DNA of 64,000 bases from an uncultured Pelagibacteraceae bacterium (GTDB taxonomy: Bacteria > Pseudomonadota > Alphaproteobacteria > Pelagibacterales > Pelagibacteraceae), in assembly GCA_902620525.1 (NCBI GenBank), contig CACNIK010000001.1, positions 62,001 through 126,000 of the forward strand, in the 5' to 3' direction. Within the stretch, counting starts at the first letter, position 1, and each line of letters begins with the position of its first letter. Below, piece by piece: positions 1 to 64,000 of this stretch. The notes under the pieces were generated by a model, which worked only from the letters and a program-made list of their open reading frames with translations, did not search any database and was not told the DNA's origin. Both the position numbers and the translations under genes were made by a program.

Positions 1-865
1 AGATCAAATTTATATTTTAAAAGACAGAGGTATAATCTCAGTTTTAGGTAAAGATTCTAAAGAATTTCTTCAAAACATAATTACGAATGACATTAATATT
101 GTTAATAAAGATAATAGTATTTTTTCAGGAATTTTTACTCCTCAAGGAAAATATCTTTATGAATTTTTTGTAATAAAATCAGATGACGGATATTATTTAG
201 ATAGTCCAGAAGAATATGTAGATGAATTAAAAATTTTTCTAGAAAAATATAAACTTAATTCGGATGTTAAAATTAATAGCGTTTCTAATAATTATGTTGT
301 GGGTGTGATTTCAAATGAAAAATTTGAGGAAATAAAAAAACAAGAGAATAAGAATACTCAAACCCTAATATATAGAGATAGCCCTGTTTATAAGGACCCG
401 CGATCAAAAAAATTGGGATCAAGAGTTTTATCAAATCTTGAAAAGTTATATCTAACCATAAAAAAATTAGCACTTAAAATTGAAGACAATAACAATTATT
501 TTAGTGTGGCTCATGAGGCTGGGGTACCAATTAAAAACTTGAGGGAATTACAAAATAACTTATTTGGACTTGAGGCTAATTTTGAGGATCTTTCAGCAAT
601 AGATTTTAAAAAAGGGTGTTATATAGGCCAAGAAAATACAGCAAGAATGAAATTAAAAAATAAAATAAGAAAGAAACTTTTGCCACTAATATCAGAAGAT
701 AATTTAAAAATTGGAAGCGAGATTACATTAAATGGTGACTCAATTGGTAAACTTTTAATTGGCAATCCTTACCCTTTTGGATTAATTAATATTTTCAATA
801 AAAATTTATCGGAATTAAAAAATAAAGAAATTTTAGTGGGTAAACAAAAAGCAAAAATAATTTAA
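1..865 (+). CDS. ygfZ: YgfZ/GcvT-like folate-binding protein, 5' end outside window
   Basis: This is the C-terminal part of a YgfZ-family protein, a tetrahydrofolate-binding relative of the glycine-cleavage T protein that supports repair or assembly of certain Fe-S enzymes. The reading frame is open from base 2, so the true start lies upstream; the in-frame GTG at 299 is internal. The diagnostic family signature KGCYIGQE is present near the middle of the visible part, followed by the usual C-terminal barrel region. It ends two bases before the racemase gene, so the two are probably co-transcribed. Family assignment rests on the signature; the exact client enzymes are not visible from sequence. 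Confidence 0.85.
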   Translation, partial: DQIYILKDRGIISVLGKDSKEFLQNIITNDINIVNKDNSIFSGIFTPQGKYLYEFFVIKSDDGYYLDSPEEYVDELKIFLEKYKLNSDVKINSVSNNYVVGVISNEKFEEIKKQENKNTQTLIYRDSPVYKDPRSKKLGSRVLSNLEKLYLTIKKLALKIEDNNNYFSVAHEAGVPIKNLRELQNNLFGLEANFEDLSAIDFKKGCYIGQENTARMKLKNKIRKKLLPLISEDNLKIGSEITLNGDSIGKLLIGNPYPFGLINIFNKNLSELKNKEILVGKQKAKII

Positions 866-867
866 TT

Positions 868-1575
868 ATGATAGGGATTTTAGGTGGCATGGGTACTCAA
901 GCTGGTTTAGATTTTTCCACGAAGTTGGCAAAATTATATAGAGGGAAACTAGATCAAAAATACCCAATTTTTGTTTTATATAATAAGTCTGATGTACCTA
1001 AAAGATTGAGTGACAAAAAAGTTTATAAGAAAGTTTATAGAAGTTTATACCAAGGTTGTATTTTTTTACAAAAAAATAATTGTAAATTCATTACTATTCC
1101 ATGTAATACCGCACATCATTGGTTCGATGATTTAAAAAAAAACGTAAAGATTCCAATACTTAGTATGCCTAAAGAAGTATTTGCGTTTGCTAAAAAAAAT
1201 TGCGCTCGTGGATCTAAAGTTGGAATTCTGGCAACTGAAAGTACACTTAGTACTAAAATCTATCACAAATTTTTTGAAAAAAGATATAATTTAATTGAGC
1301 CAACACAAAACTTACAAAAAAGAAATGTAAATAAGTCTATTAACTTCGTTAAAAAAGGTAAGGTGAAAGAGGCAGAAAAAGTAATTAAGCCAGTTATAAA
1401 ATATCTTTTAAAAATGAAATGTAAAAAAATTATTCTTGCTTGCACTGAACTTCCTGTAGCAATATTTGCTTATAAGTCTTTTAAAAAAGTAAAATCATCA
1501 AAAACTTTTTTTGATCCTAATTTAATTTTAGCAAAAGCAGCGATGAAAAAATATAATTTAAAGAGCACTAAGTAG
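868..1575 (+). CDS. Aspartate/glutamate racemase family protein
   Basis: A 235-residue member of the Asp/Glu/hydantoin racemase superfamily, most like PLP-independent aspartate racemases. It opens with the family start MIGILGGMG. It carries both catalytic cysteine motifs, PCNTAHHW (Cys79) and ACTELP (Cys192), which would act as the acid/base pair interconverting L- and D-amino acids. It starts two bases after ygfZ, suggesting one transcript. Substrate (aspartate, glutamate or another amino acid) cannot be decided; MurI would also share these cysteines, but the N-terminal motif and length fit the aspartate-racemase group better. Confidence 0.8.
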   Translation: MIGILGGMGTQAGLDFSTKLAKLYRGKLDQKYPIFVLYNKSDVPKRLSDKKVYKKVYRSLYQGCIFLQKNNCKFITIPCNTAHHWFDDLKKNVKIPILSMPKEVFAFAKKNCARGSKVGILATESTLSTKIYHKFFEKRYNLIEPTQNLQKRNVNKSINFVKKGKVKEAEKVIKPVIKYLLKMKCKKIILACTELPVAIFAYKSFKKVKSSKTFFDPNLILAKAAMKKYNLKSTK

Positions 1576-1677
1576 TCTCGATAGTGATGCCAAAATACCA
1601 TAACCACTTAACTCTATAAATAATACAATAAGGACAATAAGAATTATCTTTCTTCTTTTTCTAATAAACTCGACCAT
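1558..1677 (-). CDS. Possible 39-residue single-pass membrane protein
   Basis: A short ATG-initiated frame encoding 39 residues. A basic N-terminus (RKRRK at residues 6-10) is followed by an uninterrupted hydrophobic segment (about residues 11-23) and a mildly amphipathic tail, the layout of a small N-in membrane peptide. It lies in the gap between the racemase and fhs and overlaps the racemase stop by 18 bases on the opposite strand. No strong Shine-Dalgarno is seen and no family is recognised. The charge pattern and the otherwise unexplained gap support it, but a chance frame cannot be excluded. Confidence 0.4.
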   Translation of the reverse strand: MVEFIRKRRKIILIVLIVLFIELSGYGILASLSRLLSAL

Positions 1678-1766
1678 TTTGAACAATAACACATTTCTTA
1701 TAATGGCTAAATTGAAAAAATAATGATTTGTATACACAGGTTTAATTTTTATATATAGGAGTTCTA

Positions 1767-3452
1767 ATGGTTAAAATTAAGTCTGATATTGAAATTGCTA
1801 GAAAAGCAAAGATGCAGCCGATCGGTAATATTTTGAAAAAGTTTAAAATTCCTGACACTCCTTTTGCTTTTAGCCCAATGGGCCGCCATGTAGCAAAAAT
1901 AAATTTAAGATATATTAAAACACTTAAAGAAAAAGAAAAAAATCTAGTGCTGGTAACTGCAATTACACCAACTCCTGCTGGAGAAGGCAAAACGACTACC
2001 TCGGTTGGATTAAATGATGGTTTGAATAAGATTGGAATGAAATCAATTGTTTGTTTAAGAGAACCAAGTTTAGGTCCGTCATTTGGTATGAAAGGTGGAG
2101 CTGCTGGAGGTGGTTATGCTCAAGTAGTACCAATGGAAAGAATTAATTTGCATTTTACAGGGGATTTTCACGCTATTACAACTGCTCATAATTTATTATC
2201 AGCGTTAATTGATAATCATATTTATTGGGGGAATAAATTGAATATAGACATAGAAAATATTGTTTGGAAAAGAGTCGTAGATTTAAATGATAGAAGTTTA
2301 AGAAAAATAAAAATTAATTTAGAGCAGCTTAAAGCTAACCATCCCAGAAATGATAGTTTTGATATTACTGTAGCCTCTGAGGTCATGGCTATTTTCTGTT
2401 TATCAAATGACATTGGTGAATTAGAGAGAAAAATTGGAAATATTACAATTGCATATACAAAAAACAAAAAACCTATTTTTGCAAAAGATTTAAAAGCTCA
2501 AGGACCCATGACAGTATTATTAAAAGAGGCGTTTAGACCAAATGCAGTTCAAACTTTAGAGAATAATCTTGCAATTATCCATGGTGGTCCTTTTGCAAAT
2601 ATTGCTCATGGATGTAATTCAATCTTAGCTACTAAAACTGCATTAAGATTGTCAGATTACGTAATTACTGAAGCAGGATTTGGTGCAGATTTAGGGGCAG
2701 AAAAGTTTTTAGATATTAAATGTCGAAAAGCAGGTCTTCAACCGAAATGCGTTGTCCTCGTTGCAACAATTAGGGCGCTAAAAATGCATGGAGGTGTTTT
2801 AAAAGAAAATTTAAAAAAAGAAAATTTGAATGCGCTTAAAAAAGGTCTTCCAAATCTAGAGAGGCATATTGAAAATATAAAAAAATTTGGATTAGATCTT
2901 ATTGTAGCTATAAATCGGTTTGAAACAGACACTAAAAAAGAAATTGAAATAGTTGAGGATTTTTGCGCTAATTTGAATATTAAAGTGAGCCTTTGTACTC
3001 ACTGGGCACATGGCGGGAAAGGTACGAAAGATTTAGCTGAAAAGGTTGTAAAGCTATGTAAAAAAACAAAAAAATCAAAATTTAACTTTATTTACAATGA
3101 TAAAAATTCATTAACAAAAAAAATTGAAATTATTGCAAGCGAGATTTATAGAGCAAGTGGTGTTGAATATACAAAAGAGGCTAAAAACCAACTTAATAAA
3201 ATAGAAAAAGCGGGGTACTCAAATTTTCCAATTTGTATAGCCAAAACACAATATAGTTTTTCAGTAGATCCTAAATTAAAAGGGGCGCCTATAGGACACA
3301 ATTTAAAAGTAAGAGATGTGAGATTGTCTAGTGGTGTCGAATTTGTGGTAGTAATTTGTGGATCGATAATGACGATGCCAGGATTACCAAGAGTACCTTC
3401 TGCTGATAAAATTAGATTAAATAAAAAAGGTGATATTGAAGGTTTGTTTTAA
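1767..3452 (+). CDS. fhs: Formate-tetrahydrofolate ligase
   Basis: Full-length (561 residues) formyltetrahydrofolate synthetase, which uses ATP to join formate and tetrahydrofolate to 10-formyl-THF. The ATP-binding loop [12 protein letters not shown] is at residues 67-78, followed by the highly conserved [20 protein letters not shown] stretch and the C-terminal [11 protein letters not shown] signature. The start is supported by an AGGAG six bases ahead of the ATG. It faces the formate dehydrogenase gene with a single base between stop codons. Together they suggest interconversion of C1 units and formate, consistent with C1 oxidation described in SAR11. Confidence 0.97.
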
Positions 3453-3453
3453 A

Positions 3454-4653
3454 TTATTTTTTTTTATATTTAGCGGCTTCTTCAGATCCACCTGTTGCAC
3501 TTCCTTTGCTGTAGGAGTGGGCTCCCATTCCAGCTAACTGCCCGTCTTTAACAATTAAGTACTGTTCTCTAATTGGTTTTTTATCAAAAAAACATTCTAA
3601 GATTTCTCTTACACCAGCTGCATATCGAAATTGAGCTGACAAAGAAGTTCCTGATGTATGAGGTGTCATTCCATGATTTGGCATAGATCTCCATACATGA
3701 TCATTTGGCGCTGGTTGAGGAAACCAAACATCTCCAGCATATCCACTTAATTGACCAGACTCTAAGGCTTTGGCTATAGCTTCTCTATTACAAATTTTAC
3801 CTCTAGCTGTATTAATAATGTATGCACCTTTTTTCATTTTACTAATTAGTTGATCATCGAATAAGTTCTCGGTCTCAGGATGAAGAGGACAATTTATCGT
3901 TACGACGTCGCAAACTTTAACTAAAGACTCAACAGACTCATGGAACGTTAAGTTTAACTCTTTTTCGACTGAGTCTGGTAATTTGTGTCTATCAAAGTAA
4001 TGTAAATGAACATCGAAAGGTTTCATTTTTCTTAATGCATCTAAACCTATTCTTCCTGCTGCAACTGTGCCTACATGCATACCTTCTACATCGTAGGATC
4101 TTTGAACTGCATCAGCTATATTCCAGCCTCCGTCTTTAACGATTGAATGTTGGTTGTGGTAGTCTCTTACAAGAGATAAAATCATCATAACGATATGTTC
4201 TGCAACTGATCTTGAATTGCAGTATGTTACTTCAACTACATCTATTTTATTATCCATAGCTGCCTGCAAATCAACGTGATCAGAGCCGATACCTGCTGTA
4301 ATGGCCATTTTTAAATTTTTTGCAGACTCAATTTTTTCTTTAGTTAAGTAGTATGGCCAGAAGGGTTGGGATATTACTATGTCTGCATCAACAAGTTCTT
4401 TATCAGCTTTGCAACCTTTTGCGTCTTTATCAGATGTGACTACTAGCGTATGTCCGTTAGCCTCTAAAAATTTTCTTAAACCTAGTTCTCCAGATACACA
4501 CCCTAATAATTCTCCAGGTTTAAAATCTATTCCTTTAGGAGTTGGTAGTGACATACCATCTGGATATTTATCTAATTTTGGTAAACTTGATAAAGGGTAA
4601 CTTTTTGGCATCCCTTTTTTTGGATCATCGTAAAGAACGCAAAGTATTTTCAT
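3454..4653 (-). CDS. fdh: NAD-dependent formate dehydrogenase
   Basis: A 399-residue D-2-hydroxyacid-dehydrogenase-type enzyme oxidising formate to CO2 with NAD+. Catalytic residues match Pseudomonas sp. 101 formate dehydrogenase position for position: Asn146, Arg284, Asp308, Gln313 and His332 (PHTSG), plus Asp221-Arg222 at the cofactor site, indicating NAD rather than NADP preference. The dinucleotide-binding motif GTVAAGRIG is at 195-203. It needs no metal cofactor. It converges on fhs with a one-base gap, so formate released from 10-formyl-THF could be burnt for NADH. His332 sits in PHTSG where PHISG is more usual, a conservative-site variation of no obvious consequence. Confidence 0.96.
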   Translation of the reverse strand: MKILCVLYDDPKKGMPKSYPLSSLPKLDKYPDGMSLPTPKGIDFKPGELLGCVSGELGLRKFLEANGHTLVVTSDKDAKGCKADKELVDADIVISQPFWPYYLTKEKIESAKNLKMAITAGIGSDHVDLQAAMDNKIDVVEVTYCNSRSVAEHIVMMILSLVRDYHNQHSIVKDGGWNIADAVQRSYDVEGMHVGTVAAGRIGLDALRKMKPFDVHLHYFDRHKLPDSVEKELNLTFHESVESLVKVCDVVTINCPLHPETENLFDDQLISKMKKGAYIINTARGKICNREAIAKALESGQLSGYAGDVWFPQPAPNDHVWRSMPNHGMTPHTSGTSLSAQFRYAAGVREILECFFDKKPIREQYLIVKDGQLAGMGAHSYSKGSATGGSEEAAKYKKK

Positions 4654-4719
4654 AATGTCAGTTGACTATTTACTCTTATTAAAGTCAATTCTTATTTAGA
4701 CAGATATAGCGTAGTTTTT

Positions 4720-4804
4720 TGGTGCGGTCGGAGAGACTCGAACTCTCATGGGAAAACCCACACGGCCCTCAACCGTGCCTGTCTACCAATTTCAGCACGA
4801 CCGC
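4720..4804 (-). tRNA. tRNA-Leu (anticodon GAG)
   Basis: An 85-base class II tRNA read on the minus strand. The acceptor GCGGTCG pairs with CGACCGC, the anticodon arm is CACGG-TTGAGGG-CCGTG giving anticodon GAG, a long variable arm is present, the T loop is canonical (TTCGAGT) and CCA is encoded. It lies between the divergently arranged fdh and nadA genes. Confidence 0.95.
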
Positions 4805-4865
4805 ATAATTTATGCGACAATAAATGAATGACAATTATTGTTCAAGTTGATAGACTGGAATTAGT

Positions 4866-5855
4866 ATGTCTGTACAGCAAGAAAATATAAAAAGTTCCGA
4901 AGAGATCTATAAAAAAATCTCAAAATTTGTGCCAGATGTCGAATGGAAGATACATCAGCCTCTTATAGAAAAAATAAATAAACTCAAAAAAGAAAAAAAC
5001 GCTATAATTTTAGCTCATAATTATCAGACGCCAGAAATTTATCATGGAGTGGCTGATATTGCAGCAGACTCTCTGGCGCTTGCAGTAGAAGCTTCAAAAA
5101 CTACAGCAGATAAAATAATTATGTGTGGAGTTCATTTTATGGCTGAAACAGCAAAACTTATGAGCCCAAACAAAAAGGTTTTTCTACCAGATATGAAAGC
5201 TGGTTGTTCACTATCTACATCAATAACTGGAAAAGATGTAAGAATGTTAAAACAAAAGTATCCTGGAGTACCTGTGGTTTCGTATGTAAATACATCTGCA
5301 GATGTTAAAGCAGAGACTGACGTGTGTTGTACCTCTGCTAACGCTGTAAAAGTTGTGGAGTCTTTGAATGTCGATAGAGTAATTTTTTTGCCAGATCAAT
5401 ATTTAGCTGACTATGTTTCAAAAAATACAAAAGTAAAAATTATTTCATGGAAAGGGACATGTATAGTTCATGAACAATTTAGTGCAAAAGAAATCGAAGA
5501 TATTAAGAAACAAAATCCAGGAATTAAAGTAATTGCTCACCCAGAGTGTCCTCCAGATGTGATTAAAGCATCTGATTTTACAGGGTCAACTTCTGGGATG
5601 ATAAATTATGTAAAAGATAAGCAACCAAAAAAGGTTATGTTGGTAACTGAATGTTCGATGAGCGATAATGTTGAAGCAGACAATCCAAATGTTAGTTTCA
5701 TTAAACCTTGTAACCTATGCCCTTACATGAAGAAAATAGATTTAAAGAAAATACTTGATTGTTTAGAAAATGAAACAAATGAAATATTATTAGATGATAA
5801 AACAATTGAAGCTGCTAGAAAATCTGTAATTAGAATGACTGAAATTGGTCGTTAG
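4866..5855 (+). CDS. nadA: Quinolinate synthase
   Basis: A 329-residue NadA, which condenses iminoaspartate with dihydroxyacetone phosphate to quinolinate, the pyridine ring precursor of NAD. The N-terminal AHNYQ motif (50-54) and the repeated-domain motifs are intact. Probable [4Fe-4S] ligands are Cys87 (MCGVHFMAET), Cys199 (WKGTCIVHE) and Cys285 (CNLCPYMK), judged from spacing in other NadA proteins. It runs directly into nadC. No nadB (aspartate oxidase) accompanies the pair, so the iminoaspartate source is encoded elsewhere or differs. Confidence 0.96.
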   Translation: MSVQQENIKSSEEIYKKISKFVPDVEWKIHQPLIEKINKLKKEKNAIILAHNYQTPEIYHGVADIAADSLALAVEASKTTADKIIMCGVHFMAETAKLMSPNKKVFLPDMKAGCSLSTSITGKDVRMLKQKYPGVPVVSYVNTSADVKAETDVCCTSANAVKVVESLNVDRVIFLPDQYLADYVSKNTKVKIISWKGTCIVHEQFSAKEIEDIKKQNPGIKVIAHPECPPDVIKASDFTGSTSGMINYVKDKQPKKVMLVTECSMSDNVEADNPNVSFIKPCNLCPYMKKIDLKKILDCLENETNEILLDDKTIEAARKSVIRMTEIGR

Positions 5856-5859
5856 ATCA

Positions 5860-6690
5860 GTGCAAAAAATAAATCATAAGTATATAAATTCTGTAGTTAA
5901 AAAAGCCTTAAAGGAAGATCTCAAGCCAATGGGTGATATCACTACTAGACTTGTAAAATTTAGTAATAAAAAAATTACAGCCAAAATAATAGCCAAGCAG
6001 GATGGAGTAATAGCAGGTATAGAATTTTGCAAACAAGCGTTTAAATTGATTGGAAAAGAGTCAATTTTTAAATCTAAAATAAAAGATGGTGAGTTTATCA
6101 AAAAAAATAAAGTTATAGCTGAAATTTTAGCAAATACAAAAACTATACTTACAGCTGAAAGAACGGCTTTAAATTTTTTAAACCATGCCTCAGGAATAGC
6201 TACTACAACTAATAATTTTGTTAAAAGAGTTGGCAAAAAAACTAAAATTTGTTGTACAAGAAAAACAACTCCAAATTTAAGGTTATTAGAAAAATATGCA
6301 GTCAAACAAGGTGGGGGTTTTAATCATAGGTACAATTTAAGCGATGAAATTTTAATCAAAGATAATCATATAAAGGCTGCTAAAGATTTGAAAAGACTTG
6401 TTTCTAGAGCCTCTAAATCTAAAAAAGTTGTTACGGTTGAAATTGAAAACGTAAGTCAATTAAAAAAAATATTGGGACTAAAATTCAAAAGGGTTCTATT
6501 TGACAATATGAATATTGTTCAACTAAAAAAATGTCTTAAAATTTGTAATAGAAAATACGAAACTGAGTATTCTGGCAACGCTAATTTAGGAAATATAAGA
6601 AAAATAGCTAAAACTGGAATAAATAGAATTTCTGTGGGTGCTATAACTCATAGCGCTAAAGCTTTTGACACAAGTTTGTTACTTGGATAA
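5860..6690 (+). CDS. nadC: Nicotinate-nucleotide pyrophosphorylase (carboxylating)
   Basis: NadC converts quinolinate and PRPP to nicotinate mononucleotide, the step after NadA. Conserved blocks include TAERTALNFL, the CTRKTTP loop and GGGFNHRYNLSD for PRPP/quinolinate binding, and SVGAITHS at the end. I place the start at GTG 5860 (276 residues). A TTG at 5845 would add five residues and overlap nadA by 11 bases; the homologous N-terminus seems to begin after that. The 3' end overlaps the convergent ppdK gene by 12 bases, leaving no room for a terminator. Confidence 0.93.
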   Translation: MQKINHKYINSVVKKALKEDLKPMGDITTRLVKFSNKKITAKIIAKQDGVIAGIEFCKQAFKLIGKESIFKSKIKDGEFIKKNKVIAEILANTKTILTAERTALNFLNHASGIATTTNNFVKRVGKKTKICCTRKTTPNLRLLEKYAVKQGGGFNHRYNLSDEILIKDNHIKAAKDLKRLVSRASKSKKVVTVEIENVSQLKKILGLKFKRVLFDNMNIVQLKKCLKICNRKYETEYSGNANLGNIRKIAKTGINRISVGAITHSAKAFDTSLLLG

Positions 6691-9339
6691 TTCTGCTTGA
6701 GCTGCAGCTAATCTCGCTACCGGTACTCTAAAAGGAGAACAAGATACATAATCCAAACCAGTTTTAGAACAAAATTCTATACTTTTAGGATCACCCCCAT
6801 GTTCACCGCAAATTCCAAGTTTAATATTTTTATTTGTTTTTCTCCCTCTTAAAGAGGCTATCTCGACTAATTCTCCTACTCCATTTTGATCAATGCTCAC
6901 AAACGGGTCTACATCAAAAATTTTGTTATCAATATAATCATTTAAAAATTTACCAGAGTCATCTCTGCTTATACCAAATGTTGTTTGGGTTAAATCGTTA
7001 GTACCAAAACTAAAAAAATCCGCGTGTTTAGAGATATTTTTTGCCTGTAACGCTGCTCTGGGTAATTCGATCATTGTACCAACAGTGTAATCTAATTTTA
7101 CTTTATTTTTTATTTCCATTTCTTTAGCTACTCGATTTACCAATGATCGCATTATTTTTAATTCAGATTCAATTGAAACCAATGGAATCATAATTTCTAT
7201 AAAAGCAGATTTTATTTTTTCTTTTTTAAGTTCAATTATTGCCTCGAAAATAGCTCTGCACTGCATTTCATAAATCTCAGGGAAAGATATACCTAGTCTA
7301 CAACCTCTGTGGCCAAGCATCGGATTTTCCTCATGTAGTTCTGATATTCTATCTCGAATTTCTTTAGATGCTAAATTTAAGGATCTAGCTACTTCGTCAA
7401 CATCTTTATCTGCCTTAGGTAAAAATTCGTGTAATGGTGGATCTAATAATCTTACAGTAACAGGTAGGCCTGACATTACTTTAAAGATTTTTTTGAAATC
7501 TTCTTTTTGATAAGGCAAAAGTTTTGATAATGCATGAAGTCTGTCTTCATTTGATCTAGAAAGAATCATTTGTCTTACTGATAATATTCTATCTTCATCA
7601 AAAAACATGTGTTCAGTTCTACATAGCCCTATTCCTTCTGCACCAAAATCTATAGCTGTTTTGCTATCTTGTTCAGTCTCAGCATTAGTTCTTATTTTTA
7701 ATTTTCTGAATCCATCTGCCCATTTCATTATTGTTGAAAAATATCCTGAAATTTCAGGTTTTACTGTTGGAACTAAGCCTTTCATAATTTTTCCGCTTCC
7801 CCCATCAATTGTTATGATTTCACCTTCTTTTATAATTTCGTTACCTGCTTTAAATTGTTTGTTCTCATAATCAATCGTTATCTCACTTGATCCCGAAACA
7901 CATGGTCGACCCATTCCCCTTGCGACTACAGCAGCATGACTGGTCATTCCACCTCTCGCAGTTAAAATACCTTTTGCAGCATGCATTCCATGAATATCTT
8001 CTGGAGATGTTTCTAATCTAACCAAAATTGTATCTTGCATCATATTATTTAATTTTTCCGCTTCGTCAGCAGTAAAAACAACTTTACCGCTCGCTGCACC
8101 AGGCGATGCGGGTAAACCAGATGCTATTATCTCTTTTTTAACTTTGTCATCTAAAGTGGGATGTAAAAGTGTATCAATGGTATTTGGATCTATTCTTAGT
8201 ATTGCTTCTTTTCGAGAAATTAATTTTTCCTTAACCATATCAACTGCAATTTTAATTCCTGCTTTAGCAGTTCTTTTTCCAGATCTTGTTTGAAGCATCC
8301 ATAGTTTATTGTTTTCAACTGTAAATTCAATGTCTTGCATATCTCTGTAATGTTTTTCTAATTTAATAAAAACTTTTTCTAACTCTTTATAAGCGTGGGG
8401 CATTGCTTCTTGCATTGACAGTTCTTTTGAACCTGATTCTTTTTTTGATTTTTTTGTAATATATTGTGGTGTTCTTGTGCCAGCAACCACGTCCTCGCCT
8501 TGAGCATTAATTAAATATTCCCCGAAAAATGAATTTTCACCAGTAGACGGGTTTCTTGTGAAAGCTACTCCAGTAGCACAATCATTACCCATGTTTCCAA
8601 AGACCATAGCCTGAACATTTACAGCTGTTCCCCATTCATCAGGTATTCTATTAAGTTTTCTATAAGTTTTTGCTCTTTGACTGTCCCAAGATCTAAATAC
8701 TGAGCTAATTGCCTCAATTAATTGTTCATTAACATCTTGAGGAAAATTTTTTCCAGTTTTTTCTTTTACTAATTTTTTAAAATTTTCAATTAATCCATCC
8801 CAATCAGAAGCATCAATTTCTGTATCTTGCAGAACGCCTTTTGTAAGTTTGAAATTGTCTATCATTTCTTCAAATAGGTGGCCTTCTACTCCCATTACTA
8901 CATTGCCGAACATTTGAATAAATCTTCTATAACTATCTTTTGCAAAGCGAGGATTGTTTGATTTTGTGGCTAGTGCATTTACTGTTTTATCATTTAAACC
9001 TAAATTTAAAATAGTATCCATCATCCCTGGCATCGAGATTCTTGCACCAGACCTAACAGAAACTAAAAGCGGATTTTTCAAATCTCCAAATTTTTTTAAT
9101 GTTTTTTTTTCAATCTTTTTTATCTCAGCCTTAATTTGAGATAAAATTTTAGTAGGTAATTTTTTTTTATTTAAATAAAAAATATCACAGACTTCTGTGG
9201 TAATTGTAAAGCCAGGAGGCACAGGTAGGCCAAGCTTTCCCATTTCAGCTAAATTAGCTCCTTTACCACCTAACAAGTTTTTTTTATTTTTAAGTTTACT
9301 AATCTTTTTATCATCAAAACTGAAAATAAATTGTTTCAC
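6679..9339 (-). CDS. ppdK: Pyruvate, phosphate dikinase
   Basis: An 886-residue PPDK interconverting pyruvate, ATP and phosphate with phosphoenolpyruvate, AMP and pyrophosphate. It has an N-terminal nucleotide domain (GGKGANLAEM at 24-33), a phosphohistidine domain with the carrier His468 in GGMTSHAAVVARG, and a C-terminal PEP/pyruvate barrel with the acid Cys in GICGEHGGDP. It can serve gluconeogenesis or, running in reverse, replace pyruvate kinase; the latter is often inferred in SAR11. It overlaps glyS by four bases upstream, so translational coupling in a glyQ-glyS-ppdK transcript is likely. Confidence 0.97.
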   Translation of the reverse strand: MKQFIFSFDDKKISKLKNKKNLLGGKGANLAEMGKLGLPVPPGFTITTEVCDIFYLNKKKLPTKILSQIKAEIKKIEKKTLKKFGDLKNPLLVSVRSGARISMPGMMDTILNLGLNDKTVNALATKSNNPRFAKDSYRRFIQMFGNVVMGVEGHLFEEMIDNFKLTKGVLQDTEIDASDWDGLIENFKKLVKEKTGKNFPQDVNEQLIEAISSVFRSWDSQRAKTYRKLNRIPDEWGTAVNVQAMVFGNMGNDCATGVAFTRNPSTGENSFFGEYLINAQGEDVVAGTRTPQYITKKSKKESGSKELSMQEAMPHAYKELEKVFIKLEKHYRDMQDIEFTVENNKLWMLQTRSGKRTAKAGIKIAVDMVKEKLISRKEAILRIDPNTIDTLLHPTLDDKVKKEIIASGLPASPGAASGKVVFTADEAEKLNNMMQDTILVRLETSPEDIHGMHAAKGILTARGGMTSHAAVVARGMGRPCVSGSSEITIDYENKQFKAGNEIIKEGEIITIDGGSGKIMKGLVPTVKPEISGYFSTIMKWADGFRKLKIRTNAETEQDSKTAIDFGAEGIGLCRTEHMFFDEDRILSVRQMILSRSNEDRLHALSKLLPYQKEDFKKIFKVMSGLPVTVRLLDPPLHEFLPKADKDVDEVARSLNLASKEIRDRISELHEENPMLGHRGCRLGISFPEIYEMQCRAIFEAIIELKKEKIKSAFIEIMIPLVSIESELKIMRSLVNRVAKEMEIKNKVKLDYTVGTMIELPRAALQAKNISKHADFFSFGTNDLTQTTFGISRDDSGKFLNDYIDNKIFDVDPFVSIDQNGVGELVEIASLRGRKTNKNIKLGICGEHGGDPKSIEFCSKTGLDYVSCSPFRVPVARLAAAQAELSK

Positions 9340-11393
9340 GATATTCCTTCTAGTTTAGAAAAATTAATAAAATTATTAAAAGTATTACAAAACATTTTTA
9401 ATAACTCCAGCCTGTTATTTTTAATATCACTATTGTCGTCATTTACAATAACATTATCAAAAAATTTATCGGTGAATATCTTAATTTCTGATAGGCTTAA
9501 AAGTAATTTTTCATAATCTTTATCTTGCTCGTTTACTGTAAAAGATTTTCGAATCTCATTAAGCTTTTCAAATAAATGTTTTTCTTCGTCCTTTCTAAAT
9601 AAAACAGCATCTGGCCTACCTGATAAATTTTCTTTTGCACTTTCCACTATATTAAATGCTCTTTTGTAAGAACTAATTGCATTTATTCCTGCTTCTTTGT
9701 TTATGTATTTGTTCATTAAAGTATTTTTTTTGTAGAGGTCAAAATAATTATCACTAAAGTATGAACTTATAGAAGCTTCAATAATATCATTTTTTATATT
9801 TTTGTCTTTTAAAATATTTTTCATTCTTTCTTTGAGAAAATTTAATATTTCATTTTCAGAATTTTCATTACTCTTTGTTACACCTTGTTCCTCAAGTAAT
9901 TTTATATTGTAACTTATTAAATTTCTGAGTTTTAAATTTAATTTATTATCTATTATAGTCCGTAATAATCCAATAGCAGATCTCCTCAATGCAAAAGGAT
10001 CTTTTGAACTGGTTGGTTTTTCATTAATCATAAAAAATCCAACCAAAGTATCAATTTTATCTGAAATTGCCACAACATAGCTTATTGGTTTTTTAGAAGT
10101 CATAGAATTATTTCCTAAAGGTAGATAATGATCACTTACTGCATTTGATACATCATCTTCAAAACCCTGACTTAAAGCAAAATATTTTCCCATAAGTCCT
10201 TGTAGGTCAGGATATTCATTTACCAAGTCCGAACACAAATCTGATTTAGAGATGGATGCTGCTATTTCCGCTTTTTCTTTATTTAAGTTAAATTCATCAG
10301 CCAACATACCACTCAATTTTCTTAATCTTTGGGTTTTGTCATAAACAGAACCGAGCCCCTCATAAAATTTTATATCTTTAAGTTTTACAATTTGTTTAAT
10401 TAAATTTTTTGATTTATCTTTATCCCAAAAGAATTTAGCGTCTGCTAATCTTGCTTCTACTACTCTTTTGTTTCCATCTTTAATAAGATTGTTTGTATCC
10501 TTTTTATTTGTAACAACCAGAAAGAAATTGGTGATTTCATCTTTTTTATCTAAGATAGGAAAATATCTTTGATGATTTTGTAATGTGGAAATAATAATTT
10601 CTTTTGGTAATTCTAAATATTTTTTATCAAAATCAATTAATAGTACTTGTGGGTCTTCTACAATGTTGGTTACCTCTTTTAAAAGTTTAATGTCGTAATG
10701 ATTTTTAAAATTTTTAACTTTATAAAAACTTTCAAATTTTTTAATTATCTTTTGCTCTCTTTCTTCATGATTAAGTGTAATATTATATTTTAATAACAAT
10801 TTTTGATAATCCTTAACAGTTGTCACTTTAATAACTTTTGTATCAAGGTCTTTTTCTATTATGGTGCTGTCACTAGCTCTTAAATGGCCATAGCTAAAAG
10901 TAAGTATTTTCTTATTATATATTGCTAAAATAGATCTTAAAGGTCTCCCCCATAATAAGTCTGTATCAGACCATCTCATTGATTTTTTCCACTTAATTGA
11001 AGCTATGCTATTTACAACTATTTTTTTTAACACCTCTGAAGTTAGAGTTTCTTTGCTTCTAGTTTTTATGTAATAAAATTTTCCTTTATCGTTCTGCTTT
11101 TCCATAAGATCTTTTCGAGACGAGTTATGCGCTTTTAAAAAATTATTTATAACATCTTCCATGACACCGACTTTTGGACCTCTTATCTCTTTAGATGGAA
11201 TTTTAATTTTTTCCGAAAAATCTTTGAGAAATATTGTGAGTCTTGTTGGTGATGAAAAAGCTTTTAAAGATCCAAATTTTAAGTTTTCCTCTATTAAAGA
11301 GCTTCTAATTTTTGTTTCTAAATCATTTCTTGCATTAATTTGTAAATTGGGCGGTATCTCTTCACTATAAAGTTCTAATATAAATTCTGACAT
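9336..11393 (-). CDS. glyS: Glycine-tRNA ligase beta subunit
   Basis: A 685-residue beta subunit of the tetrameric alpha2beta2 bacterial glycyl-tRNA synthetase, the subunit that recognises and binds tRNA-Gly. The start (MSEFILELYSEEIPP), the QNHQRYFPI block and the C-terminal anticodon-binding region with RRDPFALRR-like sequence (SKDPFALRRSAIG) are typical. It follows glyQ with four bases between, and the genes must be co-expressed for a 1:1 complex. Extremely lysine/asparagine rich, as expected from the AT-rich base composition. Confidence 0.96.
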   Translation of the reverse strand: MSEFILELYSEEIPPNLQINARNDLETKIRSSLIEENLKFGSLKAFSSPTRLTIFLKDFSEKIKIPSKEIRGPKVGVMEDVINNFLKAHNSSRKDLMEKQNDKGKFYYIKTRSKETLTSEVLKKIVVNSIASIKWKKSMRWSDTDLLWGRPLRSILAIYNKKILTFSYGHLRASDSTIIEKDLDTKVIKVTTVKDYQKLLLKYNITLNHEEREQKIIKKFESFYKVKNFKNHYDIKLLKEVTNIVEDPQVLLIDFDKKYLELPKEIIISTLQNHQRYFPILDKKDEITNFFLVVTNKKDTNNLIKDGNKRVVEARLADAKFFWDKDKSKNLIKQIVKLKDIKFYEGLGSVYDKTQRLRKLSGMLADEFNLNKEKAEIAASISKSDLCSDLVNEYPDLQGLMGKYFALSQGFEDDVSNAVSDHYLPLGNNSMTSKKPISYVVAISDKIDTLVGFFMINEKPTSSKDPFALRRSAIGLLRTIIDNKLNLKLRNLISYNIKLLEEQGVTKSNENSENEILNFLKERMKNILKDKNIKNDIIEASISSYFSDNYFDLYKKNTLMNKYINKEAGINAISSYKRAFNIVESAKENLSGRPDAVLFRKDEEKHLFEKLNEIRKSFTVNEQDKDYEKLLLSLSEIKIFTDKFFDNVIVNDDNSDIKNNRLELLKMFCNTFNNFINFSKLEGIS

Positions 11394-11397
11394 AATA

Positions 11398-12276
11398 TTA
11401 CTGACTTTCTAACCATAATTTTCCGGAACCTTTAGATAGTTCTCTTATTCTGTCAATGTAGTTTGCTCTTTCTGCTACTCCTATTACTCCCCTTGCATCT
11501 AGTAAATTAAATATGTGACTAGCTTTTAAACATTGGTCATATGCTGGAAGAGCAAGTTTTTTATTTAAAAGAGATTTACATTCATTTTCAGCATGCTCAA
11601 AATTCGATAGTAAAATTTTAGTATCTGCATGTTCAAAATTATATGCTGAAAATTCTTTTTCTGATTGATTATAAATATCTTTATATTTAACTCCTTCGCT
11701 GTTCCATTCAATGTCAAAGACATTTTTCTTTCCTTGCACAAACATACATAGTCTTTCTAAACCATATGTAAGTTCAACCGGAACAGGTTTACAGTCTATA
11801 CCGGTCATTTGCTGAAAATAAGTAAATTGAGTTATCTCCATGCCATCGCACCAAACCTCCCAACCTAACCCAGCAGCTCCTAGCGTAGGGCTTTCCCAAT
11901 CATCTTCTACAAATCTTATGTCATGTTTTTTTACTTCTATTCCAATAGCCGCTAGACTTTTTAAATAAATATTTTTAATATTTTTTGGCGAAGGTTTTAT
12001 TATTACTTGAAATTGATAATAATGTTGTAATCTATTTGGATTTTCTCCATATCTACCATCGGTAGGTCGTCTTGATGGTTGAACATAAGCCGCTTTCCAC
12101 GGATTAGGACCTAAAGATCTTAGTGTGGTTGCAGGATGAAAGGTTCCTGCGCCCACTTCTACATCATAAGGTTGAAGCAACACACACCCATTTTTTCCCC
12201 AGAACTTTTGCAGACTCATTACTATTTCTTGAAATGTCTGACCTTTAGAATTATCGTTTTTTTTCTTTTTTAGCAT
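11398..12276 (-). CDS. glyQ: Glycine-tRNA ligase alpha subunit
   Basis: A 292-residue alpha subunit, which carries the class II active site that forms glycyl-adenylate. Family blocks [34 protein letters not shown] and [20 protein letters not shown] are all present. It abuts the sppA-like gene upstream (start at 12276, previous stop at 12277) and glyS downstream, forming one minus-strand unit. Confidence 0.97.
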
Positions 12277-13089
12277 TTATAAGCCGAATCTTTGCCATAA
12301 ACTTTTTTCTTCGAGGTTGTCCAAAATACTTTCAATTTGATTATTAACTGATGAAGATAATTTTTTTGCTAAAAATCCCTTTTGTTTTTCAAATTTTTTA
12401 ATAATTACTTTATCTCCAAATTTTTCTCTAAGTACTTGATCTGCATTTCCTATCCCATCGATTAATCCAAGTTTAAGTGCCACCGATCCTGCCCAAAATT
12501 CACCAGTAAAAATATTATTTTTTTCTGGGTCCTTAATTTTATCTCCCCTACTTTGCTTTACGATTTTTATGAAGTCTGAGTGCAAGTCTAATTGTATTTT
12601 TTTCAATCTTTCAACATCCTCTTGCTTTTCTTCTACAAAAGGATCTAGTGTGCTTTTATTTTTACCTGCTGTATAAATTCTTCTTTCAACCCCAATCTTT
12701 TTAATTAGATCTTTGAAACCAAATGACGCCGATATCACCCCAATAGATCCGATTATAGAACTTGAATTAGCGTAGATTTCGTCTCCAGCGCATGCAATAA
12801 AATAACCACCTGATGCAGCTACATCCTCGGCAAATATAATAACTTTAGTCTTATTTTTTTGAGCTAATTGTCTGATATAACTATAAATCAAATGTGATTG
12901 AACTGGTGATCCTCCTGGAGAATTAATTGAGATCGCTACAGTTTTTGCTTTTTTGTAAGAAAATGCTTTTTTAAGAATTTCCTGCTGGTTAGCTAAATCT
13001 ATACCTTGTTTGAATCTTCCAACAGACCCTATCACTCCAGTCATCCTGACATGAGGTATAATTATTTTTTTTTTAAATAATGAAAACAT
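12277..13089 (-). CDS. S49-family peptidase (SppA/SohB-like)
   Basis: A 270-residue serine protease of family S49. The nucleophile serine lies in AASGGYFIACAGDEIYA and the oxyanion/substrate region in ISINSPGGSPVQSH; a conserved lysine downstream would complete the Ser-Lys dyad. It is half the length of double-domain SppA and resembles the short SohB/SppA36K type. No clear transmembrane anchor is seen beyond a mildly hydrophobic start, so its location is uncertain. Expected role is degradation of signal-peptide remnants or membrane-associated peptides. First gene of the run sppA-like, glyQ, glyS, ppdK. Confidence 0.9.
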   Translation of the reverse strand: MFSLFKKKIIIPHVRMTGVIGSVGRFKQGIDLANQQEILKKAFSYKKAKTVAISINSPGGSPVQSHLIYSYIRQLAQKNKTKVIIFAEDVAASGGYFIACAGDEIYANSSSIIGSIGVISASFGFKDLIKKIGVERRIYTAGKNKSTLDPFVEEKQEDVERLKKIQLDLHSDFIKIVKQSRGDKIKDPEKNNIFTGEFWAGSVALKLGLIDGIGNADQVLREKFGDKVIIKKFEKQKGFLAKKLSSSVNNQIESILDNLEEKSLWQRFGL

Positions 13090-13231
13090 AAACGAGTATT
13101 AATATTTTACTTATATCAATACTATAAAAAATTTTAATCAATTATTACGCTACTCCTAGTTGAATTGAAGGTGCGGCAACAGGTTTTAAATAAGAATATA
13201 ATATTTCGGTTAGGTTGTGTAAAAACAAACT

Positions 13232-14245
13232 ATGGGATCAGTAATACCGCTTAAAAATTCTGCTAATTCTGCTTACCTTGATTTAAGAAATCTAGTAGCT
13301 AACAAATTAGGTAAGGTTGAGGAATTAATAAATCTTAAACTCGAGAGTAAGGTTGATCTTATTCAAAAAATGACAAAACATCATTTAAATTCAGGTGGCA
13401 AAAGACTTAGGGCTCTTTTAACTTTAGGCTCAGCAAAATTAGCTGGTTATGATTTGGGGGATAGAGATATTAATCTGGCTAGTTGTGTTGAATTAATTCA
13501 CTCTGCAACTTTATTACACGACGATGTAATTGATGAGAGTGATTTAAGAAGAGGAAATAAAACCACAAACAATATTTGGGGGAATCAATCTTCAATTTTG
13601 ACTGGAGACTATCTATTGAGTAGATGTTTTGAAATTATGGTAGATGATGGAGATTTGGAAATATTAAAATTATTATCTTCTACTTCATCCAAAATTGCAC
13701 AGGGAGAAGTTTTGCAATTACAACACAAAGGTGAAGCAGATCTTTTGGAAGAAACATATACAAAAATTATCAATTTAAAAACAGCTGCTTTATTTTCTGC
13801 GGCAACTAAAACAGGTGCTTGTTTAGGTAAACTTAACATTAAGGAAAAGGAGGCATTAGCCTCTTATGGAAAAAATCTTGGTCTGGCTTTTCAAATTGCT
13901 GACGATGCTTTGGATTACTTTGCCAAAGAAATTTTATTCGGAAAAGAAGTTGGTAAAGATTTTTACGAAGGCAAAACAACATTACCTTTGATAATAATTT
14001 TTCAAAGAGCAAATGATGAGGAAAGAGATTTTTTAAAAGAAATATTTAAGAAAGAAAAAAGAACTGAAGATGATTTTAGTGAAGTATTATCACTTATAAA
14101 TAAATATAAAGCAGTAGAAAAAAGTTTAAAAAGAGCTGAATATTTTGTAAACGTTTCAAGAGACGCGTTAGCTATTTTTCCAAATAGTAAAGAAAAAAAT
14201 ATTTTACAAAACTTATCAAGTTTTAGTTTAAATAGATCGTTCTAA
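13232..14245 (+). CDS. ispB: Polyprenyl (octaprenyl-type) diphosphate synthase
   Basis: A 337-residue trans-prenyltransferase expected to build the long side chain of ubiquinone by adding isopentenyl diphosphate units to farnesyl diphosphate. The first aspartate-rich motif is HDDVID (96-101) and the second is ADDALDYF. The GGKRLRALL substrate-binding motif is at 55-63. It is longer than FPP synthases and most like IspB. Chain length cannot be read from sequence. It diverges from the sppA-like gene across 142 bases and its last four bases overlap convergent pdxH. Confidence 0.92.
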   Translation: MGSVIPLKNSANSAYLDLRNLVANKLGKVEELINLKLESKVDLIQKMTKHHLNSGGKRLRALLTLGSAKLAGYDLGDRDINLASCVELIHSATLLHDDVIDESDLRRGNKTTNNIWGNQSSILTGDYLLSRCFEIMVDDGDLEILKLLSSTSSKIAQGEVLQLQHKGEADLLEETYTKIINLKTAALFSAATKTGACLGKLNIKEKEALASYGKNLGLAFQIADDALDYFAKEILFGKEVGKDFYEGKTTLPLIIIFQRANDEERDFLKEIFKKEKRTEDDFSEVLSLINKYKAVEKSLKRAEYFVNVSRDALAIFPNSKEKNILQNLSSFSLNRSF

Positions 14246-14871
14246 GGATATAAAAGTTCCTTTTTCCAACTTCCGTTTTCTTTTTTGTAATTTAATCTCT
14301 CATGTATTCGGCCCTCCCCATCTAACCAGAATTCAATTTGAGATGGTATTAATCTCCATCCAGACCAATGCGGAGGTCTAGGTACGTTGTTAGATGGATA
14401 TTTTTTTTCATAAGTTTTAATTTTTTTTATAAAATCATCTCTCTTATCTAAAATTTCAGATTGAGAGGAAGCCCAAGCACCAATTTTATTTTTATATGGT
14501 CTTGAATTATAATAATCATCCGCCTCTTTATCAGTAACTTTTTCAACTTCACCTACTATTCTTACTTGTCTTCTAATACTTTTCCAATGAAAACACATAG
14601 ATGATTTTTTATTATTTTTTAAATCATTTCCCTTTTTACTATTAAAATTTGTATAAAAGACAAATCCTTTATCACTCAACCCTTTAAGCAAGACCATTCT
14701 TACGCTTGGTTGATTGTCGTCATTCACTGTGGCAACTGCTACAGCATTAGGGTCATTAATTTCAGTCTCCTCAGCTTTAGCGAACCATTTCTTGAATAAT
14801 TCTATTGGATTATTGGCTTCTTCAAAGCATTTATCCAAGCCTAGAGAATTTTTGCCATTATTTTGATTCAT
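14242..14871 (-). CDS. pdxH: Pyridoxamine 5'-phosphate oxidase
   Basis: A 209-residue FMN enzyme oxidising pyridoxine or pyridoxamine 5'-phosphate to pyridoxal phosphate. Recognised by DPNAVAVATV, PSVRMVLLKG, GFVFYTNFNSKKG, the RQVRIVGEVEKV strand, and the C-terminal PSQIEFWLDGEGRIHERLNY signature. It diverges from aroC with only 34 bases between starts, so the two promoters must interleave, and it overlaps the 3' end of ispB by four bases. Confidence 0.96.
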   Translation of the reverse strand: MNQNNGKNSLGLDKCFEEANNPIELFKKWFAKAEETEINDPNAVAVATVNDDNQPSVRMVLLKGLSDKGFVFYTNFNSKKGNDLKNNKKSSMCFHWKSIRRQVRIVGEVEKVTDKEADDYYNSRPYKNKIGAWASSQSEILDKRDDFIKKIKTYEKKYPSNNVPRPPHWSGWRLIPSQIEFWLDGEGRIHERLNYKKENGSWKKELLYP

Positions 14872-14905
14872 AATTTATTTAAAATAATTTATACATTAAA
14901 TAATT

Positions 14906-15988
14906 ATGTCTTTTAATACTTTTGGAAAAATTTTTAGGTTCACAACTTGGGGGGAGTCCCACGGGCCAGCTATTGGTTGTATAGTTGATGGTTGTCCGCC
15001 AAATATTCCTATTTCTGAGAAAGAAATTCAAAGAGATATGGATAAAAGAAGGCCTGGGCAATCAAAATTTACTACGCAAAGGAAAGAAAGTGATAAAGTT
15101 TCCATTTTATCTGGAGTCTTCCAAGGTAAAACTACGGGAACTCCTATTTCAATGATTATTTATAATGAGGACAAAAGATCTAGAGATTATGAGTCTATCA
15201 AAGATAAATTTAGGCCGGGACATGCTGACTTCACCTATTTTAAAAAGTACGGTATAAGGGATTATAGGGGCGGCGGACGTCAATCTGCTAGAGAAACTGC
15301 AAGCAGAGTTGCAGCAGGAGCTATAGCAAAAATTGTTCTTAAAAAAATCATTGGAAAAAAATTTAGTATAGTTGGAGCTGTAACTCAATTAGGTATTATG
15401 GGATGCAATAGTTTAAAGTGGAATGATAAAGAAATAAGAAGAAATCCATTTTTTTGTCCGGATAAGTCATCGGTAAAATTATGGGAAAAATATTTATTAG
15501 GAGTTAGAAAGTCAGGTTCATCTTGTGGAGCCGTAATAGAATTAAGGGCAAGAGGTATTCCAGTTGGATTAGGGTCTCCGATTTACTCAAAACTAGACGC
15601 AGACATAGCTTCGGCACTTATGAGTATTAACGCAGTAAAAGGAGTTAATATTGGGGCTGGGATGGGATCAGCATACTTAACTGGAGAGGAAAATTCTGAC
15701 GAAATTCGAGGTGGCACAGGAAAAATTAGTTTTAAAAGTAATAAAGCTGGAGGAATTTTGGGCGGTATCTCATCAGGCCAAGAAATTATTGCATCGTTTG
15801 CAGTTAAACCAACCTCATCTATTTTAAATAGTAGAGAGACTATAAATAAAAAAGGGAAAAATACTAAAATTTCTGTCAAAGGCAGGCATGACCCTTGTGT
15901 AGGAATTAGAGCTGTGCCTATTGGTGAAGCAATGCTGGCGTGCGTAATATTAGATCAGTATATGATGAATAAAGCCCAGTGTGGTTAA
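14906..15988 (+). CDS. aroC: Chorismate synthase
   Basis: A 360-residue AroC converting EPSP to chorismate, the last shared step to aromatic amino acids and folate; requires reduced FMN. Signatures: [16 protein letters not shown] near the N-terminus, [20 protein letters not shown] in the middle and [14 protein letters not shown] near the end. Its 3' end overlaps the convergent dxs gene by four bases. Confidence 0.97.
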
Positions 15989-17904
15989 TTTGATAATTTA
16001 TTTTTATTTTTTGCAAATATAATGTTGGATTTAAGAGCTTCTTCAATTTTTTCAACAATAGAATTGAAGTTTAAACCAGCTTTATCATACATTTTTTCAG
16101 GAGTATCCTGGTCTATGAAAATATCTGGTAAAAACATTGATCTAAATTTAAGTCCTTTGTCAAAAACGCCTCTATCGGAAAGAAGTTTCATAACGTGAGA
16201 GCCAAATCCTCCTATTGAGCCTTCTTCTATTGTTAAAATTAATTCATGGTTCGAAGCTATCTCAAGAATTAACTTTTCATCTAATGGTTTAGCAAATCTA
16301 GCATCTATTATTGATATCTTAATTCCTTTTTTTTCTAAAAAATCTTTAGCTTTTTTACATTCATCTAACCTAGTACCGAAATTTAATATTGCAGCTTGTT
16401 TTCCTTCACAAACTATCTTTCCTTTGCCTATTTCCAAAATTTCATCTATACCTGGCAGCTCAATACCAACACCATTTCCTCTTGGATATCTAAAAGCAGA
16501 TGGTCTATCGTTAATATGAACTGAAGTATTAATCATTTTAACTAGTTCTGACTCATCACTTGCAGCCATTACCACAAAATTAGGTAAGGTAGATAAGTAT
16601 GTTATATCGAAAGAGCCAGCATGTGTAGGTCCATCTGCACCCACTAATCCTGCTCTATCTATTGCAAATCTTACTGGGAGAGATTGCAAAGCAACATCAT
16701 GTACAACTTGATCGTAAGCTCTTTGTAAAAATGTTGAATAAATAGCAGCATATGGCTTATATCCTTCAGTGGCTAAACCAGCAGCAAATGTTACTGCATG
16801 CTGCTCAGCTATACCTACATCGAACATTCTATCAGGAAATCTTTTTTCAAATAAATTAAGGCCAGTCCCAGATGGCATAGCCCCTGTAATACCAATAATT
16901 TTAGTATCTTTCTCAGCGTGTTTTATTAAAGTTTCTGAGAATACTTTTGTATATGAGGGTACATTAGATTTTGATTTACTTTGTTGCCCTGTAGAAATAT
17001 TAAATTTTGAAACTCCATGATATTTATCTCCGGACTCCTCTGCTGGTTTGTAACCTTTTCCTTTTTGAGTTATAGCGTGAATTAAAATTGGTCCTTCGTG
17101 TTTAGATTTTTTCACATTTTCCAAAATTTGAACTAAATAATCAACATCGTGTCCATCAATTGGTCCAATGTAGTAAAAACCTAGTTCGCTGAACAACGTG
17201 CCTCCTGTCACAATACCTCTCAAAATATCTTCTGCTTTTCCGGCTTTTTGGCTAAACCTTTTGGAAAATGCTGAGGTAATTAATTTAATTGTTTCTCTTA
17301 AACTAAAATATAGCTTTCCTGATAATAATTTTGCTAAATATTTGCTCATTGCTCCGACTGGTTTGGCGATGGACATTTTGTTATCATTCAAAATAACAAC
17401 TAATTTAGATTTTAATGCACCAGCGTTATTCATTGCTTCATAGGCCATTCCAGCGCTCATAGCACCGTCTCCTATTACTGCTATTACATTATTGTTGTCA
17501 TTTGACAGTTTCTTTGCAACTGACATTCCTAAAGTTGAAGAAATTGAAGTTGAACTATGTGCTGCACCAAATGGATCATACTCACTTTCTCCTCTTTTTG
17601 TGAAGCCCGATAACCCCCCACCTTTTCTTAAAGTTCTAATTTCATTTTTTCTACCTGTTATTATTTTATGAGGATAGCACTGGTGACTTACATCCCAAAC
17701 TAATTTGTCTTTTGGAGTGTTAAAAACATAATGTAAAGCAACGGTTAATTCTACTACACCTAGGCCGGCACCTAAATGACCACCCGTTTCTGAAACTACA
17801 TCTATTAACTCTGTTCTCAGCTCTTCAGAAATTTGTTTTAAGTCTTTCTTTTCAAATTTTCTAAGATCTGAGGGATAATTAATTTTATCTAGTAATTTAA
17901 CCAT
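15985..17904 (-). CDS. dxs: 1-deoxy-D-xylulose-5-phosphate synthase
   Basis: A 639-residue thiamine-diphosphate enzyme joining pyruvate and glyceraldehyde 3-phosphate, the entry step of the MEP isoprenoid pathway. The ThDP motif [18 protein letters not shown], the transketolase-like central domain ([29 protein letters not shown]) and the [14 protein letters not shown] segment are intact. It directly follows the short-chain prenyl synthase gene with one shared base, giving an xseB-ispA-dxs operon, the common proteobacterial arrangement. Confidence 0.97.
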
Positions 17905-18779
17905 TAATATTTTCTTTCTAAAATAAAATTTACGATATCTTTTAAATCGTTTGCTTTATTTCCATGTTTTTCAAGTTTTCTCAATATCTTTTTTTTTAAG
18001 TTAATAGCATAATCATAAGCATAATTATATCCTACTAAATTAATAATTGTAGATTTTCCCTTTTTTTTATCTTTATTGACTGTTTTGCCGGTATATTTTG
18101 ATTTTCCCTTAACGTCCAAAAAATCATCTGCCAATTGAAATAGTAGACCAATATCCTCACCTAATTTAATCAGATCGATATTTTCTTTTTCACCTTTACC
18201 AGCAATTTGGCCAGCAGCAAAACAACAAAAGCTAAATAATTTTCCTGTTTTTTTTCTTTGCATATTAACTATGTCTTTAAAATTCTTTCTTTTTTTTTCA
18301 TATTTTAAATCTAGTTCCTGACCTCCTGCTATTCCTGTATGACCAGAGCACTCTGCTAACTTTTTAATAAGTAAAACTTTATTTTTATCTTTAATTTTAA
18401 ATCTGTTATCGGAGATCATTTCAAATGCTAAAGTTAATAGAGAATTTCCCGCTAATACTGCTGTAGACTCTCCGTATTTAATATGAGCCGTAGCCTTTCC
18501 TCTTCTAAGCTTATCATTATCCATACAAGGTAGATCGTCATGAATTAATGAGTACGAGTGAATACATTCTACAGCGCCACAAATATTTAATAATTTATTT
18601 GTTTTAAGATTATATAATTTTCCAGTAGCAAAAGTAACGCTTGATCTAATTTTTTTTCCCCCAGATAGAACACCGTAGTTCATAGGATTAATTAGCAAAC
18701 TTCTTTTTTGACCTTTTAGGTATTTCTTTAAAAATAAATCAATTTTTTTGGCATTTAATTTTAATTTATTTTTTAGCAT
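17904..18779 (-). CDS. ispA: Farnesyl/geranylgeranyl diphosphate synthase family
   Basis: A 291-residue short-chain prenyl transferase. The aspartate-rich motifs are [10 protein letters not shown] (first, with the two-residue insertion typical of bacterial FPP synthases) and LADDFLD (second), with GGKKIRSSV upstream. Expected product is farnesyl diphosphate feeding IspB and undecaprenyl synthesis. Lies between xseB (14-base overlap) and dxs in one operon, supporting the IspA call over a GGPP synthase. Confidence 0.92.
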
Positions 18780-18990
18780 TTTTTTTACCTGATGAATTAA
18801 TCTCTTTTAGTTTTTTTTTAAAGAGATCATCCATGTGTTTATTCAATTTAAGAAGCATATCATAGTCATCAGTATGGTTTTCAAGATTTGTTTCATCTTT
18901 CTCAATTTTATCTAAAATTTTATTGATTTCTTCTTTGGTCTCTTTTATTGATTTGTTCTTAATATCTGCTGGAATATTTTTAATAGTCAT
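18766..18990 (-). CDS. xseB: Exodeoxyribonuclease VII small subunit
   Basis: A 74-residue, highly charged alpha-helical protein. The spacing of SIKETKEEINKILDKIE and the LLKLNKHMDDLFKKKLKEI helix fits XseB, which binds the large subunit XseA in exonuclease VII. Sequence alone is weak evidence for so short and biased a protein, but the xseB-ispA-dxs order is classical and decides the call. It starts only 21 bases from the divergent tsaC gene. Confidence 0.8.
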   Translation of the reverse strand: MTIKNIPADIKNKSIKETKEEINKILDKIEKDETNLENHTDDYDMLLKLNKHMDDLFKKKLKEINSSGKKNAKK

Positions 18991-19011
18991 TTATTGTATA
19001 TTAAATAAATT

Positions 19012-19962
19012 ATGAAGAATATCTATTCAAATATAATCAAATTTAATTCTAAGAATTTAATTAAAATTATTAATATTCTTAAAAAAAATGGCATAATTGG
19101 TTTGCCAACAGAGACTGTATATGGTTTAGCTGGAAATGCATATTCTAACAACGCAATTAAAAAAATTTTTAAGATTAAAAAGAGATTAAAAAAAAATCCC
19201 CTTATAATTCACTACTATAGCTTGAGTAACGCCAAAAAGGATGTAATTCTAGACAAAAAATTTTTAAAAATTTACAAAAAATTTAGTCCAGGGCCAATTA
19301 CTTATATTGTGAAGAAAAAAATTCATTCTAAAATTAAACCTCTGGCCTGCGCAAATTTGAAAACTGTTGGTATAAGATTTCCGAAAAATAAAATAATTAG
19401 AAAATTATTGAAAAAACTCGAATTTCCTTTAGCAATGCCAAGCGCCAATAAGTCATCTGGTGTGAGCCCAGTAAAACCTATGGATGTTTTTGAGGAGTTT
19501 AATAATAAAATTAAAGTGATTGATGGAGGTATTTCTAATATTGGAATAGAGTCAACTGTTTTAAATTTAGTTGGTAAAATATGTATTTTAAGACCAGGAG
19601 TAATTACCCCTAAACAAATTGAAAATGTTTTAAAAATAAAACTAAATACTTTAACAAAACAAACAGTTGTTAAATCGCCTGGATCTTTTAAAAAACATTA
19701 TTCACCAGGCATACCTGTATATATAAATAAAAATAAATGTCCTGATAAATATGCATTCATAACTTTTGGAAAAAAATACCCTGTGACAAGAAATTCTTTT
19801 AACTTAAGTAGAAAATCTAATTTAAATGAGGCTGCTAGAAACTTATATAAGTTTTTTAGAAATATTAAAAAAAGAGGATATAAGAAAATTTATGTTGCAA
19901 AAGTTCCAAATACAGGAATTGGAATTGCTATTAATGATAGACTTAAAAGAGCTTCAAAATAA
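19012..19962 (+). CDS. Threonylcarbamoyl-AMP synthase (Sua5/TsaC family)
   Basis: A 316-residue member of the Sua5/YrdC/YciO family that makes threonylcarbamoyl-AMP for t6A37 modification of ANN-decoding tRNAs. The N-terminal YrdC domain has GIIGLPTETVYGLAGNA and KKRLKKNPLIIH, then SANKSSGVSP and STVLNLVGKICILRPG. A C-terminal extension (about residues 205-316, SPGSFKKHYSP onward) matches the Sua5 domain, so this is the long Sua5 type rather than short TsaC. The stop overlaps the ABC ATPase start by one base. Confidence 0.93.
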   Translation: MKNIYSNIIKFNSKNLIKIINILKKNGIIGLPTETVYGLAGNAYSNNAIKKIFKIKKRLKKNPLIIHYYSLSNAKKDVILDKKFLKIYKKFSPGPITYIVKKKIHSKIKPLACANLKTVGIRFPKNKIIRKLLKKLEFPLAMPSANKSSGVSPVKPMDVFEEFNNKIKVIDGGISNIGIESTVLNLVGKICILRPGVITPKQIENVLKIKLNTLTKQTVVKSPGSFKKHYSPGIPVYINKNKCPDKYAFITFGKKYPVTRNSFNLSRKSNLNEAARNLYKFFRNIKKRGYKKIYVAKVPNTGIGIAINDRLKRASK

Positions 19963-20696
19963 TGAAATTAGAAGTAAAAAATTTAGTAAAAAAGTTTAAA
20001 GGTTTTACCGCAGTAAAAAATATAAGCTTTAATATCAATGATGGACAGACATTAGGTGTTCTAGGACCTAATGGATGTGGAAAAACAACTACTATAGGAA
20101 TGCTTCTTGGATTAATTAAACCGTCAAATGGTGAGATTCTTATAAATGATGAAAATTTTGAAAAACTAAATAGAGAAAAAATATTAAGTCAATTTAATTT
20201 TGCATCACCATATGTTGAGTTGCCAAAGAAACTTACTGTTAAAGAAAACTTAGAGATATACGGTAGACTATATGGTGTAAATAATTTGACTAAAAGAATA
20301 CAAGAAATTTCTTATGACCTAAATTTAGATTTATTTTTAAACAAGAAAACAGGGGAGTTATCGTCTGGACAAAAAAACAGAGTTTCTTTAGCAAAATCAC
20401 TTATAAATAGTCCCAAAATTTTATTTTTAGATGAACCAACTGCAAGTCTAGATCCTGATATTGGAGATTTTGTCAGAAAATATATCGAGGATTATAAGTC
20501 AAAAAATAAAGTTTCAATACTATTAGCATCACATAACATGAAAGAAGTGGAAAGACTTTGTGACCAAGTCATAATGATGAAAGAAGGTGAGATAGTTGAT
20601 AGAGGAACATGTCAATCTTTAATTGATAAACACGGTAGAAATAATTTAGAAGATACATTTTTAAAATTAGCGAGAAACAAAAATGAACTGGAATAA
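19962..20696 (+). CDS. ABC transporter ATP-binding protein (ABC-2/DrrA-like)
   Basis: A 244-residue ATPase subunit with Walker A GPNGCGKTTT, signature LSSGQKNR, Walker B LFLDEPTASLD and the switch histidine in LLASHNMKEVE. It resembles the ATPase of ABC-2 exporters such as DrrA, NodI or CcmA-type systems. It overlaps the permease gene by 14 bases, and together they would form an exporter. The cargo is unknown; the neighbouring glycosyltransferase hints at a glycan or lipid but this is inference. Confidence 0.92.
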   Translation: MKLEVKNLVKKFKGFTAVKNISFNINDGQTLGVLGPNGCGKTTTIGMLLGLIKPSNGEILINDENFEKLNREKILSQFNFASPYVELPKKLTVKENLEIYGRLYGVNNLTKRIQEISYDLNLDLFLNKKTGELSSGQKNRVSLAKSLINSPKILFLDEPTASLDPDIGDFVRKYIEDYKSKNKVSILLASHNMKEVERLCDQVIMMKEGEIVDRGTCQSLIDKHGRNNLEDTFLKLARNKNELE

Positions 20697-21474
20697 AGTT
20701 TACGGTCTAAGTCTGAGACATTTTTATTTAATCAAAAGTTCTTTTCCAAGAATTTTAGATTTAGTTTATTGGCCAAGTATTCAAATTTTTTTGTGGGGGT
20801 TTATTTCAAAATTTTTCACTTTGAGCTCGTCTTATTATAATAATACTGTTGGTGTAATTTTATCTGCAGCCATACTTTATGATTTTCTATTTAGATCAAG
20901 TATAAGCTATAACATGATGTTTTTGGAGGAGATATGGAGTAGAAATTTTACAAATTTATTTATTTCGCCAATTAAAATTAAAGAAATTATCGCGGCATTG
21001 ACATTAACAGCAATTGTAAGAACTCTGATTGGTATGGTTCCAGCTGCATTGCTTGCGATACCATTGTTCGGGGTTTCTATTTTTAAAATTGGATTGCCCC
21101 TGATATCTTTATTATTAAGTCTTTATATTTTTGGAATTACTTTAGGTTTGTTAGTAACTTCTGGATTAATTAGATTTGGTCCTTCATTTGAAAATATAGC
21201 CTGGGCTAGTCTATTTTTTTTAGCTCCATTAGGATGCATATATTACCCCATAGAAATCTTACCTGAATGGTTGCAGATAATTGCAAAAATACTACCTTTA
21301 GTTCATATTTTTGAAGAAATGAGAAACATTTTAATTAATGATATTATAAGTTATACTCAAATATTTTTAGCAATAACCATTTCTATTTTTTACTTCATGC
21401 TAGGAGTCGCAGTTTTTTATATTTCGTATGCTGGGGCAAAAATTAGAGGAACTTTGATAAATGTTGGAGAATAA
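20683..21474 (+). CDS. ABC-2 type transporter permease
   Basis: A 263-residue integral membrane protein with about six hydrophobic segments (for example WPSIQIFLWGFISKFF, TAIVRTLIGMVPAALLAIPL, LPLISLLLSLYIFGITLGLL, WASLFFLAPLGCIYYPIEIL, IFLAITISIFYFMLGVAVFY). The PxxxLPxWLQ-like turn (PIEILPEWLQIIAKILPL) is typical of the ABC-2 family of NodJ/DrrB-like permeases. Partner of the overlapping ATPase gene; the stop codon abuts the next gene. Confidence 0.9.
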   Translation: MNWNKVYGLSLRHFYLIKSSFPRILDLVYWPSIQIFLWGFISKFFTLSSSYYNNTVGVILSAAILYDFLFRSSISYNMMFLEEIWSRNFTNLFISPIKIKEIIAALTLTAIVRTLIGMVPAALLAIPLFGVSIFKIGLPLISLLLSLYIFGITLGLLVTSGLIRFGPSFENIAWASLFFLAPLGCIYYPIEILPEWLQIIAKILPLVHIFEEMRNILINDIISYTQIFLAITISIFYFMLGVAVFYISYAGAKIRGTLINVGE

Positions 21475-22182
21475 ATGCATAATAAAATAGAGCAAATCAA
21501 GAAAAACGAAAGCCCTCCGAAAGTAATTAAAAATTTATTTAGTAAAGACGAAGTTAATAAGTTCCTTAATCTTTACGAACAATTACCGACAACAGTTCAT
21601 AACAAAAAACAAAATGTTATTAAAAAGAGATGGTTAAAAGAATTCGGTAAAGAATTAGAGGAATTATTTTATAAAAAATTAAAAAATGAAATTGGCGATT
21701 TCAAATACGATAATTTAAAAACAGACAATGGAGACATAATTTATGGCCTTTTTCAAGAAAGCTATAATCCAATAGGATTACATATTGATGGGGGCTTTAA
21801 TTTTGAAGACTTAATTTATAAACAAAGCTTGATACCCCTTACACCAGTTGGAAGTACTGTGATTTTCAAAAATAGATACTATGGAAAATCTACAAATTTT
21901 ACAATTGATAAAAAAGAATTAGAAAAAACAAAACTTAATTACGGACAAAATATAAGGTCAAATAAACATATTGGAATGTTTGGAAATAAACCTTTCAGTG
22001 CTGATGATCACAAAAAATTTTTACAACATGAAAAAATAGATAATCTTCTAGGTCTTGAAATTGAATTAGTTTATGAATGGGAGTTAGGGTCTATGCTAAT
22101 TTTTGATAGAACTAATTTACATTGCTCCTCATCTAAAATTGAAGGAAAAAAAATTGGTTTAACGACTTTTACTAAAAAATAA
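21475..22182 (+). CDS. 2OG-Fe(II) oxygenase-like protein
   Basis: A 235-residue protein with a probable double-stranded beta-helix fold. LHIDGGF supplies the H-x-D pair, the later NLHCSSSKIEGKKIGLTTF supplies the distal histidine and a basic residue for 2-oxoglutarate, so the 2-His-1-carboxylate facial triad appears complete. Function of this subgroup is unknown. It sits directly after the ABC exporter genes and three bases before a GT17 glycosyltransferase, all on the plus strand, suggesting a joint role in making or decorating an exported compound. Confidence 0.68.
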   Translation: MHNKIEQIKKNESPPKVIKNLFSKDEVNKFLNLYEQLPTTVHNKKQNVIKKRWLKEFGKELEELFYKKLKNEIGDFKYDNLKTDNGDIIYGLFQESYNPIGLHIDGGFNFEDLIYKQSLIPLTPVGSTVIFKNRYYGKSTNFTIDKKELEKTKLNYGQNIRSNKHIGMFGNKPFSADDHKKFLQHEKIDNLLGLEIELVYEWELGSMLIFDRTNLHCSSSKIEGKKIGLTTFTKK

Positions 22183-22185
22183 ATT

Positions 22186-22992
22186 ATGGCAATATATGAT
22201 TGCTTTCAATATTTTAACGAAGAACATATAGCTGATTTAAGATTTAATATTTTAAATGAGTTTGTAGACTACTTTGTAATAGTTGAGTCTACGGTTAATC
22301 ATCAAGGAAAAGAAAAAAAATTACAATTTGATATTAGTAAGTATCAAAAGTTTAAAAACAAAATTAGATATATTATTGTTGATGATACTCCAGAAAATAT
22401 AAAAAAACCACATGAGGGTGGAGAGTCTTTAGTTGAACAACATCAAAGAAATTCATTAATGAAAGTTCTCAGCAAAGCTGATGATGAGGATTTAATTATT
22501 TTATCTGATGTTGATGAAGTTCCAAATTTGAAAAAATTAAACTTATTCAATAAAAAAAATTTTGGAGTATTTTCACAAAGAATGTTTATGTATAAAATTA
22601 ATTTTTTAAATTTAGACGAAAATAATTGGCATGGTTCAAAAATTTGTTTAAAAAAAAAGTTAAAATCTCCTCAATGGTTAAGAAATTTAAAGTTTAAAAA
22701 ATATCCTTTTTGGAGGATAGATAAACCAAAAAACATTCAAATTATTCAAGACGGTGGTTGGCACTTTGCTTATTTACAAAGTGCGGAAAATATTTCAAAA
22801 AAAATAAGATCTTTTGCGCATGGAGAATTTAACAAGGAACATTTAACAGATGAATCAAAAATAAGAGATAAAATTCGAAAAGGGGAAGATGTATTTGAGC
22901 GAGGTTTTAAAATAAAAAAAGTTAGTATAGACAAATCTTTTCCAGATTATATTCAAAAAAATCAAAATATTTTGAAAAATTGGATTGCTTAA
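22186..22992 (+). CDS. Glycosyltransferase family 17 protein
   Basis: A 268-residue protein resembling GT17 (beta-1,4-N-acetylglucosaminyltransferase III family). Typical features are the start MAIYDCFQYFNE, FVIVESTVNHQGK, RNSLMKVL, the ILSDVDEVPN acidic motif expected to bind metal and sugar nucleotide, and the WHFAYLQSAENISKKIRSFAH segment. Bacterial GT17 proteins are usually found in surface glycan loci. The gene ends two bases before the oppositely oriented tRNA-Arg. Donor and acceptor are unknown. Confidence 0.85.
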   Translation: MAIYDCFQYFNEEHIADLRFNILNEFVDYFVIVESTVNHQGKEKKLQFDISKYQKFKNKIRYIIVDDTPENIKKPHEGGESLVEQHQRNSLMKVLSKADDEDLIILSDVDEVPNLKKLNLFNKKNFGVFSQRMFMYKINFLNLDENNWHGSKICLKKKLKSPQWLRNLKFKKYPFWRIDKPKNIQIIQDGGWHFAYLQSAENISKKIRSFAHGEFNKEHLTDESKIRDKIRKGEDVFERGFKIKKVSIDKSFPDYIQKNQNILKNWIA

Positions 22993-22994
22993 CA

Positions 22995-23071
22995 TGGTGC
23001 GTCCGGAAGGATTTGAACCCTCAACCTTCTGATCCGAAGTCAGACGCTCTATCCAGTTGAGCTACGAACGC
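22995..23071 (-). tRNA. tRNA-Arg (anticodon TCG)
   Basis: A 77-base tRNA on the minus strand. Acceptor GCGTTCG pairs with CGGACGC, the anticodon arm is TCTGA-CTTCGGA-TCAGA (anticodon TCG), the T loop is canonical TTCAAAT, the D loop has GG, and CCA is encoded. It lies between two plus-strand genes with only two bases to the GT17 stop. Confidence 0.95.
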
Positions 23072-23092
23072 ACAAGTAGTAATTTAAATTAA

Positions 23093-24076
23093 ATGAAAAA
23101 TAAAACAATTAAAATATTTTCTACCTCATCAGATAAAGGAAAAAGAATTGATATTTTTTTGGCTGAAAAATTAAAAGAGATGACTAGATCAAATATAAAA
23201 AAAATAATTAATCAAAAAAAAGTTAAGGTAAACAACGTAATTGTAGAAGCTCAGTCGAAGAAAATTAAAGACAATGATAAAATTAATATAACTTTTCACG
23301 AGGAGAAAAATGAAAAGATAATACCTTCAACTAAAAATTTACAAATTGTTTATGAGGATAAAGACCTTATGATAATAAATAAACCTCAAGGAATGGTGGT
23401 ACACCCAGGTGCGGGAAATAAAAGTAATACATTAGTAAATGCACTTATTGGAAAATATAAAAAAAAATTATCTAGTTTAGGTGGATCAACTAGGCCGGGG
23501 ATTGTTCATAGAATAGATAAAGACACTAGTGGATTATTAGTAGTTGCAAAAAATAATTTTACTCACGCTGATTTAGGTAGGCAATTTAGTAAACATTCAA
23601 TTAAAAGAAAATATATTGCACTAATTTGGGGTGTACTAAGACCTTTGCAAGGGACGATTGAGACGTTTATTACAAGAAGTAAAAGAAATAGGCAACTTAT
23701 GACGACTGATGAGTTTAAGGGAAAAAAGGCTATAACAAAATATTCAATAATAAAAGTATTTAACAAAAAAGATATTCCTAAAATAAGTTTAATAGAATTT
23801 GAATTAAAAACTGGAAGAACTCATCAAATAAGAGTTCACATGATTTATAAAGGGACCAGTTTACTTGGAGATCAAAAATACCGTAAAAGAAATTTGAAAT
23901 TTAATAAAATTGACGCGACATTTGAAAAAATCTTAAATTCATTTAACGGTCAAGTTTTACATGCATCCACATTAGGATTTAATCATCCAAGAAACTTAAA
24001 TAAGGTGCAGTTTAAAACAAAATTGCCCTTAAAATTTAAAAAATTAGTTGATTATCTTGAAAGTTTAAAGAATTGA
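23093..24076 (+). CDS. rluD: Ribosomal large subunit pseudouridine synthase (RluD family)
   Basis: A 327-residue RluA/RluD-type pseudouridine synthase. An N-terminal S4 RNA-binding domain (about 15-75) precedes the catalytic domain. Catalytic Asp142 lies in HRIDKDTSGLLVVAK; other blocks are NKPQGMVVHPG, LKTGRTHQIRVHM and GDQKY. It most likely modifies helix 69 of 23S rRNA (RluD) because of the S4 domain and its usual neighbour rpoH, though RluC is a possible alternative. Confidence 0.9.
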   Translation: MKNKTIKIFSTSSDKGKRIDIFLAEKLKEMTRSNIKKIINQKKVKVNNVIVEAQSKKIKDNDKINITFHEEKNEKIIPSTKNLQIVYEDKDLMIINKPQGMVVHPGAGNKSNTLVNALIGKYKKKLSSLGGSTRPGIVHRIDKDTSGLLVVAKNNFTHADLGRQFSKHSIKRKYIALIWGVLRPLQGTIETFITRSKRNRQLMTTDEFKGKKAITKYSIIKVFNKKDIPKISLIEFELKTGRTHQIRVHMIYKGTSLLGDQKYRKRNLKFNKIDATFEKILNSFNGQVLHASTLGFNHPRNLNKVQFKTKLPLKFKKLVDYLESLKN

Positions 24077-24098
24077 AATTATATATACTCTTTTGATT

Positions 24099-24995
24099 AT
24101 GACAAAAGATAAAGAGATAACTAACTTACCTTCTCCAGCTTCAGGAAGTCTGTCTTTATATTTATCTCAAATTAAAAAATTTCCAATGTTAGACGCGGAG
24201 GAAGAGTATATGTTAGCGAAAAATTGGAAGGAAAGAGGTAACCTTAAAGCAGCACATAAATTAGTTACAAGCCATTTAAGATTGGTAGCAAAAATCGCTA
24301 TGGGATACAGAGGATACGGTTTGCCTGTAAACGAATTAATTTCTGAAGGAAATATAGGTTTAATGCAAGCAGTTAAAAAATTTGACCCAGATAAAGGATT
24401 TCGACTCGCAACATATGCAATGTGGTGGATCAAAGCTTCTATACAGGAATATGTTTTAAGATCATGGAGTTTAGTTAAAATGGGAACAACAACAGCACAA
24501 AAGAAACTTTTTTTCAATCTTAAAAAAATTAAAAATCAAATAGCACCTGGTCAAGAGGGAGACTTAAAAGATAGTCAAGTTGAAGAAATTTCCAAAAGGT
24601 TGGACGTAGATTCAGAGGAGGTCGTTAATATGAACAGAAGAATGATGGGACAGGAGAAGTCTCTTAATAGCCCCATCAAAGCTGGAGAAGCTGATGAATG
24701 GCAAGATTGGTTGGTAGATGAAAACTTGGATCAAGAATTACTTTTATCTCAAAAACAAGAATTTGATGATAGAAAAGAATTATTAAATAATTCGATGAGC
24801 ATTTTGGATAAGAGAGAAACTGATATTTTAAAAGCAAGAAGGTTGAGTGAAAATCCTAAAACTTTAGAAGAATTGAGTGCTAAATTTAAAATTAGTAGAG
24901 AAAGAGTTAGACAAATTGAAACTAAAGCTTTTGAAAAACTACAAAAATCTATGATTAATGCAAGTAAATCAAAAAACTTGCTTCCTAAGAATTAG
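24099..24995 (+). CDS. rpoH: RNA polymerase heat-shock sigma factor
   Basis: A sigma-32 type factor of about 298 residues from ATG 24099 (a TTG two codons earlier also is open). Region 2 has NELISEGNIGLMQAVKKFDPDKGFRLATYAMWWIKASIQEYVL (residues spread over about 75-118), the RpoH-box-like AQKKLFFNLKKIK follows, and region 4 ends with the helix-turn-helix LEELSAKFKISRERVRQIETKA. Directs transcription of heat-shock genes, including ftsH in many proteobacteria. The stop directly abuts the convergent purA gene. Confidence 0.95.
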   Translation: MTKDKEITNLPSPASGSLSLYLSQIKKFPMLDAEEEYMLAKNWKERGNLKAAHKLVTSHLRLVAKIAMGYRGYGLPVNELISEGNIGLMQAVKKFDPDKGFRLATYAMWWIKASIQEYVLRSWSLVKMGTTTAQKKLFFNLKKIKNQIAPGQEGDLKDSQVEEISKRLDVDSEEVVNMNRRMMGQEKSLNSPIKAGEADEWQDWLVDENLDQELLLSQKQEFDDRKELLNNSMSILDKRETDILKARRLSENPKTLEELSAKFKISRERVRQIETKAFEKLQKSMINASKSKNLLPKN

Positions 24996-27100
<2,105 letters not shown>

Positions 27101-28432
27101 TTATTTTATCGAATTTTTTATTATTTTAATACATTCTAAAATTAAACTTTTATCATATGATTCTGCCATTATTCTAATCTTTGGTTCTGTGCCAGATTTT
27201 CTTAACAAAATTCTCCCTTTTTTACCCATCAATTTGCTTGCTTTTTTTACGGCAATTTTGCACCTAGGTTTGTTAATTATGCTCTTATCTTTGACAATAA
27301 CATTTTCTAAAATCTGTGGTAAAGGTTTAAACACATCAAGTAAGTCACTAGCTTTTTTTCCTTTTCTTAAAGAAAATAAAACTTCAAGGGCAACGAGCAA
27401 ACCATCGCCCGTGGTTGCAAACTTACCCAAAATAATGTGTCCAGATTGCTCTCCACCTAAATTAAAGTTTAGTTTTTTCATTTTTTCCTTTACATACCTA
27501 TCTCCTACTTTAGACCTTGAGAATTTTATTTTTTGATCTTTCAAAAATTTTTCTAGTCCATAATTAGACATTAAGGTCCCTACCACTCCTCCTTTTAAAA
27601 TTCTTTTTGACTTCCATCTTCTTGCTAACATTGCAATTATTTGGTCACCGTCAATAATTTTTCCCCTTTCATCACACATAATAATTCTGTCAGCATCACC
27701 ATCAAATGAAATACCAACATTCGCTTTGAATTTTTTTACAGCTGATTTAATTTTTGAGGGAAAAGTAGATCCACATTTTTCATTTATATTCAAACCATCG
27801 GGTTTAATTCCGATGGGAAATATTTTTGCTCCAAGTTCTTTTAAAAGCTTAGGAGCAGCTTTATAGCATGCCCCATTAGCACAGTCTAAAACTATTTTAG
27901 TACCTTTTAAATTAAAGTTTTTTGGAAAATTATTTTTTAAGATTTTAATATACTTTTCATTTCCATCTTCTAATCTTTTTACCCTACCTAGAAATTTTGG
28001 ATTTGTGAGTTGTTTAGTATTTTTCGTATCAATTAATTTCTCTATTTTTTTTTCAATTTTATCCGATAGTTTCATTCCATCAGGGCCGAATAATTTTAAA
28101 CCATTATCGTAAAAAGGATTGTGTGAAGCCGTTATCATAATGCCCATATTAGCTCTCATAGATTTTGTTAACATTGCAAGTCCATTAGTTGGTAAAGGAC
28201 CTAAAGTGAATACGTGCATACCTCCAGAGACTAATCCTGATACCAAAGCAGGCTCTAAAGTATAGCCAGATAATCTTGTATCTTTAGCTATGATTGCAAC
28301 TTGTTTAGACTTTTTTTGATTTTTAAAATATGTGCCAGATGCTAAACCAAACTTAAAAAATTTTTCACCTGTTATGATTCCCCTATTAACAGTTCCTCTT
28401 ATGCCATCTGTACCAAAATACTTATTTTTCAT
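27101..28432 (-). CDS. glmM: Phosphoglucosamine mutase
   Basis: A 443-residue GlmM turning glucosamine-6-phosphate into glucosamine-1-phosphate for UDP-GlcNAc, needed for peptidoglycan and lipopolysaccharide. The phosphoserine is Ser103 in TASHNPF, the metal loop is SFDGDADR, the sugar loop GGEQSGHI and the phosphate loop LLRKSGTEPKIRIM. Follows folP with one overlapping base (order ftsH-folP-glmM, as in many proteobacteria). Confidence 0.96.
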   Translation of the reverse strand: MKNKYFGTDGIRGTVNRGIITGEKFFKFGLASGTYFKNQKKSKQVAIIAKDTRLSGYTLEPALVSGLVSGGMHVFTLGPLPTNGLAMLTKSMRANMGIMITASHNPFYDNGLKLFGPDGMKLSDKIEKKIEKLIDTKNTKQLTNPKFLGRVKRLEDGNEKYIKILKNNFPKNFNLKGTKIVLDCANGACYKAAPKLLKELGAKIFPIGIKPDGLNINEKCGSTFPSKIKSAVKKFKANVGISFDGDADRIIMCDERGKIIDGDQIIAMLARRWKSKRILKGGVVGTLMSNYGLEKFLKDQKIKFSRSKVGDRYVKEKMKKLNFNLGGEQSGHIILGKFATTGDGLLVALEVLFSLRKGKKASDLLDVFKPLPQILENVIVKDKSIINKPRCKIAVKKASKLMGKKGRILLRKSGTEPKIRIMAESYDKSLILECIKIIKNSIK

Positions 28433-29493
28433 TAATTTGATATAATCTTTTTAAAAACTAAAATTCCCTGTTTCACCTCTTTTACATTATGAACTCTAAA
28501 AATTTGTACTCCTTGAGATAGTAAAAAAAGAACTGAAGCTATTGTTCCACCAGTTCTATCTTTGCTATCAAACTTTCCAGATATTTGATTGATAAATCTT
28601 TTTCTTGAAGTACCAATTAAAATCGGAAAGCCAAGACTATGAAACAAAGATATTTTGGAAATTAAAGTCAAATTATGTTTCAAATTTTTACCAAAACCGA
28701 TTCCAGGGTCTAAAACAATTTTCTTATTGTCGAATCTTTTGTTGATACTTGTTTCAAAAAAATCATAGATGTCCAATAACACATTTTTATAATTTGGATT
28801 TTTTTGCATGGAGTTTGGGGTACCTTTCATATGATGAAGAACTTTTGCGATATTATATTTTTTTAATTTTTGTAGAGAGTTTACGTCGTAATTGAAACCA
28901 GAAACATCATTAATGAGATCAACTCCATGTTTAATACCTTTGGTCATTAAATCAGATTTTCTTGTATCAATTGAAAGGCATGTTTTTTTATATTGTTTTT
29001 TAAACTTACTAATTACAAACTTCACTCTTTTCCATTCAATTTCTTGTGGAACAGTTTTTGAACCAGGTCTAGTAGATTCTCCTCCTACATCTATAATATC
29101 TGCTCCTGACAAAATCATTTCTGTAGTATGTTTAAGAGATTTATTATTTGTATTATATTTACCGCCATCAGAAAAACTGTCGGGAGTGAGGTTAAGTATT
29201 CCCATTATGGAAGGTTCGGCAAAATCAATATGATGGAGAAAGTTTTTTCTCTTCGAAGTTATATTCTTCAAATCTTTGAGAACTTTATTTCTTAGGGAAC
29301 GACTTAGAGTTTTTATTTTTTTTAAATTTATAACTTTAGAGTTAATTTTTTCCTTTTTTCTAGTAATTATCTCTATTTGATCAAAAGATATGTTTTTGTT
29401 TCCGCATAAAGGTAGGGCTTTCCTAGTTTTTATCGAATGTTTTGCAGTTTGTCCGTATTTAAAATTACACGCTCTAGTGTAATATTTGATCAT
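28432..29493 (-). CDS. folP: Dihydropteroate synthase
   Basis: FolP joins p-aminobenzoate to the pterin diphosphate in folate synthesis. The TIM-barrel domain starts near residue 93 (MGILNLTPDSFSDGG), followed by IDVGGESTRPGS and the later LDPGIGFGKN and IGTSRKRFI motifs. At 353 residues it is longer than the usual 270-290 because of an N-terminal extension of about 90 residues rich in lysine, comparable to some alphaproteobacterial forms. It is three bases from ftsH and overlaps glmM by one. Confidence 0.93.
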   Translation of the reverse strand: MIKYYTRACNFKYGQTAKHSIKTRKALPLCGNKNISFDQIEIITRKKEKINSKVINLKKIKTLSRSLRNKVLKDLKNITSKRKNFLHHIDFAEPSIMGILNLTPDSFSDGGKYNTNNKSLKHTTEMILSGADIIDVGGESTRPGSKTVPQEIEWKRVKFVISKFKKQYKKTCLSIDTRKSDLMTKGIKHGVDLINDVSGFNYDVNSLQKLKKYNIAKVLHHMKGTPNSMQKNPNYKNVLLDIYDFFETSINKRFDNKKIVLDPGIGFGKNLKHNLTLISKISLFHSLGFPILIGTSRKRFINQISGKFDSKDRTGGTIASVLFLLSQGVQIFRVHNVKEVKQGILVFKKIISN

Positions 29494-29496
29494 TAG

Positions 29497-31392
29497 TTAA
29501 ACTACTGGCTTCGGTTTTAAACCTATCGTTCCTAAAGCTGAAGTTTCCTTTGTATCCTCTTTTGTATCACTCTCAAATGATCTGGTTGGTTTTTTATCTT
29601 TTAAAATTAAATCTCTTATTTCGTCTCCAGATAAAGTCTCATAAACTAGTAAAGCTTTTGCAATTTTATGAAGATCATCAATTTTTTCTGTAAGAACTGC
29701 TCTTGCTCTTTCATATCCTTTGTCAACTATCTTTTTAACTTCAGAGTCAACTTTTCTAGCAGTTTCCTCGGACATGTTCTGTTGCTTAGTAACCGATCTA
29801 CCTAAAAAAACTTCTTCCTCATTTTCCCCATATGCAATTGTACCTAATTCTGCACTCATCCCATATTTCGTAACCATATTTTTTGCCATTTTTGTTACCA
29901 TATCAATGTCAGAAGAGGCACCAGACGTGACTTTATCATGACCAAAAATTATTTCTTCAGCTATTCTTCCGCCCATTGCAACAGCTATATCTGAATGCAT
30001 TTTTTCTCTAGTAACCGATAATTGGTCTCTTTCAGGCAATCTCATTACCATACCTAATGCTCTACCTCTTGGAATAATTGTGGCCTTATGAATCGGGTCT
30101 GAAGCTTTTTCGTTTAAAGCAACTATAGCATGACCACCTTCATGGTACGCAGTTAGTTTTTTCTCATCCTCGCTCATAACCATTGATCTTCTTTCAGCAC
30201 CCATCATTACTTTATCCTTGGCATCTTCTACATCTGACATAGTTACGACTCTTTTATTTTTTCTAGCTGCCAAAAGAGCTGCCTCATTAACAAGATTTGC
30301 TAAGTCAGCACCTGAAAAACCTGGAGTCCCTCTAGCTATCGTTCTTAATTTTACATCTGGTCCAGTGTTAATTTTTTTAATATGAACTTTCAAAATAGCC
30401 TCTCTACCTATAATGTCTGGATTACCAACCACTACTTGTCTGTCAAATCTTCCTGGTCTTAACAATGCAGGGTCAAGAACATCTGGTCTATTTGTAGCGG
30501 CAATTAAAATTATTCCTTCGTTTGTATCAAATCCATCCATCTCAACTAACAACTGATTTAAAGTCTGCTCTCTTTCGTCATTTCCTCCACCAAGTCCCGC
30601 ACCTCTACTTCTACCTACAGCATCAATTTCATCTATAAATATTATGCATGGTGAATTTTTTTTACCTTGTTCAAACATATCTCTGACTCTAGACGCACCA
30701 ACGCCTACAAACATTTCAACAAAATCAGAACCTGATATAGAAAAAAATGGAACGTTTGCTTCACCTGCTATTGCTTTTGCTAATAAAGTTTTACCAGTGC
30801 CAGGAGGTCCGATTAATAATGCACCTTTAGGAATTTTTCCACCAAGTCTACTAAATTTTTTTGGATCTCTTAAAAATTCAACTATTTCCTCTACTTCTTC
30901 TTTAGCTTCTTCGACACCTGCAACATCATTAAAAGTAACTTTGCCAGTTGCTTCATTCAACAACTTGGCTTTCGACCTTCCAAATCCCATAGCTCCGCCT
31001 TTTCCACCTTGCATTTGACGCATGAAAAAAATCCACACCCCAATTAGTAATAACATTGGGAACCATGATAGAAGTATTCCCAATAAAGAGGGCATTTTAT
31101 CTTCTTTAGGAGCAGCAGTTATACTCACTCCTTTATCAGATAACTTTTCGACAAGATTAGGATAGTTTGGAGAAAAAGTGGTGAAATTATTCCCATCCGC
31201 TAATACACCTGTAATATTATTTCCTTGAATTTCAACTTCAACTACTCTCCCAGAGTCCACCTCAGTCAAAAATCTTGAAAAAGCCATTTCATTATTTTTA
31301 GAGCTGATTTTCTTGGGATCCTGAAACATATTAAATAATCCTATTGAAAGGAAAATTATAATTGCCCACATTAAAAGATTTTTTAAATTCAT
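29497..31392 (-). CDS. ftsH: ATP-dependent zinc metalloprotease FtsH
   Basis: A 631-residue membrane AAA+ protease that degrades membrane and short-lived proteins. Two transmembrane helices (about 5-22 and 103-124) flank a small periplasmic domain. Walker A is GPPGTGKT (195-202), Walker B IIFIDEID (250-257), the second region of homology follows, and the zinc site is HEGGH (417-421), where HEAGH is more usual; the HExxH pattern is kept. Its position between tilS and folP is the usual proteobacterial one. Confidence 0.98.
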
Positions 31393-31486
31393 AATTGTTA
31401 AATAAGTATTTTTTTACAATAAACAAGTAATATTTGAAAAGATTATAGTTGTAAATATGGCAAAATATCTTAATTTAATCCTGTAA

Positions 31487-32509
31487 TTATAATGATTTTT
31501 CAATATATACGTATTTATTTCTACTTACGAGCAAGCAACCTCCAAGTTGATGTTTTTTATCTCTAGAAGAGTTTAAGTATTTTAAAGCAGTGAATATCTT
31601 TTTAGACCTTGGAGGATAGTCTGAATTATTTACAGACCTTATGACAAATCCTAAAACTCTTAATTGTAACTCCTGATTCAAAGAAAAAAGTTCATTTTTT
31701 TTTATGTAAATTTTTTTACCTTTTCGCTTAACGATTTTTTTCAATATCTCTTTAAAATAGATATTTAATGTTTTACTTGAAGATTTTAAATTATTTATTG
31801 ATCTTAAAATTTGATCGCTCTCAATTCCATGTCTTGATAATATAGGCAGAAGTTTTCTAACATTCGACCTTAAAAATTTCTTATTATTATTACTTGGATC
31901 TTTAATGTATGTGCCAAATATTTTTTTCGAAATGAAAATTAGATTTTTTTTGCTTTCAGAAAGAAACGGTCTAAAAATTTTTGTTTCACTATTAAAGTAA
32001 GATATAGCACTCATAGCTGACAATCCTTGAACTCCACTACCTCTAGAAAGCCTTATTAGAAAAGTCTCGATTTGATCGTCTTTATGATGTCCTGTAAGAA
32101 TAAATTTGATTTTCTTTTTTTTACACTCTCTATTTAAAAGTGAATATCTTATTTTACGAGCATTATGCTGAATATTATTAATTATTTTTTTTTTATTATT
32201 TATAATCTTTAATAAAATATATTGTTTTTTTAAAATTTTTTTAATTTTTTTCGACTCCGATAATGAATTCTTTCTAATCCCATGATTAATATGTAAATAG
32301 TAAAACTTTAGTTGCTTATAATTTGAATACATTGCCCTACACATTGCTGCAAGTGCTAAGCTGTCAGGACCCCCTGAAACTGCAACAATGAACTTTTTAG
32401 CTTTAAGTTTTAAAATTTTTTTTTTAAAATCTGAATAAATTTCAAAAAATTGCTCAGAATTTGAAAAGCAGTCTTTATGTTTTAGAACAATTGAATTTTT
32501 TTTGCTCAT
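31487..32509 (-). CDS. tilS: tRNA(Ile)-lysidine synthetase
   Basis: A 340-residue TilS, which converts C34 of the CAU isoleucine tRNA to lysidine so that it reads AUA. The PP-loop SGGPDS is at 45-50, followed by HINHGIR and the TGHHKDDQIETFLIRLSRGSGVQGLSAM block. It is shorter than E. coli TilS and seems to have only a reduced C-terminal domain. Its start overlaps the end of cpoB by 35 bases, indicating translational coupling. AUA codons are abundant in this genome, so the enzyme is expected to be essential. Confidence 0.94.
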   Translation of the reverse strand: MSKKNSIVLKHKDCFSNSEQFFEIYSDFKKKILKLKAKKFIVAVSGGPDSLALAAMCRAMYSNYKQLKFYYLHINHGIRKNSLSESKKIKKILKKQYILLKIINNKKKIINNIQHNARKIRYSLLNRECKKKKIKFILTGHHKDDQIETFLIRLSRGSGVQGLSAMSAISYFNSETKIFRPFLSESKKNLIFISKKIFGTYIKDPSNNNKKFLRSNVRKLLPILSRHGIESDQILRSINNLKSSSKTLNIYFKEILKKIVKRKGKKIYIKKNELFSLNQELQLRVLGFVIRSVNNSDYPPRSKKIFTALKYLNSSRDKKHQLGGCLLVSRNKYVYIEKSL

Positions 32510-33428
32510 ATTGAGCTTTTTGTAGCACAGACTTACTTGCTTTTGGATATTGTTTTTTAATTCCTGTTATCATTGTGCAACCTTGTTCTTTCTCACCTAG
32601 TTGAACCATAGTAATACCTAATTTTAAAAGATTGTCTGGAGCTTTATCGCTTTTTGGATAATTTTGATATCCATCTAAATAGGCGGTCGCAGCATCAGAA
32701 TATAATTGTCTTATCCTGAAAGTTTCGCCATACCAATATTGTGCGTTACCAGCTAAATCATGATCTCTATTTTTGTCTATAAATTCTTTTAAAGCAAATT
32801 CAGCAGTTTCATAATCGCCAATTTTCATAAAGCTTATCGCAAATTCATATTGTTCTTTAGGAGATTTATTTGGTAGCAAAGACTCTGATCTTTCCGTTTC
32901 AGTTGTAGTTACAGCTGCAGTAGTTCCAACTGAATTTGTTTCCTGTTCTTGTGGTAGATTTGTTGATGAATATCCTGGTGTAGCGCCAAAATCTTGCGGT
33001 TGACTTGTTCCAGGTAATTTAGCTTTTTTTTTATTTTTATTTTGTTTTGTTTCAGTATTTTCTAAATCAGAGAATCTCATTTGATTGTCAGATTGCATTT
33101 TAGTAATTCTTGTGGATAGCTTATCCATTTTAAAATTAACTTCCTCAAATTTATTAGTTAATTCTCTGAACTGTTCCTCTATTTCATTTAGACGAAGCAG
33201 GTGTTTTGTAAGAACATCTTCGTTTAAATTATTAATATTTGAAGTTTTACTTTTATCAATAATATCTGAATTTTTGTAAAACGCTTTTTCAAGAGTTTTT
33301 AAATCTTGAGAGATAACTTGTATTTGATCAACAATGGCATCAACTTTTTCATCTGAGTACAAAATGTTAAAGTTAAGTAAAGATGTCAATGTTACCAAAG
33401 CTAAATATTTATTTTTGAAAATACCCAT
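32475..33428 (-). CDS. cpoB: Tol-Pal accessory periplasmic protein (CpoB/YbgF)
   Basis: About 317 residues from ATG 33428. An upstream frame adds 18 residues but the signal peptide (GIFKNKYLALVTLTSLLNFN) starts here. Layout: signal peptide, long coiled coil (about 30-125) mediating trimerisation, a Ser/Thr-rich linker, then TPR repeats beginning PKEQYEFAISFMKIGDYETAEFALKEFI. CpoB links Tol-Pal constriction with peptidoglycan synthesis. The rho-independent hairpin just upstream separates it from pal. Confidence 0.9.
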   Translation of the reverse strand: MGIFKNKYLALVTLTSLLNFNILYSDEKVDAIVDQIQVISQDLKTLEKAFYKNSDIIDKSKTSNINNLNEDVLTKHLLRLNEIEEQFRELTNKFEEVNFKMDKLSTRITKMQSDNQMRFSDLENTETKQNKNKKKAKLPGTSQPQDFGATPGYSSTNLPQEQETNSVGTTAAVTTTETERSESLLPNKSPKEQYEFAISFMKIGDYETAEFALKEFIDKNRDHDLAGNAQYWYGETFRIRQLYSDAATAYLDGYQNYPKSDKAPDNLLKLGITMVQLGEKEQGCTMITGIKKQYPKASKSVLQKAQYEQKKFNCSKT

Positions 33429-33452
33429 ATTGTTTTTTTTAATTATACATAA

Positions 33453-33492
33453 TGGCAAAAAAAAGACCCTTTGATTTATCAAAGGGTCTTTT
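33453..33492 (-). terminator. Rho-independent terminator downstream of pal
   Basis: A 14-base-pair perfect stem (arms 33461-33474 and 33479-33492, arm AAAAGACCCTTTGA, loop of four) followed on the minus strand by a run of U at 33453-33460. It lies between the pal stop and the cpoB start, so it would end or attenuate the tolQRAB-pal transcript. One of the few clear terminators in the window. Confidence 0.88.
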
Positions 33493-33516
33493 AATAATAA
33501 TAATTGTTATAAAATG

Positions 33517-33990
33517 TTATTTTACTTTAACAGTTACTGATCTTCTGTTTTGAGACCAAGCTAATGGTGTAGACTCTGAGTTTACAGGTCTTTCTTTACC
33601 ATAACTTATTACTGAAATTCTTTTTCCAGAAATTCCATAGGTCATTAAATAATCTTTAACTGCATTAGCTCTTCTTTCGCCTAAGGCCAAGTTAAACTCT
33701 CTTGTTCCTCTCTCGTCAGCGTGTCCTTCAACAGTAACATTAAGTTTTTTGTTTTTTCTTAAGTATGTTGCCTGTTTTCTTAAAGTCTCTCTTGAAGCAG
33801 AAGTTAATGAAGATTTGTTGGTAGCAAAAAACACTCTGTCCTTAACACCGCTAGCTAAATATTCAACTGTATCTGATCCAGTATAAACATCACCAGAAGT
33901 CTGTGATTTTTTTGCAGTTGAACATGCACTTAAAGCAAGTGTTGCAAAAAGAATTAAAAATATATTTCTCAAATTTTTGTTAAATTTCAT
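33517..33990 (-). CDS. pal: Peptidoglycan-associated lipoprotein
   Basis: A 157-residue outer-membrane lipoprotein. The lipobox LSAC places the lipidated Cys at residue 23. The OmpA-like peptidoglycan-binding domain includes VFFATNKSSLTSASRETL, VEGHADERGTREFNLALG and RRANAVKDYL, with the diaminopimelate-binding D and R of the family visible. Last gene of the Tol-Pal operon; tethers outer membrane to cell wall and binds TolB. Confidence 0.96.
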   Translation of the reverse strand: MKFNKNLRNIFLILFATLALSACSTAKKSQTSGDVYTGSDTVEYLASGVKDRVFFATNKSSLTSASRETLRKQATYLRKNKKLNVTVEGHADERGTREFNLALGERRANAVKDYLMTYGISGKRISVISYGKERPVNSESTPLAWSQNRRSVTVKVK

Positions 33991-34066
33991 AGTATCCCCT
34001 AAGTTGTTGCCGTCAATATTTCAAATTATCTAGCATTATTCAAGCCTTAATTACACAATAAATACC

Positions 34067-35404
34067 TCACTTTGATAATAATGAGGACCAAGATGGGTCT
34101 GAAGCATCAGTTTCCGTCTTAATTTTTCTCTCATTATAACCTGTGATATCTATTGACCATAATTTAGCGCTAAATCCTTTTCCTTGAGCCCCTGATTTTG
34201 TTTCCCTGTAAAAAACTAATACTCTTCCATTGGGAGACCAAGATGGAGCTTCTTGATAAAAATTCTCAGTTAATAATCTTTCTCCAGTTCCATCTGATCT
34301 CATTACACCAATATAAAACTTTCCTTTTCTGACTTTTGTAAAAGCTATTAAATCTCCTCTTGGTGACCAGACTGGTGTTCCATAAATTCCATTTCCAAAT
34401 GTAATTCTTTTTACGTTACTGCCATCACTTTTCATTACATATATTTGTTGAAGCCCACTTCTATCAGAGTTAAAACAAATATATTTACCATCGGGTGAGT
34501 AAGATGGTGATGTATCTATTGAAGAATGTTCTGTTATTCTCTCAACTTTTCTAGTTTCTAAATCCATTGTAAAAATATCTGAATTGCCGTCTTTAGCAAA
34601 ACTCATTATTATTTTTTTTCCATCTGGAGAAAATCTTGGAGCAAAAGTCATGCCTGGAAAATTTCCTACTACTTCTTGTTTTCCTGTTTCAATATCTAAA
34701 AGGTACACTCGCGGTAAATTTCTAAAATAAGAAAGATATGTCACCATTTGATTGCTAGGATTAAATCTTGGGGTCAAAACTAACTCATTTCCCAAAGTTA
34801 AATATTTTGTTTTAGCACCATCCTGATCCATTATTGCTAATTTTTTTACTCTTTGATTTTTTGGACCACTTTCAGCTACATAAATTATTCTTGTATCAAA
34901 ATATCCTTCCTCCCCGGTAAGTCTTTCATATATTTTATCGGAAATAATATGGGCTACTCTTCTCCAATTTGATGGTGTTGTAGTAAATGATAAGGCTATC
35001 ATTTCCTTAGAAGCGGTCAAATCCCATAATCTAAATTCAACTTTTAATTTGTTATTATTTACCGAAAGTTTTCCTGTTACTAAAGCTTGAGCTTTTATTA
35101 ATCTCCAATCTTCAAATCTAGGTTTTAAGTGAGCTATGTCAGGCTTTTGAACAAATGCCTCTCTCTTTAAAGGGTTAAATAGACCAGTAGATTTAAAATT
35201 CTTTTCAATTATTGAAGAAATATTTACTCCAAGTTTTTTTGTATCTAAATTTTCTAAATTTTCAGATGTACTTTCAACATGTAATGGTGAAACCGCAATA
35301 GGTAAAGGATCTAAATTTCCTCTCGTGATATCGACTTTGATTAATGCGTTTGAGGTAGAACATACGATAAAATACGTAAACAATATAAAAATTATTTTTT
35401 TCAT
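34067..35404 (-). CDS. tolB: Tol-Pal system protein TolB
   Basis: A 445-residue periplasmic protein with an N-terminal signal peptide (cleavage expected near residue 20, SNA), an alpha/beta domain and a C-terminal beta-propeller built from repeats of the type [18 protein letters not shown]. It binds Pal and TolA and takes part in outer-membrane constriction. Sits four bases after tolA. Confidence 0.96.
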
Positions 35405-35408
35405 TTAT

Positions 35409-36215
35409 TTATCCTTTTAACATTTCAGTCGGATCAAAATTTAATTGTATATTCTTCCATTTTTCATATCCTGTAGGAGGTACCTTTAGTGGTTGGCAAA
35501 GTCTTACAGCTCTTAGGGCGCTTTCGGCTAGAATTTTATAAAATTTCTGTCCTGGCATATTCATTCTCTGATGATCAATTATTTCTGATTTAAGTATTGT
35601 ACCATCCTTTTTTAATTCTAATTTTAATCTCACTAATAAATCTTTATCATAAGGTAAACCTAGTGGAACACTCCAGCAACCAAATATTTGAGCTCTTAGA
35701 GCATCTTCTTCTGAAAGACTCAGTCCCGTAGCAAATGAATTTTTAACATTACTTTGTGTTAACTTTTTGTTTTCAATTTCTTTCAAAGCCCTTTCTTCTT
35801 TAGCCTTGTCAATTAATGCAGCAATTTCATTGGTATTAATTAGTTCTTCCTTCTCAAATTCTGATGACTGTCTAATCTGAGGCTTTATTTCTTCTGGATT
35901 TTGTTTTTTTTTAACAATTTCTTTTTTTTCCTTTTTTTCATCAGGCAAAGGAATTCTGTCTGGTTTTTCCTTTGCTTTTGCTGAAGGTGGAGCTTGCTCA
36001 GAAACCACCCTATTTTCCTCTTTTTTAACTTTGTCTATAATTTTTCTGGCTTTTGGAGCAAATGGAATATTTGTTTTATCTGTTATTTGTATTAATTCGA
36101 CTGAGACTATAGGAGGTAAAGATATAGGTTCCCTAGTCATAAATGGTAATGATAGGGCTGTTAAAACTATCATTATTGTATGAAATATTATTGAGTAAAA
36201 TAAACTTTTGGTCAT
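35409..36215 (-). CDS. tolA: Tol-Pal system protein TolA
   Basis: A 268-residue inner-membrane protein. A single N-terminal transmembrane helix (about 5-25) is followed by a long charged Lys/Glu-rich region (about 60-165) and a compact C-terminal domain (about 175-268) with QIFGCWSVP and the ESALRAVRLCQPLKVPP block. The low-complexity middle is typical, and identity is fixed by position between tolR and tolB. Confidence 0.9.
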   Translation of the reverse strand: MTKSLFYSIIFHTIMIVLTALSLPFMTREPISLPPIVSVELIQITDKTNIPFAPKARKIIDKVKKEENRVVSEQAPPSAKAKEKPDRIPLPDEKKEKKEIVKKKQNPEEIKPQIRQSSEFEKEELINTNEIAALIDKAKEERALKEIENKKLTQSNVKNSFATGLSLSEEDALRAQIFGCWSVPLGLPYDKDLLVRLKLELKKDGTILKSEIIDHQRMNMPGQKFYKILAESALRAVRLCQPLKVPPTGYEKWKNIQLNFDPTEMLKG

Positions 36216-36222
36216 TTAACAT

Positions 36223-36636
36223 TTAGTTTTTGTATGGTTCAGATATTAGTGCAACTTTTGAAAATCCTGCACCAGAAAGTGTTCCCATTACTTCTAATAC
36301 CCGGCCATAATTAATATTTTTATCTCCTCTTACATATATTCTTGTATCTGTCCTATTTTTTGCAATTGCTAATAATTTTGGAATAATTTTATTGTAGCTT
36401 ACTTTATGCTCCTGAATAAATACTTCACCTTTGGAGTTTATTGATAATGTTAGAGGTTCTTGATCATCAGGAAGTGAGTCTGCCGCCGACTCTGGTAAAT
36501 CTACTTGAACACCTACTGTAAGCAAAGGTGCGGTAACCATAAATATAATTAATAAAACTAGCATTACATCTACAAAGGGCGTCACATTAATTTCGCTCAT
36601 AGGTTGGTTTTTTGAGCGTTTAAAATTAAATGCCAT
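36223..36636 (-). CDS. tolR: Tol-Pal system protein TolR
   Basis: A 137-residue ExbD/TolR-family protein. The transmembrane helix carries the key aspartate in INVTPFVDVMLVLLIIFMV (Asp23 region), needed for proton-driven action with TolQ. A periplasmic domain ends with YGRVLEVMGTLSGAGFSKVALIS. Five bases from tolQ and seven from tolA. Confidence 0.96.
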   Translation of the reverse strand: MAFNFKRSKNQPMSEINVTPFVDVMLVLLIIFMVTAPLLTVGVQVDLPESAADSLPDDQEPLTLSINSKGEVFIQEHKVSYNKIIPKLLAIAKNRTDTRIYVRGDKNINYGRVLEVMGTLSGAGFSKVALISEPYKN

Positions 36637-36641
36637 GATTA

Positions 36642-37322
36642 TTAAATTATAGATAAAAATCTTTTAGAAAAATTATCTAAACGAGCAGTATAGTTTTTTG
36701 TGTCACTATTAAATTTATTATAAGCAATAACTGCAGGAATTGCAGCCAATAGACCTAATGCTGTTGCAAATAAAGCTTCAGCGATACCAGGGGCAACAAT
36801 TGCTAAACTTGTATTTCTAGAAATAGCTATTGATTGAAAAGAGTTCATTATCCCCCATACAGTTCCAAATAAACCTATAAATGGTGCCGTGGCACCTACT
36901 GTAGCTAAAAACGTAAAATTCTTTTCTATAATTTTAATTTGATTATCTGTATTTATTTCAATAACTCTTTCTACTCTAGCAAGTTGCACAGCTGAAGATT
37001 TCGATCGCGTCTTTCTTAACTCATTCATTGCAGATCTAAAGATTAAAATAGCTGGGTCATTAGATTTGACAGGTAAATTATTATCAAAACTTTCCGCTGA
37101 TTTTGCTTTCCAAAACTTATTTTCAAAGTCTAAGATCGAGTTGTTTATCTTTTTGAATAATCTATATTTATCAAAAATTAGTGCCCAAGAATAAATTGAA
37201 GCGGCGATTAAGATTAATATAACTGACTTCACTACAAAGTCAGCTCTTAAAAATAGGCTTAATAAAGAAAAATCAGTACTTCCTCCTAAACCAACTACTT
37301 GAGACGCAATTTCTTGTTCCAT
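36642..37322 (-). CDS. tolQ: Tol-Pal system protein TolQ
   Basis: A 226-residue ExbB/TolQ-family proton channel subunit with three transmembrane helices (about 27-47, 133-155, 165-190). Conserved features are the [22 protein letters not shown] and [23 protein letters not shown] blocks. First gene of tolQRAB-pal. The ybgC thioesterase that often leads the operon is absent. Confidence 0.96.
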
Positions 37323-37386
37323 AATGTTTCATTACTTTTAGAATGTGTCATGAATTTGTCTTATAAATAAAATCTTAGCCTTATTT

Positions 37387-37875
37387 TTAGTCGTCTTTAA
37401 AGCCGGTTTCGCTATAAAATCTTGCTATTAAAATAGCATCAGACTTATTTACATCCTTTTTTTTTGATAATTTATCTGCATAGGATGGGTACATTTCAAT
37501 TACTTTAGTACGACTTGCGTCTTTTGAAGAGTTAATTAACTCAAAGTGTTTTTTCCATTTTGATGGTCTTACAAAAAAGATTGGTAGCTTAAGTGTTGCA
37601 CTTATACCTTTTATTGCTCCAAATGTTTGACCAAAATTAAACATACTTGTTACTCCTTGTCCAGGCATAGCATTTACTTGTTCGACTACCACAACAGTTT
37701 TATTTATATCTATAATGTTGCTAGTGATATATTGAGATAGATGTGCACTATTAAGCTGTCTTTTGTTTTTTTTTCCATCAGCCATTGTAGGGAGATCAAT
37801 AACATCAACTATTTTTTTTTCATCAAGTATAGCTATTGCTCCTGCTATCCCTGGATCAATTCCAAATATTCTCAT
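37387..37875 (-). CDS. RuvC-fold Holliday junction resolvase, phage/poxvirus-like subgroup
   Basis: A 162-residue RNase H-fold nuclease. Likely metal ligands are Asp7 (GIDPG), Glu65 (VVEQVNAM) and Asp146 (NKSDAILIARF), matching the RuvC acidic set. The sequence, especially MPGQGVTSMFNFGQTFGAIKG and RPSKWKKHF, differs from cellular RuvC and resembles the phage, poxvirus and mitochondrial-type resolvases. It occupies the place beside yebC and tolQ where ordinary ruvC-ruvA-ruvB are found in relatives, and no ruvA or ruvB is present. Cleavage of four-way junctions is the expected activity. Confidence 0.82.
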   Translation of the reverse strand: MRIFGIDPGIAGAIAILDEKKIVDVIDLPTMADGKKNKRQLNSAHLSQYITSNIIDINKTVVVVEQVNAMPGQGVTSMFNFGQTFGAIKGISATLKLPIFFVRPSKWKKHFELINSSKDASRTKVIEMYPSYADKLSKKKDVNKSDAILIARFYSETGFKDD

Positions 37876-37886
37876 TATTTTTTTTT

Positions 37887-38603
37887 TTAAAATTCACAAT
37901 TTATAAATATGCTTTGAATGTCGTCGATTTCGTCTAAACTTTCCAACATAATAACTACTTTTTCTTTTTGCTCCTTCGATAATTTTAAAAAGTTACGGGC
38001 TCTCCACTCTATACCAGAGTATACAAAATTACTTATTTTATTTTCTATCTTACTTTTAACTTTATAAAAGTCTTTCATTTCACATATAATTTCATGATAT
38101 TCTTCAGAGCTTTCACATTCATTAGCGCCAGAGTTTACTGCTAATTCGAGGGCCTCATCGTTACTTAAATTTTTACTTTCAATTCGAATTACCCCGCAAT
38201 TATAGAAAAGATGAGATGTAGATCCATTTTCACCTAACCTTCCTCCATTTTTTTGTAAAATTGTCCTTATTGTTGAAGCAGTTCTATTTTTATTATCTGT
38301 TAACGTTTCAATTATTAATGCAGTATTAAATGCTCCATATCCCTCGTATCTTAAACTTTCATAATTTTCACCATAATTTGTTTCGGATTTACTAATTGCT
38401 CGATTAATATTTTCTTTAGGCATATTTGATTGCTTAGCAGCTTGTATTGCTGATCTTAATCTGGGATTCATATCAGGATCTTTTTCACCTAGTTTGGCTG
38501 CAACAGTTATTTCTCTAGATAATTTTGAAAAAAGTTTAGATCGTACTTTATCTTGTCTTCCTTTTTTATGTTTGATACCAGCCCAATGCGAATGTCCAGC
38601 CAT
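37887..38603 (-). CDS. yebC: YebC/PmpR family transcriptional/translation regulator
   Basis: A 238-residue YebC-family (DUF28/TACO1) protein. Recognised by MAGHSHWAGIKHKKGRQDK at the start, the AKQSNMPKENINRAISK segment and LRYEGYGAFNTALIIETLTDN. Members act as DNA-binding regulators or, as shown more recently for the TACO1 branch, aid translation through difficult stretches. Sits between ymdB (one base away) and the RuvC-like gene. Confidence 0.95.
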   Translation of the reverse strand: MAGHSHWAGIKHKKGRQDKVRSKLFSKLSREITVAAKLGEKDPDMNPRLRSAIQAAKQSNMPKENINRAISKSETNYGENYESLRYEGYGAFNTALIIETLTDNKNRTASTIRTILQKNGGRLGENGSTSHLFYNCGVIRIESKNLSNDEALELAVNSGANECESSEEYHEIICEMKDFYKVKSKIENKISNFVYSGIEWRARNFLKLSKEQKEKVVIMLESLDEIDDIQSIFINCEF

Positions 38604-39410
38604 TTAGAATTTTTGATTTAAATTTCCACCAATAATTATCTGGCTAATGTTATTCGCTAGTCCAGTTTTATCATCGGCATCAACGATTACACCGCTTATT
38701 GAAGCATCCCCATTAGCTGGAAAATGATTTTCTGCGGACAGATCTTTTTTAAATTTTTTTATAGAATTCTCTTTATTCATCCCAATAACAGAATCGTAAT
38801 CACCACACATACCTAAGTCTGTTTGATAAGCTGTTCCATTTTTTAAAATTTTTGCATCTGATGTTGGGACATGAGTATGTGTGCCTACAACAGTTGTAAC
38901 TTTACCATCTAAAAAATGACCTAAAGCCATTTTTTCACTAGTGATCTCTCCATGAATATCAATTACAATAAAGTCTGCATTCTTCTTAAGTTTAATTTTT
39001 TTAATGATTTTTTCTGTAAATGAGAATAAATCCTGACTTTTTTTCATAAATACATTCCCAATCAAATTTATTACTGCAATTTTTTTATTTTTAATTTCAT
39101 AAATTCCGTAACCACTTCCAGGTTGTCCATCTAGTAAATTGGCTGGTCTTATTAATTTTTTTTCTATATCAATTATTTCTAAAATCTCTTTCTGATCCCA
39201 AATATGATTTCCCGAAGTAATTACATCAACACCAGACTCAATTAGGTCTTTAAAATTTTTTTTTGTGATTCCTTTCCCGCTGTCCGCAGCATTTTCACCA
39301 TTAGCAATTGTAAAATCTACTTTTTTTTCTTTTTTAATTTGATTTAATTTTTGCTTAATGACTTTCATCCCCGCTGGTCCGCACACATCACCTAATAAAA
39401 GAATTTTCAT
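38604..39410 (-). CDS. YmdB-family metallophosphoesterase (TIGR00282)
   Basis: A 268-residue calcineurin-like phosphoesterase with the dimetal motifs LLLGDVCG (N-terminus), ANGENAADSGKG, SGNHIWDQ, DIHGEITSEKMALG and GTHTHVPTSD. The family includes Bacillus YmdB, a cyclic-nucleotide phosphodiesterase; the substrate here is unknown. It overlaps fthC by four bases, a common alphaproteobacterial pairing (fthC-ymdB-yebC). Confidence 0.93.
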   Translation of the reverse strand: MKILLLGDVCGPAGMKVIKQKLNQIKKEKKVDFTIANGENAADSGKGITKKNFKDLIESGVDVITSGNHIWDQKEILEIIDIEKKLIRPANLLDGQPGSGYGIYEIKNKKIAVINLIGNVFMKKSQDLFSFTEKIIKKIKLKKNADFIVIDIHGEITSEKMALGHFLDGKVTTVVGTHTHVPTSDAKILKNGTAYQTDLGMCGDYDSVIGMNKENSIKKFKKDLSAENHFPANGDASISGVIVDADDKTGLANNISQIIIGGNLNQKF

Positions 39411-39970
39411 TTCACGAAACCTTTCTCGGTATAGATATTGTTAAGTTTAAAATCAAAATTAGATGTTGGTAACTTTTTATATTTTTGAAACGAAAATGCT
39501 ACTCCAATAGTTTCAATATTTTTATTCAGTTTTATTAATTTATACAAATATCGATCATAAAAACCTTTGCCATAACCAAGTCTATTTCTATAACTGTCAA
39601 ATGCTACCAATGGGACAAGGACTATATCAGGTAAATGACTTTTTTTTTTGGTCTCATAAGGCTCAGGTACACCGAATTTATTGACAGATAATACATCTTT
39701 CTCTTTCCATTCGACAAATTTCATAAGATTGCCGTCTAGAATTTTAGGTAAAAGAAATATTACTTTTGAATTTTTAAAATCATTTATTATTTTTAGAATA
39801 TTAAATTCATAATTCGAAGGATAATAAAGTCCTATAAAGTAAATTTTTTTCATTTTACTTCTCTTTTTAATGTAATTTTTTAATTTACTCAATTTAGCGA
39901 TTGAAACTTCAGAATATTTTTTTTTTCTAAGGGTTAGAAATTTTTTTCTTAGTTGGTCTTTATTTTTCAT
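39407..39970 (-). CDS. fthC: 5-formyltetrahydrofolate cyclo-ligase
   Basis: A 187-residue enzyme converting 5-formyl-THF to 5,10-methenyl-THF with ATP, returning a dead-end folate to the C1 pool served by fhs. The family signature LVPLVAFDSYRNRLGYGKGFYDRYL is present (within residues about 115-140), as is the YPSNYEFNIL segment. It overlaps zapA by one base. In many bacteria 6S RNA lies between these two genes; there is no room for it here. Confidence 0.92.
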   Translation of the reverse strand: MKNKDQLRKKFLTLRKKKYSEVSIAKLSKLKNYIKKRSKMKKIYFIGLYYPSNYEFNILKIINDFKNSKVIFLLPKILDGNLMKFVEWKEKDVLSVNKFGVPEPYETKKKSHLPDIVLVPLVAFDSYRNRLGYGKGFYDRYLYKLIKLNKNIETIGVAFSFQKYKKLPTSNFDFKLNNIYTEKGFVK

Positions 39971-40416
39971 TACTGAATATTAGATGAAGTTTCAGCATTT
40001 TTGATAATTTTTTCCAAGGACTCAGTTGTTCTGTCTAACATGCTTTCATACATAGAATTGACCTCTTCTATATTTTTTTTAATAATTTCTATCTCTTTAT
40101 TTAAGTCTTTAATTTCTATCTCTTTTACATCTTTATATTTTATTGCCAACGATTTGAGCTCTATAAATTTTTTTGATAATTCATCTAGTTTATCTTTTTG
40201 ATCTTTTACTCTTTTCCTTAAATCAAAGTGTTCGTCGATTAGCTTTATTGCTGTAATTAACATAAGTTTATTTTCACCAATATTACCTAGCTTTTTTTTT
40301 AATTCTAAGTATTTCTTATCTAAGAAAAAGGTTAATTTTTTTAAAGACTCCTCCTGTCCATCATCACAAGATAAAAGATAGTCTTTCCCATTAAATTTAA
40401 TATTTACATTTGCCAT
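39970..40416 (-). CDS. zapA: Cell division protein ZapA
   Basis: A 148-residue protein with an N-terminal ZapA globular domain (about 1-65: MANVNIKFNGKDYLLSCDDG and NKLMLITAIKLIDE) and a C-terminal coiled coil (about 70-140). ZapA bundles FtsZ filaments at the division site. Position next to fthC supports the call. Overlaps the small coiled-coil gene upstream by 13 bases. Confidence 0.87.
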   Translation of the reverse strand: MANVNIKFNGKDYLLSCDDGQEESLKKLTFFLDKKYLELKKKLGNIGENKLMLITAIKLIDEHFDLRKRVKDQKDKLDELSKKFIELKSLAIKYKDVKEIEIKDLNKEIEIIKKNIEEVNSMYESMLDRTTESLEKIIKNAETSSNIQ

Positions 40417-40727
40417 TTTTCAATTTCATCTACGAGACTTTGAGTTTCTTGATTTAAATCATTAATATCTTGATTAAATTTTTTCTCAAGTTCTTTTTTA
40501 GACTTAAGCTCGTGTTCAAGTTTTTTTATTCTTTCGGTTAAATATTTATGCTCTCTAAGAATTTCTTGGTTTTTCTTTTCTAACTCTTCTTTTTCAGTTT
40601 TAATTGAGTCCCTCTCTTTTTCTATAGACTTATTATCAAAATTATGTTGTGAATAACTTGTATTTAAATTTGTTAATTTAGCAATTAACTGATTTAAATT
40701 TGTTTCTTTCTTCTCTAAATTTTTCAT
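40404..40727 (-). CDS. Small coiled-coil protein of unknown function
   Basis: A 107-residue protein that is almost wholly coiled coil, rich in Glu, Lys, Leu and Asn (ERDSIKTEKEELEKKNQEIL region), with no signal peptide or membrane segment. It overlaps zapA by 13 bases, so the pair is translationally coupled. Many alphaproteobacteria carry a small DUF4164-type or ZapB-like coiled-coil gene at this place; a role in Z-ring organisation is plausible by context only. Confidence 0.75.
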   Translation of the reverse strand: MKNLEKKETNLNQLIAKLTNLNTSYSQHNFDNKSIEKERDSIKTEKEELEKKNQEILREHKYLTERIKKLEHELKSKKELEKKFNQDINDLNQETQSLVDEIEKWQM

Positions 40728-40786
40728 CGTGTTAATATATCATAATATTGATATACTTACTCTAAGTCTATATAGGTAAATAAATA

Positions 40787-42769
40787 GTGAAAATAAAAGT
40801 TGATCAATTAGCAAACGCAATTAGATTCTTATCTATCGATGCAGTTCAAAAAGCCAATTCAGGACATCCTGGAATGCCTATGGGTATGGCAGATGTTGCC
40901 ACGGTGCTATTTAAATTCCACCTGAGGTTTAATCCAAAAAATCCTTCTTGGATAAATAGAGACAGATTTATTTTATCTGCTGGTCATGGATCAATGCTTT
41001 TGTACTCATTACTCTATTTGACTGGTTATGAGAAAGTAAGATTAGAGGATATAAAAAACTTTAGACAATTAAATTCTATTTGTGCTGGACATCCAGAGTA
41101 TATCAATAATTCTGGCATCGAAACTACAACTGGTCCTTTGGGACAAGGTCTTGCTAATGCAGTTGGCCTAGCAATAGCATCAGAGAATTATAAAAAAAAA
41201 TTTGGTCACAAGATAATTAATAATAAGACTTATGTCATAGCAAGCGATGGGGATTTAATGGAAGGAATAAGCCATGAGTCAATGAGTTTAGCAGGTCACT
41301 TAAAATTAAAAAATTTAATTGTTTTTTTTGACAATAATAAAATTTCAATAGATGGATCTACCTCGTTGAGTGTGTCTGATAATTACAAAAAAAGATTTGA
41401 GTCCTATGGTTGGAATTTTATAGAAATAAATGGCCATAATGTAAAACAAATTGATACTGCAATTAAAAAAGCCCACAAGTCTAAAAAGCCTACCTTAATT
41501 TCTTGTAAAACAATAATTGGTTATGGTTCGCCTAATAAATCTGGAAAGTCCTCTTCTCACGGCGCTCCTTTAGGTGATGATGAGATAAAATTAGTTAGAA
41601 AAAAACTTAAATGGCCACATCATCCATTTGAAATACCAAGTGAAATTCTAGAAGAATGGAGGAAAATTGGAGATAAAGGAGTGGTGGAAGAAAAAAATTG
41701 GTTAGATGATCTTAATAATTCTAAAAAGGAAATTAAAGAAAATTTTAATAATCTTAATAATGCAATTTTTAAAGATAGACTAAATGGTTTAATCAGTTCA
41801 GAAAAAGAAAAGTACTTTAAAGAAAAACCATTAATGGCTACTAGACAATGTTCAATGAAAGTTATTGAATCTTTAAATAATTTTATGTCTAATTTAATTG
41901 GTGGATCTGCAGATTTAAGTGGTTCGAATAATACAAAAACTTCTAATTCATTAACTTTAAATTCTAAAAACTATGGAGGTAATTACATACATTTTGGAGT
42001 AAGAGAGCATGGGATGGCAGGAATTATGAATGGTATTGCGCTGTATCACAATCTAATACCCTATGGTGGAACATTTTTAATTTTTTCTGATTATTGTAAA
42101 CCGTCAATAAGGCTTTCAGCTTTAATGGGATTGCGTGTTATATATATTTTCTCTCACGACTCAATTGGTTTAGGGGAAGATGGGCCAACACATCAACCCA
42201 TAGAACATTTAGCAGGTTTAAGAGCAATACCTAATTTAAATGTTTTCAGACCAGCAGATATTAATGAAACTTTAGAATGTTGGGAAGCTTCTTTAAATAA
42301 TGATAAGGGACCAAGTGCAATCATACTTTCAAGACAAAAGTTAAAATATATAAGCAAATATCCTGATAAAAATAATAGATGTCTAAGAGGAGCATACGAA
42401 ATAAATATTACATCTCATGATAATAAAGCGACAATAGTCGCATCTGGATCTGAGGTCGAATTAGCTCTATCTACACAAGAACTTTTAAAAGAATTAGGTA
42501 TTGAGACTAAAGTTGTTTCTATGCCATGCCAAGAATTATTTGACCAACAAGATGATGATTATAAAAACAAAATTTTAGAAAATGATAGGCTTATCGTTTC
42601 TATTGAAGCAGGATCTGTAGTTTGTTGGCATAAGTATTTAAAAAAAGATGACATTGCAATGGGGATAGATGAGTTTGGAAAAAGCGCACCTTATAAAGAA
42701 ATTTATGAGGAAATGAATTTAACTTCAAATAAAATAGCTTCCCTCATTCAAGAAAAAATAAGAAAATAA
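40787..42769 (+). CDS. tkt: Transketolase
   Basis: A 660-residue ThDP-dependent transketolase of the pentose phosphate pathway, starting at GTG 40787. N-terminal IRFLSIDAVQKANSGHPGMP, the ThDP motif GDGDLMEG-like SDGDLMEGISHESMSLAGHLKL, and the central GLGEDGPTHQPIEHLAGLRA are all present. It diverges from the zapA cluster and begins a tkt-pgk-fba series. The gap gene that usually sits between tkt and pgk is missing. Confidence 0.97.
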   Translation: MKIKVDQLANAIRFLSIDAVQKANSGHPGMPMGMADVATVLFKFHLRFNPKNPSWINRDRFILSAGHGSMLLYSLLYLTGYEKVRLEDIKNFRQLNSICAGHPEYINNSGIETTTGPLGQGLANAVGLAIASENYKKKFGHKIINNKTYVIASDGDLMEGISHESMSLAGHLKLKNLIVFFDNNKISIDGSTSLSVSDNYKKRFESYGWNFIEINGHNVKQIDTAIKKAHKSKKPTLISCKTIIGYGSPNKSGKSSSHGAPLGDDEIKLVRKKLKWPHHPFEIPSEILEEWRKIGDKGVVEEKNWLDDLNNSKKEIKENFNNLNNAIFKDRLNGLISSEKEKYFKEKPLMATRQCSMKVIESLNNFMSNLIGGSADLSGSNNTKTSNSLTLNSKNYGGNYIHFGVREHGMAGIMNGIALYHNLIPYGGTFLIFSDYCKPSIRLSALMGLRVIYIFSHDSIGLGEDGPTHQPIEHLAGLRAIPNLNVFRPADINETLECWEASLNNDKGPSAIILSRQKLKYISKYPDKNNRCLRGAYEINITSHDNKATIVASGSEVELALSTQELLKELGIETKVVSMPCQELFDQQDDDYKNKILENDRLIVSIEAGSVVCWHKYLKKDDIAMGIDEFGKSAPYKEIYEEMNLTSNKIASLIQEKIRK

Positions 42770-42783
42770 TAAATTCTAAACTT

Positions 42784-43974
42784 ATGGAAAAAATAAGAAG
42801 TTTTAATGACAATATAGATATCAAAAATAAAAGAGTAATACTTCGATCTGATTTTAATGTACCCATTATTAACGAGGTCATTCAAGACAAAACTAGGATA
42901 AATTTAAGTATACCTTTTATTCAAAATTTATTGAAAAGACAGGCAAAAGTTTTAATAATTTCCCACCTTGGAAGACCTAAAAGTGGAAAGGATCTAAACT
43001 TTTCTTTGAAACCTGTTTATAAATATCTCAAGGAAAAAATTGAAAATAAAATATATTTTTTTTCAGAAAAGATTACAAATAGAACGAAAGATAAATTGAG
43101 TTTTATAAATAGTGGTGAAATAATTTTTTTTGAAAATATCAGATTTGATGAGGGTGAAATTAAAAACGATGAGAATTTTGCAAAAAATCTATCGTCTTTA
43201 GGAGATGTATATATTAATGATGCTTTTTCATGTGCTCATAGGAAACAGGCTTCTATACATAAAATTACTAAACACACAAAAAATTCTTTTGCTGGACCAT
43301 TGTTTATGAAGGAAATCCATTCAATAAATATGGTTTTAAAAAATAAGAAAAGTCCAACAACTTGTATAATTGGTGGATCAAAAATTTCAACAAAACTTGG
43401 TGTTGTTACCTCTTTGATAAATAAAGTTGATAACTTAATTATCATAGGTGCAATGGCAAACAATTTTATAAAATTTAGGGGAAATAAAATAGGAAAATCG
43501 TTAGTAGAGTCTGGTTCAGACAAAATGATCGAAGAGATATACAATAAAGTTGATAACAGTAATTGTGAAATTGTTACACCATTTGATTTTGCAGTTTCTA
43601 ACTCTACTGATGGTGAGGCAATATTTAGAGATTTAAATGAAGTCAAAGATAACGAGATAATTCTGGACATAGGTCCACAAACTATTGAAAGAATTAGTAA
43701 GATTATTGATATTTCTAAAACAGTTCTTTGGAATGGACCAGCTGGGTATTTTGAAAATAAGAATTTTTCAAAGGGAACTATTTCCTTAGCAAAAAAAATT
43801 TCTGATAATACAAATGAGAATTCTTTAATATCAATTGTAGGTGGTGGGGACACTATTTCCTCTATTAAAAATAACAGACTAAGTGTAAAATTTACTCACT
43901 TATCAACAGCAGGGGGAGCTTTTTTAGAGTATATAGAGGGAAAAAACTTGCCTGGAATAGAAGTTTTAAAATAA
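42784..43974 (+). CDS. pgk: Phosphoglycerate kinase
   Basis: A 396-residue Pgk with the N-terminal RVILRSDFNVPI block, SHLGRPK, ENIRFDEGE, the hinge and the ATP-binding C-terminal domain (GGGDTISSI, LSTAGGAFLEYIEGKNLPG). It transfers phosphate between 1,3-bisphosphoglycerate and ADP. Fourteen bases after tkt and nine before fba, so clearly one operon. Confidence 0.97.
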   Translation: MEKIRSFNDNIDIKNKRVILRSDFNVPIINEVIQDKTRINLSIPFIQNLLKRQAKVLIISHLGRPKSGKDLNFSLKPVYKYLKEKIENKIYFFSEKITNRTKDKLSFINSGEIIFFENIRFDEGEIKNDENFAKNLSSLGDVYINDAFSCAHRKQASIHKITKHTKNSFAGPLFMKEIHSINMVLKNKKSPTTCIIGGSKISTKLGVVTSLINKVDNLIIIGAMANNFIKFRGNKIGKSLVESGSDKMIEEIYNKVDNSNCEIVTPFDFAVSNSTDGEAIFRDLNEVKDNEIILDIGPQTIERISKIIDISKTVLWNGPAGYFENKNFSKGTISLAKKISDNTNENSLISIVGGGDTISSIKNNRLSVKFTHLSTAGGAFLEYIEGKNLPGIEVLK

Positions 43975-43983
43975 ATAACAATT

Positions 43984-45000
43984 ATGAATATTGAGGACAT
44001 AGCAAAAAAAATGTGTGCTAAAGGAAAAGGTATACTAGCTGCAGATGAAAGCACCGGTACTATTGCAAAGAGATTTAAAAGTATAAACGTAGAAAATTTA
44101 GAGAAAAATAGATTAACTTTTAGACAAACATTGTTTAATGCAAGTGGGATGAAGGATTATATCGGGGGTGTTATTCTTTTTGATGAAACAATCAAACAGA
44201 AAACTACTCTGGGTCCAACTATTCCAGATTTAATTTCAAAACATGGTGCAATACCAGGAATAAAAGTTGACAAAGGAGCAAAACCTCTAGCGGGTTCTAG
44301 TGAAGAAACGGTTACCGAAGGCTTGGATGGTTTAAGAGAGAGATTAAAGGAGTATTATGGTTTAGGTGCAAGGTTCACAAAATGGAGAGCGGTATATAAA
44401 ATTAATAATAAATATCCCTCCTCACAATCTATTAAGTCCAACGCACATGCATTAGCAAGATACGCAGCGTTAGTACAAGAGTCAAAAATGGTTCCCATAA
44501 TTGAACCTGAGGTATTAATGGATGGGTCACATGATATTAAAAAGTGTTATCAAGTTACAACCGATGTTTTAAACGAATGTTACAACGAACTTGAAATCCA
44601 TAAAATTAATTTAAAGGGAACAGTTCTTAAACCTAACATGATAATACCTGGATCTGAATGTAAAAACAAAGCAAGCTCAGAAGAAATAGCAAAACAAACT
44701 TTAGATTGTCTTAAAAAAAATGTTCCTAGCGAAGTGCCAGGTATAGCATTTTTATCTGGTGGCCAATCTGAGATAGAAGCTAGTAAAAATTTAAATGAAA
44801 TAAATAAAATTAATGATACGAATTTTTTAATTACTTTTTCATATGGGAGAGGTTTGCAAGCAAGTGCATTGAAAGAATTTGGTAAGAACCAAGAAAATAT
44901 AGAAAATATTCAAAAAGCCTTTAATCATAGAGCTAAAATGAATGGACTTTCCTCCAAAGGAAAGTGGTCAGAAAATTTAGAAAAAGAATCAGCGGCTTAA
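43984..45000 (+). CDS. fba: Fructose-bisphosphate aldolase, class I
   Basis: A 338-residue class I (Schiff-base) aldolase of the eukaryote-like type. Signatures are GILAADESTGTIAKRF, the RARFTKWR-like GARFTKWRAVYKI segment and the lysine in GTVLKPNMIIPG that forms the Schiff base, then FLSGGQSE. No metal is needed, unlike the class II enzyme. Ends the tkt-pgk-fba run. Confidence 0.96.
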   Translation: MNIEDIAKKMCAKGKGILAADESTGTIAKRFKSINVENLEKNRLTFRQTLFNASGMKDYIGGVILFDETIKQKTTLGPTIPDLISKHGAIPGIKVDKGAKPLAGSSEETVTEGLDGLRERLKEYYGLGARFTKWRAVYKINNKYPSSQSIKSNAHALARYAALVQESKMVPIIEPEVLMDGSHDIKKCYQVTTDVLNECYNELEIHKINLKGTVLKPNMIIPGSECKNKASSEEIAKQTLDCLKKNVPSEVPGIAFLSGGQSEIEASKNLNEINKINDTNFLITFSYGRGLQASALKEFGKNQENIENIQKAFNHRAKMNGLSSKGKWSENLEKESAA

Positions 45001-45005
45001 TTACA

Positions 45006-45608
45006 TTGAAAAAAATAGTATATTTGATTTCACCCAATGAAATTAAAAAACAATTTTACGACGATTTAAATAAAGTTTTATCACACGGAAATGTTAAATT
45101 TTTCCAACTTAGGCTTAAAAAAATTAAAAAAAATAATCTTTTAAAAATAGCAAAAAAAATTCAAAAAATTACCTACAGACATAAGGTTAAACTAATTATT
45201 AATGATAATTATAATTTAGTATCAAAAACTAAAGCTGATGGTTGTCATATGGGTCAACTTGACGGATCAATTAAATTAGCAAAACAAAAGCTCAAAAATA
45301 AAATTTTAGGAATTACTTGTCATGACTCAATAGAACTTGCTAAGAAAGCAATTAAATATAAGGTAAGCTATTTAGCTTTTGGTTCTTTCTATAAATCTAA
45401 GCTTAAGCCTGAAGCTAAAAAAGCTGATCCAAAAATTATGATAGAAGTAAAAAAAAAAATTAAATGTCCAATCGTTGTTATTGGAGGTATTAATAATTTA
45501 AATTATAAAAAATTCATTAAATTGGGTGCAAAATATATTGCAATATCAAGTTTTATTTGGGATAACCCGAAATTAAAACCTGAAATAGCTATAAAAAAAT
45601 TTAAATGA
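45006..45608 (+). CDS. ThiE-like thiamine phosphate synthase family protein
   Basis: About 200 residues from TTG 45006; the longer frame from 44964 would overlap the aldolase by 37 bases and its first residues do not fit the family. A TIM-barrel with ThiE-like landmarks: FFQLRLKKI, LIINDNYNLV, DGCHMGQLDG, LGITCHDSIELAKKA, YLAFGSFYKSKLKP and PIVVIGGINN. It would join HMP-PP and thiazole phosphate. It is shorter and more divergent than E. coli ThiE, so a TenI-like role cannot be excluded. Abuts efp by four overlapping bases. Confidence 0.82.
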   Translation: MKKIVYLISPNEIKKQFYDDLNKVLSHGNVKFFQLRLKKIKKNNLLKIAKKIQKITYRHKVKLIINDNYNLVSKTKADGCHMGQLDGSIKLAKQKLKNKILGITCHDSIELAKKAIKYKVSYLAFGSFYKSKLKPEAKKADPKIMIEVKKKIKCPIVVIGGINNLNYKKFIKLGAKYIAISSFIWDNPKLKPEIAIKKFK

Positions 45609-46168
45609 AAATAACTGCAAATGAAATAAAACCTGGGATGATAATAGAACACAAAAACGATTTGTGGAATGTGTTGAAAACTCAACATGTAAAGCCTGGA
45701 AAAGGAGGGGCATTTAATCAGGTTGAATTAAAAAGTTTATTAAAAGGTACAAAATTAAATGAAAGGTTCAGATCAAGTGAAAATGTAGAGAAAGCAGAAG
45801 TAGATGAAAAAAAATTTAACTTTTTATACTCAGATGATAAAAATTCTTTCTTTATGGATAACGTCTCTTTTGAACAAATATCAATGCTGAATGATTTAAT
45901 AGGTGAAAAAGTAAAATTACTTAAAGAAAATTTAGAAGTTACTATATCATTATTAGAAGAAAAACCATTATCAATTGAACTTCCAAAAAATATTGATTGT
46001 GTGGTGGATACAACTGATGCAGTTGTGAAGGGTCAAACGGCAGCTTCTTCATACAAACCTGCAAAACTCGATAACGGTCTCATGATATCGGTGCCGCCTT
46101 TTATCGAAAATGGTGACAAAATTATAATAGATTCGAGAAGCTTAGAATACGTAAAAAAAAATAATTAA
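45605..46168 (+). CDS. efp: Translation elongation factor P
   Basis: A 187-residue EF-P with its three beta-barrel domains. The tip of domain I has PGKGGAFNQV with Lys33 at the position that is modified in many bacteria; no modification gene is visible in the window. EF-P rescues ribosomes stalled at polyproline. The C-terminal signature VPPFIENGDKIIIDSRSLEY is present. Followed after one base by suhB. Confidence 0.96.
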   Translation: MKITANEIKPGMIIEHKNDLWNVLKTQHVKPGKGGAFNQVELKSLLKGTKLNERFRSSENVEKAEVDEKKFNFLYSDDKNSFFMDNVSFEQISMLNDLIGEKVKLLKENLEVTISLLEEKPLSIELPKNIDCVVDTTDAVVKGQTAASSYKPAKLDNGLMISVPPFIENGDKIIIDSRSLEYVKKNN

Positions 46169-46169
46169 T

Positions 46170-46979
46170 ATGAGAATTAATTCACCTAAGTTAAACATTA
46201 TGTATAAAGCTTGTATGAAAGCCTCTAAGTCCTTAATAAGAGATTTTGGAGAAATAGAAAATCTACAGGTGTCATCAAAAGGACCAGGAGACTTTGTATC
46301 TTCAGCGGACAAGAGAACAGAAAAAATTATCATTGAAGAAATACTAAAAGCATATCCTGATCACGGCATTTTAAGTGAAGAAGTAGGGAAAATTAATCAA
46401 AAAAATAAAACTAATAGATGGATTATAGATCCAATTGATGGAACCAGTAATTTTCTTAACGCAATACCACAATTTGCTATCTCAATTGGTTACGAAGAAG
46501 ATAGTCAAATTAAAAATGGTTTAATTTTTGATCCAATAAAAAATGAACTTTTTTTCGCAGAAACCGGCAACGGAGCTTTTTTAAATAATTCTAGAATAAG
46601 AGTTTCAAAGAAAAAATATTTAAGACATTCATTGCTGGGAACAGGTGGTCCAAGAAGCAGTAGTAAAATAAAAAATGCAATTTTTCACGAGTTTGTAAAA
46701 ATTTCAAAAGAGGTGGAAACTCCTATAAGAAAATATGGAAGCGCGTCTTTAGATATGGCTAGTGTAGCATGTGGAAGATTTGATGGATTTTGGCAGAGAG
46801 AATTAAGTTACTGGGATGTTGCCGCAGGAATAGTTATTATTAAAGAGGCTGGCGGGTTTGTTGATTTTTTAGATGGAGAAGTAGATGAGAGTAAAAAAAG
46901 GAATTTAGTAGCCACTAATTCATTAATTCATAAAGAATTATTAGATTTAATTAAAAAAAAAAATATTGAGAAAGATTAG
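46170..46979 (+). CDS. suhB: Inositol monophosphatase family protein (SuhB-like)
   Basis: A 269-residue metal-dependent phosphatase. Motifs: SEEVG (metal), WIIDPIDGTSNFLNAIPQF and the C-terminal YWDVAAGIVIIKEAGG. The family hydrolyses inositol phosphates and related sugars; bacterial SuhB also joins the ribosomal RNA antitermination complex. Next to efp as in several alphaproteobacteria. Preferred substrate is not decided by sequence. Confidence 0.92.
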   Translation: MRINSPKLNIMYKACMKASKSLIRDFGEIENLQVSSKGPGDFVSSADKRTEKIIIEEILKAYPDHGILSEEVGKINQKNKTNRWIIDPIDGTSNFLNAIPQFAISIGYEEDSQIKNGLIFDPIKNELFFAETGNGAFLNNSRIRVSKKKYLRHSLLGTGGPRSSSKIKNAIFHEFVKISKEVETPIRKYGSASLDMASVACGRFDGFWQRELSYWDVAAGIVIIKEAGGFVDFLDGEVDESKKRNLVATNSLIHKELLDLIKKKNIEKD

Positions 46980-47000
46980 TTTATACTATATTAGTCGATC

Positions 47001-47222
47001 ATGAAAAAAAACATACACCCTAACTATCATAGGATAAACGTAGTAATGACAGATGGTACTAAATTTGAAACTATGTCAACTTGGGGCAAAGAAAATGATA
47101 CACTAAAATTAGATATTGATCCAAAATCTCATTTCGCTTGGACTGGTGGATCACAAAAAATTTTAGATAAAGGTAGAGTCAGCCGTTATAATAAAAAATT
47201 TAGTAATTTAAGAAAAAAATAG
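47001..47222 (+). CDS. rpmE: 50S ribosomal protein L31
   Basis: A 73-residue L31 recognised by [19 protein letters not shown] and [15 protein letters not shown]. It lacks the CxxC zinc cysteines, so it is the zinc-independent type. Two bases from the DUF1013 gene. Confidence 0.94.
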
Positions 47223-47224
47223 AT

Positions 47225-47824
47225 ATGCAAGAATATCCGTTTATGCCTAAAGCTACTGCTGTTTGGCTTGTTGAAAATACAAATTTAACTTTCAGACAAA
47301 TAGCAAAATTTTGTAATTTGCATGAACTTGAAGTTAAAGGTATTGCAGACGGGGATGTGGCTAAAGGTATAAAAGCTTATAACCCAATATTAGCGGGCCA
47401 GCTCTCTAGAAATGAAATAGATGAGTGCTCAAAAGATCCAGCGAGAAACCTAAATCTTATAAAAAAAGACAACAACGTACAAATTAAAGAGAGAAAAAAA
47501 CCAAAATATACTCCATTATCAAAAAGGCAAGATAGGCCAGATGCAATTCTTTGGTTATGTAAAAATGCATCTGAGTTAACAGATGGTCAAATTTCAAAAC
47601 TTGTAGGAAGTACCAAAGGAACTGTTTCTTTAATAAGAAAAAGGAGTTACTGGAATTTCTCAAATCTTAAACCTCGAGACCCAGTTATCTTAGCCTTGTG
47701 TTCACAAGAGTCTTTTCAAAAGGCATGGGATAAAGCAAAGAGAAGGGTTGAGAGAGAGAAAAAAAGATTATTGAGAGAGGAAAAAAAGCTCAAAAAAGAA
47801 AATTCAGAACAATCAACTAATTAA
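47225..47824 (+). CDS. DUF1013 family protein (TrcR-like regulator)
   Basis: A 199-residue protein belonging to DUF1013, a family confined largely to alphaproteobacteria and including Caulobacter TrcR. Recognised by PFMPKATAVWLVENTNLTF, ADGDVAKGIKAYNPI and RPDAILWLCKNASELTDGQI. Two helix-turn-helix-like stretches (about 18-40 and 115-140) fit a DNA-binding, cell-cycle-linked role, and the C-terminus is a charged helix. Lies just after rpmE. Confidence 0.88.
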   Translation: MQEYPFMPKATAVWLVENTNLTFRQIAKFCNLHELEVKGIADGDVAKGIKAYNPILAGQLSRNEIDECSKDPARNLNLIKKDNNVQIKERKKPKYTPLSKRQDRPDAILWLCKNASELTDGQISKLVGSTKGTVSLIRKRSYWNFSNLKPRDPVILALCSQESFQKAWDKAKRRVEREKKRLLREEKKLKKENSEQSTN

Positions 47825-47895
47825 AAATATATACTTTAAACAGCAAGTAATGATATAGACAATTCTTTACTTAAATGTTAATTACCAGACAAAAC

Positions 47896-47910
47896 AGGAG
47901 GTATTTTATT
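47896..47910 (+). promoter_or_regulatory. Strong Shine-Dalgarno before a probable ATT start (rpsU)
   Basis: A perfect AGGAGG at 47896-47901 lies six bases before ATT 47908-47910. No ATG, GTG or TTG is correctly spaced from it. In this window such strong ribosome-binding sites are rare, so it probably decides the start of rpsU. Confidence 0.7.
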
Positions 47911-48102
47911 AAAATAGAAGTTAAAGATAACAATGTTGAACAAGCAATAAGAGTATTAAAAAGAAAATTGCAAAAAGAAGGTTTTTTTAAAGTAATGAAA
48001 ATGAAAAGTACTTACGAAAAACCATCTGAAAAGAAAAAAAGAATTAAAACTGAAAATTTAAAGAGAATAAAGAAACAACAAAAATTGAGAAATAGATACT
48101 AA
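47908..48102 (+). CDS. rpsU: 30S ribosomal protein S21
   Basis: S21 of about 64 residues if started at ATT 47908, giving a product that begins (M)KIEVKDNNVEQAIRVLKRKL, which lines up with the N-terminus of other S21 proteins (typically M-x-V-x-V-x-DNNVEQA). The in-frame ATG at 47875 would add 11 residues (MLITRQNRRYF) that have no counterpart in the family and would bury the AGGAGG within the coding region. EGFFKVMKMKSTYEKPSEKKKR is the core family block. S21 is needed in initiation on many mRNAs. Confidence 0.88.
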   Translation: MKIEVKDNNVEQAIRVLKRKLQKEGFFKVMKMKSTYEKPSEKKKRIKTENLKRIKKQQKLRNRY

Positions 48103-48121
48103 CTTTATTCCGAGGAGATTT

Positions 48122-48325
48122 ATGCCACAAGGTAAAGTAAAATGGTTCAGCGCAAAAAAAGGTTATGGATTTATTAAGGAAGACGAAAAAGATAGAGATA
48201 TTTTTTTACACATTACAGCTTTAGAAAATTCAAAGTTGCGCGTTTTAAAAGAAAATCAAATTTTAAAATTTGATATTAAAGAGGATAAGGATAAGCTTCA
48301 AGCTATTAACCTTAAAAAAATTTAA
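48122..48325 (+). CDS. Cold-shock domain protein
   Basis: A 67-residue CspA-like single-domain nucleic-acid-binding protein. The RNA-binding motifs are KGYGFI (RNP1) and DIFLHI (RNP2), with the start MPQGKVKWFSAKKGYGF. It is more charged than E. coli CspA. AGGAG is four to five bases before ATG. Nineteen bases after rpsU and just ahead of initiator tRNA. Confidence 0.93.
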   Translation: MPQGKVKWFSAKKGYGFIKEDEKDRDIFLHITALENSKLRVLKENQILKFDIKEDKDKLQAINLKKI

Positions 48326-48330
48326 TTTAC

Positions 48331-48407
<77 letters not shown>

Positions 48408-48468
48408 AAAATAAGAGTTTGAATTTTGTTTTCTTACCATCTGGTTTTGCAAAAAATCTTTAATTCAA

Positions 48469-49872
48469 TTAATCTAAGTTTTTTACAATGTCTTCTGTCA
48501 TTTTTTTTGCGTCAGCAAATAACATAAGAGTATTATCTCTGTAAAATAACTCATTATCAATACCAGCATAACCGGGTGATAAACTTCTTTTTACAAATAA
48601 AACTGATTTACATTTTTCAACATCAAGAACTGGCATTCCGAAGATTGGACTTTTGGGGTCAGTTTTAGCCACTGGATTTGTTACATCGTTTGCTCCAATT
48701 ACAAAAGCAACGTCTGAATTAGCAAAATCATTGTTGATATCCTCAAGCTCAAAAACTTCATCGTAAGGTACGTTTGCTTCAGCCAATAAAACGTTCATGT
48801 GACCTGGCATTCTTCCTGCTACTGGATGAATTGCATAAGTAACTTTAATATCATTCTTCTTTAATTTGTCTACCATTTCTCTTAAAGCATGTTGCGCTTG
48901 TGCTACTGCCATTCCGTATCCTGGTACTATTATAACTGATGATGCATTCTTCATTAAAAATGCTGCATCTTCAGCATTCCCACTTTTTACAGGTTTTTGA
49001 TCCTTTTTTTCTTTTGTGTCACTTGAGGAATTATCAGCTCCAAACCCTCCAAGTATTACACTAAAAAAAGATCTATTCATCGCTTTACACATTATGTATG
49101 AGAGAATTGCACCTGATGATCCAACCAAAGCGCCTGTTATTATAAGAGCTGTATTCTCAAGAGTAAAACCAATTCCAGCAGCTGCCCACCCAGAATAAGA
49201 ATTTAACATTGATATAACTACAGGCATATCTGCTCCACCTATAGGTATAATTAATAAAACCCCAATTAAAAATGAGACGACAATTAAAGTCCAAAAAATA
49301 TTTTCTGACTGGATTTTACATAAATAATAGACCATAACAAAAATTCCTAATCCTAAAAAAAGGTTTAAATAATGTTGACCTGAAAAAGTAATTGGCGCTC
49401 CAGACATTATTCCTCTTAATTTTAAAAACGCTATAATTGAGCCAGAAAAAGTTATAGCCCCAACTGCAGCTCCAATGGACATTTCAATTAAACTTGCTAA
49501 TTTAATATTTCCAGATATTCCTAAATTAAAAACTTCAGGGTTTAAAAAAGCTGCGATAGCCACAAAAACAGCAGCGAGTCCAACCAAACTATGAAATCCA
49601 GCTACTAATTCTGGCATAGCAGTCATTGGGATTTTAAATGCTATAAAAGCTCCTATAGCTCCACCTAAAATTAATAAAATCAATACATATAGAAATGAAT
49701 TTGAAAAGTTACCTATAGATAAAAAAGTAGCTATTATGGCAATTGTCATTCCAGCAATACCAAAATAATTACCCTGTCTGGAAGTATCTGGTGAAGATAA
49801 TCCTCTTAGAGCAAGAATAAACAAAATTCCAGAAATTAAGTAGAATATTGCAGATAAATTTGAGGATATCAT
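48469..49872 (-). CDS. pntB: NAD(P) transhydrogenase subunit beta
   Basis: A 467-residue PntB: an N-terminal membrane part with about nine helices followed by the NADP(H)-binding domain III. Motifs: GADMPVVISMLNSYSGWAAAGIG in the membrane part, VPGYGMAVAQAQHALREM and IHPVAGRMPGHMNVLLAEA in the soluble part. With pntAA and pntAB it forms the proton-translocating transhydrogenase making NADPH from NADH. The last of the three genes, overlapping pntAB by one base. Confidence 0.97.
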   Translation of the reverse strand: MISSNLSAIFYLISGILFILALRGLSSPDTSRQGNYFGIAGMTIAIIATFLSIGNFSNSFLYVLILLILGGAIGAFIAFKIPMTAMPELVAGFHSLVGLAAVFVAIAAFLNPEVFNLGISGNIKLASLIEMSIGAAVGAITFSGSIIAFLKLRGIMSGAPITFSGQHYLNLFLGLGIFVMVYYLCKIQSENIFWTLIVVSFLIGVLLIIPIGGADMPVVISMLNSYSGWAAAGIGFTLENTALIITGALVGSSGAILSYIMCKAMNRSFFSVILGGFGADNSSSDTKEKKDQKPVKSGNAEDAAFLMKNASSVIIVPGYGMAVAQAQHALREMVDKLKKNDIKVTYAIHPVAGRMPGHMNVLLAEANVPYDEVFELEDINNDFANSDVAFVIGANDVTNPVAKTDPKSPIFGMPVLDVEKCKSVLFVKRSLSPGYAGIDNELFYRDNTLMLFADAKKMTEDIVKNLD

Positions 49873-50183
49873 TATTTTTTATCTTTCTTTTTTTTTTTAT
49901 ACATTTGAAGCATTCTTTGAGTAACTAGAAAGCCTCCAAATATGTTTACAGCAGCTAATATAATTGCCAAATAACCGAATATGCTTGATGGGCTAAAACT
50001 CTTATCTGAAGTTGTTGCTAGGGCTGCAATTACTGCCCCAACTATAATTACAGAGGATATAGCATTTGTGACTGACATTAGTGGAGTATGTAATGAGGGT
50101 GTGACACTCCAAACAACATAATAACCAACAAATATGGAAAGAATAAAAATGCTTAATCTAAATATAAATGGGTCAATTTCCAT
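49872..50183 (-). CDS. pntAB: NAD(P) transhydrogenase subunit alpha part 2
   Basis: A 103-residue membrane protein corresponding to the C-terminal membrane segment of PntA, encoded separately as in many alphaproteobacteria. It has three to four helices and the conserved VWSVTPSLHTPLMSVTNAIS block. Two bases from pntAA and overlapping pntB by one. Confidence 0.95.
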   Translation of the reverse strand: MEIDPFIFRLSIFILSIFVGYYVVWSVTPSLHTPLMSVTNAISSVIIVGAVIAALATTSDKSFSPSSIFGYLAIILAAVNIFGGFLVTQRMLQMYKKKKKDKK

Positions 50184-50185
50184 AA

Positions 50186-51280
50186 TTAATTCTCCTTTAT
50201 AAATGTTTTATTAATTATTTCATCATCAAAATTAATATTAAAATCTTTTTTCTCCCTACTATATAAATTTCGAATAAAACTAAATAAATTTTTTGCATAT
50301 AAACTTGATGCTGTTAACGGCAACCTATTCATTAAATTTTTAACACCTATAATTTTAATATTATTAACTACGTTTATTTTTCCAGGTTCAGAGTGTGCAG
50401 AGTTTCCTCCTTGCTCAGCAGCTAAATCATAAATAATTGAACCAGGTCTCATTAATTTTACTAATTGTTCAGTTAAAATTCTCGGTGCGGGTTTACCAGG
50501 TATTAAAGCAGTACAAATAACAATATCATTTTTTTTTAATGCTTCCTGCATCATTTCTGCTTGTTTATTTTTATAATCTTCGCTCACTTCTTTAGCATAA
50601 CCTCCAGAAGTTTCAGCATCTTCAGCTTGATCAACAGACAAAAATTTACCGCCTAAACTCTCTACTTGCTCTTTAGAAGCAGATCTTACATCAGTAGCAG
50701 AAACAATAGCGCCCAATCTTTTTGCAGTGGCAACAGCCTGCAATCCTGCAACACCAGCGCCAATAACTAAAACTTTAGCTGCAGGAACAGTGCCTGCTGC
50801 TGTCATCATCATAGGAAAAGCTTTTTCAAATTCAAATACTGAGTCAATAACAGCTCTGTATCCGGCTAAATTGGACTGAGAAGAAAGAACATCCATAGAT
50901 TGAGCTCTTGTAATTCTCGGCAAAAGTTCTAAAGAAAATAATTTAATATTTTTTTTCAGAATTTCACTAATTTTTTTTGCATTTAGTGATGGATTAAGCA
51001 TACCCAAAAGTATTGTATTTTCTTTTAGATTTTTAATTTCTTCCTCTGAAGGAAAGTTAACTTTAATAAGTAAATTACATGTTGTTAAAACTTCTTGAGA
51101 AGAATTTTTAATCTCAACGCCTTCTTTTTCAAATTCTTCATCTTTTATTCCTAAATGACTAGCATAGTTTTTCTCAATACATAATTTTAATCCCAGTCCG
51201 ATTATATTTTTTGCAGTCTCTGGTGTTAAAGAAACTCTTTTTTCTTGAGATAAATCTTCTTTTGTAGATCCAATAATCAT
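50186..51280 (-). CDS. pntAA: NAD(P) transhydrogenase subunit alpha part 1
   Basis: A 364-residue soluble NAD(H)-binding domain I. It resembles alanine dehydrogenase: RVSLTPETAK, the NAD-binding VLVIGAGVAGLQAVATAKRLGA segment, the TSGGYAKE loop and PGKPAPRILTEQLV. Starts ten bases downstream of the aa3 oxidase small-subunit stop and leads the pnt operon. Confidence 0.96.
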   Translation of the reverse strand: MIIGSTKEDLSQEKRVSLTPETAKNIIGLGLKLCIEKNYASHLGIKDEEFEKEGVEIKNSSQEVLTTCNLLIKVNFPSEEEIKNLKENTILLGMLNPSLNAKKISEILKKNIKLFSLELLPRITRAQSMDVLSSQSNLAGYRAVIDSVFEFEKAFPMMMTAAGTVPAAKVLVIGAGVAGLQAVATAKRLGAIVSATDVRSASKEQVESLGGKFLSVDQAEDAETSGGYAKEVSEDYKNKQAEMMQEALKKNDIVICTALIPGKPAPRILTEQLVKLMRPGSIIYDLAAEQGGNSAHSEPGKINVVNNIKIIGVKNLMNRLPLTASSLYAKNLFSFIRNLYSREKKDFNINFDDEIINKTFIKEN

Positions 51281-51289
51281 ATCAATTTT

Positions 51290-51400
51290 TTAAAGTAAAG
51301 TTATAGCCAAAATTACAAGTATAGCTACTACTGCTATAGTTCCCCAGAGAACAAACTTTGTAAAACCTTCCCAGGTACTTTTGTGATTATTATTATCCAT
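51290..51400 (-). CDS. aa3-type cytochrome c oxidase subunit IV-like peptide
   Basis: A 36-residue peptide (too short for usual gene lists). A short polar N-terminus (NNNHKSTWEGFTKF) is followed by one transmembrane helix (about 17-36). The pattern H-x-S-TWEGFTKF then a hydrophobic helix is that of bacterial aa3-type cytochrome oxidase subunit IV (COX4_pro_2 family). It probably stabilises the terminal oxidase. Seven bases after rpmJ and nine before pntAA, in the same orientation. Confidence 0.85.
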   Translation of the reverse strand: MDNNNHKSTWEGFTKFVLWGTIAVVAILVILAITLL

Positions 51401-51407
51401 TAAAAGA

Positions 51408-51533
51408 TTAACCTTGTCTCGCCTTAAATTTAGGATTCTTTTTATTTATTATGTAGACCTTACCTCTTCTTTTAACTAATTTAGAGTTCAAGTCTCTTTT
51501 TTTCAAAGATTTTAACGAGCTAGCAACTTTCAT
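51408..51533 (-). CDS. rpmJ: 50S ribosomal protein L36
   Basis: A 41-residue L36 of the cysteine-free type: [20 protein letters not shown] followed by [21 protein letters not shown]. The end [12 protein letters not shown] is diagnostic. It starts 11 bases after the 3' end of the 5S rRNA gene and is followed by the oxidase peptide, so it is probably transcribed together with 5S rRNA. Confidence 0.95.
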
Positions 51534-51544
51534 AATTTATTTTA

Positions 51545-51661
51545 GCCTGGCAACGTCCTACTCTCCCGTGTCTTAAGACAAAGTACCATCGGCGCTGAAG
51601 GACTTGACTTCCGAGTTCGGAATGGGATCGGGTATTGCCCCTTCGCAATAATTACCAGGCA
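51545..51661 (-). rRNA. rrf: 5S ribosomal RNA, not linked to 16S or 23S in this window
   Basis: About 117 bases on the minus strand. The termini TGCCTGGTAA and TTGCCAGGC pair as helix I, and the conserved internal CGATCCCATTCCGAACTCGG and GATGGTACT segments are present. No 23S rRNA lies within the 12 kb upstream. In cultured SAR11 genomes the 5S gene is known to be separated from 23S by a hypervariable region, which agrees with the genes that follow. Confidence 0.95.
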
Positions 51662-51746
51662 ATGATTTATATTATTTTCCAAATTATTTGTAAATATTAA
51701 AAATAACGCTCTTAAAGCATATTTTACTTATTATTCATAACAAATA

Positions 51747-52373
51747 CTAAAAAACTTTTTTAAAGTATCTATAGATATAGGGATTTAATTTATATCTTAA
51801 TGAACTGAAAATAAAATTTTTACCTTCAATTTCACAAACACTTTTTATATCCGTCGTCATCAAATTATATACAATTGCAATTCTTGTAGAAACTCCATCA
51901 CCTTCAAATGAATGCCAAGTTTCTCTTTCTTTTCTTGCAAAGAACACTGCTCTGTTCTGTTTCCAATCTACATTTTTGATATTTGATCCTTTTTTATCAT
52001 CATAAAACATAGTGCCTTTATTCTTTTCAGGATTTATATAAATTACACCACTTAATAATTTGTTTGGGGTGTCATCGTGAATTGGAAATTTATATTTTGA
52101 GCCTGTCAAAATTACATGAAATTCTGAAAAATTATACAATTTTATTTTTTCTGGATAAAGTTCTTCAAGTATTTTTAAAGCTTTTGGGTGATAAATATTT
52201 TGTAAATTTTTTAAAGTTTGATCACTTAAACATTCGGTAAAACATTTATTGTCTCTATCTATTTTATTATGGAAAATCTTCATTTTATCAGAGTCAACCT
52301 CGGGCAACTTAAGATTTTTAAACATAAAAAAATCCTTATCTTCCAAAAAATTATCTATAACTTTAATTTTCAT
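51747..52373 (-). CDS. 2OG-Fe(II) oxygenase family protein
   Basis: A 208-residue protein with the prolyl-hydroxylase-like fold: PIHDDTPNKLLSGVIYINP supplies the H-x-D pair, WHSFEGDGVSTRIAIVYNL gives the distal His and the Arg that would bind 2-oxoglutarate. Last gene of a five-gene minus-strand operon, overlapping the FkbM gene by 11 bases. The substrate is unknown; context suggests hydroxylation of a sugar, lipid or peptide part of a surface structure. Confidence 0.8.
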   Translation of the reverse strand: MKIKVIDNFLEDKDFFMFKNLKLPEVDSDKMKIFHNKIDRDNKCFTECLSDQTLKNLQNIYHPKALKILEELYPEKIKLYNFSEFHVILTGSKYKFPIHDDTPNKLLSGVIYINPEKNKGTMFYDDKKGSNIKNVDWKQNRAVFFARKERETWHSFEGDGVSTRIAIVYNLMTTDIKSVCEIEGKNFIFSSLRYKLNPYIYRYFKKVF

Positions 52374-53217
52374 AGTTCTTTTTAAAAATATAATTATAAG
52401 TTTTTATAAATTTTTTACTACTACCATCTCCTAATCTACTTTTAGATTGAAGAGTGAAATTATTTTTTTTCATTATATCACTGACTGCCTCTAATTGCTC
52501 TAAATAATTTTCATTTATTTCAATTAAAACACTTTCAACTTTATTGCTACTTAACAATTTCGAAGCACCTACTAATATTTTGTGTTCTATTCCATCTACA
52601 TCAATTTTTAAATAATTTGGCATATTTAAAATTTTGTTCTCTATAATATAGTCAATCGAGGTACCAAATAATTTATAATTTTGTTTGGGTCTAATTTTTT
52701 TTCCCTCAAAATCTGTGTCATAACCAAAACTATTCATAGAATAACCCTCTTTAAATTCAGTTTCTTTGAAAATTTCAAATACATTTTTTTTGTCGGTTAA
52801 AGCACATTGATTAATTTTAATTTGATTTTCTAAATTATTTATTGAGATATTTCGGCTAAGAACTCTCAAGTTACTCGTGGATGGTTCGAAACTTACTATG
52901 TCAATTTTTTTGTGAACTTTTGCAGCATAAATAGAATAAATGCCTATGTTAGCTCCAATATCCCAAAAAATTATATTATTACCTTTAAAATTGTTAATCC
53001 AATTAATTGTATCTGGCTCTTCTTTATATAATGATTTTACCCTCCAATAAGTAATTTTATTTGGAACAAAAAATTTAATCTCATTATTTGAAATGTTAAC
53101 TTTTTGATATGCGTTATTTTCAAATTTTTCAAATATAGCATAAAAAATCTTGTTGTTTGATAATATATTTAGAATATTTAATAACTTGTATAATAAATTT
53201 ATAATTATTTTTTTCAT
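52363..53217 (-). CDS. FkbM family methyltransferase
   Basis: A 284-residue SAM-dependent O-methyltransferase of the FkbM type. The SAM loop is IIFWDIGANIGIYSIYAAK (about 86-104), followed by SFEPSTSNLRVLSRNISIN and the LKIDVDGIEHKILVGA motif. FkbM enzymes in surface glycan loci methylate sugars. Three bases downstream of the GT-like gene and overlapping the 2OG oxygenase gene. Confidence 0.9.
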   Translation of the reverse strand: MKKIIINLLYKLLNILNILSNNKIFYAIFEKFENNAYQKVNISNNEIKFFVPNKITYWRVKSLYKEEPDTINWINNFKGNNIIFWDIGANIGIYSIYAAKVHKKIDIVSFEPSTSNLRVLSRNISINNLENQIKINQCALTDKKNVFEIFKETEFKEGYSMNSFGYDTDFEGKKIRPKQNYKLFGTSIDYIIENKILNMPNYLKIDVDGIEHKILVGASKLLSSNKVESVLIEINENYLEQLEAVSDIMKKNNFTLQSKSRLGDGSSKKFIKTYNYIFKKNYEN

Positions 53218-53220
53218 ATT

Positions 53221-54792
53221 TTATTTATTAAAAAAACGTTTTATTAAAGTTTTATTAACTTTATAATTTAAGTTAGGTTTTTTATTAATTTTTTTTATCT
53301 GTAAACTCAGTTGATCGAAATCTGAACTTAGTTGAATTTTTCTAGAATAATTTTTCAAATATTTAAATAAATTTCTATCTAAAGCACTTGTCTCTAATAA
53401 TATTGTGTATGAATTATTTGAAATACTTTCATACAAACCACTAGTATAACTTGTAGTCACAACTATGTATGATGATTTAATAATTTGTGATCCATCGCCT
53501 CTGATTTCATCAACAAAATTCTTATTAAAACTATTACTGGGTAGAATTGGATGAAACTTTATTTTGAGATTGTTATATCCAATTCTTTTTAATTTATCGA
53601 AAAAATCAATTAAAACTTGGTCCGATTCTTTAATTCCTGATAATAAAAAAAGAATATATTTTTTTTTTGTTTTAAAATTAAATCTAAATCTATTATTTTT
53701 TGTAACTTTAAATTTAATTCCTTTAAAAAATAAATTTCTATTTTTTAAATAACTTTTGCTTATAATTAATATTTTTTTTGGTATAGCGCCTGAGATAAAT
53801 TCACTTTTGGTTGGGCTTAAATTAAAAAATTGAGGATGAAGAGTGGAGCCATTATATCCGATGTAATTAACGCTATTATAAAAATTATTTATACCTAGAG
53901 ACCATCCCTTGTCTATTATTTGATTTTCATTCCAGCTAATTACATTATTAATCTCAAATCCTCTTTTTTTTAAATTTTTAAAAAAAATATAATTTTGATA
54001 GGCTATTATTATTGATCGCAAATTATTATCAAATTTAAATTCTTCATTTATTAAAGTGTGAAAATTAATTCCTTTAAATTTATAATTTAATTTAAATTTT
54101 TTACTAATAATATTTTTTATAATTGAACAAATGTCTTTCAATTCTATAAAATATTCTCTTAATAGAATGTTTTTATTATTTAAATGTGAAATTATGTTTT
54201 TTGGTGAGTAGCTTAAAAAAGTTGGTACATAAAAATAATTATTTTTTTTTCCAGTTATAAAATTGCCAAAATACCTTTTAATTTGTTGACTTTGATTTAT
54301 TTCAAAATAATCCACCAAATTCAGTTTTTTTTTATCTTTTTTAAATTTAAAAAGTAATTTTACTAGAATAATATTAGTTGTTAGTATAAAAAATTCTTTG
54401 AAAAATATAAAAGTTTTTTTGAATATAGAATTATAATTTTTTAACTCAATTTCAATATTATCATAATTTTTTTTTTCTAATAAAAATTTTAAACCCTCGG
54501 AATTTGTAATAAGTTTTATTTTTGTTTTAGACTTAATAATCTTAGTGAGAGAGACATAAACTACAATATTATGAAATATCGAGGATATTCGTTCATCTCT
54601 GCTTGCAAACCGAGTGAGCCACCAATTATAATTTTCAGAATTTTTTCTCGATAACCTATCTATCCATAAATTGAATTCTTTAAAATTTTCATAAAAAATT
54701 TTTGAGTATTGATCTTTAATTATTTTTGGATAGTAAGCGTAAGATTTTGTGGTATCCCAAATCAATTCTGATGAATAAATTTTTTTTTTCAT
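53221..54792 (-). CDS. Surface carbohydrate biosynthesis protein, GT-B-like (unassigned)
   Basis: A 523-residue protein with no membrane segment clearly predicted, though the Phe/Ile-rich 135-165 stretch is hydrophobic. The C-terminal half (LKIKFHPILPSNSF, VVTTSYTSGLYESISNNSYTILLE) looks like the nucleotide-sugar side of GT-B transferases such as capsule polymer transferases. The start (SELIWDTTKSYAYYP) recalls a group of surface carbohydrate biosynthesis proteins seen in Leptospira and marine bacteria. I cannot assign a reaction. Overlaps the aminotransferase gene by four bases. Confidence 0.6.
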   Translation of the reverse strand: MKKKIYSSELIWDTTKSYAYYPKIIKDQYSKIFYENFKEFNLWIDRLSRKNSENYNWWLTRFASRDERISSIFHNIVVYVSLTKIIKSKTKIKLITNSEGLKFLLEKKNYDNIEIELKNYNSIFKKTFIFFKEFFILTTNIILVKLLFKFKKDKKKLNLVDYFEINQSQQIKRYFGNFITGKKNNYFYVPTFLSYSPKNIISHLNNKNILLREYFIELKDICSIIKNIISKKFKLNYKFKGINFHTLINEEFKFDNNLRSIIIAYQNYIFFKNLKKRGFEINNVISWNENQIIDKGWSLGINNFYNSVNYIGYNGSTLHPQFFNLSPTKSEFISGAIPKKILIISKSYLKNRNLFFKGIKFKVTKNNRFRFNFKTKKKYILFLLSGIKESDQVLIDFFDKLKRIGYNNLKIKFHPILPSNSFNKNFVDEIRGDGSQIIKSSYIVVTTSYTSGLYESISNNSYTILLETSALDRNLFKYLKNYSRKIQLSSDFDQLSLQIKKINKKPNLNYKVNKTLIKRFFNK

Positions 54793-56021
54793 AAATTCTT
54801 ATTAAAAAAAATATTTAAACCTTCTTTCATTTTTTTTATAATGTAATTAAGCTGTTTTTTTGTAATCGAATAAGACAAACAAACAACTCCATTTCCGGGA
54901 AAATAAATTCCATTCCTCTTTAGATATTCAATAAATTTATATCTTTGAATTAGTTTTTTTTTCTCAAAAAAATCTCTTTGTGGTCTGTTTTTGATTTTTT
55001 TATTTGAAAAGATTACTCTGATAAGTGAGTGAAACCTTATCAATTTTGCATCAATATTATTGTTTATTATATAATTGTTAATTTGATTATGAATTAATTT
55101 AGAGTCTTTCTCAATTTTTGAGAAGATTTTTTTTTTATTCTTAATTATAAACGATAATGTTGCGTTACCTACAAAAGACGATAATGGATTGCCTGAGTAG
55201 GTTCCACCAAAAAAAATTTTTTTTCTTTTTTTTTTTATTTTTGAGACAATATTCTTTGAAACACCTATAATCCCAATTGGCATTCCTCCTCCAATAATTT
55301 TTCCAAATGTAGAAATATCGGACTTAATTTTGTAAGTATTTTGCACACTTGAGCAATTTATTCTAATCCCTGATAAAATTTCATCGAAGTAAAGAATAAT
55401 ATTATTTTTTTTACAAAATGAATCTAAAAATTTTAGATAACTTATCCCTTCACTAGTTGGAAAGCCTCCTTGTATCGGTTCAACTAATACGCAAGAAATT
55501 TTCTTCAAATATTTGTTTAATATTTTTTTTGATTTATTAACGTCATTAAAGGGGATAAATTTTAAATTTTTACTTAATTTTTCGTCAATTCCATCCGATA
55601 ATTTATAAGATTTATTTTTTGTATTAGCATTATAAAGTAGTTGATCAATAGATCCGTGCCAGCTGCCAGAAACATTAATGATTAAATTTTTATTTGTGAC
55701 TGCGCGTGCAATTCTTAAAGCTTTAATATTAGCTTCAGCTCCTGTACTGCATAAAACAAACTTTTCAAATTGTGGGAAAATCTTTTTCAAATTTTTCGAA
55801 AGATTTAAAGCTGATACATTAGGATGTGCAAAATTTGATAGTCCAGAATTTACATATTTTTTTAAACTTGTTTTATATATTGTGCTATTGTGACCCAATA
55901 GCATAGTTCCAGCCCCGCAAGACAAATCAATAAATTTCTTATTTTTACTAAATACTAATGATCCTTTTGCTTTTTTAAAAAAAGTTGCCTTCTCGCTATA
56001 ACCTTCGTTCAATAAGTTCAT
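54789..56021 (-). CDS. Class III PLP-dependent aminotransferase (HemL-like)
   Basis: A 410-residue fold-type I enzyme resembling glutamate-1-semialdehyde aminomutase: LSCGAGTMLLGHN, LCSTGAEANIKALRIARAVT, the LVEPIQGGFPTSEG and YFDEILSGIR blocks, and the PLP lysine in STFGKIIGGGMPIG. It is unlikely to be the housekeeping HemL because it lies within a surface-glycan operon and has diverged. Probably aminates a keto sugar or a keto-acid intermediate. Overlaps both neighbours by four bases. Confidence 0.85.
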   Translation of the reverse strand: MNLLNEGYSEKATFFKKAKGSLVFSKNKKFIDLSCGAGTMLLGHNSTIYKTSLKKYVNSGLSNFAHPNVSALNLSKNLKKIFPQFEKFVLCSTGAEANIKALRIARAVTNKNLIINVSGSWHGSIDQLLYNANTKNKSYKLSDGIDEKLSKNLKFIPFNDVNKSKKILNKYLKKISCVLVEPIQGGFPTSEGISYLKFLDSFCKKNNIILYFDEILSGIRINCSSVQNTYKIKSDISTFGKIIGGGMPIGIIGVSKNIVSKIKKKRKKIFFGGTYSGNPLSSFVGNATLSFIIKNKKKIFSKIEKDSKLIHNQINNYIINNNIDAKLIRFHSLIRVIFSNKKIKNRPQRDFFEKKKLIQRYKFIEYLKRNGIYFPGNGVVCLSYSITKKQLNYIIKKMKEGLNIFFNKNL

Positions 56022-56920
56022 AAATTTGTTTTATAAATTTTTTTCCAAGCTGTAGCGTGGTTTTTTCCAAGCACAGTCCCTTCAGCGTTACACTCGGTGC
56101 ATGGTTTGTCACATCGGTTACCCTCAAGAAGATTTTTTCTAAATTTAGAGATAGTTGAACCAGTCCAAATTTCAAAGAAATCTTCCTTTGCAATGTTTCC
56201 TGTTGTCATTTTTCTTTGCCAATCTTGAGGGCATAAAAATACGTCCCCATTCCAATCAATTAACACAGAGTAAGACGGGTAATTGCAATAAGTGAAGGTG
56301 CCTATTGAATCTTGATTTCCAATATCTATAGTTCCTGTTCTATTTGTAAGCTTTAGACCATAGTCTTTGTCAGCACCATGCCATCTGTCTCTTAATATTA
56401 CAAAATCTTCAGGAACTTTAGCCTCTCTTGTCATGTTCTTAAATTTTGTAACTTGTTCAGGACCATCGTATAAACTTATTAAAAGTTTGTTTACATTAGA
56501 GTTGTATAATTTATTAATAATTTCAGGTTTTAACGTATCCCCATTAGTTACTATTTCTACAAAAGATGCTTCGGCAAGTTTTTTCGACATCTCAAAAACC
56601 CCTTTATGTAACATTGGTTCACCGTATCCACATAAAGTTACTGATCCTTGATAATTAATTTTTTTTAAATCATTTGTTAGTTTTTCAACTAAAGACATGG
56701 TCATTTTTTGATAAGTGTTTGGAGCAATTTTGGGATCTGCTTTTGGACAGAATGAACAGGATCTATTACAAACATCAATAATACTTAGTTCAATCCAACT
56801 TGGTATTGGAACATTATTATGAAAAACTAATTTATCATCAACGATGACTGTTCGTCTTTTAAGGTTTAATTTAATAGCTTTTTGAAGCTTTTTGGTTCTT
56901 TTATATTTTTGATCTGTCAT
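56018..56920 (-). CDS. Radical SAM/SPASM domain protein
   Basis: A 300-residue radical SAM enzyme. The [4Fe-4S]-SAM cysteines are Cys51, Cys55 and Cys58 (CNRSCSFC), the SAM-contact strand LCGYGEPMLHKGVFE follows, and a C-terminal SPASM-like set of cysteines (FLCPQDW, CDKPCTEC) would hold auxiliary clusters. It heads the five-gene operon (radical SAM, aminotransferase, GT-like, FkbM, 2OG oxygenase). Such enzymes remodel sugars or peptides by hydrogen abstraction; the substrate here is unknown. Residue use is less Asn/Lys/Ile biased than in its neighbours. Confidence 0.9.
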   Translation of the reverse strand: MTDQKYKRTKKLQKAIKLNLKRRTVIVDDKLVFHNNVPIPSWIELSIIDVCNRSCSFCPKADPKIAPNTYQKMTMSLVEKLTNDLKKINYQGSVTLCGYGEPMLHKGVFEMSKKLAEASFVEIVTNGDTLKPEIINKLYNSNVNKLLISLYDGPEQVTKFKNMTREAKVPEDFVILRDRWHGADKDYGLKLTNRTGTIDIGNQDSIGTFTYCNYPSYSVLIDWNGDVFLCPQDWQRKMTTGNIAKEDFFEIWTGSTISKFRKNLLEGNRCDKPCTECNAEGTVLGKNHATAWKKIYKTNL

Positions 56921-57250
56921 TAATTATATTTTTTATTTATTTTAATTTTTTAACGTTCAATATTTGAACAGTCAATTACTTTAGTGATTAGATATACGAT
57001 TTTTAATAAAATAATCTATATATTTTGTGATTTGAGCTCATTATGCTGTGAAATGCGACGGTTTATTTATAACAGAATTTATATACTTTGAATATCTGCT
57101 CGAAATACTTAATACATTGTTTCTTACATATTTACCGTTAGAAACATCGTATTTTAATTTATAAACAAAGTCCTAAAGTAGTTTTTTAATAATTGGTGTG
57201 ACAAGAATTTAATAAAAGCAATAAATTACTTTGAAAGATTTATGAAAAGA
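56921..57250. other. 330-base gap without genes, upstream of radical SAM operon
   Basis: No open frame of useful length, RNA gene or hairpin with a U run was seen. It holds the GTTCA-N5-TGAAC inverted repeat described separately and a TTGACT hexamer at 56970-56975 on the minus strand, so the left part is probably the promoter region of the radical SAM operon. The remainder is slightly less AT-rich than average intergenic DNA and may be a decayed gene or the untranslated end of the ligase transcript; neither is demonstrated. Confidence 0.6.
56955..56969. promoter_or_regulatory. Inverted repeat GTTCA-N5-TGAAC, copy 1
   Basis: GTTCAATATTTGAAC: six-base arms with a three-base centre, 34 bases before the ATG of the radical SAM gene at 56920. 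It directly abuts a minus-strand TTGACT hexamer (56970-56975), which would make it lie in the promoter spacer (TAAAAA as a weak -10 at 56947-56952). Shape and place fit an operator; no regulator is identified. Confidence 0.45.
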
Positions 57251-58645
57251 CTAATAAAGTTTTAAATTTTTCTTTTTTTTGTAACCATTTATTATTGCAA
57301 GTAAGAAAAACAAAAAGGACGAATTGCTAGAGCCAAAAAAACTTCCAGAACTTCTAATTGGGAAAAGCTCAACTAAAATGAGTACTAAGAAACAAAATAT
57401 GAACACGTTTTCTTTCATACTTAATTTTTTTAAGGTTGATATTTTATTTTTCAAAATAGAAAATATTAAATATATAAATAATAAAGTACCAATTATGCCT
57501 ACATCATTTAAAATATCTAAATAATAATTATGTGGATGTGACTCACAAGCTCTATTGGGTAAATGAAGTTTAGTTTTGCATCTTGTTTTAAAAGATTTTA
57601 TCCCACTTCCTATAAATGGTTTTTCAGTCCATAGTTCAATTGCTGTCAAATAAATTGCTGAATGGCCACTGCCGAAGACCATTACATTATATTTTTTTTT
57701 TATTTTTTGATTTACTGTACCATCTTCTTTTAGAAGTTTTTTATCAAAAAAAATTTTTTCCTTTTCTAATTCGGGATATTTATTTTTAAAATTACTTGAT
57801 AAAAAATTTGAAGCAGAGACGATATTATCGAAAAAACTTACATAATAATTTTTTAAATTTTCTTGCGATTTAATTGATGAAAAAAAAATCATTATACTTA
57901 ATAAAATTGAGGCTATTATCTGATATCGAATTTTTTTAATGAATAAAAAAAATAGAAATAGTGTAAGTAGAAACATTATAAGAGGCATACGGTTTCCAGA
58001 AAATAAAATTGATGTGAAAAAGATTACAGATAGAAATATAAAAATATATGAATTTTTTATTTTAATTTTTTTTGTAAATAAGATTGGGTAAAAAAGTAAA
58101 ACAAAAAAACAAAATCTTTGAATATAACCACCAGCTATGAGCTCCTCTTTTAAAAAACCACTCAAATGATATTGGCTATATTCATAAGCTTTAAACCCAA
58201 AAATATTTACCCCAAAGAAAAATTGAAAAATTATATCAAAAGATAAAAGTAATACAGATATAGTAACTGAGATCAAAAAGTATCTAAAATTAAATTTTCC
58301 AACATTAATAAAAATACTCGTTATTAAAAAAAAAGGTAAATATCTTAAATATTTTAATGATTTAAAAAATTGCTCATTATGTAAATCTTTAATGTTTGCT
58401 AAATAAGTAAAAAGTATTATTAAAATAAAAAAAGATGTTGCTATAAATGTAATCTTTTTATTTAATAAATTAAATTTGTCATATAAGCTTATTGTTCCTA
58501 TAAGACTAATTGATATGATAGTTAAATTTAAAACTGCATTTCCAATTAAAAAAGAAATTGGAAAAATAAAAAATAATATATTTAGTATTTTGTAATTTAT
58601 TTCATTAAAATTTTTTATTTGCATTTTTATAAAATATTTTGTCAT
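57251..58645 (-). CDS. O-antigen ligase/polymerase family membrane protein
   Basis: A 464-residue integral membrane protein with about ten to eleven helices and one larger periplasmic loop (about 250-385). The loop carries VFGSGHSAIYLTAIELW, KPFIGSGIKSFKTRC and ESHPHNYYLDILNDVGIIGTL, the glycine/HPHN pattern of the Wzy_C (WaaL/Wzy) family. It would ligate or polymerise O-antigen units on the periplasmic face. Its ATG lies four bases after the CCA of the tRNA-Val-like gene; an alternative start is Met8. Confidence 0.88.
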   Translation of the reverse strand: MTKYFIKMQIKNFNEINYKILNILFFIFPISFLIGNAVLNLTIISISLIGTISLYDKFNLLNKKITFIATSFFILIILFTYLANIKDLHNEQFFKSLKYLRYLPFFLITSIFINVGKFNFRYFLISVTISVLLLSFDIIFQFFFGVNIFGFKAYEYSQYHLSGFLKEELIAGGYIQRFCFFVLLFYPILFTKKIKIKNSYIFIFLSVIFFTSILFSGNRMPLIMFLLTLFLFFLFIKKIRYQIIASILLSIMIFFSSIKSQENLKNYYVSFFDNIVSASNFLSSNFKNKYPELEKEKIFFDKKLLKEDGTVNQKIKKKYNVMVFGSGHSAIYLTAIELWTEKPFIGSGIKSFKTRCKTKLHLPNRACESHPHNYYLDILNDVGIIGTLLFIYLIFSILKNKISTLKKLSMKENVFIFCFLVLILVELFPIRSSGSFFGSSNSSFLFFLLAIINGYKKKKNLKLY

Positions 58646-58649
58646 TAGT

Positions 58650-58724
58650 TGGTGGACCGTGTAGGTAACGCTCCTACTACCCCTCCCATGTCAAGGGAGT
58701 ACTCTACTTTTGAGCTAACGGTCC
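58650..58724 (-). tRNA. tRNA-Val-like gene (anticodon GAC) with aberrant D and T loops
   Basis: A 75-base cloverleaf on the minus strand. The seven-base acceptor (GGACCGT/ACGGTCC), anticodon stem (CTCCC/GGGAG), and T stem (GTAGG/CCTAC) pair perfectly, the anticodon loop TTGACAT gives GAC (valine) and CCA is encoded. The D loop is AAAAGTA, without the G18-G19 pair, and the T loop is AGCGTTA in place of TTCRANY, so the normal D-loop/T-loop contacts cannot form. All other tRNAs in the window are canonical. It may be a functional unusual tRNA, a non-translational tRNA, or a decayed copy. Confidence 0.75.
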
Positions 58725-58786
58725 CTAAAATATTATTTTAATCAATTATTATATGATTAATAAAAATTTTTCTATAATTTAAAAAA

Positions 58787-59866
58787 TTAATGAGAGTTTT
58801 GTCTTAATGATATAATTTGTTTGGCTCTTCTAAAGCACATAAATTCTAATAATCTACTCATTTTCCAACTAATTGCTCTTGGTATCCATTTATTCTCTTT
58901 TTCTGAACATGAATAGTTTTTAATAGCTTTTTTAACTTCCTCTTTTGTTAGGATGTCTGAGATTAATTTTCTTAAGTTTTTTTTACCTTGTTGTAAGTTT
59001 ATCTTTTTTAAAATAATTGATCTACTGAATGAAACTAAAGCACCTATAGTGAAATAAATTAAAGCCTGATCAGAAAGCTTCGTGCTTTCTTTTGCTGATA
59101 AACCTCTTTTCCTAAAACAATTTTCTACACTATTTTTAGCTACTATAAAGTTTGACATTGGAAAATTTCTTATTCCCTCAGAGATGCCACTACTAACATT
59201 TGGATAAATATGGTAAAAGTAAAGCTGTTTTCTAATATATTTTACTTTATTGCAATAAGCTAGGACATCCCAAGAAAATGTCTCGTCTTCTAAATATCTC
59301 ATTTCTTTTTTAAAATTGATATTATTTTTTTCAATTATTGATCTTTTGAAAAGCCGTCCTGTAATGCCTAGCAGGCCGTCAGAATATAACGGATCGTATA
59401 ATCTTTTTTTTATTTCATCAGTTATTTCCTGACCTATAAAAACTTTATTACTATCGTAGAGATAAAATTTCTCTCTTAACATTTTATTTTTTTTAATAAC
59501 TATCTTATCACTCATTACTAAATCGGAATTATCTTTTTTTGCTTCATAATATAAAGATTTAAAAGTGTCTTTAGCTATATCATCATCAACGTCTAAAAAA
59601 TAAATAAATTCACCACTTGCTACCTGTAGTCCTGAATTTCTAGCAGAAGCTGGGCCAATATTTTTTTTGTGTGAAATTAGTTTTATTGAAGAAGAATAAT
59701 TTTCTTTAATTATTTTTACACCGTTGTCGGTTGATCCATCGTCAATCATAATAATCTCATATGGTTTATCAAAATCTTGATTGATTAACGAATTAATGCA
59801 TTTATTTAAGAAAATTTTAGCATTATAAAAAGGAATAATTACACTAATTGTATATGGCTCTGACAT
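58787..59866 (-). CDS. Glycosyltransferase family 2 protein
   Basis: A 359-residue GT-A enzyme: SVIIPFYNAKIFLNKCINSL at the start, IIMIDDGSTDNG, then the metal-binding YFLDVDDDI (D-x-D) and YLEDETFSWDVL. The C-terminal 130 residues are helical and unlike other proteins I recognise. Probably transfers one sugar in O-antigen or capsule assembly. It lies upstream of the tRNA-Val-like gene, separated by 62 bases. Confidence 0.9.
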   Translation of the reverse strand: MSEPYTISVIIPFYNAKIFLNKCINSLINQDFDKPYEIIMIDDGSTDNGVKIIKENYSSSIKLISHKKNIGPASARNSGLQVASGEFIYFLDVDDDIAKDTFKSLYYEAKKDNSDLVMSDKIVIKKNKMLREKFYLYDSNKVFIGQEITDEIKKRLYDPLYSDGLLGITGRLFKRSIIEKNNINFKKEMRYLEDETFSWDVLAYCNKVKYIRKQLYFYHIYPNVSSGISEGIRNFPMSNFIVAKNSVENCFRKRGLSAKESTKLSDQALIYFTIGALVSFSRSIILKKINLQQGKKNLRKLISDILTKEEVKKAIKNYSCSEKENKWIPRAISWKMSRLLEFMCFRRAKQIISLRQNSH

Positions 59867-59890
59867 GAAAATATTAGCTTTGATAACAAA

Positions 59891-61129
59891 CTATTCGTAC
59901 TCTTTATAAAGTATTGGACTGTCTACTTGCTCACCTGCAGCTATCATTCCTCTTCCATCATATCCTAATTTACTTGAAGGATCATAAGGCCTACCATCAC
60001 AAAAATCACATCCGGGGAAAAACTTTGCATTTTTTACTAATCTACGAATTTGTTGATTTATATTTTTAGAATTTGTCAATAAATCTACATAATTTGCAGG
60101 ATTGTCTGGAATAGCTTTTAAGTTAGCTGCATTAGCTATGAAAGGACATCTGTAAAGTTTTCCATGTAACAGAGTGTAAATGTATTTTACGCAACATTGT
60201 TTAAAAACTTCTTTTAGATCTGAAGTTGATCTTTTATGATGTTTAATGTTGCTACAATCTACCCAATCACTCGCAAGTTGCCTATCAAAAGTTAATTTAT
60301 ACTTATTTAATCTATCTGTCATTTTGTCAATGTTTCTAGATAGATCCCCATAATCGGTAATTGTAAAATTTACCTTTTTGCCTTGTAATAATTCCAGTTG
60401 TTCTTCTTTAGGAGATATGGTTGCATTTGTATAAATAAATATCTTAGCTTCAGAATTTGTTTTACTTATTGCATTAACAACATTTGCCCAATCTTTATTC
60501 ATTAGAGGCTCTCCACCAATTACTCTAAACTCTGATATATAATCAACATTTTTATTTAAAACATCAATTGCTTTAACTATTTTTTCTAACGATGTATTTT
60601 TCGGATTTTGGTAATACTGCATTAAATTTGAACAGTTTCGACATTTCAAAGAACATTTGGTAGTTATCATAACATCTAAACTTCGCATGTATGTTTTACT
60701 TTCATCAAAATAAAACTCATGGCTTTTTTTACACACATCTAGTCTTGATTTTAAATAACTTGAAGAAACTCTATGTTTGTATTTATTGACATCATAATTT
60801 TTTAGTAATTCAAGGGGTGAATAAAATTCGTCATAACCCAAATCAATTAATTGATCTGCGCACTCTTGTACATGTTGAGATGCAATTATAAATCTAGCTT
60901 TAGGGAAGTGCTTAGGAAGCTGAGGAGTGTGATAAACATTTAACCCATTAAAAGGTTTTTCTGACTTTCTTTTTTCACTATCACAAATTCCAGATATATT
61001 TATACCTTTTTCACTACAAGCGTTCGCTACAGCTTCTGCTTCATGAACTGCTGCTACAATTATTATTGGTGATCCAGGGGACTTTAAATATTGCTCACAG
61101 TTATATTTTACTTTTGACTCATCATTCAT
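59891..61129 (-). CDS. Radical SAM/SPASM protein with N-terminal nucleotide-binding-like domain
   Basis: A 412-residue protein. Residues about 1-105 look like a small Rossmann-type domain (PIIIVAAVHEAEAVANAC, ISGICDSEK, PKARFIIASQ). The radical SAM core has Cys159, Cys163 and Cys166 (CSLKCRNC), then RVIGGEPLMNKDW. A SPASM-type end has CC (FKQCCVKYIYTL), YRCPF and CDFCDG. Substrate unknown; the fused domain might bind a sugar nucleotide. It starts at ATG 61129, only six bases after a -10 hexamer. Confidence 0.85.
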   Translation of the reverse strand: MNDESKVKYNCEQYLKSPGSPIIIVAAVHEAEAVANACSEKGINISGICDSEKRKSEKPFNGLNVYHTPQLPKHFPKARFIIASQHVQECADQLIDLGYDEFYSPLELLKNYDVNKYKHRVSSSYLKSRLDVCKKSHEFYFDESKTYMRSLDVMITTKCSLKCRNCSNLMQYYQNPKNTSLEKIVKAIDVLNKNVDYISEFRVIGGEPLMNKDWANVVNAISKTNSEAKIFIYTNATISPKEEQLELLQGKKVNFTITDYGDLSRNIDKMTDRLNKYKLTFDRQLASDWVDCSNIKHHKRSTSDLKEVFKQCCVKYIYTLLHGKLYRCPFIANAANLKAIPDNPANYVDLLTNSKNINQQIRRLVKNAKFFPGCDFCDGRPYDPSSKLGYDGRGMIAAGEQVDSPILYKEYE

Positions 61130-61135
61130 AAGCTT

Positions 61136-61164
61136 ATGATAGAAACATATAATACAAAAGTCAA
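61136..61164 (-). promoter_or_regulatory. Sigma-70-type promoter for second radical SAM gene
   Basis: On the minus strand TTGACT (61159-61164) and TATCAT (61136-61141) are separated by exactly 17 bases. The -10 ends six bases before ATG 61129, so transcription would start at or next to the start codon and the mRNA would be leaderless. Confidence 0.6.
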
Positions 61165-61172
61165 CTAACTAG

Positions 61173-61189
61173 TGTTCATTAAATGAACA
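61173..61189. promoter_or_regulatory. Inverted repeat GTTCA-N5-TGAAC, copy 2
   Basis: TGTTCATTAAATGAACA: seven-base arms with a three-base centre, eight bases upstream of the -35 hexamer of the second radical SAM gene. The core matches copy 1 (56955-56969) at all ten arm positions with the same spacing, suggesting one regulator for both. Confidence 0.45.
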
Positions 61190-61241
61190 ATTTAGGGTAA
61201 ATTAACAAGGATTTTATACATTACTTAGAAGCTTTAAATTT

Positions 61242-62027
61242 TCAATTAAATACATAACTAAGAAAATATTTTATCTTCAATTTGAAACGATACACTTTAA
61301 TTTTAAATAAAGAAAGGTTGAGTTTTTTGAAATAATTTTCATTTTTATTTAGCCAAGTTTCAAGCTCATTTAAATGAATAGAAATTTTGTTGGAAAAGTT
61401 TTTTTCATGTACTCTGTAATAAGCTAGGGGCTTTTCTACGCAGAAAAATTTCTCTTTAAGGCTTAATTTAATGAAAAAATCAAAATCACCAATTATGTTA
61501 TATTTCTCATTAAATCTTTTTTTCACAAAAATTTTTTTATTAATCATAACTGTTAAAATACCAATTTTATAAGAATTGAGTAATGATTGTGTTATATTTT
61601 CAGAATGTTGTTTATTATAAAAATTTAAAGTTTTTGTATTTTTAAATTGATTATAAATAAAATAATTAGAGTATATAAAATTTAATTTTTTTTTTTCAAT
61701 AATTCTAACTTGATCTTTAAGCTTACTCCTAATCCACCAATCATCAGTGTCTAAAAAACTTATATACTTTCCTTTAGCTTTTTTAATCGCTAAATTTCTA
61801 GCCTTATATAAATTTAGCTTTTTTTTAGATTTATAATATTTAATTCTATCGTCTTTGAAGCTTTTTAATATTTTTCTACTATCATCATTAGATTTATTGT
61901 CAAAAAATATAAGTTCCCAGTTTTTATATTTTTGACTCTGCAGACTTTTTAAACTCTGCTTTAAATATTTGCCTCCGTTATGGCAATTCATAATTACACT
62001 AATTAAAGGATAGCTAATTCTTGGCAT
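61242..62027 (-). CDS. Glycosyltransferase family 2 protein
   Basis: A 261-residue GT-A enzyme with SVIMNCHNGGKYLKQSLKSL, LIFFDNKSNDDS and the acidic motif ISFLDTDDWW. It is short, with a basic C-terminus. Overlaps the SDR gene by 14 bases, so it belongs to the CDP-sugar operon running into it. Sugar donor and acceptor unknown. Confidence 0.9.
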   Translation of the reverse strand: MPRISYPLISVIMNCHNGGKYLKQSLKSLQSQKYKNWELIFFDNKSNDDSRKILKSFKDDRIKYYKSKKKLNLYKARNLAIKKAKGKYISFLDTDDWWIRSKLKDQVRIIEKKKLNFIYSNYFIYNQFKNTKTLNFYNKQHSENITQSLLNSYKIGILTVMINKKIFVKKRFNEKYNIIGDFDFFIKLSLKEKFFCVEKPLAYYRVHEKNFSNKISIHLNELETWLNKNENYFKKLNLSLFKIKVYRFKLKIKYFLSYVFN

Positions 62028-62904
62028 AAAAATTAATTGTTTTAATTAAACCTTTTTTAAGACTTGTTTTCGGTTTCCAATTAAATTCTTTTTTAACACG
62101 AGATATATCAGGATAAAGTTTATTTATTTCGTCTTTTCTCATCCTAATACTTCCAAATAAAGGTCTACCCTTCTTTATAATATTAAATATTAAATTTATT
62201 ACCTTTTTGACTTTAACGGGTTTTCCATACCCAATATTAAAAATTTTGTTTTTGAATTTTTTCTTATAAATAATCTTAATAATGAGGCTAATAAAATCAT
62301 CAACATACAAAAAATCTCTCTCTTGATTTCCACTGCTGCAAGGAAATGCTTTGTTCTCAATACAAGATTTAATTACCATAGGAATTAACCTATTATCCTT
62401 TTGATAAGGACCATAAACTTGATAGGGCCTTATAATTACATAATTGCTTATATTTTTTTTTAACAATGAAGATGCTTTATATTTTGCCTTTCCATAGTAG
62501 GAAATTGGATAGCAAATTGTATTTTCTTTTTGCGGTGACAATTTTTTTCCATATTCTAAAGAGCTACCTATCTGTAAGAATAATTCAATTTTTTTAAGAT
62601 TTAATACTTTTAGTAAATTATTTAATCCTATGTAATGAACTTTTAAATTTTCATTATTTTTTTTATGGTCTATGTTTCCAGACAAATTTATTATTACATC
62701 ATAATTTTTTTTTATTTTCTTTCGAAGAATTAAGATTTTGCTAATATCACAAAAAATATAAGTTATGTTTCTTATTCTTTTTGAAGCATCAATTTTAAAT
62801 TTACTTAATGAATAAAGATCGAACTTGCCTATTCGAGATAATTTTCTAAGTAAATTATGGCCAAGAAATCCTGATCCTCCAATAATTAAAATTTTTTTTT
62901 TCAT
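62014..62904 (-). CDS. NAD-dependent epimerase/dehydratase (extended SDR), CDP-sugar context
   Basis: A 296-residue extended short-chain dehydrogenase: GGSGFLGHNLL (NAD loop, 9-19) and YYGKAKY (catalytic YxxxK). Length, and position one base after an rfbF-type gene and beyond rfbG, fit a CDP-4-keto-6-deoxyhexose reductase/epimerase such as abequose or paratose synthase. That role is inferred from neighbours; a UDP-sugar epimerase would look similar. Confidence 0.85.
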   Translation of the reverse strand: MKKKILIIGGSGFLGHNLLRKLSRIGKFDLYSLSKFKIDASKRIRNITYIFCDISKILILRKKIKKNYDVIINLSGNIDHKKNNENLKVHYIGLNNLLKVLNLKKIELFLQIGSSLEYGKKLSPQKENTICYPISYYGKAKYKASSLLKKNISNYVIIRPYQVYGPYQKDNRLIPMVIKSCIENKAFPCSSGNQERDFLYVDDFISLIIKIIYKKKFKNKIFNIGYGKPVKVKKVINLIFNIIKKGRPLFGSIRMRKDEINKLYPDISRVKKEFNWKPKTSLKKGLIKTINFYAKN

Positions 62905-62905
62905 T

Positions 62906-63595
62906 TTATTGAAAATTTTTTTTCTTGACTAAATACTCCAAATTTTCTTTATCTCTTAATGTGTCCATGCATTGCCATAGTTTATAATGTTTATAAGCGC
63001 CGAGTTTATTTAATTTACAAATATTTTCTAATGGTGATCTTTCTAAAATAGTTGAGTCATTTTTTAGAAATTTAAAAATTTTAGGTTCCATTACAAAAAA
63101 ACCGCCATTTATCCATCCTTCATCTAAAATTGATTTCTCTTTAAAATATTTGACTTTAGATCTTGAGATCTTAATCCCCCCGAATCTTGCAGGAGGTCTT
63201 ACTGCAGTCAATGTAACATAATTTTTATTTTTAATATGAAATTTTAATAAAGAGTTTATATCAACATTTGATAATCCATCGCCGTAAGTTAAAAGAAATC
63301 TTTCAGTCTGTAAAATTTTTTTTAGTCTTTTTATTCTTCCGCCTGTCATAGTATTTTTTCCAGTATCAATAACTTTAATATTTAGATTTTTTAGATTTTT
63401 TTTAAAATATTTTTTTATAATCCAACTTTTATAACCAGCTGCAATTATGAAATCACTAAATCCAAATTTTGTGTAATATTTTATAATTCTAACAATTATT
63501 GGTACACGAACAATTTTAACCATGGGTTTCGGTATTAACTTCGTATATTCTGATAATCTTGATCCTAAGCCGCCAGCTAAAATAACAACCTTCAT
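62906..63595 (-). CDS. rfbF: Glucose-1-phosphate cytidylyltransferase-like
   Basis: A 229-residue nucleotidyltransferase: VVILAGGLGSRLSEYTKLIPKPM (nucleotide loop and the PKPM lysine), LLTYGDGLSNVDI (metal aspartate) and the C-terminal LWQCMDTLRDKENLE are typical of RfbF, which makes CDP-glucose. It overlaps the CDP-glucose dehydratase gene by four bases, giving the expected rfbF-rfbG pair, which supports CTP over TTP specificity. Confidence 0.9.
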   Translation of the reverse strand: MKVVILAGGLGSRLSEYTKLIPKPMVKIVRVPIIVRIIKYYTKFGFSDFIIAAGYKSWIIKKYFKKNLKNLNIKVIDTGKNTMTGGRIKRLKKILQTERFLLTYGDGLSNVDINSLLKFHIKNKNYVTLTAVRPPARFGGIKISRSKVKYFKEKSILDEGWINGGFFVMEPKIFKFLKNDSTILERSPLENICKLNKLGAYKHYKLWQCMDTLRDKENLEYLVKKKNFQ

Positions 63596-64000
63596 ATATT
63601 TTTCAATAGTTTTTCAAAATAATTAATTTGTTCTAAAGATATTTTTTTAGTTTGATTTTTATTTTTTAAAGAAAAAGATTTGTACCAATTGATAGTTAAT
63701 TTTATGGAATTATCTATATTTAAAATTGGTTTCCATTTAATATATTTTTTAGCTTTAGAATTATCCAAATTTAATAGATAGTTCTCTTTAAAAATTTTTT
63801 TGGTATTTATTCTCCATTTTGCCGAAGGCCACAACTCTTTTGATTTTTTTAAAATTTCTATCACTTTGTAATTTTTGTTCATATCAGGGCCGAAATTAAA
63901 AGCTTCCCCATGTAATTTTTTATTTTTTTTAAGTTCAACGGCTAATGTCAAGTAACCTAAAATAACGTCAAATACGTGCTGCCACGGTCTAGTTGAATTT
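63592..64000 (-). CDS. rfbG: CDP-glucose 4,6-dehydratase, 5' part outside window
   Basis: The C-terminal 135 residues of an SDR enzyme; the frame remains open to the window edge. TRPWQHVFDVILGYLTLA is the diagnostic CDP-glucose 4,6-dehydratase block (usually RPWQHV-x-E-x-L-x-GYL), and GEAFNFGP and LDNSKAKKYIKWKP follow. The TTG at 63951 is internal. It makes CDP-4-keto-6-deoxyglucose, the branch point to 3,6-dideoxyhexoses. Confidence 0.92.
   Translation of the reverse strand, partial: NSTRPWQHVFDVILGYLTLAVELKKNKKLHGEAFNFGPDMNKNYKVIEILKKSKELWPSAKWRINTKKIFKENYLLNLDNSKAKKYIKWKPILNIDNSIKLTINWYKSFSLKNKNQTKKISLEQINYFEKLLKNI

Follow-up and report, generated by a model that had tools for sequence, protein, structure and literature searches.

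A tRNA gene with complete stems and neither the GG of the D loop nor the TTC of the T loop raises the question of whether it is a decaying relic, a tRNA withdrawn from translation, or a working tRNA whose elbow is held together by other bases. In the available text of PMC7912444, G18-Psi55 and T54-A58 are presented as conserved tRNA contacts in all domains of life. The 64,000-nucleotide stretch of DNA from an uncultured Pelagibacteraceae bacterium analysed here (the window) contains such a gene, a tRNA-Val(GAC), for which an earlier note, made from the sequence alone, had proposed a role outside translation.

A complete cloverleaf

ARAGORN calls a tRNA-Val(gac) on the minus strand with exactly the limits 58650-58724, and in a search of its own genome (G000) the gene scores 49.5 bits with RF00005 against a curated cut-off of 29; a filtered Rfam cmscan of the window missed it. 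Its parts are listed below, with elbow position numbers assigned through a gapless alignment to canonical tRNA-Val(GAC).

58650..58724, minus strand: tRNA-Val(GAC) gene, 75 nt, with encoded CCA and alternative elbow (ARAGORN, RF00005, fold, family of 15)
58705..58711, minus strand: D loop AAAAGTA, with A18 at 58708 and G19 at 58707 (sequence and alignment to canonical copies)
58690..58692, minus strand: anticodon GAC within the loop TTGACAT, a loop identical in 15/15 family members (ARAGORN, alignment)
58666..58672, minus strand: T loop AGCGTTA, with A54 at 58672, G55 at 58671, C56 at 58670, G57 at 58669 and U58 at 58668 (sequence and alignment)
58650..58652, minus strand: encoded CCA end (sequence)

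The cloverleaf has 21 of 21 stem pairs, among them a G.U pair in the D stem, and a minimum free energy of -29.2 kcal/mol (z of -2.89 against shuffles). The earlier note had described the long stems as complementary, the anticodon loop and CCA as intact and the two loops as AAAAGTA and AGCGTTA, and all of these readings hold. Promoter and terminator signals around the gene were at the level of shuffles. Integration of the surrounding island at the 3' end of the tRNA was rejected, as the last 15 nt are unique in the window with up to three mismatches allowed.

The genome has 28 RF00005 matches, of which 27 were read, including one normal tRNA-Val(TAC); the second, normal tRNA-Val(GAC) for which the earlier note had advised a search was not among these 27. 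The 28th match (G000:C3:95259-95347) is, to judge by its 89 nt, probably a long-armed tRNA for Leu, Ser or Tyr. In this assembly, which is 96% complete, the pattern for a canonical tRNA-Val(GAC) had no match. Two other tRNAs of the same genome may be recorded here. A partial tRNA-Ser-like sequence (L022:51-125, minus strand; G000:C1:208889-208963) scores 27.9 bits and has a GGA-like anticodon arm; with an intact tRNA-Ser(GGA) some 0.9 kb away, it may be a duplication or integration scar. ARAGORN also calls a tRNA-Leu(gag) on the minus strand of the window at 4720-4804 that is in neither the window nor the own-genome Rfam list.

Exchanged and retained elbow bases

Canonical bacterial tRNA-Val(GAC) (RF00005) shares with the variant its cloverleaf, anticodon loop, G19, C56, G57, G53-C61 pair and CCA, and differs from it in having G18, U54, U55 and A58, which in the gapless alignment are replaced by A18, A54, G55 and U58. 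The D loops align without gaps (canonical ATTGGTA against AATAGTA or AAAAGTA), and only G18 is replaced while G19 stays. In the family of 15 SAR11 copies described below, A18, A54, G55 and U58 occur in 15/15 members, leaving none with G18-U55 or U54-A58, and G19 is found in 15/15, C56 in 14/15 and G57 in 15/15. With G19 and C56 retained, the G19-C56 contact can form, and the loop changes look like a compensated swap, from G18.U55 to A18.G55 and from U54.A58 to A54.U58. The earlier note had counted G18, G19, U54, U55 and A58 as lost together; this is right for four of the five, but G19 is kept. Its further claim, that the normal elbow contacts are impossible, is not supported: G19-C56 is kept, and the bases of 18-55 and of 54-58 have been swapped as pairs that covary.

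Comparable departures have been described in other tRNAs. According to the accessible part of PMC7566577, eukaryotic initiator tRNA and the tRNA-Ala of insects and mammals have A54.A58 and R15/A48, and the unusual pairs of that report were not observed in bacteria or archaea. The SAR11 variant resembles these tRNAs in A54 and in A15 with A48 (15/15), but has U58 in 15/15 members rather than A58, exchanges 18-55 too, and is bacterial and viral. With tRNA-Pyl and type II mitochondrial tRNAs, as treated in the text available from PMC7609411, it shares the absence of the usual G18/G19 and T-Psi-C signature; those tRNAs have lost the signature or rely on other contacts, whereas the variant retains the positions and the G19-C56 pair, and its bases covary. 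Canonical copies, too, have an unusual 15-48 pair, with U15/A48 in two of them (L040 and L041) and A15/A48 in 15/15 alternative copies in the alignment.

A family with covarying stems

A covariance model built from three copies was run over 297 relatives, many of them partial genomes, so that all counts are lower bounds. It found 15 genomes at 89.5 to 106.6 bits, against at most 75.8 bits for other tRNAs, and its next-best matches, in the same genus, were canonical tRNA-Val(GAC). The 15 alternative copies comprise 12 distinct sequences, in which the loops and the anticodon (GAC in 15/15) are kept while the stems change in step: 98.8% of stem cells are paired, both sides have changed in 11 of the 21 pairs, and the covariation observed was reached by 0/500 shuffles on four of five measures and by 53/500 on the fifth. 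A complete cloverleaf is thus maintained through covariation, as in a tRNA, and the earlier note's suspicion that the stems are under selection and the loops a linked alternative rather than decay is borne out by the same loops on compensating stems in 15 relatives. The unpaired stem cells number three in all, every one in G033. This genome is placed in the same genus as the window; its copy has three broken pairs and the gene order of its contig matches that of sister-genus genome G211, so the copy may be degenerate, or its DNA may have been misplaced.

The distribution of the variant differs between the two genera. In the sister SAR11 genus, that of the closed genome G211, the variant pattern occurs in 107 of 151 genomes and in 19 of the 23 good genomes, always as one copy, and the canonical tRNA-Val(GAC) pattern in none of the 151; the variant is there a near-core single gene. 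In the genus of the window, counted by genome handle, 13/169 have the variant, 6/169 the canonical pattern and the other 150 neither. Among its genomes of at least 90% completeness only one of 14 (G000) has the variant, and its absence from the other 13 indicates that it is dispensable in this genus. The variant and a canonical tRNA-Val(GAC) were found together in none of the 297 relatives; it is in no case an extra copy beside a normal tRNA of the same anticodon.

The slot upstream of the 5S rRNA gene

The setting of the gene was compared among carriers with reference to the following features of the window.

51545..51659, minus strand: 5S rRNA (Rfam, 91.5 bits); the tRNA slot is upstream, at a distance of 6,991 nt in the window
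50186..51280, minus strand: ORF that we take to be pntA-like, forming the core flank of the slot; it adjoins the 5S gene here and, as a conserved neighbour, in relatives
57251..58645, minus strand: O-antigen-ligase-type ORF, starting 5 nt after the tRNA (Wzy_C, 47.5 bits)
58787..59866, minus strand: family-2 glycosyltransferase ORF, upstream of the tRNA (Glycos_transf_2, 108.7 bits)

The last two confirm the remark in the earlier note that the tRNA sits between surface-glycan genes. At 12 of the 15 carrier loci the variant and the 5S gene share a strand, with the variant upstream at a distance of 68 to 6,991 nt, which is 68-105 nt in four (G217, G170, G194 and G112); around the variants of G033, G211 and G132 no 5S gene falls within the stretch read. 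Canonical tRNA-Val(GAC) of the same genus was read at five of its six loci (G101 being left out) and stands 65-85 nt before the 5S gene in three of them, the remaining two having no 5S gene within about 1.5 kb. Since variant and canonical gene both precede the 5S gene, the slot consists of tRNA-Val(GAC) followed by 5S, with glycan genes intervening in G000; it belongs to the 5S gene at the edge of hypervariable region 2. The earlier note had regarded a normal version at this locus in other strains as a sign of error or decay: three relatives do have a canonical copy there, yet the variant is no product of decay.

No gene neighbour is common to all 15 carrier loci, and the next downstream gene varies. 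Generic sugar-gene clusters recur at 12 of the 15, as expected in this island, and the next upstream gene belongs to a family-2 glycosyltransferase cluster in 7/15. In the sister genus the variant lies elsewhere, within 1.5 kb of a tRNA-Met at 8 of 10 loci. A domain scan of ten island proteins gave glycosyltransferases, the O-antigen-ligase type, an aminotransferase, radical SAM proteins, a methyltransferase, an epimerase and one weak oxygenase match, with one protein lacking any match; none of the ten is an aminoacyl-tRNA-dependent transferase, and two further island ORFs lay outside the scan. The position at the edge of the island accounts for the glycan setting better than a function would. 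Aminoacyl transfer to surface glycan, tried as an explanation, was rejected for want of a neighbour common to the 15 loci and of an aminoacyl-tRNA-dependent enzyme among the ten proteins.

The same elbow in Patescibacteria and viruses

A pattern that combines A18 and the alternative T loop and allows any anticodon matched named genome contigs in at least 119 stretches. Among the 119 matches listed, 115 are SAR11 tRNA-Val(GAC) and four are from Patescibacteria, where the anticodon assigns them to tRNA-His in two Daviesbacteria and one Microgenomates bacterium and to tRNA-Phe in a Gribaldobacteria bacterium. One of the Daviesbacteria is represented by a single-contig chromosome (CP066688.1, 820 kb, G449) with 44 Rfam tRNA matches and 44 ARAGORN tRNAs around them. 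Its tRNA-His(GTG), with D loop AAAAGTA and T loop AGCGTTA, was found once among these 44, a list that contains no tRNA-Asn and has therefore missed at least one tRNA, perhaps intron-bearing, and could have missed a second tRNA-His too. The tRNA-Arg(CCT) of the same chromosome has D loop AGTAGATA and T loop TGCAACT. A canonical tRNA-His pattern that presumes a GAGY D stem and no intron, allowed up to two mismatches, had one match in each of three Patescibacteria, none with a His anticodon in place. Histidine needs a tRNA, and with one tRNA-His found on the chromosome the alternative elbow most likely supports charging and decoding, as far as this incomplete tRNA list can tell.

In viruses the elbow pattern occurs on 96 contigs at 98 tRNA-like places. 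ARAGORN called 63 tRNAs with an AGCGT loop on these contigs, of which 45 are Ile(GAT), 6 Val(GAC), 4 Val(TAC) and 3 His, with some others. Six named phage records have the full swap in none, and two of them, Xanthomonas phage X1 and Pseudomonas phage Astolliot, have half of it, A54.U58 with G18-U55. G55, usually with A18, is present in most of the tRNAs read on three IMG/VR contigs: L357 (14/15), L444 (12/13) and L407 (13/16; IMGVR_UViG_3300017971_000201). The tRNA sets of these three look as if wholly converted to G55. Another contig, L331 (CAKLQF020000003.1), is labelled phage yet has genes of chromosomal type (dapE, cysJ, tRNA-Val/Asp repeats) and may be bacterial DNA.

Covariation within the viral elbow

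With the D stem fixed, viral contigs whose T loop reads AGNGTNA have A18 in 96 cases and G18 in none, and those with TGCRA have A18 in at least 120 and G18 in one (L469), which ARAGORN does not call as a tRNA. Canonical TTCRANY, scanned in combination with A18, occurs on five viral contigs, all called as tRNAs, and ATCGTNA, scanned in combination with G18, on at least 120.

ARAGORN found 3,835 tRNAs at 341 viral loci, 2,983 of them distinct, and 2,800 distinct tRNAs with 7-nt T loops fall outside the search patterns; the loci were picked through these patterns, and their other tRNAs thus come from tRNA-rich viruses. The D loops of this set were classed by their GG string. GG is present in 2,448 of the 2,458 tRNAs with TTCRA and in 95/95 of those whose T loop starts with ATC and has U58, and AG without GG is present in 88 of the 101 with TGCRA. 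The other 13 have a GG string; ten of them were inspected, of which eight also allow A18 G19 and two, both from L407, are unclear.

The 756 distinct outside-pattern tRNAs with 7-nt D loops, in which loop bases 4 and 5 were taken as positions 18 and 19, allow the pairs to be tabulated. Positions 18-55 are GU in 708, AG in 40, GC in 4, UU in 2, AU in 2 and GG in none (Fisher 1.6e-64, kinship ignored), and A18 accompanies G55 in 40/40. Positions 54-58 are UA in 710, AU in 25, CA in 8, AA in 8, GG in 4 and UU in 1, and swap separately from 18-55. Base 18 tracks base 55 almost perfectly in viral tRNAs, and the G55 class extends over 37 isoacceptor types.

Positions 19-56 are GC in 731 of the 756, AU in 18, UC in 4, and UA, AC and CC in one each, so that this pair too has been exchanged, as A19-U56 in 18 tRNAs and U19-A56 in one. 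The tRNA-Met of Pseudomonas phage Astolliot (L327) has G18 A19 with T loop TTTGATT, and a tRNA-Arg of Tunturiibacter phage Tunturi_5 (L329) has GU with T loop TTAGAGT.

Absence of TruB from the carriers tested

In bacteria Psi55 is made by TruB, the other known Psi55 enzymes being reported as non-bacterial in the text available from PMC7912444. Pfam TruB_N had no match in G000, G211, G217 or the Daviesbacteria chromosome, and matched in 14/14 control genomes. Across the 297 relatives it is present in 107, but in 0/169 genomes of the window's genus and in 0/15 carriers; carriers make up 15 of the 190 TruB-less genomes against none of the 107 with TruB (Fisher 0.0015, with kinship ignored and the association clustered by kinship). 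It was likewise absent from 25 further genomes, namely 22 good sister-genus genomes (18 of them carriers), which with G211 makes 0/23, and three more elbow-bearing Patescibacteria, represented by two drafts of about 1 Mb and one 0.3-Mb fragment. TruB was thus found in none of 37 tested carriers (15, 18 of the sister genus and 4 Patescibacteria). The six own-genus genomes with canonical tRNA-Val(GAC) and four sister-genus non-carriers also lack TruB, and TruB-less genomes that keep the canonical gene or lack the variant imply that TruB loss would permit the exchange and does not force it. TruB loss would accordingly be a permissive cause of the elbow swap.

Discussion

We consider it quite likely, on comparative sequence evidence, that the gene encodes a functional elongator tRNA-Val(GAC), accessory to tRNA-Val(UAC), with a compensated alternative elbow that is tolerated through the loss of TruB. 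Such a tRNA would work beside tRNA-Val(UAC) and, by standard wobble pairing of GAC, read GUU and GUC. Valine is most often encoded by GUU (429/918) in the window's mechanically called ORFs of at least 200 codons. In its elbow, A18.G55 would take the place of G18-Psi55 and A54.U58 that of T54.A58, while G19-C56 and G57 stay; G19-C56 together with the two new pairs would hold the elbow, and the L shape should be kept. Without TruB, U55 would no longer be needed as a Psi55 substrate and the swap could be tolerated. The geometry of A18.G55 and A54.U58, charging by ValRS and use by SAR11 ribosomes are predictions of this model.

The earlier note had proposed a non-translational tRNA that evades EF-Tu and whose valine would go to a surface glycan or a structure of the wall, and the glycan genes on either side of the gene, with a glycosyltransferase cluster next upstream in 7 of 15 carriers, make the idea understandable, as does the staphylococcal non-translational tRNA-Gly, in which elbow bases are changed and the anticodon is intact. 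That tRNA-Gly nevertheless differs from the SAR11 variant, for which no partner transferase was seen among the ten island proteins, which has no second, canonical isoacceptor of the same anticodon, and which keeps G19. The setting, moreover, is that of the 5S gene and varies among carriers and genera, and the same elbow is found in many isoacceptors and in the sole tRNA-His found on the Daviesbacteria chromosome. The variant replaces canonical tRNA-Val(GAC), which stands in the same slot at 3/5 loci, and was never seen beside it in 297 genomes. A valine donor is on these grounds very improbable, and the surface-transfer idea that the earlier note drew from the glycan setting found no support. 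Even less credence can be given to a pseudogene in decay or a faulty assembly: the gene is scattered through its own genus (13/169) and the G033 copy has its three broken pairs, but 15 of 297 relatives (12 distinct sequences) keep the loops and anticodon on covarying stems and 19 of 23 good sister-genus genomes carry the variant.

A tRNA of phage type, shielded by its elbow from enzymes that would attack or read a normal one and present in SAR11 as an immigrant or a defence-linked spare, is a better candidate than either, though still an unlikely one. The elbow is common in phage tRNA arrays, and on three contigs most of the tRNAs have G55 (14/15, 12/13 and 13/16). Escape of phage tRNAs through anticodon-loop changes has been published (PMC10264068, whose available text mentions neither T-loop, D-loop, elbow nor T-arm), and Cas12a3 contacts the T-arm backbone according to the accessible part of PMC12851939. 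Outside the loops, however, the alternative copy L080 shows an identity of 82-85% with two canonical SAR11 copies, against 57-61% with three tRNA-Val of phages that have the alternative elbow. The comparison is less clear for other SAR11 alternative copies, such as alt_G193 (72-75% to canonical, 64-72% to phage copies), and in the sister genus the variant is a near-core single gene. The closeness of L080 to canonical SAR11 copies suggests that the exchange arose on a SAR11 gene, other variants being less clear. Two narrow viral patterns for the SAR11 gene matched no contig, and blast against phages gave three partial matches, two in tRNA-Ile and one in tRNA-Val genes; a phage origin of the SAR11 gene was rejected on the empty patterns and the L080 identity, with other variants unclear.

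Beyond the single gene, and with somewhat less than even confidence, it may be proposed that bacteria and phages share a second self-consistent elbow code, A18.G55 with or without A54.U58 and more rarely A19-U56 or U19-A56, which would open upon TruB loss; some phages would have converted most of the tRNAs read, perhaps for TruB-less hosts or for escape from elbow-reading enzymes. No description of an A18/G55 elbow exchange in tRNA was found in the openly licensed literature searched. Steinberg's group is said to have explored changed elbows through laboratory selections of suppressor tRNAs.

That natural bacterial and viral tRNAs, apparently including the sole tRNA-His of one chromosome, exchange both pairs in covariation means that the elbow has an alternative solution. 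The exchange makes comparative evidence available on contacts that as a rule vary too little for covariation to be seen, and links freedom of sequence to the loss of one modification enzyme. For annotation it carries a warning against taking the absence of GG or TTC from a tRNA as proof of decay.
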